Positions 1 to 39,139 of a DNA stretch of 39,139 nt are shown in pieces (position 1 is the first letter of the stretch; each line of letters begins with the position of its first letter). The notes under the pieces are model-generated. The model was not told the origin of the DNA, did not search any database, and saw only the letters and a program-made list of their open reading frames with translations. The translations under genes were made by a program, and so were the position numbers. The DNA is from Roseinatronobacter ekhonensis (GTDB lineage Bacteria; Pseudomonadota; Alphaproteobacteria; Rhodobacterales; Rhodobacteraceae). The stretch lies in NCBI RefSeq assembly GCF_900499075.1, contig NZ_UIHC01000031.1, positions 1 to 39,139 on the forward strand, given 5' to 3'.

Positions 1-250
1 TGCAACCTCATCTCCCACCATGATAACCAAAACAGCCCAATCTCGAACCGTCCCAGCCAACCAGCAACGTCCCCGCCGCCGGTGAAGCGCTATCTAGGCA
101 ATCCAAACAATACACGCAACAGGAAAATGACATGTAGGGCGGAAAAAGTTGTAAATGCCTATCGAGGCATCGGGCTTGATCCAGATCACGGCACCAAAGG
201 ATCTGTCGAGTAAGCTCATTCACAGCCACGCATAATCGAAAGGGAATTCC

Positions 251-691
251 ATGTTCTACAAAGCCATGACACTGACAGCGGCGCTGGTCCTTGCAAGTCC
301 GGCCCATGCGGACGGGTTTTTCACGGTAGAGGCCGAAGGATCGTTTGACGATGTCGTCTTTGCCGTGGAACTGGCAATCACGGGCCAGGGTTTGGTGATC
401 GATTCGGTGAATCATATCGGCGCAATGCTCGCCCGCACCAAGGAAGATGTCGGCGGCACGAAGGATTTGTTCGCCGGTGCGCAGGTAATGTCGTTCTGTT
501 CGGCCGATGTGTCACGGCAGGTGATGGAAGCCGATTTGATGAACATCCAGTATTGTCCATATGGGATTTATGTCTTTGAGCCTGCCGAAGAGGGTGCTTC
601 CGTGACAATCGGGTATCGTGAATACAGCGACCGCAGCATGCAACCGGTGAACTACCTGTTGCAGCAAATAGTTGCGGATGCTGCGAATTGA
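251..691 (+). CDS. Secreted DUF302-domain protein
   Basis: A 146-residue protein with a clear Sec signal peptide (MFYKAMTLTAALVLASPAHA, cleavage near residue 20). The rest matches the DUF302 pattern: a beta-alpha fold starting with a 'GLVIDSVNHIGAM' segment, a central 'GAQVMSFCSADVSRQVMEAD' stretch and a 'NIQYCPYGIYVFE' strand. The two cysteines of the mature part may be a pair. The family's biochemical role is not established; members are often periplasmic. The start is chosen for the AAAGGGA ribosome site about 6 bases upstream and the signal peptide directly after. It is monocistronic: a strong hairpin terminator follows at 737-769. The family assignment is by eye from these segments. Confidence 0.8.
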   Translation: MFYKAMTLTAALVLASPAHADGFFTVEAEGSFDDVVFAVELAITGQGLVIDSVNHIGAMLARTKEDVGGTKDLFAGAQVMSFCSADVSRQVMEADLMNIQYCPYGIYVFEPAEEGASVTIGYREYSDRSMQPVNYLLQQIVADAAN

Positions 692-736
692 TCGCAGATC
701 AATCACACAGAGACACGTTCACTTGATTTGAAACAG

Positions 737-769
737 ATCGCCGCGCAGGCTTAGTTGCGCGGCGATTTT
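737..769 (+). terminator. Intrinsic terminator after the DUF302 gene
   Basis: A perfect 11-bp stem (737-747 with 756-766, arms ATCGCCGCGCA and TGCGCGGCGAT) with an 8-base loop, followed by a short T run. It lies 46 bases after the DUF302 stop and before the fasciclin gene, so the two secreted-protein genes are probably separate transcripts. Confidence 0.75.
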
Positions 770-865
770 CGTCAAGCCACTCCAGTCGAGTTTTTTGAAC
801 ATCCGGCTTGGTGCATGCTGCGTAGTCTCAACGTCATTACGGAAATGACCAACGGAGGTTACATT

Positions 866-1339
866 ATGTTCAAGAGCACTCTTGGCGGCGCTGCCGTCGC
901 ACTCGCACTGGCCACCCCGTCTTTCGCGAATGGGGATACCGGCACCATTGTCGACATCGCAGCAGGCGACGACCGCTTTGAAACACTGGTCGCTGCCGTC
1001 ACCGCAGCCGGTCTGGTCGAGACACTATCGGGCGAAGGACCGTTTACCGTATTCGCGCCCACTGATGATGCCTTCGCGGCCCTGCCCGAAGGTACTGTGG
1101 AAGCGCTGCTCAACGACATCCCGACGCTGACCGGCATTCTGACCTATCACGTCGTGCCAGGCGCCGTCATGTCCGGTGACCTGAGCGATGGCATGATGCC
1201 CGCAACCGTCAATGGACAGACTGTCAGCATTGGCGTGGGCGAAGGCGTTACTGTCGACGGTGCCAATGTCATCATCGCGGATATTGAAGCATCAAACGGT
1301 GTGATCCACGTGATCGACTCGGTCATTCTGCCCGAGTGA
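866..1339 (+). CDS. Secreted fasciclin (FAS1) domain protein
   Basis: A 157-residue secreted protein with one FAS1 domain. The signal peptide is [21 protein letters not shown]. The FAS1 H1 box is seen as '[17 protein letters not shown]' and the H2 region as '[18 protein letters not shown]'; the domain closes with '[15 protein letters not shown]'. FAS1 proteins are usually adhesion or surface-associated; the bacterial role is not well defined. An upstream in-frame start at 755 is possible, but the start at 866 has a GGAGG ribosome site 6-7 bases ahead and opens directly with the signal peptide, so it is preferred. It converges on hemE, with a shared hairpin in the gap. Confidence 0.9.
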
Positions 1340-1362
1340 TCGCATCTGGACTAGAAATGCAG

Positions 1363-1388
1363 CGGGCGGCCTTTGTGGCCGCCCGTTT
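1363..1388. terminator. Hairpin between convergent fasciclin gene and hemE
   Basis: A perfect 9-bp inverted repeat (CGGGCGGCC at 1363-1371, GGCCGCCCG at 1377-1385) with a 5-base loop, followed by TTT on the plus strand. It sits in the 54-base gap between two convergent genes, so it probably ends the fasciclin transcript and may serve hemE as well. The T run is short. Confidence 0.65.
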
Positions 1389-1393
1389 GCATC

Positions 1394-2428
1394 TCAGGAC
1401 TTAAAGCTGCGGACCGTTTCAATCATCAGCGCGACATTTTCAGGGTCGGCATCGGGGGTGATCCCGTGGCCAAGGTTGAAAATATGGGGCCCGTTGCGCA
1501 AACCCGCGACAACTTTCCGCGTCTCGTCGATCAGGTCCTGTCCGCCGGTCACCATATGGCGCGATGCGAGGTTGCCCTGCACGCAGCCGTCGCATTGCAC
1601 ATTCGCGGCGGCCCATTCGGGCGTAACGGAATCGTCGAGCGCGACGCAATCGGCACCGCTCGCCTTGTGAAAGCCGATATAATTTTCGCCGCCCTCGCGC
1701 GGGAAGGCAATAACGGGGATGCCGGGGTGGCGCGCTTTCAAAGCGTCGATGATCCGCTTGGTGGGCGTGAGCGCGTATTTCAGGAACGCATCGCCCTTGA
1801 GCGAGCCTGCCCAACTGTCGAAAATCTTGACCACTTCCGCGCCCGCGTCGATCTGCATGGACAGGTATTCGATGGTGGCTTCGGTGATCCGGTCGATCAG
1901 CGCATCAAACACCTCTGGCGCGCCCTCGCGCAGAGCATGGGCCGGGCCTTGGTCCTTGGTGCCGCGCCCGGCAATCATATAGGTGGCCACCGTCCACGGC
2001 GCACCGGCAAAACCGATGAGCGTTGTCTCTGCTGGCAGTTCGCGTGACAGGATGCGCACGGTTTCATAGATCGGGTTCAGCGTGTCATGGATTGCATCGG
2101 TCGGTTTCAGCGCATCGACCCCGGCCTGATCGGTGATTGTGGACAGGCGTGGCCCCTCGCCGGTGACAAACCACAGATCGGCCCCAAGCGCCTGCGGCAC
2201 CAGCAGAATGTCGGCGAACAGGATCGCGCCATCGAACCCGTAGCGGCGGATCGGTTGCAATGTGACCTCTGCCGCCAGTTCGGGATTGTAGCATAGCGAC
2301 AGGAAATCGCCCGCTTTCGCGCGGGTGGCGCGGTATTCGGGCAGGTAGCGACCGGCCTGGCGCATCATCCAGATGGGCGGTGTGGGCAGGGTTTCACCGG
2401 CAAGGGCGCGCAGGATGGTCTTGGTCAT
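1394..2428 (-). CDS. hemE: Uroporphyrinogen decarboxylase
   Basis: Cytosolic haem-pathway enzyme that decarboxylates the four acetate side chains of uroporphyrinogen III to give coproporphyrinogen III (EC 4.1.1.37). At 344 residues it is normal length. The first family signature, '[17 protein letters not shown]' (residues ~17-33), holds the substrate-binding arginines R24 and R28. The catalytic aspartate is D73 in '[14 protein letters not shown]', and the second signature is seen as '[18 protein letters not shown]'. The start at 2428 has AAGGAG 8 bases upstream; a longer frame to 2461 lacks support. It is divergent from hemC, which makes the next-earlier intermediate-forming step, an arrangement usual in Rhodobacteraceae. 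Confidence 0.97.
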
Positions 2429-2476
2429 ATGGTTTTTCTCCTTGGTCGGTATCCTCGTCACAAGTCACGCTCGAGT

Positions 2477-2482
2477 TGTCAA
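2477..2482 (-). promoter_or_regulatory. Possible -35 element for hemE
   Basis: The 109-base divergent hemE-hemC gap must hold both promoters. On the minus strand a consensus TTGACA occurs about 50 bases before the hemE start, but no good -10 is spaced correctly behind it. This is a weak call resting on the hexamer and its location. Confidence 0.25.
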
Positions 2483-2537
2483 GTCTGCTGGACAGTCTGC
2501 GCTTGTCAGAGCGCATATGCGGCGCTATTCAAACGGC

Positions 2538-3494
2538 ATGACACAGACATACCCGACCCCCGACCGACCCCTGAAAATTGGCACGCGCGGCTCTCCGCTG
2601 GCGCTCGCGCAGGCGCATGAAACGCGGCAGCGCCTGATGGCGGCGCATGATCTGCCCGAGGCGGCGTTCGAGATCATGGTCATCAAGACCACGGGCGATG
2701 ATCGCACGCTGATCGACGCGGACCGCCCGCTCAAGGAAATCGGGAACAAGGGTCTGTTCACCAAGGAAATCGAAGAGGCGATGGTCGCAGGGCGCATCGA
2801 CATTGCCGTGCATTCGATGAAGGATATGCCGACAGAACAGCCCGACGGGCTGACACTGGGATGCTCCCTGCCGCGCGAGGATACGCGCGACGCCTTCATT
2901 TCGCCAAATGCAGCCGGCATTGCCGATCTTCCTGCCGGAGCAGTCGTCGGCTCGTCATCCCTGCGGCGCCGCGCGCAACTTCTGAACAAGCGGCCCGACC
3001 TGAAGGTCGTGGAATTTCGCGGCAATGTGCAGACTCGGCTGAAAAAGCTGCATGACGGCGTGGCCGATTGCACATTTCTAGCCATGGCGGGGCTGCGGCG
3101 GCTGGGGATGAGCGATCTGGCCAATGGCGGGATCGAACCCGAGGACATGCTGCCTGCGATTGCCCAAGGCGCGATCGGGATAGAATGGCGCTTGACCGAT
3201 ACCGCCACCGCGGAGTTGCTTGTGCCCTTGCATGACACGCCGACAGGGCAACGGCTGGATGCCGAACGCGCGTTTCTGGCGGGACTGGATGGGTCGTGCG
3301 AGACACCCATTGCAGGGCTGGCATTGATCGAGGGTGATGACATCTGGCTGCGCGGCGAAATCCTGCGGCCCGATGGCTCGCAAAAGCTGTCAACCGAAGG
3401 GCGCGCTCTGCTGGCTGACGGGGCCGCCTTGGGCCGCGAACTGGCGGCAGAGCTGCGCGGACGTGCGCCTGCCGGGTTCTTCGACTGGATGTGA
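2538..3494 (+). CDS. hemC: Hydroxymethylbilane synthase (porphobilinogen deaminase)
   Basis: Cytosolic enzyme that joins four porphobilinogen units into hydroxymethylbilane (EC 2.5.1.61). The 318 residues open with 'PLKIGTRGSPLALAQA'. The catalytic aspartate is D96 in 'AVHSMKDMPTE', the arginine-rich substrate loop is 'GSSSLRRRAQLL', and the cysteine that carries the dipyrromethane cofactor is C254 in 'GLDGSCETPIAG'. The frame is open back to 2373, but that extension overlaps hemE. The start at 2538 fits the family N-terminus; 2517 is the alternative. Neither start has a strong ribosome site. It converges on murC. Confidence 0.96.
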   Translation: MTQTYPTPDRPLKIGTRGSPLALAQAHETRQRLMAAHDLPEAAFEIMVIKTTGDDRTLIDADRPLKEIGNKGLFTKEIEEAMVAGRIDIAVHSMKDMPTEQPDGLTLGCSLPREDTRDAFISPNAAGIADLPAGAVVGSSSLRRRAQLLNKRPDLKVVEFRGNVQTRLKKLHDGVADCTFLAMAGLRRLGMSDLANGGIEPEDMLPAIAQGAIGIEWRLTDTATAELLVPLHDTPTGQRLDAERAFLAGLDGSCETPIAGLALIEGDDIWLRGEILRPDGSQKLSTEGRALLADGAALGRELAAELRGRAPAGFFDWM

Positions 3495-3567
3495 CGGAAG
3501 CGGCGTTTTGCTCACGAGCCGCACTGCTCTGATCACCCGCTTTGGCGCGATTCCGAAACCGACGGCG

Positions 3568-4977
3568 TCAGGCCGCAGCTTTCAGCCGCGGCACCAGACC
3601 ATGCGCCCAGCCGGAAATCGTGCCTGCGCCAAGGCAGACGACCATGTCGCCCGGTTTGGCATGGGCGCGCACCAGCGCTTCCAAGGCTTCCTCGGTATCC
3701 ACTGCTTGCGCGTTGCGGTGGCCATGCGCGGCAAGGCCCGTCAACAGGTTATCGCGGCTCGCACCCGGAATCGGGTCTTCACCCGCCGCATAGACCGGGG
3801 CAATGCCCACGACATCGGCCTCGTTGAAACAGGTGCAGAAATCCTCGAACAGGTTCGACAGGCGCGTGTAGCGGTGCGGTTGATGCACGGCGATTACCCG
3901 CCCTGTGCCGCCCAAAGCCTGACGCGCGGCGCGCAGCACGGCGGCAATTTCCACCGGATGGTGACCGTAATCGTCGATTATTGTGACACCATCGACCACA
4001 CCGACACGGGTAAAGCGGCGGTTGACGCCACCAAACTTGGCAAGGGCCGAGCGGATCTCTGCCGCGTTCATACCCAGATGGCGTGCGGCAGCCACGGCGG
4101 AGAGCGCGTTCGACACGTTGTGATCGCCCGGCATCGGCAGGCTGCACCCGTCGATCACGCGATCCTCGTCTTGCAACGCAATATCGAACTGCGCCACGCC
4201 TGCATCATAGCGCAGATTGATCGCGCGAATATCGGCTTGCGCGTTGAACCCGAAGGTCACGACGCGGCGGTCGGTCAGTTTCGCGACCAGCGATTGCACT
4301 TCGGCATGGTCGGTGCAGCAAATGGCCAGCCCGTAAAACGGAATCCCGCTGACAAAATCATAAAAGCCCTGACGCAGCGCATCGAAACTGCCCCAATGTT
4401 CCATATGTTCGGGGTCTATGTTGGTCACAATGGCAATGGTCGCAGGCAACCGGTTGAAGCTGCCATCGGATTCGTCCGCTTCGACCACCATCCATTCGCC
4501 TTCACCCGCGCGCGCGTTGGACCCGTAGGCGTGAATAACGCCGCCATTGATGACAGTGGGGTCCAGCCCGCCCTCGTCCAGAAGGGCCGCGACCATGGTG
4601 GTGGTCGTGGTCTTGCCATGTGTCCCCGCAACGGCAATATTCGAGCGCAGGCGCATCAACTCTGCCAGCATCTCTGCCCGCCGCACGACCGGAAGACCGG
4701 CGCGGCGCGCCTCTTGCAATTCGGGGTTGTCGGGTTTGATCGCGGTCGACACCACGATCACCGCCGCCGCACCGATATTTTCCGCGCGTTGCCCGATGAA
4801 CACCTCTGCCCCAAGGCTTTCCAGTCTTGCGATGATGGGCGATTCTTTCAGGTCAGACCCCTGAACGCGGTAGCCATGGGTCATCAGAACTTCGGCGATC
4901 CCCGACATGCCAATGCCGCCAATACCAATGAAATGGATCGGGCCAATATCTGTGGGCAATTTGGTTGCAGGGCTCAT
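3568..4977 (-). CDS. murC: UDP-N-acetylmuramate--L-alanine ligase
   Basis: Cytosolic Mur ligase that adds L-alanine to UDP-N-acetylmuramic acid using ATP (EC 6.3.2.8). It has 469 residues. The N-terminal UDP-binding domain shows '[17 protein letters not shown]' (residues ~15-31), the ATP P-loop is '[11 protein letters not shown]' (~117-127), and the central domain has '[12 protein letters not shown]'. The C-terminal domain includes '[10 protein letters not shown]'. The start at 4977 overlaps the murG stop by 4 bases (ATGA), with AAAGGAC ahead, so the two are translationally coupled. murC is the last gene of the block: murB, ddl and ftsQAZ, which usually follow in relatives, are absent and hemC converges instead. 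Confidence 0.96.
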
Positions 4978-6074
4978 GGGGCGTCCTTTCGGGCCAGCGC
5001 CTCGACCAGCTCGGTCAGACGTTCGGTGGCATCCGCGCGGCCTGCGCCCAGCGCGCTTTGGGCCATCTGCGCGGCGGCATTGGGGTTGCTGAGAATGGAA
5101 TGAAGGCTGTCTGCCAGTGCTGGCGCGGTAAACTGGCTTTCGGGAAAGACCACAGCCGCATCCACACCGCCCAGCATCCGCGCATTGGCGGCCTGGTGGT
5201 TCGCCGCAGCCGCAGCATAGGGCACCAGCACCGACGGGCGGCCAATGACCGAAATATCGGCCACAGAGGACGCGCCCGCACGGCTGATGACCAATTGGCA
5301 TTCCGACAACCGGCGCGGGATGTCAGCGAAAAACGGGGCAATCTCGGCCTTCACGCCGCCTGCTTCATAAGCGCCGACCACGCGCTCCATGTCTTCTTCG
5401 CGCGCCTGATGGGCCACGGTCAGATTGCGCTTGAGCGCGTCAGGCAAAGCGCTGATCGCCTCTGGCACAACGTCGGACAGAATGCGCGCGCCTTGGCTAC
5501 CGCCGATGACCAGAAGGTCCATCGGGTAATCGCCCGGCGCAATGTAACCGGCGCCCGCGCGTTCCAGCACCGATGCGCGCACCGGGTTGCCGGTAAATTC
5601 CGCATTCAGGCCATCCGCCCCTTGCGTTGGCCAAGTGCCGCAAGCCAGCTTGTTCACACGGCGTGCAAAAATCTGGTTCACGCGGCCCAGCACGCCATTC
5701 TGTTCGTGGATGATGCGTGGCACGCGCAACAGCCACGCCGCACCCAGCGCCGGGATGGACGGGTAGCCGCCGAAGCCGACCACGGCTTTCGGGCGGTCCA
5801 GAACCATGCCGAACGCCGCGCCCAGGACGCCCAAGGCCAGCTTGAAAGGCACTTTCAGTTTTTCCGCCATGCCACCGCGCGCAAAGGTCGCCGCGCTGAC
5901 GGTGTCCACACGCACGGCCTCGGGAAAGCCGCCTGCGTAGCGTGCCCCGCGTGCATCGGTCGACAGTTTGACCCGCCAGCCGCGCGCCAGCAGCGATTCC
6001 GCAAGCGCCTGCGCGGGAAACATGTGCCCGCCGGTTCCGCCTGCGGCGATCAGTATGAGCGGTGACTTGGCCAT
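4974..6074 (-). CDS. murG: Lipid II synthase MurG (GlcNAc transferase)
   Basis: Membrane-associated GT28 enzyme on the cytoplasmic face that transfers GlcNAc from UDP-GlcNAc to lipid I, forming lipid II (EC 2.4.1.227). It has 366 residues. The first glycine loop is '[12 protein letters not shown]' near the N-terminus, followed by '[12 protein letters not shown]' and '[12 protein letters not shown]'. The donor-side domain has '[14 protein letters not shown]' and '[16 protein letters not shown]', ending with 'ANHQAANA'. It starts 14 bases after the ftsW stop, with CAGGGAG as ribosome site, and overlaps murC by 4 bases. Confidence 0.96.
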
Positions 6075-6088
6075 AAATGCTCCCTGCC

Positions 6089-7252
6089 CTATCCGCGCCG
6101 CGCGAGGATGTCGCCCATCTCGCCCTGCGGGCGATGACGCGTGAGTGCCAGAAGCATACCGATTGCAATCCCTGTCGCAAGCAACGACGATCCGCCATAG
6201 CTGACCAGTGGCAAAGTCATGCCTTTGGCAGGCAACAGCCGGACCGCGACCCCCATGTTGATCATGGCCTGCAAGCTGAACACGACGACAATGCCAATAC
6301 CCGCCAGACGGATAAACGTGTCACGCTCGCGCATCAATCGAAAGACAGAGCGCAGAAAGATCGTGGCGTACAACCCGATAATGAATACCACTAGGATCAA
6401 CCCGTATTCTTCGGCGGCAACCGCGATGATGAAATCGGTATGAGCGTCAGGCAGGGACCACTTGACCCGCCCCTCGCCCAGACCCGTGCCGAAAAACCCG
6501 CCTTCCGAGATGGCATTTTGTGCATAACCCATCTGGGTGCGCGGATCGACCTCTGCACTCAGGAAACCGTCGATGCGGCGCGCGAAATGCTCGGAATTCT
6601 GATAGGCGACATAGCCGCCGGCAACCGCCAGCGCGGCAAGGCCCGTGAGCAGGACAATAGGCGCTCCGGCGATGAAATATACCACCATCCAACCTGCGCC
6701 AACCAGCGCGGCTTGCCCGAAATCGGGTTGAATGACCAGTAGCCCCACCACCAGAAGCGTGACACCGAAAGACAGCGCCCGCCCCGGCGGCCCGCCGACA
6801 TCGGAACTTGCTGCCATCAGCCAAGCGGCGAAAACCGCCAACATGGGTTTCAGAAATTCCGATGGCTGGATGGAGCCTATTCCAAAGCTATACCAGCGCA
6901 CGGCTCCTTTGCCGAAATCGGTGCCAAGAAAAGGCAACAGGATCAGCCCCACCAAGGTCAGCAAAAAGCCAAGCGTCGCGAACCGGCGCACCCTTTCAGG
7001 TGATGCCATGGAAATCAGCAGCATGGCGACAACACCAAGGCCCCCGAACATGACCTGCCGTTCAACATAGTAAAACGGCTCCAGCCCGTTGCGCTGCGCC
7101 AACGGCGGAGAGGCCGCAAGGCCCAGCAAAATTCCCACGGCCATCAGCAAAAGCACCGATGTCAGTGTCATCTTGTCGATCGTGCGCCACCAGCGCGGCA
7201 GAATCGGATCTTCCACGCGCAAAGGCGTGGCACCGTAGACCATTTCTGTCAT
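6089..7252 (-). CDS. ftsW: Septal peptidoglycan glycosyltransferase FtsW
   Basis: SEDS-family integral membrane protein that polymerises lipid II at the division septum with its partner class B PBP. It has 387 residues and about ten hydrophobic segments, starting near residue 30. Family marks include '[15 protein letters not shown]', 'IQPDFGQA', '[12 protein letters not shown]' (the extracytoplasmic loop between late helices) and the C-terminal signature '[21 protein letters not shown]'. It heads a three-gene minus-strand unit with murG and murC. murD and mraY, normally upstream in the dcw cluster, are missing; the neighbour upstream is the unrelated sulfosugar-type operon. Confidence 0.95.
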
Positions 7253-7346
7253 TAGGCTGTCCTGCTCGGGTTGCCTGCGATGCCCGTTTATCCGGGTCTG
7301 GTTGTTACACTACCGCGAAACCCAAGGCCAATCCAGCCCAAAGACA

Positions 7347-8456
7347 TCAGACTGGCACAAAGCCGCTTTCATCGACCGCCATTGCCCGCCCCGTGCGGGC
7401 TGATTCTTGCGCCGCCATGCCCATCAGAACTGCCCAAATCCCATCTTGCAACGTCACCTCGACAGCGCCCTGTCCGCGCACCACATCCGAAAAGCGCGCA
7501 TGCTGGTAGTAGGTTGACCCGTTGTGATCGCCCGCAGCGAGAAGCGCGGGATCGACAGGGATATCTATGGCGCGCGGACCTTTGGGCGCACGCGGGCTTT
7601 CGACCAGCTGTGGCACCGGCGGCGCGCCCAGATGCGCGGGCCAGAACCGGCCCGGTCCAGGCACAAGACATTCGATCTTGCCCTTGGGACCGACCGCCGC
7701 AATCTCCTCTTGGTAGCGCGCGCCCTCGGCAAACATGCACAATTCCAACATGGCCCGCGCACCGCCTTTGAAATCCACGATCACATAGGCATTGTCCCAA
7801 ATGTCGGGGGTCTGACCGTCGTAGCGCTCGTCCAGATGGTTCACGTCCTGCCCGCCCGACGCCATGATCCGCACCGGATCGTCTCGCAGCACATGGCGCA
7901 TCAGGTCAAAGAAATGGCAGCATTTTTCAACGAGCGTGCCGCCGGTTTGCGCGTTGAAACGGTTCCAGTCACCGACCTTTGGCAAAAACGGGAACCGATG
8001 TTCGCGGATAGTCAGCATCCTGATACCGCCCGTTGCATCCGCCGCAGCAGCAATCAGCGCAGCGACGGGGGGCATGTAACGGTATTCCATCGCGACCCAG
8101 ACCGGCGCATTCAAATTCAAAGCGCGCACCCGGTCCAGATCTGCCACGTCGGTGAATAGCGGCTTTTCGACCAGCACCGGGCGCGGGCGGCTTTGGGCAA
8201 TCTGCTCAAGCTGCGGCAGGTGCAGATGATTGGGGCTTGTGATGACAAGCGCATCCACATCTTCGGACGTCAAAACATCGTCCACGCTCGCGACAAAGCG
8301 CGCATCGGGCGCAATCTGCGCGGCCTGTGCCCGCATTTCCGCATCGGGCTCGAAAATTGCGCCCACATGCGCCCCTTCGATCAATGCGACGTTGCGCAGA
8401 TGTTCCTGCCCCATCATGCCACAGCCGATCATGCCGTAACAAATTGCCTTGCTCAT
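7347..8456 (-). CDS. Gfo/Idh/MocA-family NAD enzyme; candidate NAD+-dependent sulfoquinovosidase
   Basis: A 369-residue protein with an N-terminal Rossmann fold ('YGMIGCGMMGQEHL', residues ~7-20), the family lysine motif 'VLVEKP' (K98) and a C-terminal alpha/beta domain with 'GGTLVEKCCHFFDLMRH', whose H181 and D184 are in the usual catalytic positions. The fold normally oxidises sugars or cyclitols. A subgroup (GH188 type) uses transient NAD+-dependent oxidation at C3 to cleave sulfoquinovosides and occurs in sulfosugar clusters lacking a classical GH31 sulfoquinovosidase, including in Roseobacters. This gene ends an operon that has a sulfonate monooxygenase, an aldo/keto reductase and a sugar transporter but no GH31, so that role is plausible. 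It could instead be an ordinary sugar dehydrogenase. It begins 10 bases after the GntR gene. Confidence 0.7.
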   Translation of the reverse strand: MSKAICYGMIGCGMMGQEHLRNVALIEGAHVGAIFEPDAEMRAQAAQIAPDARFVASVDDVLTSEDVDALVITSPNHLHLPQLEQIAQSRPRPVLVEKPLFTDVADLDRVRALNLNAPVWVAMEYRYMPPVAALIAAAADATGGIRMLTIREHRFPFLPKVGDWNRFNAQTGGTLVEKCCHFFDLMRHVLRDDPVRIMASGGQDVNHLDERYDGQTPDIWDNAYVIVDFKGGARAMLELCMFAEGARYQEEIAAVGPKGKIECLVPGPGRFWPAHLGAPPVPQLVESPRAPKGPRAIDIPVDPALLAAGDHNGSTYYQHARFSDVVRGQGAVEVTLQDGIWAVLMGMAAQESARTGRAMAVDESGFVPV

Positions 8457-8466
8457 TTCCGTTTCC

Positions 8467-9174
8467 TTATTTCAAGCGCGAAACATAGCGCGCCACATTC
8501 GGGTCAAACCACGTCTCTGACACTTCTGCGCGCCGGTTGTCCTGACTCCAACTCAGACGCAGAATATGGCCTGCTACAGCACCGGGGCGCAGCCTGAAAC
8601 GCGTGGGCGCGAAATCGGGCACACACCCTGTGCCGATCCGGTCTTCGGCCCGCGCTATCCACAGTCCAAGCCGCGTGCGGTAATGCAGATAAAGCGATTG
8701 CGACAAATCCTCTGCACGCAAATCCTGCGCGTATGAAGCGTCGAGCCAGATCTCCTCGACTGCGGCGGGCTGGCCCGACAAAAGCCGCAAGCGGCGAATT
8801 CGGTGGGCATCGGGCGCGGCGCCGAAATCGGGCAGATGCGCGGGCTTGGGCCGACGCGCCACGTCCAGAACCTGCGCCGAGGGCAACCCCCCACCCGAAA
8901 CCAGTTCCAGCCGGAACAGTGCATAAATGCTTTCAACATCGTTCAGCGCCCGAATGTAGTTGCCCGAGCCCTGTACCCGCTCCAGCAAGCCCTTTTCTGC
9001 CAGATCCTGCAATGCCTTGCGCAACGTGCCCACTGCCACACCGAGATCGGCAGCCATCTCACGCTCCGGCGCAAGCCGTGCGCCATCCATCAACCGTCCC
9101 GCAGCGATATCGCGGATCAGCAGCTCGCTGATCTGCTGGTAGCGCGGCAAAGCCCCGCTGGGCGTGTCTTCCAT
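8467..9174 (-). CDS. GntR-family (HutC/UTRA) transcriptional regulator
   Basis: A 235-residue regulator. The N-terminal winged helix ('RYQQISELLIRDIAAGRLM' then 'LAPEREMAADLGVAVGTLRK', residues ~10-75) is typical GntR, including the wing 'ERVQGSGNYI'. The remainder, about residues 80-235, resembles a UTRA effector domain that binds a small ligand, often a sugar or sugar phosphate. The start at 9174 lies 5 bases past the ATPase stop, so it is co-transcribed with the transporter; a longer frame to 9246 would overlap the ATPase. No strong ribosome site is seen, so translation may be coupled. It probably controls its own operon, perhaps through the A+T-rich site near 15921-15945. Confidence 0.85.
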   Translation of the reverse strand: MEDTPSGALPRYQQISELLIRDIAAGRLMDGARLAPEREMAADLGVAVGTLRKALQDLAEKGLLERVQGSGNYIRALNDVESIYALFRLELVSGGGLPSAQVLDVARRPKPAHLPDFGAAPDAHRIRRLRLLSGQPAAVEEIWLDASYAQDLRAEDLSQSLYLHYRTRLGLWIARAEDRIGTGCVPDFAPTRFRLRPGAVAGHILRLSWSQDNRRAEVSETWFDPNVARYVSRLK

Positions 9175-9179
9175 GGCGC

Positions 9180-10289
9180 TCAGCCCACTGCCTCGCCCAG
9201 TCGCAGGCGCGGCTGCGCGATGCCATCGGGCCGAAAAATATGGCACAGGTCCGGGGTCACACCCAGAACCACTTGAGCACCACGCCCCAGCGCGGTCTGG
9301 CCCGTCATATGCACCGTAACATCCACGCCATCAGGGCCATGGCAGTATAGGTAGCTCTCGCCACCCAACTGCTCGATATTCTCGACGGTGGCCGTAATCC
9401 CGTTCTCGTCGGCGCCCACCGGGTGCAGGTGTTCGGGCCGGACGCCCAGCTCCACCTTGTTGCCGGGGTTCAGTCCCCGCCCGTCCACATGGGCCAGCAG
9501 GGCGCGTCCGGACGGATCGCGCAACTGCACACCCGACCCATCCGCCTCAACCACTTCGCAGGCGATGAAATTCATCCGGGGCGACCCGATAAACCCCGCC
9601 ACGAACTTGTTGACGGGGCGGTTGTACAAGTCGATCGGTGCGCCTTGCTGCTCTATCCGCCCGTCGCGCAGCACCACGATCCGGTCGGCCATCGTCATCG
9701 CCTCGACCTGGTCATGCGTCACATAGATCATCGTGTTGCCAATGCGCCGGTGCAGTGCCGCGATTTCGCCGCGCATGGTCACGCGCAATTCAGCGTCAAG
9801 GTTCGACAAGGGTTCGTCAAACAAGAACACCTTCGGCTCGCGCACCACCGCACGCCCAATCGCCACGCGCTGCCTCTGCCCGCCCGACAGCGCCTTGGGC
9901 TTGCGATCCAGATAAGGCTCCAGCTGCAACATCCGCGCGGCTTCGGCCACGCGGCTGTCGATCTCGGCCCGCGCCATGCGGATGTTTTCCAAACCGAAGG
10001 CCAGATTGGCCCGCACGCTCATATGCGGATAGAGCGCGTAAGTCTGGAACACCATCGCCAGCCCCCGCTCGCTCGCGCGCTGGTCATTGACGCGGTCGCC
10101 GCCAATCATCAGGTCGCCATCGGTAATCTCTTCGAGCCCCGCAATCATCCGCAGCAACGTGGATTTTCCGCACCCCGACGGGCCGACGAATACGCAAAAC
10201 TCGCCATCCGCTATTTCCAGATCAACCCCGTGGATCACCCGCACCGCGCCGTATTCCTTGACGATGCCGTTTAACGTCACTCCGGCCAT
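9180..10289 (-). CDS. Sugar ABC transporter ATPase (UgpC/MsmK type)
   Basis: The 369-residue ATPase of a CUT1 carbohydrate importer. The Walker A motif is 'GPSGCGKST' (residues ~37-45), the Q loop is 'VFQTYALYPHMSV', the ABC signature is 'LSGGQRQR', Walker B is 'VFLFDEPLSNLD' and the switch histidine is in 'VTHDQVEA'. The C-terminal 120 residues form the regulatory TOBE/OB domain of MalK-like proteins ('LGVRPEHL'). It probably powers the two permeases encoded just upstream in the same operon. The 103-base gap to the second permease holds a repeat-type hairpin element. Confidence 0.94.
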   Translation of the reverse strand: MAGVTLNGIVKEYGAVRVIHGVDLEIADGEFCVFVGPSGCGKSTLLRMIAGLEEITDGDLMIGGDRVNDQRASERGLAMVFQTYALYPHMSVRANLAFGLENIRMARAEIDSRVAEAARMLQLEPYLDRKPKALSGGQRQRVAIGRAVVREPKVFLFDEPLSNLDAELRVTMRGEIAALHRRIGNTMIYVTHDQVEAMTMADRIVVLRDGRIEQQGAPIDLYNRPVNKFVAGFIGSPRMNFIACEVVEADGSGVQLRDPSGRALLAHVDGRGLNPGNKVELGVRPEHLHPVGADENGITATVENIEQLGGESYLYCHGPDGVDVTVHMTGQTALGRGAQVVLGVTPDLCHIFRPDGIAQPRLRLGEAVG

Positions 10290-10312
10290 AACCCCTCCTC
10301 CCCTTCATTCTT

Positions 10313-10365
10313 GCCCCAAATATCCTGGGGGAGTCGCGCGGCAGCGCGACGGGGGCAAAGCCCCC
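10313..10365. repeat. REP-like triple-hairpin intergenic element
   Basis: Three adjacent inverted repeats lie in the gap between the second permease and the ATPase: CCCCA/TGGGG (10314-10318, 10326-10330), GTCGCGC/GCGCGAC (10333-10339, 10344-10350) and GGGGGC/GCCCCC (10351-10356, 10360-10365). The block, with its 'CCCAAATATCC' core, resembles a dispersed intergenic repeat common in Rhodobacteraceae genomes. It could slow mRNA decay or weaken read-through into the ATPase gene. Confidence 0.65.
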
Positions 10366-10392
10366 CAAACCATAGCCTTGCGCCGCAGGCGC

Positions 10393-11436
10393 TCATTTAA
10401 CGCCAGATTGGGCAATGCCCTGCGTGATGTATTTCTGCAAAAACGCGAACACGATGGTAATCGGCAGCAGCGTCAGCACGGTCATCGCCAAAAGGTTCGA
10501 CCAACTTGTCTGCAATTCGCCCTGAAACGAATTCAGCGCCAGTTGCAGCGTGAACACTTCAGAACGGTTCAGCACGATCAACGGCCACAGGAATTCGTTC
10601 CAGCGCCACATGACCGAGAAGATCACCAGAACCGCCAGCGCGGGCGCCGATAGCGGCAGCACGATCTTCCAATAGACCCGCCATTCGCTGGCATGGTCCA
10701 TGCGTGCGGCGTCCAACAGGTCATCGGGGATGGTCAGCATGTATTGTCGCAGCAGGAACACACCTGTCGGTGTCGCGATCGCAGGCCAGATCACGCCCCA
10801 ATGGCTGTTGACCATACCCATCTGGCTGATGACCAGAAACAGCGGAACCAGCGTGATCGTGGGCGGGATCATCAGTGTCGCGATGATCAGAACGAAGACC
10901 GCGTTGCGCCCGGTGAACTTGTATTTCGCCAATGCGAACGCCGCCATGGAATTGAACAGAACCGTCAGAACCGTGGCAACAATCGTGATGAAGGTCGAAT
11001 TCCAGAAATACAGCATGAAGTTGAAGCGCGAGAAGACTCCTGTGTAATTCTCTGTCGCAACTCCGAATTCGCGCAAGGGTTCGCGGTCGCCGATATTCAC
11101 GTTCAGCCGCTCTTCGGGATTGGCCGGGTCCACCATCTGCGCGTTCAGCCCGATACGGCGCACCTGCGCCAGCTCGCGCCCTGCATGTTCGCCGGCTGTA
11201 ACGGTGAACATCTGCAACGGCTGCTCATAGCCCGGAACGACGCGTTCAATCGGGGCAAGCGGCAGGAACTTGGGCGGATATTCCTGAAGCGCGGCTTCGG
11301 TCTTGAAGCTTGACAGCACCAGCCACAGCACCGGCCCCAGCATCAGGACCACGCCAAGCCCCAGAAACCCGAAGGCCAACCAATCGGTCAGGTCAAACCC
11401 GTGGCGGCCGCGCCGCCCCAATATCCAGCCAAACAT
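10393..11436 (-). CDS. Sugar ABC transporter permease, MalG type
   Basis: A 347-residue inner-membrane permease with six predicted helices. The cytoplasmic EAA loop that contacts the ATPase is seen as 'DAARMDHASEWRVYWKIVLP', with the glycine of the usual motif replaced. After the first helix (about residues 19-42) come the MalG-type 'YPPKFLPLAP' and then roughly 60 extra residues before 'ENYTGVFS', a larger periplasmic insertion than in ordinary MalG proteins. The start codon shares one base with the stop of the first permease (TGATG), so the two are translationally coupled. Confidence 0.93.
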   Translation of the reverse strand: MFGWILGRRGRHGFDLTDWLAFGFLGLGVVLMLGPVLWLVLSSFKTEAALQEYPPKFLPLAPIERVVPGYEQPLQMFTVTAGEHAGRELAQVRRIGLNAQMVDPANPEERLNVNIGDREPLREFGVATENYTGVFSRFNFMLYFWNSTFITIVATVLTVLFNSMAAFALAKYKFTGRNAVFVLIIATLMIPPTITLVPLFLVISQMGMVNSHWGVIWPAIATPTGVFLLRQYMLTIPDDLLDAARMDHASEWRVYWKIVLPLSAPALAVLVIFSVMWRWNEFLWPLIVLNRSEVFTLQLALNSFQGELQTSWSNLLAMTVLTLLPITIVFAFLQKYITQGIAQSGVK

Positions 11437-12422
11437 CAGTTATCCCCCGATTGTTTGCGCGTGGCGGCAAGCTGCATCATGGTCAGCACGAACAACACGC
11501 CCGCCATCAGAAGCGACGCCGCGGCCGCCAGCCCGTACAGGCGCGGGCGCGTCGCAAAGCCGACATCGTAGATATACTGGATCAGCAGCGTCGTGGCCGA
11601 TCCCGGCCCGCCGCCAGTCAGGACATAGATTTCGTCAAACGCCTGCACCGCGCGAATAACCGACAGCACCATGACCACAAGCATCGTCGGCATCAACAGC
11701 GGCAGGGTAATGCGCAGTAGTGACCGCCAGCGCGGCGTGCCGTCCATCTCGGCGGCCTCATAGACATCAGTCGGGATGGATTGCAGACCGGCCAGCAGGA
11801 TCAGCACATAGAACCCCATGTTGCACCAGATCGAGACGAACACGACCCAGAAAAAGGCCCAGTCAGCTTCCAGCAGCCAGTTGATCGTGCCAAACCCTGC
11901 GCCTTCCAGCCCCGCGTTCAATACGCCGTTACGCTGCAATATCCATTTCCAGATCAGCGCCACCACAACGGGCGACAACAGCACCGGGTAGAAGAATACC
12001 GCCCGGAAGAAGCCACGCAGCACAATGTCGCGGTTCAGGATCAGCGCGGTGATGAGCGAGAACAGGATCATGAACCCGACCTGCATCAGTACGAACCAGC
12101 CGGTATTGCCGACCGCGCGCCAGAACAGGTCGCGGTGGCAGGAATTTGGGTCAAAGTAGCTTTCGCAATCCAGCAGGCTGGCAAAATGCTCAGCGCCGAC
12201 AAAGGGACGGTCGTCCAGCAGAATACGGTCGCCGCCTGTCGTGGCAAAAACGAAGTTCAGGATAATCGGCAGGAAAGTGAACAGGCCGAAAATCAGCAGG
12301 TTGGGAAGCAGGAATACCCATGCGATCCGGCTTTGCCCGAAAAGCCGTTGCAGGGCCAGCATCGGGCGCTCGAACAGGTTGAACGCACCGTCATAAAGCT
12401 GAGTCGCGGTCGCTTTCAGCAT
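11436..12422 (-). CDS. Sugar ABC transporter permease, MalF type
   Basis: A 328-residue inner-membrane permease with six helices and an EAA loop 'EAAEMDGTPRWRSLLRITLP'. The first helix is at about residues 32-52. The periplasmic loop between helices 1 and 2 carries two cysteines ('LLDCESYFDPNSCHRD') that could form a disulfide. The start at 12422 follows AAAGGGGC; a longer frame to 12542 would run into the binding-protein gene. It lies 85 bases downstream of the binding-protein stop, separated by a strong stem-loop, and overlaps the next permease by one base. Confidence 0.92.
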   Translation of the reverse strand: MLKATATQLYDGAFNLFERPMLALQRLFGQSRIAWVFLLPNLLIFGLFTFLPIILNFVFATTGGDRILLDDRPFVGAEHFASLLDCESYFDPNSCHRDLFWRAVGNTGWFVLMQVGFMILFSLITALILNRDIVLRGFFRAVFFYPVLLSPVVVALIWKWILQRNGVLNAGLEGAGFGTINWLLEADWAFFWVVFVSIWCNMGFYVLILLAGLQSIPTDVYEAAEMDGTPRWRSLLRITLPLLMPTMLVVMVLSVIRAVQAFDEIYVLTGGGPGSATTLLIQYIYDVGFATRPRLYGLAAAASLLMAGVLFVLTMMQLAATRKQSGDN

Positions 12423-12450
12423 CTTGCGCCCCTTTCGCTGCTTGCAAGGA

Positions 12451-12482
12451 ACCGGCCCGCCCGCGCGAGCAAGCGGGCCGGT
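12451..12482 (-). promoter_or_regulatory. Intercistronic stem-loop between binding protein and permease genes
   Basis: A perfect 10-bp inverted repeat (ACCGGCCCGC at 12451-12460, GCGGGCCGGT at 12473-12482) with a 12-base loop and no T run. It lies in the 85-base gap after the binding-protein gene. Such stem-loops often protect the upstream mRNA, giving more binding protein than permease; partial termination is the alternative. Confidence 0.6.
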
Positions 12483-12507
12483 CACGTCGGGAGGACACCC
12501 TGACGGA

Positions 12508-13767
12508 TTACTGTGCCACAGCCTCTGCGATATCGGCGTCAAGGCGCGTCAAAGCATCGTCCAGGCTCAGTTCGCCAACAATCGCCTGGGTCAGACGCGC
12601 CGGTGTCGCGGTGAAGATGGCGCGGTTATTCGCGTAGCCCTGAAGCTGGTAGGCCGTATCCGAGAAGGTCGGAATAGAGGCCGCGAATACGGTCAGCGCC
12701 GCTTTTACATCGTCGCTGACACCCTGATAGTCGATGCCCTGCGCCTGCAATTCAGAATTGGCAGGGATGTTGCGGGTCTGCGCCAGAACGGCGGCCTGCA
12801 CATCGTCGCGCGCCATGAACTCGATCACCTTGCCGACAGCTTCGGGATGCTCGGTATGATTGAAACCGACAATCCCGGCGCCGCCCGGCATACCGGTGCA
12901 GGCTTCGGGCCCGCAGATGCCGCCGGTTGCAACCCAGTCAAACGCATCGCCGATGTCTCGCCCGAAGCGGCCGATCTGCCAGCTACCCGAATAATACATC
13001 ACAAGGTTGGCGTTGATGAATTCGGCAGCGGCGTCTTGATAGGTGCCGCCACCAGCCCCGGCCCAGACATCGCGCGCCATAGTGCCGTCTTCGTGCCATG
13101 CAACGAACTGCTCGGCAAAGTTGCGGAAGCCGTCATCCACCAGAATGGGGTCGCCATTCTCGTCGAAATAGGCCGCGCCATAAGACATGGCAGGACCTGC
13201 AAAACGGTGTCCTGTGCGATCCAGCGCCATGGCGAAATCGACACCCACTGCATCGCGCACCGCGCGGCTGGCTTCGGCCCATTCCGCAAAGGTCGAACCG
13301 GGCGCGGGCATCTCTACGCCGGCCTGATCAAACAGGGTTTTGTTGGCAAAACCGCCCGTCGCGGTCAGCTGGTCCACGATGTTGTAGATACCATCGGCGT
13401 TGTTGTCGCCAACGCGCGCCCATGCAAGGCTTTGGCCGTAGCGCGCCTCTATCGCGGCGGCATCGGACACATAGGGGCGCACGTCCAGCATGTAGCGCGC
13501 CAGACCACCATAATCGGTCACACGGGCCAGATCGGGGCCTTCGCCCACTTCCAACTGCACCGGAAGCGATTCGAGGATAGAGGCATAGGGCACCTCGTCC
13601 ACCGTCACGGTAATGCCGGGGTTATCCGCCTCGAACGCGGCAAGTTGCTCTTCCCAGACGGCGCATTCGCTGCCGTCCTGATAGCACATAAAGCGCAAGT
13701 CCTGCGCGCCCGCGGCACCTGCCGCAAGGATCAGGCCAAGGGCCGTTGTTGTCAGTGTTGTTTTCAT
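12508..13767 (-). CDS. Sugar ABC transporter substrate-binding protein
   Basis: A 419-residue periplasmic family-1 solute-binding protein. The signal peptide is MKTTLTTTALGLILAAGAAGA, with cleavage before QDLRF. The mature protein has the cluster-B outline: an 'AFEADNPGITVTVDEVPY' strand near the N-terminus, 'GEGPDLARV' and a late 'MPGGAGIVGFNHTEHPEAV' segment. Cysteine pairs (C28 with C35, and the CGPEAC stretch) could form disulfides. A GGGAGGA ribosome site precedes the start. In context the ligand may be a sulfoquinovose glycoside, but the ligand site cannot be read from sequence alone; another sugar remains possible. Confidence 0.92.
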   Translation of the reverse strand: MKTTLTTTALGLILAAGAAGAQDLRFMCYQDGSECAVWEEQLAAFEADNPGITVTVDEVPYASILESLPVQLEVGEGPDLARVTDYGGLARYMLDVRPYVSDAAAIEARYGQSLAWARVGDNNADGIYNIVDQLTATGGFANKTLFDQAGVEMPAPGSTFAEWAEASRAVRDAVGVDFAMALDRTGHRFAGPAMSYGAAYFDENGDPILVDDGFRNFAEQFVAWHEDGTMARDVWAGAGGGTYQDAAAEFINANLVMYYSGSWQIGRFGRDIGDAFDWVATGGICGPEACTGMPGGAGIVGFNHTEHPEAVGKVIEFMARDDVQAAVLAQTRNIPANSELQAQGIDYQGVSDDVKAALTVFAASIPTFSDTAYQLQGYANNRAIFTATPARLTQAIVGELSLDDALTRLDADIAEAVAQ

Positions 13768-13804
13768 CTTTTCCTCCCGTTGATGAATTTATCCGAACGC
13801 AGCG

Positions 13805-14704
13805 TCAGGCGACCTCCTGCCCGGATGCTGCTGTCCATAGTTCGAACCAGTCCTCCCGCGACAGGTTCACGCGCAGAGCATCGGAAATGCGTCCGATGCG
13901 GTTGAGCGAGTTGGTCCCCAAAACCGGCAGTATCCGCGCCGGGTGCGCCAAAAGCCATGCGATTGCGACGGCATCGGTGCCGACATCATGCGCCTTTGCA
14001 TAGGCGTTCATCAAGGGGCGAAGCCGCTGCGCTGCCGCATCCTCGCCAAACAATGCCCCGCCCGCCAATGGCGACCACGCCATCGGGGCCACGCCCAAGC
14101 GTTGCAGATGTGCCAGATCGCCATTTGTGAACGCGTCGCGGGCTAGCAGGCTTAGCTCTATCTGGTTGGTGCAAAGCGGCGTTGCCATCGCCGATTGCAA
14201 CAGATCCCAATCCCAAGGCCGGAAGTTCGATACGCCGACGGCGCGGACCTTACCCTCTGCCACCAGTGCATCCAGCGCCGCTCCCGTGGCGTGATGATCC
14301 ATGAACGGGTCGGGCCGGTGGATTAGTAGCAAGTCAATCCGGTCTGTCGCCATATGGGTCAAAGACGCCTCGACCGATGCGCGAATATGTTCGGGGCTGG
14401 TGTCGTAATGCTTCACACGGGCAGCGGCATATTTGCCGACAGGTGCCACGATGTCGCATTTCGTGACCAGTTCCACGCGGTCGCGCAGGCTGGGGGTGGC
14501 GCGGAATGCGGCCCCCAAGATCGCCTCGGCCTCGTAGCCGCCATAGATATCCGCCTGGTCCATGGTGGTGATACCTTGGGCCAGACAGGCCTCTATTTTG
14601 GCCTGCACATGCGCGGGGCCAGTGTCGGCATCATCGCCCAAGCGCCACATTCCGTAGACAAGGCGCGACAGGCTCAGGTCTTTGGTCAGGTTGATCCGTT
14701 CCAT
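13805..14704 (-). CDS. smoB: Aldo/keto reductase, YdhF-like; candidate 6-oxo-glucose reductase (SmoB)
   Basis: A 299-residue NAD(P)H-dependent TIM-barrel reductase. The catalytic tetrad is complete: D49 and Y54 in 'TTMDQADIYGGYEAE', K82 in 'LVTKCDI' and H129 in 'LLLIHRPDP'. The cofactor-binding end has 'PVLGTNSLNRIGRI'. The sequence resembles E. coli YdhF. Its start shares one base with the stop of the SsuD-like monooxygenase (TGATG), so the two are made together. In the sulfo-SMO pathway the monooxygenase product, 6-oxo-glucose, is reduced to glucose by an aldo/keto reductase (SmoB); that is the inferred role. The name rests on context, not on a comparison with known SmoB. A longer frame to 14824 lies inside the upstream gene and is not used. 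Confidence 0.68.
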   Translation of the reverse strand: MERINLTKDLSLSRLVYGMWRLGDDADTGPAHVQAKIEACLAQGITTMDQADIYGGYEAEAILGAAFRATPSLRDRVELVTKCDIVAPVGKYAAARVKHYDTSPEHIRASVEASLTHMATDRIDLLLIHRPDPFMDHHATGAALDALVAEGKVRAVGVSNFRPWDWDLLQSAMATPLCTNQIELSLLARDAFTNGDLAHLQRLGVAPMAWSPLAGGALFGEDAAAQRLRPLMNAYAKAHDVGTDAVAIAWLLAHPARILPVLGTNSLNRIGRISDALRVNLSREDWFELWTAASGQEVA

Positions 14705-15861
14705 CACACACGCTCCCCCACGCCCAAAGGCGTTGCCGGTGTTTCGCTTGGCACGCGGCCATATTCCTGCGGCAGCGAGCAGGTGTTCAGATGCGGCATA
14801 ACCAGCCGCCCGAATTGCGCGCATTCATCCAGATGCGGATAACCAGAGAAGATGAAGGCACGAATGCCCATCTTGCGGTAGCGTTCCAGCTTCGACAACA
14901 CTTGGTCGGCACTGCCCACCAGTGCCGCGCCACAGCCGGACCGTGCCCGCCCCACCCCTGTCCAAAGGTTAGGTTCGGTATATCCGAACTGGTCCGCCAA
15001 TTCGCGCGCACGCGATTGATGCGACACCCCAAGGCTGCCGCTGTCATGCGCGCGCTCGCGGATAAGCTGGCCGTATTCATCGTCCAGCTTGCTGACCAGA
15101 TGGTCGGCATACTCGCGCGCTTCCGCTTCGGTATCGCGGACAATGACATGCACCCGCAGCCCGTAATCCAGCGTTCTGCCATGCGCTTGTGCGCGGGCAT
15201 GGACGGCGCGCATTCGGTCCGCCAACTGGTCCTCTGTTTCGGGCCACATCAGGTAGACATCGCATTGCGCCGCGCACAGTTCCAGCGCGTGGGGCGAATA
15301 TCCCCCGAAATACAACAATGGACCGCCGTTTTGCTGGTAAGGCTTCGCCGGTGCGGTAGGCACGCCTTTGAACTGATAGATCTCGCCATCATGGTTGATT
15401 TCGTCGCGTTCCCACGCCTGACGCAGGATTTGAACGACTTCATGGCTGCGTTTGTAGCGATAGGCACTGTCGGCCACTTCACCGGGGAAATCGGACGAGA
15501 TGACATTCAACGTCAGCCGCCCTTTCAGCATATGGTCCAGCGTGGCGACTGTGCGCGCCAGCATGATCGGCTGCATTTCGCCACAGCGAATCGCGGCCAG
15601 CATGTTGATACGTTCGGTAACTTGCGACCCTGCCGCGACAAAGCTGAGCGTGTCCTGCCCCACCTGATAGCTGGACGGACACAGAATGTTGCGAAACCCC
15701 TGCGCCTCTGCGGATTGTAAAATCGCGCTGCAATGCTCCCAACTGGAGCGCAGATCGCCCTCTGGCGTTCCCAGAAAACGGTAATCATCCGAGCACAGTG
15801 CCGAGAACCACGACACTTCGGCTGCGTCCAGATCGCCCGAAGTTACCGGAACGATGGTCAT
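14704..15861 (-). CDS. smoC: SsuD-like FMNH2-dependent sulfonate monooxygenase; candidate sulfoquinovose monooxygenase (SmoC)
   Basis: A 385-residue luciferase-like monooxygenase. The SsuD sulfonate-site residues are conserved with a constant +10 offset: W206 ('VYLMWPE'), R236 and H238 ('LRVHVIVRDTEAEA'), R307 ('GVGRARSGCGAALVGS') and Y341 ('FSGYPHL'), matching SsuD W196, R226, H228, R297 and Y331. So it probably cleaves a C-S bond using reduced flavin and oxygen, releasing sulfite and an aldehyde. Placement at the head of a sugar transporter operon, coupled to an aldo/keto reductase, points to a sulfosugar such as sulfoquinovose rather than simple alkanesulfonates. A GGGAGGAAA ribosome site supports the start. 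No flavin reductase is encoded nearby. Plain alkanesulfonate monooxygenase is the main alternative. Confidence 0.72.
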   Translation of the reverse strand: MTIVPVTSGDLDAAEVSWFSALCSDDYRFLGTPEGDLRSSWEHCSAILQSAEAQGFRNILCPSSYQVGQDTLSFVAAGSQVTERINMLAAIRCGEMQPIMLARTVATLDHMLKGRLTLNVISSDFPGEVADSAYRYKRSHEVVQILRQAWERDEINHDGEIYQFKGVPTAPAKPYQQNGGPLLYFGGYSPHALELCAAQCDVYLMWPETEDQLADRMRAVHARAQAHGRTLDYGLRVHVIVRDTEAEAREYADHLVSKLDDEYGQLIRERAHDSGSLGVSHQSRARELADQFGYTEPNLWTGVGRARSGCGAALVGSADQVLSKLERYRKMGIRAFIFSGYPHLDECAQFGRLVMPHLNTCSLPQEYGRVPSETPATPLGVGERV

Positions 15862-15920
15862 GTCTTTCCTCCCACGCGCCCTGTTGATCGGGCGTCATTA
15901 CCGAACCCTAACAAGGGAAA

Positions 15921-15945
15921 ATTTATAAATCAATAATGTATCAAT
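15921..15945 (-). promoter_or_regulatory. A+T-rich promoter/operator candidate for the sulfosugar-type operon
   Basis: Sixty bases before the monooxygenase start lie a -10-like TATAAA on the minus strand (15922-15927) inside the palindrome ATTTATAAAT, and two direct ATCAAT copies (15929-15934 and 15940-15945) spaced exactly 11 bases, one helical turn. The surroundings are GC-rich, so the patch stands out. It is a plausible binding site for the operon's own GntR regulator. Confidence 0.4.
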
Positions 15946-15992
15946 TGGCAGATCGACTTTTCTGCTTGCACTTGGAGATTGCCAACCATAAC

Positions 15993-16007
15993 TTAGAATT
16001 ATTCTAA
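15993..16007 (+). promoter_or_regulatory. Candidate Irr ICE box upstream of the ZIP gene
   Basis: A 15-base palindrome TTAGAATTATTCTAA, matching the ICE pattern TTAGAA-N3-TTCTAA bound by the iron-response regulator Irr in alphaproteobacteria. It ends 16 bases before the ZIP start codon, so a bound regulator would sit over the transcription start or early leader. The palindrome is seen directly; the regulator is inferred. Confidence 0.6.
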
Positions 16008-16023
16008 TAATGGGATAGCCAGG

Positions 16024-16764
16024 ATGACCGAGCCAACCCTTCTGATCGTATTCGTCGCCGCCCTTGTCACAGCATTGGCAACTGGGCTGGGTGCGCTGCC
16101 ATTGCTTGCCGTTCGCTCTATGTCAGGCCGCGCCTTGGCGTGGGGCAATGCCCTTGCTGCGGGTCTGATGCTGGCGGCCAGCGTGACACTCGTGATGGAA
16201 GGGTTCGAATTGTCGGGCCCGCGCACCATTGGCGGCATTGTTCTGGGGGTTGTCGCGATCTGGCTGGTCAAGAAATTGCTGGACCGCCGGGGCGAGGTGT
16301 CACTGGGCGACCTGCAAGGTGCCGATGCGGCAAAAGTCTTGATGATTATGGGCGTCATGACGGCCCATTCCGCCGCCGAAGGGATTGGCGTAGGTGTTGC
16401 TTTTGGCGGGGGGCGCCCCTTGGGCGACCTGATCACACTGGCGATTGCATTGCACAACGTCCCCGAGGGGCTTGCGATAGCACTGATCATGGTGCCGCGC
16501 GGGGCCTCTGTCGCGAAGGCCGGCTGGTGGGCCGTGGTTTCGTCGCTACCGCAGCCACTGCTTGCCGTACCCGCCTTTTTGTTCGTTTTGTATTTCGAAC
16601 CGGTGCTGCCGGTTGGCCTTGGGCTGGCCGCGGGCGCGATGCTGTGGATGATCTTTTCAGAGCTGCTTCCCGAAGCGCAGGAAGAGGCCGAAAGCTCTTC
16701 CATCGGTGTCATCGTCACGCTGGCATTTGCTGCCATGATGGCCGCGACATTGCTGCTGGGGTAA
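16024..16764 (+). CDS. ZIP-family divalent metal transporter
   Basis: A 246-residue integral membrane protein with about eight hydrophobic helices. The ZIP metal-site motifs are seen as 'AHSAAEGIGVGVAF' in one helix and 'LHNVPEGLAIAL' in the next; a later 'SELLPEA' is also typical. ZIP proteins move Zn, Fe or Mn into the cytoplasm; the bacterial ZupT type has a broad range. An ICE-like palindrome just upstream suggests iron-dependent control, so iron or manganese may matter more than zinc. The ribosome site is weak. It is a single gene, convergent with asmA after an 8-base gap. Confidence 0.9.
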   Translation: MTEPTLLIVFVAALVTALATGLGALPLLAVRSMSGRALAWGNALAAGLMLAASVTLVMEGFELSGPRTIGGIVLGVVAIWLVKKLLDRRGEVSLGDLQGADAAKVLMIMGVMTAHSAAEGIGVGVAFGGGRPLGDLITLAIALHNVPEGLAIALIMVPRGASVAKAGWWAVVSSLPQPLLAVPAFLFVLYFEPVLPVGLGLAAGAMLWMIFSELLPEAQEEAESSSIGVIVTLAFAAMMAATLLLG

Positions 16765-16785
16765 GGGCGGGGTCAGTTCCCGCCC
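16765..16785. terminator. Short hairpin at the ZIP/asmA convergence
   Basis: A perfect 7-bp inverted repeat (GGGCGGG at 16765-16771, CCCGCCC at 16779-16785) with a 7-base loop that includes the asmA stop codon. It could end transcription from both sides, but no T run follows. Confidence 0.4.
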
Positions 16786-18761
16786 AACAACCCACGCAAT
16801 CCTTCGCCCAGACGCTCTTCCACACCGCGCCGCAAGGTATCTTCCAATGCCTCGCCCTCTTCGCGCTGCACGCCCAGTTCGTCTTCGATCTTCGCTTCGG
16901 CCTCAGCGCGCGCGCGCTCCTCAAGGCGCTCTGCCTCTTCGCGCGCCAAGGCTTCCAGCCGTTCGCGTTCCTCATCCAAGCGTTCGCGCGCCAGGGCTTC
17001 CATGTCCAACCGGAAGCGCGGCGCACTCCATGGGCCTGTCACCATTAGCGGCACACGCAGGGCGTTGCCTTCTTCGTCGCGCAGCGCCGACGGAACAACA
17101 CGGTAGTCCAGCGTTTGCGCGCCAATGCCGACCTGACCTTCGCCCGTAACCTGCACGCGCGGCGAGTCGAACAGCAGATCATCATTGCGCAACACACCAT
17201 CGGTCACGCTGAAACTGCCGGTGATGCTGTTGTAGATGGTGCTTGACCCTTCCCCCACATATCCAAGGTCCAGATTGCGCAGCATACCCGCCAAATCCAG
17301 CCCAAGTATCTGGCCTTCGGAAAAGGCAAGCTGCCCATCGCCCTGCAAGCTATTCATGATTGCGTTCAGGCTGCCGCCAGAGCCGAGCAGGTCCAGACGG
17401 CCCTCTACAGTGCCTTCCAGACGTTCGAATCCGGCAGTATCGCGCAGCAGTTGCAACAGGCTCACACCGCTGACCTGCACATCGGCGCGCGTGGACAGTC
17501 CGGAACGATTGTTGACGATGAATTGTCCTGTCACGCCGCCACCGTAAAGCTGTGCTTCGCGGATTTCCGTCACAGCGCGGGAATTGTCGAGGGTGCTGCG
17601 CAGCCGGATCGGGCCGAAGGTGCCGCTATCGCTGCGCAACTCGCCAATGGAAAGCGAGATTTCGCCATCCACAGCACCGACCGCAGACGCATCAATCTGG
17701 TCGCGCGACCAACCGTCCGTCGGTGACTCAGCGGGTGCATCGCCGCCCATGCCCCGCACATCCAACACGGGGATGGACAGTTGCGCGTTGACCTGCGGGC
17801 GCGTTCCGCCCAACGACAGGTCGGCGGCGGCAGTCATGGCGGTTTGCCCTGCGTTAACCGCCCCGTCGCGCAAATAAATCTGCCCTTCCGCCGTCCGCGT
17901 GACCTGACCAGAGAAAGACAGCGGCCGGAACCCGGCAGGTATCTCGCCGCCCGACTGGCCCAAAGCCGCGAGCACCGGCCCAAGTGCGGGCAGATCGCCG
18001 CGCGCCTGCCCCTCTAGCGCCAGATCGGACAATGCCGCACGCCCCTCGAAGCTGGCTTCGGCCCCTGCCAGCGCCAACTCCACCGTGATCGCGCTCAAGC
18101 CGCCTTCAAACAGCAATGCGGCATTCCCCGCACGGAACCCGACAGATAGCGGCTGCCCGTTCATCTGCCCCTCCGCCTCCAACGATAAGGGGCCTCTCAT
18201 CTCGGGCATTCGCAGCGTCGCCGAAACATCGCTCAGGTCCACGACCATATCGGTCGTTTCGTCAATATACCGCAAACGGCCATTCTCGATTCGCGCTTCT
18301 GCCAGTGACACGTCCCGCGCCGCTCCAGCGCCAGTCGCGTTGGCGGCGGGCGCCTCCGGGGCCGGATCAGCGCCGGCGGTCCCGAACTCCCACGTCGCGC
18401 GTCCATCCGCTGCGCGCCGCAGCGTTATCTCCGGCGATTGCAGGACAACCCTCTGTATGGCCACATTGCCCGACAGCAAGCTTATCAGGTCAACGCCGAT
18501 ATCCATTTCATCGGCACGCATCAATGCGCCCTCGCCTGCCCAGTCGGGATTACCGATCGTGATCCCCTCGGCGCGCGCCCCGATCACCGGAAAAACACTC
18601 AACCCGATCTCGCCGTCAATGGTCAGGCTTCGCCCCGTCGCAGCCCTGAACTGGTCTGCCGCGATTGCCGCCAGCCGCTCTGTCGGCACCAGAAACACCA
18701 CCGCACCCAGCAGCACGACAAGCCCCAGAACAACAGCCAACAAGGCTTTGACAAGACGCAT
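16773..18761 (-). CDS. AsmA family protein
   Basis: A 662-residue envelope protein. The single N-terminal membrane anchor is residues ~5-27, followed at once by the AsmA N-terminal pattern ('VPTERLAAIAADQFRAATGR', 'LTIDGEIGLSVFPVIGARAE', 'NPDWAGEGALMRADEM'). The long beta-rich middle is typical of AsmA/TamB-like proteins, which are thought to act in lipid transport or outer-membrane assembly in the periplasm. The C-terminal AsmA_2-like part has 'LDLLGSGGSLNAIMNSLQGDGQ'. The last 80 residues are an unusual Glu/Arg-rich predicted coiled coil ('ERLDEERERLEALAREEAER'). It converges on the ZIP gene and is divergent from the SDR gene. Confidence 0.88.
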   Translation of the reverse strand: MRLVKALLAVVLGLVVLLGAVVFLVPTERLAAIAADQFRAATGRSLTIDGEIGLSVFPVIGARAEGITIGNPDWAGEGALMRADEMDIGVDLISLLSGNVAIQRVVLQSPEITLRRAADGRATWEFGTAGADPAPEAPAANATGAGAARDVSLAEARIENGRLRYIDETTDMVVDLSDVSATLRMPEMRGPLSLEAEGQMNGQPLSVGFRAGNAALLFEGGLSAITVELALAGAEASFEGRAALSDLALEGQARGDLPALGPVLAALGQSGGEIPAGFRPLSFSGQVTRTAEGQIYLRDGAVNAGQTAMTAAADLSLGGTRPQVNAQLSIPVLDVRGMGGDAPAESPTDGWSRDQIDASAVGAVDGEISLSIGELRSDSGTFGPIRLRSTLDNSRAVTEIREAQLYGGGVTGQFIVNNRSGLSTRADVQVSGVSLLQLLRDTAGFERLEGTVEGRLDLLGSGGSLNAIMNSLQGDGQLAFSEGQILGLDLAGMLRNLDLGYVGEGSSTIYNSITGSFSVTDGVLRNDDLLFDSPRVQVTGEGQVGIGAQTLDYRVVPSALRDEEGNALRVPLMVTGPWSAPRFRLDMEALARERLDEERERLEALAREEAERLEERARAEAEAKIEDELGVQREEGEALEDTLRRGVEERLGEGLRGLLGGN

Positions 18762-18872
18762 GTAAAACTCTCCCGGATCAATTCGCAGGTCACAAGCCTA
18801 ACGGCCTTGGCAGCGCTTGTCTTTCACAAATTCACTGTCCAAACTACGGGGCGCAGGCAAAGGGAGGATACC

Positions 18873-19628
18873 ATGTCAGAGCAAAAAGTGGCCTTGGTCA
18901 CGGGGGCCGCGCGCGGCATAGGGCTGGCGACAGCACAGGATTTCGCCGCGCAGGGCTGGCAGGTGCTTATGCTGGACCGTGATGCAGAGGAATTGGGCCG
19001 CGTGGTGAGCGATGTGCCGGGTGCCGTGGCGCTGGATTGCGATATCTCGGACGCAGATGCCGTGGCGTCCGTTTTCAATGGGATCGACCGGCTGGACTGC
19101 CTTGTGAACAATGCTGGTGTGGCGCAGTTCGGACCGATAGAGCAGTGCGATTTCGCGCTTTGGCGCAGCGTTATGGCCACCAATCTGGACGGCACATTCC
19201 TGTGTTCTCAGGCGGCCTTGCCACTGCTCAAGGCCAGCCGTGGCAATATCGTCAACATCGCCTCTATATCTGGCTTGCGCGCGTCGACCTTGCGTGTGGC
19301 CTATGGCACCTCCAAGGCTGCGGTCATCCAGATGACCAAACAGCAGGCGGCGGAGCTCGGCGAATTCGGCGTCCGCGCGAATTGCGTCTGCCCCGGCCCG
19401 GTGCGCACCAAGCTGGCCATGGCAGTTCACAGCCAGGACATTATCGACGCCTATCACGACGCGGTCCCGCTGAACCGCTACGGATCGGAAGCCGAGATCG
19501 CGAATGCGATCACATTCCTCGCCTCGGAAAAGGCAAGCTATATCACGGGTCAGATTCTAGCGGCGGATGGTGGTTTTGACAGCACCGGCGTCGGCCTGCC
19601 CGCGCTGCGCGGCAAGGGCGCGGCATGA
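18873..19628 (+). CDS. Short-chain dehydrogenase/reductase
   Basis: A 251-residue classical SDR. The cofactor motif is 'VTGAARGIG' (residues ~9-17), D35 at the end of strand 2 suggests NAD over NADP, 'NNAG' is at 79-82, and the catalytic residues are S131, Y144 and K148 ('YGTSKAA'). The C-terminal 'YITGQILAADGGFDSTG' is typical. The substrate cannot be read from sequence. A strong GGGAGG ribosome site marks the start; the frame is open further upstream over the asmA promoter but without support. Its stop overlaps the start of a decayed SAF-domain oxidoreductase (ATGA), so the two were once a coupled pair. Confidence 0.9.
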   Translation: MSEQKVALVTGAARGIGLATAQDFAAQGWQVLMLDRDAEELGRVVSDVPGAVALDCDISDADAVASVFNGIDRLDCLVNNAGVAQFGPIEQCDFALWRSVMATNLDGTFLCSQAALPLLKASRGNIVNIASISGLRASTLRVAYGTSKAAVIQMTKQQAAELGEFGVRANCVCPGPVRTKLAMAVHSQDIIDAYHDAVPLNRYGSEAEIANAITFLASEKASYITGQILAADGGFDSTGVGLPALRGKGAA

Positions 19629-20657
19629 ACCTTGCCCGTCTAGCGTCTGAACGCGGCGCCCCATCCGCGTTGCCCTGATCGGGCCTCGCAATGACCTCGT
19701 GATGGTCAATCTCGAGGCCGGTGTCCTCGTCGATCTCGAACTCGTCCGCAGCGCTTCACAAGCGGGCGTGGCGTATTCCATGGCCTATGGCGATCAGCCC
19801 GCGCTTGTGTCGGAAATGGTCGACTGGGCGCGCGCTACGGGGTTTCAGGTCGCCGCGGCGGGCAAGGGCACCAAGTATCTGCCCGCGTATCATCACGTCA
19901 CACACAATGATGTCTGGTCGCACTATGGCCTGACCCCGTCCGAAGCCGCACGCGCGGGCATGAATCCACAAATGTTCAACTCGTTCCTCGACGGCACGAA
20001 ATCCGCCATAGAGGCTGCGGCCATGGCCAATTCCTGCGGGTTGGACGTGCCGGAAGCGGGGGTTGCCTTCCCGCCCTGCGGTGTCGACGATCTGGCCCAT
20101 ATTCTGCGCCCCGCAAACATCGGCGGCAGCTTGATCGCGACGGGATGGTCGAGGTCATCTCGTCCCTGGAGCGCGACGGTCGGCCCGTGTTCCGCGACTT
20201 GCGCTGGGGTGTCTATGTGGTTCTGAAAGCGCCCAACGACTACGCCGCCGCCTGCTTCAAGCAAGACGGGCTGCCGACCGACACAACCGGGCGCTATGCC
20301 GCCATATATAAACCCTTCCACCTGATCGGGCTGGAACTGTCGGTCTCGGTCCTGTCGGTCGCGCTGCGCCATGAACCAACAGGGCAAACCCGCGACTGGC
20401 GGGGCGATGCGGTTGCCGTAGCCAAACGGCCCCTGCGGTCAGGCGAAACGCTGGACGGCGAAGGCGGCTGGACGGTCTACGCCCGCGCGACCAGCGCAAA
20501 GGCAAGCAAGGCTGATGCACTTTTGCCAATCGGCCTTGCGCATGGCGTCACGCTGACCCGCGACGTGGCTGCGGGAGAGGTGCTGCGTATGGCCGATGTC
20601 CATCTGAATGACACCAGCGCAGGCGCCCAATTTCATCGCGCGATGCTGTCAGGCTAA
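19625..20657 (+). pseudogene. Decayed SAF-domain NAD(P)-binding oxidoreductase
   Basis: Remains of a homoserine-dehydrogenase-like oxidoreductase with a C-terminal SAF domain, a family usually over 400 residues. Translation starts at 19625 (MNLARLASERGAP) but hits a stop at 19676. A one-base loss in the C run at 19659-19662 would restore 'PIRVALIG'. From there the frame jumps to 'NDLVMVNLEAGVLV', so roughly 100 residues of the Rossmann fold seem deleted. The middle part ('FQVAAAGKGTKYLPAYHHVT', 'MFNSFLDGTKSAIE', 'FPPCGVDDL') then shifts frame again near the G run at 20142-20144 into 'MVEVISSLERDGRPVFRDLR' and the SAF part ('AVAKRPLRSGETLDGEGGW'). Three separate lesions make a sequencing error unlikely. 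The reading against the family is from memory. Confidence 0.85.
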
Positions 20658-20672
20658 AAGCCGCCCCTTGCC

Positions 20673-20695
20673 GCTTCATCTTGCCAGAAATACTC
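20673..20695. repeat. Partial copy of the Rhodobacteraceae intergenic repeat
   Basis: The stretch starting 'GCTTCATCTTGCCAGAAATA' resembles the left edge of the element at 10303-10325 ('CTTCATTCTTGCCCCAAATA'), but the GC-rich hairpins are missing. It sits just after the decayed oxidoreductase and looks like a degenerate copy. Confidence 0.4.
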
Positions 20696-20769
20696 ACGTC
20701 ACGACGTTGGCCAGTAGCACTCCGAAAAGGGGGTGTCGCTTAGGCGCAAAGCGGATTATCTAGCCGCAC

Positions 20770-21213
20770 ATGACCCTGCGCGCCGATTTCTGGGACACTG
20801 TTCCCCTGACCGAGATGACCGCCCCCGAATGGGAGGCGCTCTGCGATGGCTGCGGGCGGTGCTGCCTGAACAAGCTGGAAGATATTGACACGGATGAATT
20901 GATCTTCACCCGCGTCGCCTGCCGCCTGTTCGATGACAGCACCTGCCGCTGCGCCAGCTATGACAACCGCAAATCGCTGGTGCCCGAATGCGTGGTGCTG
21001 ACCCCCACAACCCTGCCGGACATCGCCTATTGGATGCCGGAAACCTGCGCTTACCGTTTGCTGCATGAAGGCCATAAACTGCCGCTCTGGCACCCGTTGA
21101 TCACGGGCGACCCGGACACGGTGCGGCAGGCAGGTGTCTCGATGCATGACCAGACCGTGTCGGAAACCACGGTCGCGCTGGACGATTGGGAAGACTACCT
21201 TCTGGACGACTGA
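20770..21213 (+). CDS. YcgN-like cysteine-cluster protein (UPF0260)
   Basis: A 147-residue cytosolic protein with the YkgJ/YcgN-type metal-binding cysteine pattern: C25-x2-C28-x2-C31-C32 ('LCDGCGRCCLNKLEDID'), then C51, C59, C61 and C74. The 'AYRLLHEGHKLPLWHPL' and 'VALDDWEDYL' segments are typical of the UPF0260 group. The family is thought to bind zinc or iron; no reaction is established. The ribosome site is weak. The last 19 bases overlap the end of the convergent EamA transporter gene. Confidence 0.88.
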   Translation: MTLRADFWDTVPLTEMTAPEWEALCDGCGRCCLNKLEDIDTDELIFTRVACRLFDDSTCRCASYDNRKSLVPECVVLTPTTLPDIAYWMPETCAYRLLHEGHKLPLWHPLITGDPDTVRQAGVSMHDQTVSETTVALDDWEDYLLDD

Positions 21214-22064
21214 AGCCGCATCAGTAGCCACAGGTTCGACGCCAGCAGAACAGCGATCACGACGGCACCGCCCCAGATGGCCCAGATGCCCGGGTCTTCA
21301 CCCAAAAGCGCCCAGACCAGCAGCGGCGCCAGAACCGATTCCAGCAGCAAGAGCAGGGAGACTTCGGCAGAGGTGATGTAGCGCGGCCCCATCGTCATGA
21401 GCGACGACGCCATAGAGATGAATGCCCCATGCGCCAGCAAAAGCGGCCATTGCACCGCAACCGGCCCCATAACATCGGCAAAGGGCAACAGCACAAGCGC
21501 CGCCCCGATCAGCGATATCGGCACGGCCGCCAGCATGGAGCGCCCACGCAGCAGCCGCAAAGCGGTCATGGCGGCCGCGAAACACGCGGCGACACCCAAC
21601 GCGACAAGATCGCCTTGCCAGCTTGCGCCCGCGGTTTCATGCGATCCGCGCAGGATCAGCCCAAGCCCGGCAAACACGCCCGCCATGGTCAGCACCATGC
21701 GAATCGAGATCGGCTCGCCAAGGAAGATGCGGCTGAACACGGTCGCAAATACTGGCGTGGCAGCAAGGATGAACACCACATTCGCCACGCTGGTCAGCGA
21801 CACAGCCAGCACGAAACCGCTTGCGGCCATGCCGAAAAAGACCAGATAGGCCAGCCCTGCCCGCCCCGTCGTGGCCAGCGACGTCACTGCGCGCGGCCCC
21901 TGCGTGGCCAGCACGAACGCCAGAATCAGCCCGCCTGCGATCAGGTTGCGCCAAAAGGCGGTGGTGATGGCAGACGCGTCGATCAACCGCACGAACAGCG
22001 AATCCGGCACGATGAACAGCACGCCCAATGTGGTCAGGGCCAGACCTTTAACATGTTCACTCAT
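21195..22064 (-). CDS. EamA-family (DMT) transporter
   Basis: A 289-residue inner-membrane protein with ten predicted helices in two repeats, the drug/metabolite transporter layout. The first repeat has 'FWRNLIAGGLILAFVLA' and 'ASGFVLAVSLTSVANVVFI'. The second has 'YITSAEVSLLLLLESVLAPL', the usual EamA marker near helix 9. Family members export or import amino acids, purines or other small molecules; the substrate cannot be read here. It starts 27 bases after the P1 peptidase stop on the same strand, so the two may be co-transcribed. Its end overlaps the convergent YcgN gene. Confidence 0.88.
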   Translation of the reverse strand: MSEHVKGLALTTLGVLFIVPDSLFVRLIDASAITTAFWRNLIAGGLILAFVLATQGPRAVTSLATTGRAGLAYLVFFGMAASGFVLAVSLTSVANVVFILAATPVFATVFSRIFLGEPISIRMVLTMAGVFAGLGLILRGSHETAGASWQGDLVALGVAACFAAAMTALRLLRGRSMLAAVPISLIGAALVLLPFADVMGPVAVQWPLLLAHGAFISMASSLMTMGPRYITSAEVSLLLLLESVLAPLLVWALLGEDPGIWAIWGGAVVIAVLLASNLWLLMRLQSSRR

Positions 22065-22091
22065 TGCATCTTTGTCGGATGCAGGCGCGCG

Positions 22092-23087
22092 CTAGTCAAG
22101 CGGCAGATGCGCCGCGGAATACGGCCTTTGCGTCATGTGACCGGGCGGGTCGGCATGGAACACCGCACGCGCAATCGCCCGTGCAAGACAAGTGGCCGCC
22201 GCATGGCCCAAACCGACCATATCCAACGCTGTGGCGCGCGCGCCTGCGCCGGTCGACACGGCAAATACGATGTCACCATCGAATTGCGTATGCGATGGCA
22301 CAATCGCGCGTGCCATGCCGTCATGCGCGGCAATCGCCAGACGGGTCAGTTGAGCCTGGGTCAGCGCAGCGTCGGTGGCGACAATGGCCAAGGTCGTAGC
22401 TTCGCGTGCCAGTTTCGTGACGGGCGGGGTGGCATAATCCGCGCGCGGTGCAGGGCCAAGCCCGCCGAATTCGTCGTTCCACTCAAAGGGCGCGGCCCAG
22501 AAATGCGGCCCCTGCCCCACGGTGACACTGCCAACCGGGTTTGCGGCGACCAATGCGCCCACGGTTGCACCGCCGTCGAGCACCCAAGAGGCCGAGCCGA
22601 TGCCCCCGGACACCGTCGCCGTCGTTGCGCCCAAACCGGCGCCGTGACTGCCCAGCGCAAAATCCGGCGATGCCGCGTCGAGCGCTGCCCGGCCAAGCGC
22701 GGGATAGGGATTCGCCTCCCAGTCCTTTGCGCCACCATTTGCAAGATCGAACAGGATCGCGGCAGGTACGATTGGCACACGCTGCCCCGCGACGGCGAAG
22801 CCGCGCCCTTGGGCGCGCAACCCATCCATAACGCCGGAAGCTGCATCAAGCCCAAAGGCAGACCCGCCTGACAGGACGATGGCATCCACCTCTTGCACCA
22901 GACGGTCGGGCGCCAGCAATTCCGTTTCTCGGGTGCCCGGCGCGCCGCCCATGATATGCAGACCGGCCCCGAACGGCGCATCGGCAACCAGCACCGTCGC
23001 CCCGCTTAAAAGACGCGCATCTTGCCCATGGCCGACACGCAGCCCAGCAACATCGCTGATCAGGTTGCGCGGGCCGGGGCAGTTCAT
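22092..23087 (-). CDS. P1-family (S58, DmpA/NylC-like) peptidase
   Basis: A 331-residue Ntn-type hydrolase of the P1 family, whose members cut themselves to free an N-terminal Thr/Ser nucleophile and act as aminopeptidases or amide hydrolases. Family marks are 'GLRVGHGQDARLLSG' near the start, 'VLSGGSAFGLDAASGVMDGL', 'GLGATTATVSGGIGSAS' and 'VATDAALTQAQLTRLAIAAH'. The cleavage region reads 'AREATTLAIVATDA', with alanine where NylC-like proteins have Asn before the nucleophilic Thr. The start at 23087 overlaps the upstream small gene's stop by 4 bases (ATGA), so translation is coupled. A frame open to 23132 is not used. Confidence 0.87.
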   Translation of the reverse strand: MNCPGPRNLISDVAGLRVGHGQDARLLSGATVLVADAPFGAGLHIMGGAPGTRETELLAPDRLVQEVDAIVLSGGSAFGLDAASGVMDGLRAQGRGFAVAGQRVPIVPAAILFDLANGGAKDWEANPYPALGRAALDAASPDFALGSHGAGLGATTATVSGGIGSASWVLDGGATVGALVAANPVGSVTVGQGPHFWAAPFEWNDEFGGLGPAPRADYATPPVTKLAREATTLAIVATDAALTQAQLTRLAIAAHDGMARAIVPSHTQFDGDIVFAVSTGAGARATALDMVGLGHAAATCLARAIARAVFHADPPGHMTQRPYSAAHLPLD

Positions 23088-23425
23088 TTCGAAGGCTCCT
23101 GATCTAGAAAATACGCATCGTGTATTTGCCAATAGGCCAGAAGGTCAAGAGCGGTATCGGCAGGCATACCAAGCGCCTGCATGGCCCGCAGATCCGTCGC
23201 GATCAGCGTCGCGACCTGCCACCCTTCTCGAGCACGCGTGCCGCTGGGTCCATCCGGACCGAACATGCCTTCGACGGCATCACAGCCGGTCGCTATGGCC
23301 AAAACAAGGTCCAGGATCTGCACACCAGGCCAGTCACGCGCCAATGATGCGGGCAAACTGCGCACAGGAATACCCTGAGCGCAGAGCGTTTCAATCACCC
23401 GCTCCGCCATGTCCTGAACTTGCAC
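23084..23425 (-). CDS. Small hypothetical protein coupled to the P1 peptidase
   Basis: A 113-residue protein I do not recognise. It is mostly predicted helix, has no signal peptide or membrane segment, and contains one cysteine (in 'IATGCDAVEGMFGPDG'). The frame can begin at GTG 23425 or at ATG 23410 (MAERVIETL); neither has a convincing ribosome site. Its stop overlaps the peptidase start by 4 bases, so the pair is translationally coupled and may work together. Codon use looks like the neighbours, so it is probably a real gene. Confidence 0.6.
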   Translation of the reverse strand: MQVQDMAERVIETLCAQGIPVRSLPASLARDWPGVQILDLVLAIATGCDAVEGMFGPDGPSGTRAREGWQVATLIATDLRAMQALGMPADTALDLLAYWQIHDAYFLDQEPSK

Positions 23426-23451
23426 TATACCGGCACACCCTTACCAAACCG

Positions 23452-23501
23452 GTCGGGATACGGCACCACCCCGTGCCACCCGACCACGACCACCGGTCGT
23501 G
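23452..23501 (-). terminator. Double hairpin after mrpG
   Basis: Two stem-loops lie in the gap between mrpG and the small hypothetical gene. One is a two-tier stem (GTCGGG/CCCGAC outside, GGCAC/GTGCC inside, 23452-23484). The other is CACGACC/GGTCGTG with a 3-base loop (23485-23501). They probably end the mrp transcript; no T run is present. Confidence 0.45.
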
Positions 23502-23526
23502 ACTATGGCGCAGGATCACGCATCGA

Positions 23527-23892
23527 TCAATCCGCAGCGCTGTCTTGGCCGATATGACCCGCCCAACGCGTGCCGCTGCGCTCTGGCTTTGGCAGGTCAC
23601 GCTCTGCCACATGGTTGCGCAACTGCACCCTTGCGATGAAAAACGCGGTGATTGGTGCGGCAAGAAACAGGAATAGCGTAATCATCAGTTCATGAAAACT
23701 GATCGTGCCCTCGATACCGTAGAAATAGAGCATGGACGCGATCAGCACACCGCCCACCCCCAAGGTGGTGGCCTTGGTCGGTGCATGCAGACGGGTCATC
23801 TGGTCGGGCAGTTTCAGCAAGCCGACAGATCCGACCAGCCCGAAAAAGCCTGCAATAACCAGCAGCGCCGCAATTGTGTATTCCAGAATCAT
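23527..23892 (-). CDS. mrpG: Mrp antiporter subunit G (MrpG/PhaG/MnhG)
   Basis: A 121-residue membrane subunit of the Mrp cation/proton antiporter with three helices. The family pattern is clear: 'GFFGLVGSVGLLKLPDQMTRLHAPTKATTLG' spans residues ~15-45, and 'ITLFLFLAAPITAFFIA' forms the third helix. The polar C-terminal tail is cytoplasmic. It is the last gene of the six-gene operon, 12 bases after mrpF, and the complex works only when all subunits assemble. Confidence 0.94.
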   Translation of the reverse strand: MILEYTIAALLVIAGFFGLVGSVGLLKLPDQMTRLHAPTKATTLGVGGVLIASMLYFYGIEGTISFHELMITLFLFLAAPITAFFIARVQLRNHVAERDLPKPERSGTRWAGHIGQDSAAD

Positions 23893-23904
23893 GACTCCGC
23901 TTCC

Positions 23905-24177
23905 TTATTCGATGATGTTGCCGCGCAGAATGTAACGGCAATAGGCCACGGTCGAGATAAAGCCCATCATGGCAAACAGCATTGCCGCCTCGAAGAACAC
24001 GCCTGTCCCGAACGCGATGCCGTAAAGCACAATCAGCGCAATCACGTTCACGACCATTGTGTCCAGCGCCAGGATCTTGTCGCCGGGATTTCCCGCACGC
24101 ACCAGAAACCACAGGTTCATCAGCAACCCGAGGCCAAAACAGGCGGCCGCAAAGGTCAGGGCATAAGTCAGGATCAT
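23905..24177 (-). CDS. mrpF: Mrp antiporter subunit F (MrpF/PhaF/MnhF)
   Basis: A 90-residue three-helix membrane subunit. The family core 'RAGNPGDKILALDTMVVNVI' lies between helices 1 and 2, including the conserved Asp of 'GDKILALD'. The start at 24177 overlaps the mrpE stop by 4 bases (ATGA); a longer frame to 24258 lies inside mrpE and is not used. Confidence 0.93.
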   Translation of the reverse strand: MILTYALTFAAACFGLGLLMNLWFLVRAGNPGDKILALDTMVVNVIALIVLYGIAFGTGVFFEAAMLFAMMGFISTVAYCRYILRGNIIE

Positions 24178-24665
24178 TCGAAAATCTCCTTCAGGCGGCG
24201 CTCGTATCGCGATTTTATATCCCGTGCCGTGGCCTTTGGGTCGGGCGCATGCAGGCAATGCACCAGCAGGCTGGCACCATCTTCGGACAGGTCAGACGAG
24301 ACGGTGCCCGGCGTCATGGTGATGGTGCCCGCCAGAATGGTGATGGCTTCCGGCGTGCGCAACTCCAGCGGGATACTGACCCATGCGGGCGACAGATCCG
24401 CGTTGCGTTTGAACAGGATGATTGCCGCAACCTGCACATTGGCCACGCAGATATCCCACAACACGACAAGGATATATTCAATAATCTTCAGCGGGTTACG
24501 CAGCTTGGGGCGGTCGGGCCAATAGGCCGCCGTGACCAGCGGCACGATGGTGCCAAGGATCAGCCCGAAAACAAGCGCATTCAGCGTCAGCACATTGACC
24601 AGCATGACCCAGACAGCGGTCAAGACCAGCGTCAGCAGCGGGTGGGGGAAGAGTTTTCTCAGCAT
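24174..24665 (-). CDS. mrpE: Mrp antiporter subunit E (MrpE/PhaE/MnhE)
   Basis: A 163-residue subunit with two N-terminal helices (about residues 10-48) and a cytoplasmic C-terminal domain. The family signature is seen as 'VANVQVAAIIL' and 'GTITMTPGTVSSDL', followed by 'LLVHCLHAPDP'. It starts 3 bases past the mrpD stop and overlaps mrpF by 4, so it is co-translated with both. Confidence 0.94.
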   Translation of the reverse strand: MLRKLFPHPLLTLVLTAVWVMLVNVLTLNALVFGLILGTIVPLVTAAYWPDRPKLRNPLKIIEYILVVLWDICVANVQVAAIILFKRNADLSPAWVSIPLELRTPEAITILAGTITMTPGTVSSDLSEDGASLLVHCLHAPDPKATARDIKSRYERRLKEIFE

Positions 24666-24668
24666 CGG

Positions 24669-26174
24669 TTACTCCTCGCCGCCCAGCACCGCGCCGATAT
24701 ACGCATCGGGGGCGTATAGCTGCGCGGCGGTGTCGGTCAGATAGGCGGTCAAGGGACCGGCCGCGAGTGTCATGATCACGATCGACCCAAGCACCATGCC
24801 AAGCCCGGCCAATGCCACGCCAGTGGCGGGCGGCTGTGTCGTTTCGTCAGCCGGTTGCGAATGCGCTTTCCAGAACACGACAGACCCTGCCTGCGCAAAC
24901 CCCACCACAGAGACGAGTGAGGTCACAAGCACCACACCCCAGACCCATACGGCCCACGGGTGGTCGCGCAGCGCATCCAGCACGAACAGCTTGCCGACAA
25001 AGCCAGACAAGGGCGGCAGGCCGGTCGTCGCAATCGCTGCGGCAAAGAACAGCGACGCCACCAACCCCGATTGGACAATCGGCGCGCGTAACTCCAACGC
25101 GCAGGTGCCGCGCCGCGATTGCACCATGTCGACGACCAGAAACAGCACGCCCGCTGCGAAGGTCGAATGCACAAGGTAATAGAGCGCCGCGACTGTCGTT
25201 TCCTCGGTAAAGGGTGCGATGGCGATGAACAATGTGCCCATGGACCCGATGGCCGCGAAAGACGCGATCCGCGCCAGCGACCCGCCAGCCAGCACACCGA
25301 CCATGCCGATCACCGTTGTGAACAAGGCCGCGGGCATCAGCAGGTCCGAGAACAATGTGCCGGTCAGCGCCAGTGACGGGCCGAAGACAAGTGTGAAGAC
25401 ACGCAGGATCGCATAGGCCCCCACCTTCGTCATGATGGCGAACAGGGCCGCAACCGGCGCGGGGGCATGGGTATAGGTGTTCGGCAGCCAGAAATGCAGC
25501 GGCAACAGCGCGCCCTTCACGGCGAAGACCAGCAGAACCATCGCGCCTGCCGTGCGCACCAATGCCGCATCTTCCGGCGGCAGGCTTGCCGCCTGCACCG
25601 CCATGTCGGCCATGTTCAACGTGCCGAAGACGCCGTAAATCGTGGCCAGAGAGAAGACGAACAGCGTCGATCCGGCAAGGTTGTAAATGACGTATTGCAC
25701 GCCCGCGCGCATCCGCAAGCGGCCGCCGCCATGCACCATCAACCCGTAGCTGGCGATCAGCAGCACCTCGAAGAACACGAACAGGTTGAAGATGTCGCCC
25801 GTCATCATCGCGCCGAACAGGCCGAATAGCTGGAATTGATACAACGGGTGGAAATGCGCGCCGCGCGTGTCCCATCCGGTTCCGACGGCGTAGACCAGCA
25901 CCCCCAGCGCCAGCAACGCTGTCAGCGTGATCATCAGTGCCGACAGGCGATCGAGCACCATGACAATCCCGAACGGTGCGTCCCAGTTGCCCATTTTGTA
26001 GACAGAGATCGCGCCGGACGATGCCTCGACCATCAACAAAGCGGTCATGACAACCAACGCAACCGTTGTCACGAGCGACAAGGTTCGCTGCACTGTCAGA
26101 TGGCCCCTGAAGAACAGCAGCGCAGGCGCCATAACCGCCGTGGTGATCAGCGGCAGAACCATGAAATGCGTCAT
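24669..26174 (-). CDS. mrpD: Mrp antiporter subunit D (MrpD/PhaD/MnhD)
   Basis: A 501-residue membrane subunit related to NuoM/NuoN of complex I, with about 14 helices. Proton-channel residues are seen as the glutamate in 'FVFFEVLLIASYGLMVHGG' and the lysine in 'LLVFAVKGALLPLHFWLPNT'. 'HAPAPVAALFAIMTKVGAYAI' is the family loop, and 'TGLPPLSGFVGKLFVL' marks the late helices. It overlaps mrpC by 4 bases at the start and is followed directly by mrpE. Confidence 0.95.
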   Translation of the reverse strand: MTHFMVLPLITTAVMAPALLFFRGHLTVQRTLSLVTTVALVVMTALLMVEASSGAISVYKMGNWDAPFGIVMVLDRLSALMITLTALLALGVLVYAVGTGWDTRGAHFHPLYQFQLFGLFGAMMTGDIFNLFVFFEVLLIASYGLMVHGGGRLRMRAGVQYVIYNLAGSTLFVFSLATIYGVFGTLNMADMAVQAASLPPEDAALVRTAGAMVLLVFAVKGALLPLHFWLPNTYTHAPAPVAALFAIMTKVGAYAILRVFTLVFGPSLALTGTLFSDLLMPAALFTTVIGMVGVLAGGSLARIASFAAIGSMGTLFIAIAPFTEETTVAALYYLVHSTFAAGVLFLVVDMVQSRRGTCALELRAPIVQSGLVASLFFAAAIATTGLPPLSGFVGKLFVLDALRDHPWAVWVWGVVLVTSLVSVVGFAQAGSVVFWKAHSQPADETTQPPATGVALAGLGMVLGSIVIMTLAAGPLTAYLTDTAAQLYAPDAYIGAVLGGEE

Positions 26175-26527
26175 TGGCCGCGCTCCTCTGGCGTCACCTC
26201 TGGGGCGGCATTTTCCATGTCCAGCTTGTCGGAACCGTCATTCAGATAGGCCGCCAACGCCATGATGACCGCCACCGCCGTCATGCCAAAGGCAATCACG
26301 ATTGCCGTCAGTGTCAGCGCCTGCGGCAGCGCGTCTGTGTGGGGCGCATCGGTGTACAGCAAGGGCGGGGCGTTCAGCATCAGGCGTCCGCTGGCGAACA
26401 GGAAGAAATTGACCGCGTAGGCCAGCAACGACAGGCCCACGATGACGGGAAAGGTCCGCATCCGCAGCATCAGATAGGTGCCGACGGCGGTCAAAGACCC
26501 GATAATGATTGCAACCAGTATTTCCAT
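26171..26527 (-). CDS. mrpC: Mrp antiporter subunit C (MrpC/PhaC/MnhC)
   Basis: A 118-residue NuoK-like subunit with three helices. The helix-2 pattern 'VIVGLSLLAYAVNFFLFA' carries the conserved region, and 'DALPQALTLTAIVIAFGMTA' is the family signature before helix 3. The start at 26527 lies 4 bases after the mrpAB stop; a longer frame to 26611 overlaps mrpAB and is rejected. It overlaps mrpD by 4 bases at its end. Confidence 0.94.
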   Translation of the reverse strand: MEILVAIIIGSLTAVGTYLMLRMRTFPVIVGLSLLAYAVNFFLFASGRLMLNAPPLLYTDAPHTDALPQALTLTAIVIAFGMTAVAVIMALAAYLNDGSDKLDMENAAPEVTPEERGQ

Positions 26528-26531
26528 CTTC

Positions 26532-29384
26532 TCAGCTATCCTTGGTGGCAGCGGGGCGAATGGCGCCACCATCCGTGACAATATCCATCGGGTCGGTGTT
26601 GATCGGCACATCGGGGTCGCTGACGCGGCCCATCCGCGAAAGTTCGGCCAAGGCCAGCATGACCGCGCCCAGCACCGTCAGGAAAACACCCACGTCGAAC
26701 GCCATGGCAGAGGCCACTTCAAACTTGCTAAGCGGCGGGATGGTGACATAGCCGAATGTGCTTTTCAGGAACGGGTAGCCGAAGAACCAGCTGGCGATCC
26801 CGGTGAACGCCGCGGTCAGGATGCCGACCGCGATCATGCCGTGATAGGCAACGCGCTGTCGAGCTTGCGCCCATTCCAGCCCAGAGGCCATGTATTGCAT
26901 CAGCACTGCCACGGCGACAACCAGACCGGCGATAAAACCGCCGCCGGGGAAAGAATGCCCCCGCCAGAAGATGTAGACGCCCACCACCAGCGCGATGGGC
27001 AGCACCGCGCGGGTGGCAACCACCATCATCAGCGGATGCCGGTCGCCGATTTTGACATGCTCTGCGGCCATGGCGCGCAGGCGCTTGCCACCGGCACCGC
27101 GCAGAACAGCCGCCACCATCGCGAATATCGCGATACCGGCAACACCCAGCACAATGATCTCCCCGAAGGTATCAAACCCTCTGAAATCCACCAGGATGAC
27201 GTTGACCACATTGTTGCCGCCACCGCCGGTGTAGGAGTTCTCCAGGAAATACCAGCCGATATTGTCGGGCTCTCGCCGCAGCAAGGCGTAGATCAAGCCG
27301 CCGATACCCAGCCCCGCTCCGGCCCCGATAACCCCGTCGCGCCAGCGCCGTGCGGGGCTGCTCTCGACAGGGGTTTCTTTGGGCAGAAAGTACAGCGCCA
27401 AAAGCAGCAGGATGATGGTGACAACCTCGACCGACAGTTGGGTCATGGCAAGGTCGGGCGCAGACAGATAGGCAAAGCCCACCGAGAGCAGCAGCCCCAC
27501 GACCCCCATCAGAACAAGGCTCAAGTAGCGGTTGCGGTGCAAGAGCGCCAAAGCCAGCGTTGGCACCATGATCAGCACAAACCCGACAAGCGCCGGCACG
27601 GTCATCGGCAACATGGGCCGCGTGCCCTGCACATAATCGGCGGTAAAGAACGCGCCCGCGACGATCACCACGCAGGCGGCCGTGAAGATAGCCAGATAGC
27701 GCGACATGGCACCATCGTGCAGCGCATCTGTCACACGGGTGGCGGTGCGGGTGATGGCTGCCAAAAGCGCGTCGAAAATCGCCTTCGCCTCTGGCCGGGG
27801 TGCGGCGATCCACGCGCGGTCCAGCGCCTTGTGCAACAGTAGCAGCACGGCCCCCGTGGCAACCGCGATGATCGACATGATCAAAGCCGCGTTTACCCCG
27901 TGCCACAGCGCCAGCGAGTAATAGGGCAATTCATCCGCTTGTGTGACCGCTTTTGATACCGTCGCCACCAATGCACCGACAATGGTTTTCGGAAACAGGC
28001 CAATCGCGATCACAAGACCCACCAGCAACGCGGGCGCGGCCCACATGCCAAAGCCGGGATCGTGCGGCTTGGCCGGGTAGTCGTCGCGCTTGGGGCCGAA
28101 GAACACATGGAACACGAAGCGCAGGCTGTAAGCCACCGAAAAGGTCGCCGCCACGGTCGCCATGACCATGAACAGGGTCGAGGTATGCGCAGCCTCATGC
28201 AGCATCATTTCCTTGGACAGGAAGCCGTTGAAAGGCGGCAGGCCCGCCATGGAGAAAGCCGCAATCGTGCCTATGATGAAGGTCACCGGCATCAGTAATC
28301 GCAAGCCACCCAACCGTTTTATATCCCGCGTGTGCGCCTCGTGGTCGATGATCCCGGCGGTCATGAATAGCGCGGCCTTAAACGTCGCGTGGTTGATGAT
28401 GTGGAACACCGCCACAACGGCGGCCACTTCGGTGCCCATGCCCAATAGCATGGTGATCAAGCCCAGATGGCTGACGGTCGAGAACGCCAGCAGCCCTTTC
28501 AGATCGTCTTTGAACAGCGCGATGACTGCACCCAGCGTCATGGTGATCAGGCCCGCGCCCGCGACCAGATAGAACCACAGGTCCGTGCCCGACAGCACCG
28601 GCCACAGCCGCGCCATCAGGAACAGGCCCGCTTTGACCATGGTGGCAGAGTGCAGATAGGCCGACACGGGTGTGGGGGCCGCCATTGCATGCGGTAGCCA
28701 GAAATGGAACGGGAACTGCGCCGATTTGGTGAAAGCCCCCAGCAGGATCAGCAACAACGCGGGCACATAGAGGTCGCTTTCCTGAATCGCCTCGCGGTTT
28801 TCCAGAATAACGGTCAGGTCATAGCTGCCGGCGATATTGCCCAGAATCAGCATACCCCCAATCAGCGCCAGCCCGCCCATGCCGGTCACCGTCAGCGCCA
28901 TGCGCGCGCCTTGGCGGCCTTCGGGCAGATGCTTCCAATAGCCGATCAACAGGAAGGACGACAGCGAGGTCAATTCCCAGAAGATAAGCAAAAGCAGGAT
29001 GTTATCGGACAGAACAATCCCCACCATCGCCCCTTGGAACAGCAGAAGGTAGGTATAGAACTGATCCATCGGATCGTTCTTTGACAGGTAGAACCGCGCG
29101 TAGATGATGATCAGCAGGCCGATACCCAAGATCAGCCCGGCAAACATGAAGCCCAAGCCATCCAGAAAGAAATTCGCATTCAGCCCCAGTGCGGGAAGCC
29201 ATTCGAACCGCGCCTGCACCATCTCGCCCCGCAGAACGGCGGGCAGATGCGACAACAGGCCAAGAAGCGCCAGCAAGGTAACAGCGCCGGTCGCGGTCGC
29301 GCAGGCATTGCGCCCTGCGCGGAGCATAAGACCAGGGAGAAGCGCGCCCAGAAACGGTAGCGCTGCGATCAAGGCAAGGGACAT
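26532..29384 (-). CDS. mrpA: Mrp antiporter fused subunits A and B (MrpAB/PhaAB)
   Basis: A 950-residue inner-membrane protein. Residues ~1-650 are NuoL-like MrpA, with the channel glutamate in 'IFWELTSLSSFLLIGYWKH', the lysine in 'GAFTKSAQFPFHFWLPHAM' and the family 'HSATMVKAGLFLMARLWPVL'. The helix-rich middle has 'SAPDLAMTQLSVEVVTIILL'. The last part, from 'VDFRGFDTFGEIIVLGVAGI' through 'GVYIFWRGHSFPGGGFIAG' and beyond, is MrpB-like, so A and B are one polypeptide as in the rhizobial and Rhodobacter PhaAB type. The operon exports Na+ (or K+) in exchange for protons and supports pH and salt tolerance. Confidence 0.95.
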   Translation of the reverse strand: MSLALIAALPFLGALLPGLMLRAGRNACATATGAVTLLALLGLLSHLPAVLRGEMVQARFEWLPALGLNANFFLDGLGFMFAGLILGIGLLIIIYARFYLSKNDPMDQFYTYLLLFQGAMVGIVLSDNILLLLIFWELTSLSSFLLIGYWKHLPEGRQGARMALTVTGMGGLALIGGMLILGNIAGSYDLTVILENREAIQESDLYVPALLLILLGAFTKSAQFPFHFWLPHAMAAPTPVSAYLHSATMVKAGLFLMARLWPVLSGTDLWFYLVAGAGLITMTLGAVIALFKDDLKGLLAFSTVSHLGLITMLLGMGTEVAAVVAVFHIINHATFKAALFMTAGIIDHEAHTRDIKRLGGLRLLMPVTFIIGTIAAFSMAGLPPFNGFLSKEMMLHEAAHTSTLFMVMATVAATFSVAYSLRFVFHVFFGPKRDDYPAKPHDPGFGMWAAPALLVGLVIAIGLFPKTIVGALVATVSKAVTQADELPYYSLALWHGVNAALIMSIIAVATGAVLLLLHKALDRAWIAAPRPEAKAIFDALLAAITRTATRVTDALHDGAMSRYLAIFTAACVVIVAGAFFTADYVQGTRPMLPMTVPALVGFVLIMVPTLALALLHRNRYLSLVLMGVVGLLLSVGFAYLSAPDLAMTQLSVEVVTIILLLLALYFLPKETPVESSPARRWRDGVIGAGAGLGIGGLIYALLRREPDNIGWYFLENSYTGGGGNNVVNVILVDFRGFDTFGEIIVLGVAGIAIFAMVAAVLRGAGGKRLRAMAAEHVKIGDRHPLMMVVATRAVLPIALVVGVYIFWRGHSFPGGGFIAGLVVAVAVLMQYMASGLEWAQARQRVAYHGMIAVGILTAAFTGIASWFFGYPFLKSTFGYVTIPPLSKFEVASAMAFDVGVFLTVLGAVMLALAELSRMGRVSDPDVPINTDPMDIVTDGGAIRPAATKDS

Positions 29385-29491
29385 CGTCGATTTTTTCCGT
29401 TTTTGACAGCAACGCCCCCCGGATCAGGGCGCGGCGCTGAGGAATGACCGGGCGAAAGCGTTCGCCATATGTCGAATATGCGCCAAGGTAG

Positions 29492-29497
29492 TGTCAA
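29492..29497 (-). promoter_or_regulatory. Possible -35 element of the mrp operon
   Basis: In the 158-base gap between the synthase stop and the mrpA start, a consensus TTGACA occurs on the minus strand about 108 bases before mrpA. No clear -10 is seen at the right spacing, so the call rests on the hexamer and its location. Confidence 0.3.
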
Positions 29498-29542
29498 GCC
29501 AAACCGGACAAAGGCGCGATAAATCCGGCGTTAGGACGCCTT

Positions 29543-31063
29543 TCAAGCGGCGGGCACCACCTCTGGCCCCGCGCCATGGCGTTCGCGCTGCAAAGTGCGG
29601 AAATGTGCCATTTCCGACCGTGTCCATGCCGAGATATCCCATGTACGGGCAGAACGGCGCAGCGCGGCCATACGCGCGCTGGCTTCCTCTATTCCCATTG
29701 CCAACGCCTGATCCAACGCCGAGTCCATCGAGGAATGCGAGAACGGGTTGACCGGGATTGCGCCGTCCAACAGCACAGAGCAGCCCGCAAATTCCGACAG
29801 GACCAGCGCGCCGGGATGGGTCAGATCGCGCGCGGCGCAGAACTCTGACGCGACAAGGTTCAGCCCGTCCGCAAGGGGCGTGATAGAGGCCACGTCGGCG
29901 GCGCGGTAATAAGCGACAAGTTGCGCCAGCGGGATCGCCTTGCTGACAAGGGTGACAGGCTGCCAGTCGAAGCTGCCGAAACTGCCATTTATCCGCCCGA
30001 CCAACCCCTCTATCGCATCCTGCACTTCGGCATAAGCGGTCATATTGCGGTTCGCGCCCACCGAAACCAGCATAAGCCGAACCTTGCCCCGCAGGTCGGG
30101 GCGGCGGGTCAAAAGCCGCTCGAATGCCTCCAACTGCTCTATGTTGCCCTTGGTATAATCGGTCCGCGACACCGACAGAACAAGTTGCGTTTCGCCCAGA
30201 TCTTCGCGGATTTCGCGCACCCGCTCGGCGACTTCGGGCTTTTTGGCAAGTTCCTCAATATAGTCGAAATTCACGCCAACCGGGTTGGTATGCACACAGG
30301 TCGTTGCCCCCATATGCTCCAGCATAAGCGGCATACGCCGGTCGTTCAGCGCTACCCCGGTGGCTGACAGGGTCGTCGGCGTCTCTGCCTCTGCCACCAG
30401 ACGCGCGCCCTTGATTGACCGCACAACGGCGGCGAAATTCTGCGCATAGCGCGGGATGTGAAACCCCACGCTGTCGGAGGTCATCAGGCTGTTGATGATC
30501 TCTTCGCGCCACGGAAGCACGTTGAACATGTCCGGCCCCGGAAAGGGCGTGTGATGGAAAAAACAGATCGTCGCATTGGGTTTAAGCTGCCGCAGATACC
30601 CCGGCACCAGCCACAGGTTGTAGTCATGCACCCAGATCACGGCGTCATCTGTGGCCTGTTCGGCGGCAGCCTCTGCAAAGGCCCAGTTCACGGCGCGGAA
30701 GGTCGGCCAGTCGACAGGGTCGTAATTATAGCGTTCCTTGAACCCATGCAGAATGGGCCAGAAGGCCTCCTTGCTGGTCACATGGTAAAAACTGCTGACC
30801 TGCTCTTTGGTCAAAGGCAGACGGCTGACTGTGTAGGTGCCAAAGCTGTCGGAAATCTCGATCACCGGCTCAAAGCCGGGGTTGGCGGTATCCTCGGCCT
30901 CTTTCCAAGCGACCCAGGCGCCGCGATCAGCCTGCCCCAGAAATCCTTTCATCGTGGGCACAATACCGTTCGGGCTGGAATTTTCGCGATACTGCACCTG
31001 CCCGTTCTCGATCACCTCCTCGTAAGGCTGGCGGTGGTAGACGATCACAAGGTCGGATTTCAT
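29543..31063 (-). CDS. ggpS: GT20 synthase, probably glucosylglycerol-phosphate synthase
   Basis: A 506-residue GT20 glycosyltransferase. The N-terminus '[12 protein letters not shown]' and '[14 protein letters not shown]' match glucosylglycerol-phosphate synthases rather than OtsA trehalose-phosphate synthases, which begin 'VVSNR'. Shared GT20 marks are '[17 protein letters not shown]', '[18 protein letters not shown]' (donor phosphate-binding Arg/Lys) and '[12 protein letters not shown]'. The enzyme would join ADP-glucose and glycerol 3-phosphate (EC 2.4.1.213), giving the precursor of a compatible solute. It overlaps the upstream HAD phosphatase by 4 bases (ATGA), the same order as the two domains of fused bacterial GgpPS proteins. 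Trehalose-phosphate synthase is the alternative. Confidence 0.75.
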
Positions 31064-31839
31064 TTTGGCAACTCCGGTGGGGTTGGGTGCAGGTTGTGGG
31101 CGTGGATCGCCTCGGTGATCCCGCCCGCGCCGATATGGCGGCAGCGATGGGCGCGCGGCAAATGGTCTGTGGCATCCAGCAATTCAGGCTCTGCGCCGCC
31201 GACCAGCGCGCCATGCAGCCCGGTCTGGAACATTGACAGGTCGTTGAGCGTGTCACCCGCGACCAGAACCCTGTCGGCATCCAGTTCCAGATGGGCGATC
31301 AGGCGCAAAAGCGATGGGCCCTTGCTGACGCCCTTTGGCAACACATCGACAAAGCAGCCATGCGAGACGATCAGATCAACCGCAAGCCCGTCCAGCACCG
31401 ATAGTGCCGCACGGTCGAAACGGTCGTCGTATTCATAAGACAGACGGTGCCGGAACGCGGCCTTTTGCAGCCAGAGCCCATCGACAGACGCCAACCTGTC
31501 CTGCACTTCATCCGACAACCCGCGCCACGCCGCGGCAATCGGTGCTTCTAGGTCCGGTAGCGGCTGGACGCGCGCCTTGTCGAAACGCGCAATCGTGGTG
31601 CCGACATCGCCGATCACATATTCCGGCGTTGGCACGTCGCCTGCGGCACACAGCGCGGCAATGAATTCCGGATCACGACCCGTGACGAAAATCAGTTGCA
31701 CATCGGGCTGGGCGCGCAGCCAGTCATAAAGCGCTGTCCGGTCTGTTTTGCTACCGCCCAGAAACGTGCCGTCAAGATCGGTCGCCAGCACCATTCGGGT
31801 GCTTTGCCCGATTTTCGGGCGATCTGATAAAATATCCAT
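31060..31839 (-). CDS. HAD phosphatase (S6PP-like), probably glucosylglycerol-phosphate phosphatase
   Basis: A 259-residue HAD hydrolase of the sucrose-phosphate-phosphatase type. Motif I is 'ATDLDGTFLGG' (nucleophile D21, acid D23), motif II is the threonine of 'FVTGRDPE', motif III is the lysine of 'PKGVSKG' and motif IV is 'VAGDTLNDLSMF'. It would remove phosphate from the product of the synthase encoded next, with which it overlaps by 4 bases. A shorter start at 31794 (MVLATDLDG) is possible, as neither start has a clear ribosome site. The order phosphatase-then-synthase matches the fused GgpPS proteins of some gammaproteobacteria. Confidence 0.8.
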   Translation of the reverse strand: MDILSDRPKIGQSTRMVLATDLDGTFLGGSKTDRTALYDWLRAQPDVQLIFVTGRDPEFIAALCAAGDVPTPEYVIGDVGTTIARFDKARVQPLPDLEAPIAAAWRGLSDEVQDRLASVDGLWLQKAAFRHRLSYEYDDRFDRAALSVLDGLAVDLIVSHGCFVDVLPKGVSKGPSLLRLIAHLELDADRVLVAGDTLNDLSMFQTGLHGALVGGAEPELLDATDHLPRAHRCRHIGAGGITEAIHAHNLHPTPPELPK

Positions 31840-31910
31840 GGGTCAAAGATGGGGGTTTCACGCGTAGGGGCCAACCTATGGGCGCAATCCAGTGCCCGAA
31901 ACCCAAGCAA

Positions 31911-31942
31911 AAACAAAAGCCGCCCAAAAAATGGGCGGCTTT
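31911..31942 (-). terminator. Intrinsic terminator of the cold-shock gene
   Basis: A perfect 11-bp stem (31916-31926 with 31932-31942, arms AAAGCCGCCCA and TGGGCGGCTTT) with a 5-base loop. On the minus strand it is followed by a T-rich tract (TGTTTTTG). It lies 33 bases past the csp stop and is the clearest terminator of the window. Confidence 0.9.
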
Positions 31943-31974
31943 CAGCATTCATGCCTGATAATCAGGCGGTCAAA

Positions 31975-32181
31975 TCAGGACAGAGCCAGATTGGACGCAG
32001 ATTCGCGGCCATCACGACCTTTTTCCAGATCGAAGGTCACTTTCTGACCATCGTCCAGACCGCGCAAACCAGCGCGCTCAACGGCAGAGATGTGCACGAA
32101 CACATCCTTGGAACCGCCATCGGGTTGAATGAAGCCAAAACCTTTGGTTGCGTTGAACCATTTCACTGTGCCAGTGGCCAT
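31975..32181 (-). CDS. csp: Cold-shock domain protein
   Basis: A 68-residue single cold-shock domain. RNP1 is 'KGFGFIQPD' (residues ~13-21) and RNP2 is 'VFVHISA', in the family order, with N-terminal 'MATGTVKWFNATKG'. These proteins bind single-stranded RNA and DNA and act as RNA chaperones. The start at 32181 follows AGGAGA by 6 bases; an upstream start at 32211 is rejected. It has its own terminator, so it is probably monocistronic. Whether it is cold-induced cannot be read from sequence. Confidence 0.95.
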   Translation of the reverse strand: MATGTVKWFNATKGFGFIQPDGGSKDVFVHISAVERAGLRGLDDGQKVTFDLEKGRDGRESASNLALS

Positions 32182-32304
32182 GTGAAGTCTCCTAGTTGTG
32201 TCACTGCCCACGACATGCGGCAGCTCGGCTCAGTCAGTGCAAGATCGAAATCACTGTGGCCGGTAAAGGAGAACAGTCGTCGATAGAGGTAACGTCGCGC
32301 CGCC

Positions 32305-32333
32305 TGCATACAGATAGACAGCCCGTCCGGCAA
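32305..32333 (-). promoter_or_regulatory. Possible csp promoter
   Basis: On the minus strand TTGCCG (32328-32333) and TATGCA (32305-32310) are spaced by 17 bases, about 120 bases before the csp start. This would leave a long 5' leader, as is usual for cold-shock genes. The -10 match is modest. The rest of the 168-base gap holds no gene. Confidence 0.3.
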
Positions 32334-32349
32334 GAAAAATCGTTTTGCC

Positions 32350-33324
32350 CTATGCAGAGATGCGCATAGCCATATCCAGCATCCGGCAGGAAAAGCCCCA
32401 TTCATTGTCATACCAGCCGAACACGCGCAGCATGCCGCCGCTGGTCTGCTGCGTCTCTGCCAAGGCCATGACAATGCTTTCGGGGCGCGCGCGCAGGTCG
32501 GTCGAGACCAATGGCCGGTCTGTCCAGCCGATCACGCCACCCGCATCGCGCAACAGCTCGTTGACATGGGCCACAGATGCGGGACGTTCCAGCATAACGC
32601 ACAGGTCCACCGCAGACACAGACGCGGTCGGAACGCGCACCGCAGCGCCAAGCAAGCGCCCCTCCATCTCTGGCAAGACGCGCTCTACCAGCTTTTGCGC
32701 ACTGGTCGTCGTGGGCACCATCGATAACGCTGCGGCGCGCGAGCGCGCGGGGTCGCCCCGCGGGGCATCCACCGTAGGTTGGCTGCCGGTGTAGCAATGC
32801 ACCGTGGTCATAAACCCCGTAGAGATACCCCATGCGTCATGCAGCAGCCGTGCCAATGGCGCCAGCGCGTTGGTCGTGCAGGACGCGTTTGATATGAGCT
32901 TATGCTCTGGCCGCAACGCGCCGTCGTTTGCGCCCAACACGACCGTGATCTCTGCCGCGTCGGACGGGCCAGAGATCAGAACCCGCGATGCGCCCGCGTC
33001 CAGCCCGCGCGCAGCGACCTCGACGGTATCGGCACGTCCTGTACATTCCATGACCAGATCGACACCCGACAGGTCAAGCGCGGACAAGTCGCGCGCATGG
33101 GTCAACGGCAAACGGCGTGATCCAATTTGCAACACGCCATCCGCGACGCGCACGGGTTCGTGCCACGGGCCGAACACGCTGTCATATTCAAACAGATAGG
33201 CGCAGCTTTCCGGGTCGGCGATATCGTTGATCGCAACAATATCCACCCCCGGCCAGCCGCCTTGCAGCCAAGCGCGCAAGACCGTGCGACCAATGCGCCC
33301 GAAGCCGTTGATTGCAACTTTCAT
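32350..33324 (-). CDS. Glyceraldehyde-3-phosphate dehydrogenase family protein
   Basis: A 324-residue GAPDH-fold enzyme. The NAD loop is 'INGFGRIGRTVLRAW' (residues ~5-19), 'INDIADPES' holds the NAD-type aspartate, the catalytic cysteine is C149 in 'SNASCTTNALAP' and the partner histidine is H176 in 'TTVHCYTGSQ'. 'AAALSMVPTTTSAQK' and 'WYDNEWGFSCR' are also family marks. It is divergent from housekeeping GAPDH at the usual 'ISAPS' and phosphate sites. It lies 63 bases after bhcD on the same strand and may be co-transcribed with the BHAC genes, which would suit a gluconeogenic role. Erythrose-4-phosphate dehydrogenase is a weaker alternative. Confidence 0.85.
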   Translation of the reverse strand: MKVAINGFGRIGRTVLRAWLQGGWPGVDIVAINDIADPESCAYLFEYDSVFGPWHEPVRVADGVLQIGSRRLPLTHARDLSALDLSGVDLVMECTGRADTVEVAARGLDAGASRVLISGPSDAAEITVVLGANDGALRPEHKLISNASCTTNALAPLARLLHDAWGISTGFMTTVHCYTGSQPTVDAPRGDPARSRAAALSMVPTTTSAQKLVERVLPEMEGRLLGAAVRVPTASVSAVDLCVMLERPASVAHVNELLRDAGGVIGWTDRPLVSTDLRARPESIVMALAETQQTSGGMLRVFGWYDNEWGFSCRMLDMAMRISA

Positions 33325-33387
33325 GTCTGTTTGCCTCTGCCCGGTGTCCTGCGTGCTGATAGGCACTGCGCCGCAGATATTGCAAGC

Positions 33388-34350
33388 TTACAGAGCGACC
33401 TCGATCGCGCTGCCATTGGCGCGGGCCAGATCGACGGCCTTGCTCGCCACCGCGATATCCTGCAAGCCGACGCCGGTGCCATCAAACAAGGTCACTTCTT
33501 CGGCGCTGGAACGGCCCTTGTGGGTGCCGTTGATAACCGCACCGATGGGGGTGATCGCATCTGCCGTAACCAGACCTTCGGCCACCGCATGCTGCGCTTC
33601 GCCAATGCTGATGGATTGCGCGACCTCGTCGGTGAAAACCGTGGCGCGGGCCAGCAGCGCCGGTTCAACCTCTTGTTTGCCGATGGTGTCGGTGCCCATG
33701 CAGGCGATATGCGTGCCGGGACGGATATGCGCATCCATCAAACTGGCGGCAGGGCTGGAGGTGATCGTGATGATCACATCCGCTTGCGCGCCGAGATGCT
33801 CCAGACTGACCTCTTCAAATGGCAGCCCCGCTTCGGCGACTGCGGCTGACAGGCGATCCATCATGTCGGGGTGGTAGTTCCACGCCACGACCTTCTCGAA
33901 CTTGCGCTGGCGCAAAGCCGCGCGCATCTGGAACACAGATTGATGACCCGCTCCGACCATGCCCAACACCTTCGAATCAGGCCGCGACAGATGCGCGATG
34001 GACACGCTTGACGCCGCTGCCGTGCGCAGCGCGGTCAGCAGGTTGCCCCCGACAGCCGCTTGCAAGATACCCGTGTCGGGGTCGAACAGGAACACGGTCG
34101 ACTGATGGTTGATGATGCCCTTGGCGGAATTGCCGGGAAAATAACCGCCCGCCTTCACCCCCAGTTGCGCGCCTGCGCGGTCCAGCCCCGATTTGAAGCC
34201 GTATTGCCGCCCTTCGCCCAGCGCCTCGCGCACGACGGGGAAGTTATAGGCATCTTCGCGCGCCATGGCGGCAAAGGTGGCTTCAACGGCGTCAAACGCG
34301 CTTTGGTCATCGACAAGACCGCCAATGGCGGATTCGGGCACGATCCACAT
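33388..34350 (-). CDS. bhcD: Iminosuccinate reductase (BHAC)
   Basis: A 320-residue enzyme of the ornithine cyclodeaminase/mu-crystallin family. In the beta-hydroxyaspartate cycle it reduces iminosuccinate to L-aspartate with NADH, regenerating the amino donor for BhcA. Family marks are 'YGFKSGLDRAGAQLGVKAGG' with the substrate lysine, and the NAD loop 'LGMVGAGHQSVFQMRA' (residues ~130-145). A strong AGGAGG site precedes the start. It is the fourth bhc gene, 119 bases downstream of bhcC across a double hairpin. The assignment rests on the family plus complete bhcABC/R context. Confidence 0.93.
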   Translation of the reverse strand: MWIVPESAIGGLVDDQSAFDAVEATFAAMAREDAYNFPVVREALGEGRQYGFKSGLDRAGAQLGVKAGGYFPGNSAKGIINHQSTVFLFDPDTGILQAAVGGNLLTALRTAAASSVSIAHLSRPDSKVLGMVGAGHQSVFQMRAALRQRKFEKVVAWNYHPDMMDRLSAAVAEAGLPFEEVSLEHLGAQADVIITITSSPAASLMDAHIRPGTHIACMGTDTIGKQEVEPALLARATVFTDEVAQSISIGEAQHAVAEGLVTADAITPIGAVINGTHKGRSSAEEVTLFDGTGVGLQDIAVASKAVDLARANGSAIEVAL

Positions 34351-34388
34351 GGGACAGCCTCCTGGTATTTAGGTCATTTCAGGGAGAG

Positions 34389-34450
34389 GCCCCGGATCAA
34401 GTCCGGGGCGCACGGGATGTATGCTCGGGCTCCGGACATGATCCGGAGCC
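34389..34450. repeat. Double palindromic repeat between bhcC and bhcD
   Basis: Two strong inverted repeats: GCCCCGGA/TCCGGGGC with a TCAAG loop (34389-34409) and GGCTCCGGA/TCCGGAGCC with a CATGA loop (34428-34450). Both share a TCCGGA-type core and resemble dispersed alphaproteobacterial palindromes. They may reduce or stabilise the transcript between bhcC and bhcD. Confidence 0.7.
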
Positions 34451-34469
34451 TCTTGGTCAAACGCGGGGC

Positions 34470-35633
34470 TCAGTAGGCCTTGCCGCGCGCGCTGACCGGC
34501 CAGAGCGTTTCGACCTTGCCGCCGCGGACAACGACATACCAATCATGCACGTTGCAGGTCGGGTCGCAATGGCCGGGGACCAGTTTCAGCTTGTCGCCCA
34601 CTTTCAGCACAGCATCAGGGTCTGCGACCACGCCGTGTTCGTCCGAGCACTTGACGTATTTTACATCGTCACGCCCGAAGATGAACGGCAAACCGCTATC
34701 GACCGATTGTGCTTTGAGGCCAGCATCGACGATCGCCTTGTCGGCCTTGGCATGGCTCATCACGCTGGTCAGCAGGAACAGCGCGTTGTCCCATTCGCCT
34801 TGGTCGATGCGCTTGCCGTCCTTGTCCAGAATGCGCCCGTAATCGGCATCCATGAAGGCATAGCTGCCGCACTGAAGCTCGTTATACACGCCCGAGTTCG
34901 ACTCGAAGTAATACGACCCGGTGCCGCCGCCGCCGACGATGTCACACTCCAGCCCTTCCGCCTTCAGTCCTTCGACCGCATCGCGCACCATGGCGATAGA
35001 GATATCGACTTTGGCCTTGCGCTCTTCGTAGCTGTCCATGTGCTGCATCGCACCCTGATAGGCTTGGATACCAGCGAATTTCAGCCCTTCGTCCGCGTCG
35101 ATGGCCTTGGCGATTTCCACAACGTCGGGCGTCGTAGTCACGCCGCAACGGCCCGCGCCGCAGTCAATCTCGACCAGGCACTCGATCTGCGTGCCGTGCT
35201 TGACCGCCGCCGCCGACAGGTCTGCCACATTGGCCACATCATCGACACAGCAGATCGCGCGCGCGCCGAAGTTCGGGATACGCGCCAGACGGTCAATCTT
35301 GGCCGGGTCGCGCACCTGGTTGCTGACCAGAACATCCTTGATGCCGCCGCGGGCAAAGACCTCTGCCTCGGACACCTTCTGGCAGCAGACCCCGCAGGAC
35401 CCGCCCAACGACTCTTGCAGCTTCGCCACATCGACCGATTTGTGCATCTTGCCATGCACGCGGTGGCGCATGCCGTGTTCGCGGGCATAGTCGCCCATTT
35501 TCTTGATATTGCGCTCCAGCGCGTCCAGATCCAGCACAAGGCAGGGCGTCTGGATATCGGCTTCGTCCATACCCGGCAGCGCCGGCACGTCATAGCCCAC
35601 TTCAAGCCCATCGAATTTGGTTGGTGCGTTCAT
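34470..35633 (-). CDS. bhcC: 3-hydroxy-D-aspartate aldolase (BHAC)
   Basis: A 387-residue fold-type III PLP enzyme of the D-threonine aldolase/DSD1 family. In the BHAC it joins glycine and glyoxylate into (2R,3S)-3-hydroxyaspartate (EC 4.1.3.41). The PLP lysine is K62 in 'RHRVHGKMHKSVD', 'VEIDCGAGRCGV' lines the barrel, and the C-terminal metal site is H355-x-D357 in 'PGHCDPTCN', the H-x-D form of metal-dependent D-threonine aldolases. It starts 24 bases after bhcB with AGGGGG ahead. The role follows from the family and the full cluster; D-threonine aldolase or D-serine dehydratase would be the reading without context. Confidence 0.94.
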   Translation of the reverse strand: MNAPTKFDGLEVGYDVPALPGMDEADIQTPCLVLDLDALERNIKKMGDYAREHGMRHRVHGKMHKSVDVAKLQESLGGSCGVCCQKVSEAEVFARGGIKDVLVSNQVRDPAKIDRLARIPNFGARAICCVDDVANVADLSAAAVKHGTQIECLVEIDCGAGRCGVTTTPDVVEIAKAIDADEGLKFAGIQAYQGAMQHMDSYEERKAKVDISIAMVRDAVEGLKAEGLECDIVGGGGTGSYYFESNSGVYNELQCGSYAFMDADYGRILDKDGKRIDQGEWDNALFLLTSVMSHAKADKAIVDAGLKAQSVDSGLPFIFGRDDVKYVKCSDEHGVVADPDAVLKVGDKLKLVPGHCDPTCNVHDWYVVVRGGKVETLWPVSARGKAY

Positions 35634-35657
35634 AACATTAACCCCCTGTTATATCGA

Positions 35658-36629
35658 TCAACCTGCCATCCATGGCAGCTTGTCCAGATCCACATTCCCC
35701 CCGGTGATGATCACGCCAACGCGCTTTCCACGAAACACCTCGGGGTTCTTCAGAATTGTCGCCAGCGGCACGGCGCAGCTTGGCTCCATCACGATCTTCA
35801 TGCGCGCCCAAGTCAGGCGCATCGCGTCAATGATTTCCTGTTCAGACGCGGTCAGAATGTCGGTCACATGCTGCGACACGAAGTGCCACGTGTTTTCTTT
35901 CAGCGGCACTTTCAAGCCATCGGCAATGGTGTTGGGCGCATCATCGGCAATAATATGGCCCGCTTTGAAGCTGCGATAGGCGTCATCGGCCATTTCCGGC
36001 TCGGCTGCGTAAATCTCGACATGCGGTGCGATATTCGAGAGTGTCAAGCAACAGCCCGAAATCATGCCACCGCCACCGATGGGCGCGATCACGGCATCCA
36101 ACCCCTCGACCTGCTCCATGAACTCACGCGAGCAGGTCGCCTGCCCCGCAATCACGCGTGGGTCATTATAGGGGTGGACGAAATCGGCACCGGTGCGTTC
36201 CTGCACTTCGGCAAAGACCGCCTCGCGCGAGGTCGTCGACGGCTCGCACTCGGTGATTATGCCGCCATAGCCGCGTACCGCGTCCTTCTTGGCCTGCGGC
36301 GCGGTGCGCGGCATGACAACATTGCACGGAATGCCCCGGCGGCCTGCGGCATAGCTGAGCGACAGCGCGTGGTTGCCGCTTGAATGGGTGGCAACCCCTT
36401 TGGCCGCTTCGTCATCCGACAGGCCGAACACGGCATTGCACGCACCGCGCACCTTGAAAGCGCCCGCTTTCTGGAAGTTCTCACATTTGAAGAACAGTTC
36501 CGCACCGGTCAACTTGTTCATGTATTCCGAGGTCAGGATCGGCGTGCGATGGATATACGGTTTGATCCGCTCATGCGCCGCAATCACATCCTCGAACGTC
36601 GGAAGCGGTCTGTCTGCTTGGTCTTTCAT
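35658..36629 (-). CDS. bhcB: Beta-hydroxyaspartate dehydratase (BHAC)
   Basis: A 323-residue fold-type II PLP enzyme of the serine/threonine dehydratase group. In the BHAC it removes water from 3-hydroxyaspartate to give iminosuccinate (EC 4.3.1.20). The PLP lysine is K59 in 'CENFQKAGAFKVRGA', the phosphate loop is 'APIGGGGMISG', and 'THSSGNHALSLSYAA' binds substrate carboxylate. The start at 36629 has AGGGGGTGAT directly ahead; a start at 36647 is possible. It follows bhcA across a short stem-loop. Threonine dehydratase is the alternative without context. Confidence 0.94.
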   Translation of the reverse strand: MKDQADRPLPTFEDVIAAHERIKPYIHRTPILTSEYMNKLTGAELFFKCENFQKAGAFKVRGACNAVFGLSDDEAAKGVATHSSGNHALSLSYAAGRRGIPCNVVMPRTAPQAKKDAVRGYGGIITECEPSTTSREAVFAEVQERTGADFVHPYNDPRVIAGQATCSREFMEQVEGLDAVIAPIGGGGMISGCCLTLSNIAPHVEIYAAEPEMADDAYRSFKAGHIIADDAPNTIADGLKVPLKENTWHFVSQHVTDILTASEQEIIDAMRLTWARMKIVMEPSCAVPLATILKNPEVFRGKRVGVIITGGNVDLDKLPWMAG

Positions 36630-36659
36630 ATCACCCCCTGATGTCATCTTGCCACAGCA

Positions 36660-36680
36660 GGTGGGGTTCCACGCCCCACC
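36660..36680 (-). promoter_or_regulatory. Intercistronic stem-loop between bhcA and bhcB
   Basis: A 7-bp inverted repeat (GGTGGGG at 36660-36666, CCCCACC at 36674-36680) with a 7-base loop in the 69-base gap between bhcA and bhcB. No T run follows, so a role in mRNA stability is more likely than termination. Confidence 0.45.
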
Positions 36681-36698
36681 CGCCTTGGCGATCGAACC

Positions 36699-37889
36699 TT
36701 AAGCGGCTTTGGCGATCGGCTCGGCTGCGGTGCCGCGCAGATATTCCTGCGCTGCTGCCACACCACTGCCCAGTTTTACCGGCCAGCCCAGATCGGCCAT
36801 ACACATTTCTGCCGTAGCGAGCCCCGACAACAGCATGACATCGGTCAGGCTGCCCAAATGGCCAATGCGGAACAACTTGCCTGCAACCTCGCCCAAGCCC
36901 ACACCGAAAGCGACGCCATACTTGCTGGCGGCCAGTGTCACCACATCGGTGCCGTTGAAGCCGTCAGGCGCCATGACGCCGGTGACGGTGTCGGAATACA
37001 GATCGGGCCGTGCGGCGCAGACCTGCAAACCCCAACCGCCGACCGCGCGCCGGGTTGCTTCGGCCAGACGGTGGTGACGGGCATAGACATTGTCCAAACC
37101 CTCGGCTTTCAGCATCGCGATGCTTGCGGCCAGACCGTTGATCAGACCCACGGGCGGAGTGAAGGGATATCCGCCTGCCGCATAGCCCTTCAGCATATCG
37201 CCAAAATCGAAATAGGCGCGCGGCAGCGTTGCGCTGTCACGCGCCGCCAGCGCCTTGGGCGAGACACCAAGGATCGCCAGACCGGCGGGCAGCATGAACC
37301 CCTTTTGCGACCCAGCGACGGCGATATCCACGCCCCATGCATCCATCTCGAACGGCATGGACGCGATAGAGCTGACGCCATCGACCATCAGAAGTGCGGG
37401 ATGGCCCGCTTTGTCCATCGCCGCGCGCAGGCCAGCAATATCAGATCGCACGCCGGTCGCAGTTTCATTATGCGTGGCGAGGACCGCCTTGATGCTGTGG
37501 TCCGTGTCGGCGGCAAGCGCCGCGCCCATGGCGTCAGCAGGGCACCCTTCGCCCCAAGGAGCTTCGATGATCTGGACATCCAGACCATGACGCTGGCACA
37601 GGTCGATCCAGCGATGGCTGAACATGCCGTGGCGCGCGGCCAGAATCTTGTCACCGGGCGACAAGGTGTTGCTGATCGCGGCCTCCCAACCGCCAGTGCC
37701 GGTGGACGGCAGCAACAGCACTTCGCCCGCGGTCATGCCCAAGACCTCTTTCACGCCCGCGACAGCAGGCTGAAACACCGCCGCGAAAGCGGGCGAGCGA
37801 TGATCGATGGTCGGCATGTCGCAAGCCTTGCGCAGGCTTTCGGGCATATTCGTCGGGCCGGGAATGAAAACCGGGTTTTGCAAGGACAT
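36699..37889 (-). CDS. bhcA: Aspartate--glyoxylate aminotransferase (BHAC)
   Basis: A 396-residue fold-type I PLP transaminase of the serine-glyoxylate/alanine-glyoxylate group. In the BHAC it transfers the amino group of L-aspartate to glyoxylate, giving glycine and oxaloacetate. The N-terminal 'FIPGPTNMPESLRKACDMP' is the family start, D170 ('LLMVDGVSSIAS') contacts the PLP ring, K196 in 'AGSQKGFMLPAG' binds PLP, and R364-type carboxylate binding lies near 'FRIGHLG'. The start at 37889 has GGAGGGGG directly ahead; a start 15 bases earlier would include that site inside the gene. It is the first gene of bhcABCD and faces bhcR. Confidence 0.94.
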   Translation of the reverse strand: MSLQNPVFIPGPTNMPESLRKACDMPTIDHRSPAFAAVFQPAVAGVKEVLGMTAGEVLLLPSTGTGGWEAAISNTLSPGDKILAARHGMFSHRWIDLCQRHGLDVQIIEAPWGEGCPADAMGAALAADTDHSIKAVLATHNETATGVRSDIAGLRAAMDKAGHPALLMVDGVSSIASMPFEMDAWGVDIAVAGSQKGFMLPAGLAILGVSPKALAARDSATLPRAYFDFGDMLKGYAAGGYPFTPPVGLINGLAASIAMLKAEGLDNVYARHHRLAEATRRAVGGWGLQVCAARPDLYSDTVTGVMAPDGFNGTDVVTLAASKYGVAFGVGLGEVAGKLFRIGHLGSLTDVMLLSGLATAEMCMADLGWPVKLGSGVAAAQEYLRGTAAEPIAKAA

Positions 37890-37934
37890 CTGATCCCCCT
37901 CCATTGTGTTGAGATGGTTTTTACAGCTTCGCCA

Positions 37935-38019
37935 GTATTTTTCAATTTTTTTGAAAAATAATTGCTATCTGTGAAAAATACGGATTAGGGTATTAAAATC
38001 AAACGCTAAGCGTTTTTCA
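37935..38019. promoter_or_regulatory. Candidate BhcR operators in the bhcA-bhcR gap
   Basis: The 171-base divergent gap is A+T-rich and repetitive. The 9-mer TGAAAAATA occurs inverted at 37936-37944, direct at 37952-37960 (a palindrome with a 7-base spacer) and direct again at 37972-37980; a shorter inverted TTTTTCA is at 38013-38019. The 15-base palindrome AAACGCTAAGCGTTT lies at 38001-38015. On the minus strand TTGATT and TATTTT, 16 bases apart, could form the bhcA promoter, with a box over the -10. These are good binding sites for the IclR-type BhcR; binding itself is inferred. Confidence 0.6.
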
Positions 38020-38060
38020 CTCTGCATTCTGCATTGCGGCGCATGGCAAAAAGGTGGGCT

Positions 38061-38888
38061 ATGACACAGGTTTCGCGGCGCGGGCGGCCCCGTGCATTCA
38101 ACGACAAGACGGCGCAGAATACCATCCAATCGCTGGACCGGGCGATGGCGATTCTGGAACATCTGGCGCAATCGGAAGGGATGACACTGTCGAACCTGGC
38201 AAGCGCTTGCGGGCAGTCTACAGCGACAGTCTACCGCGTGCTGATCACGCTGCAACAGCGCGAGATGGTCGATCTGGACCCAGCCGGACAGGTTTGGCAT
38301 GTTGGTGTCGGTACCTTTCGGGCGGGCACGTCGTTTTTGCGCCGCACCTCGCTGGTGGAACGCGCGCGCGCGCCCATGCAAGCACTGATGCGGGGCAGCG
38401 GTGAAACCGCGAATCTGGGCATAGAGCAACAGGACGAGGTTCTGTTTCTGACGCAGGTCGAAACCCATGAAGCGATCCGTGCTTTCTTTCCACCGGGCAC
38501 AATCGGGCCAATGCATGTGTCCGGCATCGGCAAGGCCCTACTAGCGTGGTTTGATGAGGCGCGCGTCGCGCAATTGGTGGCAAGACGGGGTTTGCATGCG
38601 TTCACGCCCGCGTCTTTGACCACGCTGGACGCGCTGCGCGCGGATTGCGCGCAGACCCGTGCGCGCGGCTTTGCGTTCGACGACGAAGAACGGGCACCGG
38701 GCATGCGCTGCATCGCCGCTCCGATTTTCAATCCACATGGCGAGCCGGTTGCAGGCGTCTCGGTTTCCGGCCCTGCCTTTCGACTGGACACCGGCAATCT
38801 TGACCGGATCGGGGCGCTTGTTGTCCAGACGGCGACACAGATTACCGCCGCGACTGGTGGGGTCGTGCCGGTGGCAAAAGCGGTTTGA
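38061..38888 (+). CDS. bhcR: IclR-family regulator of the BHAC genes
   Basis: A 275-residue IclR-type regulator. The N-terminal winged helix is at about residues 18-75 ('QSLDRAMAILEHLAQSEG', 'LSNLASACGQSTATVYRVLI') and the GAF-like effector domain spans ~90-260 ('ANLGIEQQDEVLFLTQVE', 'HVSGIGKALLAWF', 'DDEERAPGMRCIAAPIFN'). In Paracoccus denitrificans BhcR binds the bhc promoter and responds to glyoxylate; the same is inferred here. The start at 38061 has AAGGTGGG just upstream; longer frames start at 38043 and 38034. It is divergent from bhcABCD, with the operator candidates in between. Confidence 0.93.
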   Translation: MTQVSRRGRPRAFNDKTAQNTIQSLDRAMAILEHLAQSEGMTLSNLASACGQSTATVYRVLITLQQREMVDLDPAGQVWHVGVGTFRAGTSFLRRTSLVERARAPMQALMRGSGETANLGIEQQDEVLFLTQVETHEAIRAFFPPGTIGPMHVSGIGKALLAWFDEARVAQLVARRGLHAFTPASLTTLDALRADCAQTRARGFAFDDEERAPGMRCIAAPIFNPHGEPVAGVSVSGPAFRLDTGNLDRIGALVVQTATQITAATGGVVPVAKAV

Positions 38889-38969
38889 CAAATCCGATTC
38901 TTTTTGTCAGGTTTAAACTACAGCCAGCCGATAGGTCAGCCAAGCCATATCTGACCCGAAAGAGATGCC

Positions 38970-39089
38970 ATGAACGCCATTACCCGTTTCATTCCCGAAA
39001 CTACGCCCCCTGCCTGCGTATTCCGGGGTCATCCGGCCAGTGATTCCGAAAGTATCCGGCCACCCATTCCGATTTTATCCGGCCACTGA
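38970..39089 (+). pseudogene. Short reading frame interrupted by the IS element
   Basis: An open frame starts at 38970 (MNAITRFIPETTPPAC) with a GAAAGAGA ribosome site, 81 bases after bhcR. The element's repeats begin around codon 16, and the frame then runs through repeat sequence to a stop at 39087. The native gene is probably cut at its 5' end by the insertion. The 15 native residues are too few to name it. Confidence 0.5.
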
Positions 39090-39139
39090 TTCCGGAGCAT
39101 CCGGCCACCCTGTGATGTGATGCTGCGAGGCAATCTGTA
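39016..39139. mobile_element. End of an IS21-like insertion element
   Basis: The right edge of the window holds one end of an insertion element, marked by four near-identical repeats (39020-39110). Arrays of this kind, with ATCCGGCCA cores, occur at the ends of IS21-family elements, where they serve as transposase sites. The exact boundary near 39016 and the istA/istB genes cannot be confirmed, since the window ends 124 bases in. Confidence 0.6.
39020..39110. repeat. Four tandem 23-bp terminal repeats
   Basis: Units begin at 39020, 39043, 39066 and 39089, exactly 23 bases apart. The pattern is ATTCCG, then 4-5 variable bases, then ATCCGGCCA; the last unit is one base shorter. This regularity is visible directly. 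Confidence 0.85.

Follow-up and report, generated by a model that had tools for sequence, protein, structure and literature searches.

We found that eight adjacent genes in the window, the whole 39,139-nt stretch of Roseinatronobacter ekhonensis DNA that was analyzed, very probably form a sulfo-SMO (sulfolytic) operon of this Rhodobacteraceae bacterium. This reading is based on homology, active-site residues, gene order, and a conserved DNA site, from which we infer the enzyme activities, the importer substrate, and the sign of regulation. The sequence-only reading had proposed the same pathway and is supported by the best matches of SmoC and SmoB and by a failed SsuD model. The kind of system is already known, since PMC10755693 describes GH188 in Roseobacter sulfo-SMO clusters, and the operon itself is ordinary because its pathway is known. 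Sulfoquinovose (SQ) is the sugar found in the sulfolipids of plants and algae; its production is put at ~10 billion tons a year in PMC10755693 and PMC12890257.

The ORF list and Pfam show eight ORFs, all on the minus strand, that fill positions 7347–15861 exactly, as the sequence-only reading had it; the Pfam domains also agree with its placing of a CUT1 transporter, GntR, and a Gfo/Idh enzyme after the monooxygenase/reductase pair (Table 1). The same eight-gene order recurs in loci L002 and L003 and in L138, which has an additional opposite-strand flavin-reductase match, and its leading part is present in the incomplete loci L001, L004, and L006; the arrangement is therefore not a matter of chance. 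A promoter/terminator scan gave 5 observed against 3.3 expected and 10 observed against 8.7 expected.

Table 1. Genes and predicted regulatory site of the putative sulfo-SMO operon
Feature	Position	Strand	Evidence or remark
smoC, predicted FMNH2-dependent sulfoquinovose monooxygenase, 385 aa	14704..15861	-	PDB 7olf/7oh2; SsuD model failed; Bac_luciferase-type
smoB, aldo/keto reductase, predicted 6-oxo-glucose reductase, 299 aa from ATG at 14704	13805..14704	-	PDB 7bbz/7bby
CUT1 solute-binding protein, not SmoF	12508..13767	-	SBP_bac_1; 21% to SmoF; contexts; tree
CUT1 permease 1	11436..12542	-	PF00528 (BPD_transp_1); start uncertain, ATG at 12422 possible
CUT1 permease 2	10393..11436	-	PF00528 (BPD_transp_1)
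MalK/UgpC-type ATPase	9180..10289	-	ABC_tran + TOBE_2 + OB_MalK; NF008653 470 bits vs. cut-off 432 (passed)
GntR/UTRA regulator	8467..9246	-	PF00392 + PF07702; ATG at 9174 is likely start
sqgA, predicted GH188 NAD+-dependent sulfoquinovosidase	7347..8456	-	PDB 8zn9, SqgA 8qc3/8qc2; nine active-site residues
ATTGATACATTATTGATT, predicted operator of GntR regulator, before smoC	15928..15945	-	conserved across SmoC loci

The monooxygenase is predicted to be a SmoC-type SQ monooxygenase, not SsuD. It scores 749 bits against PDB chain 7olf (E = 9e-225) and 730 bits against 7oh2 (E = 6e-219), compared with 204 bits for the SsuD chains 1nqk/1m41 (E ~3e-59), and its 250.1 bits against the NCBIfam SsuD model TIGR03565 lie under the cut-off of 518.2; on the difference in bits and the failed cut-off we reject an SsuD reading. 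SmoC of the 19 Agrobacterium-type (SmoF-type) loci is 82%–84% identical to it, so that the clustering with SsuD instead of SmoC that had been named beforehand as refuting was not seen. This verdict rests on the bit scores and the model cut-off because the sole SsuD outgroup of our quick SmoC tree (13 of 79 inner branches starred) sits on a saturated branch. The importer labels on that tree count importers near smoC as smo importers, a flawed criterion, and leave 20 of 82 rows unlabelled and outside the count. All five sulfonate-site residues listed in the sequence-only reading (W206, R236, H238, R307, and Y341) occur and, in an alignment read by eye, line up with their counterparts in SsuD 1nqk, whose numbers are 10 lower.

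For the reductase, the best PDB matches are 7bbz (E = 2e-129) and 7bby (E = 7e-129), with the next best at 1e-62. Its gene does overlap that of the monooxygenase, as first reported, but the long overlap and the 339-aa ORF are products of an upstream ATG: PDB relatives start at the internal ATG at 14704, and from there the protein is 299 aa long and the overlap shrinks to 1 nt (TGATG). SmoB adjoins SmoC, as the sulfo-SMO pathway requires. The published rule, as worded in PMC13372026, calls sulfo-SMO from SmoB plus SmoC matches within 10 ORFs and demands no other gene; the window has both within that distance.

The Gfo/Idh enzyme, left unexplained in the sequence-only reading, is by its predicted protein a GH188 NAD+-dependent sulfoquinovosidase of the SqgA type. 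Its nearest solved chain, 8zn9 (E = 1e-162), is named only "Oxidoreductase, putative," and is followed by SqgA (8qc3/8qc2, E = 3e-115), with the next best match at 2e-15. The nine residues published for catalysis and for substrate and sulfonate binding in ArSqgA are kept (K98, Y125, E152, R154, L158, K160, E177, H181, and H311; those corresponding to Lys107, Glu163, and His321 of ArSqgA were mapped by motif only), including the three that bind the sulfonate and the Leu at a position given as variable in PMC11465081. GH188 would supply the sulfoquinovosidase (GH31 or GH188) expected for the pathway. Of 149 family genomes searched, 61 bear SmoC, and 56 of these have GH188 no more than 20 kb from it; a Fisher test of SmoC with GH188 gave P = 9e-27 (phylogeny ignored). 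We also considered, and rejected, a GH31 sulfoquinovosidase at another site in the genome: the sole GH31 found is closer to alpha-glucosidase (232 bits) than to YihQ/SmoI (104 bits).

According to PMC10755693, GH188 with SmoC and SmoB is near-universal in marine Roseobacter sulfo-SMO clusters, and the window shares this combination. Of the 56 linked cases in our family sample, 54 have GH188 and SmoC on opposite strands, the exceptions being the window and genome G037; named loci L002, L003, and L053 likewise have both on one strand. The single-strand layout may already be drawn in Figure S17 of the same paper. With the Agrobacterium system (SmoA–SmoI; 19 SmoF-type loci), the window shares similar SmoC, SmoB (64%–67% identity), and GntR (59%–66%) and the same repeat before smoC. 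All 19 loci, however, have a SmoF-type binding protein (one representative checked against PDB SmoF 7nbz, E = 7e-257), GH31 (reference matching YihQ/SmoI-type chains 5ohy and 5ohs, with 7ofx; 1188 bits), and a linked SmoA-like reductase, whereas in the window the importer is of another kind, GH188 is present, SmoA is not linked, and the genes form a single operon in place of two divergent units. TRAP and GH31 labels were given by eye and then verified on one representative each (DctM, DctP, DctQ, and GH31).

None of the eight genes encodes the flavin reductase SmoA. A linked SmoA match occurs in 64 of 80 named loci, and its unlinked state in the window is new here. The nearest candidate in the genome, on contig C97, is 38%–56% identical to linked SmoA-like reductases; its neighbors are RNB-domain, Alph_Pro_TM, and BPD_transp_2/ABC genes, and no operator lies upstream of it (best stretch, 4 mismatches).

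The comparison with Agrobacterium proteins proposed in the sequence-only reading held for the monooxygenase and reductase, which match the SmoC and SmoB types, but not for the binding protein. The latter is 21% identical to SmoF (E = 4e-5), which is absent among its 15 PDB matches at E ≤ 0.001; Foldseek with its model (pLDDT 84) returned generic sugar-binding proteins, SmoF being absent among the 50 matches listed. SmoF orthology is thereby rejected, and a profile–profile comparison (probability 97) indicates a shared superfamily. That the binding protein of this predicted operon is not SmoF is new here. The importer seems to have been taken over from a family of acidic-sugar importers, since 29 of 45 binding-protein relatives stand beside UxuA/Gfo-Idh or GH88 genes. 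UxuA matches occur in L073, L132–L134, L136, L137, L139, and L142–L144, and 11 rhizobial relatives sit with GH88/KduI genes; these 11 and L073 rule out a smo-specific family. The binding protein also shows three clade-specific residue switches (I106, N129, and N337).

Features that speak against a sulfo-SMO operon are the lack of a linked SmoA and a binding protein that is not SmoF and belongs to a wider family mostly accompanying acidic-sugar genes. Because the importer comes from that family, the operon might serve another C6-anionic sugar besides or in place of SQ (sulfofucose, another sulfonated hexose, or a glucuronide). The UxuA and GH88/KduI contexts fit this, as does the presence of the binding protein within 20 kb of SmoC in only six of the 25 family genomes having such a protein. 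A Fisher test of SmoC with this binding protein gave P = 2e-6 (phylogeny ignored). We consider the alternative very unlikely, given that SmoC, SmoB, and GH188 are all of SQ type in one operon, that GH188 keeps its sulfonate-binding residues, and that the seven-member window group of binding proteins is separate and long-branched (support 100/100). A sulfur-scavenging alkanesulfonate system of SsuD type, which would share the luciferase-like superfamily and the sulfonate-site residues, is extremely improbable: the monooxygenase falls far under the SsuD cut-off, and its partners are a sugar-type importer, an aldo/keto reductase, and GH188.

In the favored sulfo-SMO pathway, the CUT1 importer would take in sulfoquinovosyl glycerol and/or SQ, and GH188 would split the glycoside in the cytoplasm, with NAD+ transiently oxidizing C3. 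Using FMNH2 and O2, SmoC would break the C–S bond to yield sulfite and 6-oxo-glucose, which SmoB would reduce to glucose; a reductase encoded outside the operon would provide the reduced flavin. The GntR/UTRA protein is the product of the seventh gene in the operon that it probably represses via ATTGAT-N5-ATTGAT before smoC, and the sulfosugar would release it from the repeat.

This direct repeat, new here as a conserved, putatively regulatory element, starts 62–89 bp before smoC in 107 of 110 SmoC loci and is probably the operator of the GntR/UTRA regulator. A GntR orthologue is found in 75 of 80 named loci and, within the stretch examined, in 103 of 110 SmoC loci, all 103 of which have the repeat within 900 nt. 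The repeat is AT-rich and stands at a near-fixed distance from smoC, as a promoter element might, but this we judge unlikely. The two complete-stretch loci without a GntR gene in the stretch examined, L009 and L066, also have no repeat within 900 nt of smoC, and in 18 of the 19 SmoF-type loci the repeat recurs on the other strand ~930–970 nt upstream; in the four of these loci that we looked at more closely, this copy precedes the ATPase gene.

Importer and sulfoquinovosidase vary while SmoC stays, and SmoF- or GH31-based calling would therefore miss many SQ users. We give an even chance to a joint proposal, both parts apparently undescribed: that the SQ importer of the window clade was recruited from hexuronate/glucuronide importers, a C6 sulfonate replacing a C6 carboxylate, and belongs to a set of at least three importers (SmoF-ABC, TRAP, and the window ABC) that can stand in for one another and tend to pair with a given sulfoquinovosidase; and that the 17-bp repeat read by GntR/UTRA is a common smo operator across Rhizobiales and Rhodobacterales. 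The predicted operator would be useful as a DNA marker of SQ utilization and as a way to test an uncharacterised regulator directly; if the proposal is true, it could also serve to predict the smo regulon. The 3.9-Mb genome holds a single perfect ATTGAT-N5-ATTGAT site, with two one-mismatch sites elsewhere.

The monooxygenase of the operon is very probably SmoC and not an alkanesulfonate SsuD, which supports the sulfo-SMO pathway proposed by the sequence-only reading. It scores 749 bits against PDB entry 7olf and 730 against 7oh2, versus 204 against SsuD, and the SsuD model gives it 250 bits at a cut-off of 518. The entry names themselves being generic, we take 7olf and 7oh2 to be the published SmoC structures and 7bbz and 7bby to be those of SmoB. 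The SmoC identity is anchored by 19 loci (among the best 80 of 576 SmoC relatives) in which relatives 82%–84% identical to the window's protein share the locus with a SmoF-group binding protein; that of the representative locus L020 has "Sulfoquinovosyl glycerol-binding protein SmoF" (7nbz, E = 7e-257) as its best match. The reductase scores 435 bits against 7bbz, and the next sequence besides 7bby reaches 215. The closest named SmoC proteins belong to a Rhodobacteraceae MAG (96%) and to Roseibaca sp. Y0-43 (95%). At E ≤ 1e-5 this is the single SmoC/SsuD match in the window's own genome, and an SsuD match at E ≤ 1e-100 occurs in one of 61 family genomes. The kind of system is already known; what the locus adds to it is an exchanged importer and a predicted operator.

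The eight genes of the operon follow one another in the same orientation, and their Pfam matches fit a monooxygenase, a reductase, a transporter, GntR, and a Gfo/Idh protein. The overlap claimed for the reductase and monooxygenase genes exists but amounts to 1 nt; a longer overlap arises only from a 339-amino-acid reductase ORF, rejected as a start-site artefact. The ZIP, FtsW, and MurG neighbors are all present at two related loci (L002 and L003) as well. The inverted repeat beside the ZIP gene, whose arms are identical in L001–L003, could be a metal-regulator site for that gene.

Coordinates of the operon, its flanks, and associated features
Feature	Position	Strand	Remarks
ZIP-type metal transporter gene	16024–16764	+	Flank on smoC side
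Inverted repeat TTAGAAT-N-ATTCTAA	15993–16007 (hand-counted)		Between smoC and ZIP transporter gene
Eight-gene operon	15861 down to 7347	-	Pfam domains in order: Bac_luciferase; Aldo_ket_red; SBP_bac_1; BPD_transp_1 (two genes); ABC_tran + TOBE_2; GntR + UTRA; GFO_IDH_MocA
Aldo/keto reductase start	14704	-	Shared nucleotide is in monooxygenase stop
FtsW- and MurG-matching genes	7252–4974	-	Flank on other operon side
PF03601 membrane protein gene	L005 15960–17105		Pfam run on L005
PF03601-protein homolog, window's genome	C134:69440–70402		46% identical to L054 copy

The window's binding protein differs from the SmoF of Agrobacterium-type loci, to which it is 21% identical. Among the named loci (the best 80 of 576 SmoC relatives), three kinds of importer are found in the stretch around smoC: SmoF-type (19), TRAP (25), and window-type ABC (20). 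All 19 SmoF-type loci have a GH31 sulfoquinovosidase, and 22 of the 25 TRAP loci have one of the GH188 kind; no sulfoquinovosidase was found around smoC in TRAP loci L009 and L080, and in L021 a distant TRAP gene lies beside a SmoF/GH31 locus. The window-type loci comprise 16 with GH188, one with both sulfoquinovosidases (L066), and three that end early. Among the same best 80, loci without a recognized importer have GH31 (eight) or GH188 (eight), and L014 has neither. The importer labels require eight changes on the SmoC tree, where branch support is weak and the labels include bystander importers. A limited search of the open literature found no on-topic paper on sulfoquinovose and TRAP transporters, and none on sulfoquinovose and Roseibaca.

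A PF03601 membrane protein cluster, for which we would guess a role in sulfite or sulfate export, occurs in 14 of these best 80 loci and is near the TRAP importer in 13 of them. Seven rhizobial loci (L011, L025, L026, L031, L038, L040, and L049), one clade on the SmoC tree, have an smoC at 82%–84% without an adjoining smoB match; after smoC come an ABC importer in convergent orientation, an 843-amino-acid protein (no Pfam match in the L025 copy), KduI, and GH88.

The window-type binding protein (E ≤ 1e-40) occurs in 25 of 149 family genomes; 21 of these have SmoC, but only six have it within 20 kb, so the protein is not confined to smo loci. We built a midpoint-rooted tree of 45 binding proteins, of which SmoC-anchored loci supplied 20, family genomes 24, and the window one, with neighbors called by Pfam for part and by tblastn for the rest: 12 were labeled as smo-embedded, 15 as accompanying a UxuA and/or Gfo/Idh set, 14 as accompanying GH88, and four as having other contexts. 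The window's protein falls into a single group of seven (100/100), every member of which is embedded in an smo operon. The other six members of a starred 13-member set on the tree comprise four of UxuA/Gfo-Idh context and two labeled as smo-embedded (L070 and L053), which may merely adjoin smo loci; the smo-embedded label requires at least five changes. From these gene contexts and the tree, we read the smo importer as a putative recruit from an acidic-sugar importer family. In Rhodobacteraceae, Gfo/Idh genes, often three of them, recur together with genes for a mannonate dehydratase (UxuA) and a CUT1 importer (L073, L132–L137, L139, and L142–L144; no UxuA found in L135, one Gfo/Idh in L134), a cassette that possibly serves oxidative glucuronide use.

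Upstream of smoC, seven close loci align in a block around ATTGAT-N5-ATTGATTTA, a predicted operator. Allowing up to two mismatches in the 200 nt before smoC, ATTGAT-N5-ATTGAT is present in 107 of 110 SmoC loci (window, L084, and family genome G037, L085, counted; near-duplicates possible), 100 times perfectly and seven times with one mismatch, starting at -89 to -62. Lengthened by one base, the pattern occurs within 350 nt in 78 of the 80 named loci (best 80 of 576) and in none of 80 shuffled upstream regions (a single mononucleotide shuffle each). In the window's genome this 18-base pattern is matched perfectly just once, before smoC, and with one mismatch at two other places (contigs C74 and C123); the reversed pattern, as a control, gave no sites there. 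Of the 20 perfect sites in the rest of the 1.66 Mb of locus sequence, 18 are on the other strand at positions -927 to -968. These 18 all belong to SmoF-type loci (of the 19, L019 is the exception), and in the four inspected the site stands directly 5′ of the ATPase gene, the first of the importer/GH31 unit. With up to one mismatch allowed, the 22 TRAP/GH188 loci have no site besides that of smoC.

All 103 loci with a GntR gene in their stretch have the motif (900 nt, one mismatch), and L009 and L066 were found to have neither. Five have the motif without GntR (L001, L004, L006, L084, and L085), these being window-clade stretches that end ahead of the GntR gene; in L098 the motif is outside the 200-nt range of smoC and directly before GntR. 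In the window clade the GntR gene is within the operon, the predicted operator still preceding smoC. Our limited open-literature search found no papers on smo regulation, whether by GntR/SmoD or through an operator.

A match to the flavin reductase SmoA occurs in 64 of the 80 named loci (best 80 of 576), nearly always directly 3′ of smoB (after smoC in L025); the window operon has no SmoA-like gene. Elsewhere its genome has two Flavin_Reduct and three FMN_red genes. Comparison with linked SmoA covered one of the former, on contig C97, and the predicted operator was not found in the stretch upstream of it.

The Gfo/Idh protein scores 544 bits against 8zn9 and 388 against 8qc3/8qc2, which are structures of SqgA; after these the best score is 60. 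The ArSqgA site residues Lys107, Tyr136, Glu163, Arg166, Leu170, Lys172, Glu189, His193, and His321, as named in PMC10755693, are all kept, as K98, Y125, E152, R154, L158, K160, E177, H181, and H311. Chain numbering as printed is the paper's +13; since this offset would put Glu163 at 164, the equivalents of Glu163, Lys107, and His321 were placed by motif. The same paper describes GH188 as near-universal in marine Roseobacter sulfo-SMO clusters (PMC10755693).

Among the 149 sampled family genomes, 61 have SmoC (E ≤ 1e-100; the window's own counted) and 74 have GH188 (E ≤ 1e-60). Both occur in 60, at most 20 kb apart in 56; in two of these 56, the window's and G037, they share a strand. GH188-type genes without a SmoC match, in 14 of the 149 (G001, G007, G014, G015, G040, G057, G059, G064, G074, G098, G099, G126, G129, and G143), perhaps belong to other SQ pathways. 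GH188 matches with one or two internal in-frame stop codons (G039, G058, G065, G080, G081, G099, G132, and G145) are either decayed genes or match-end effects.
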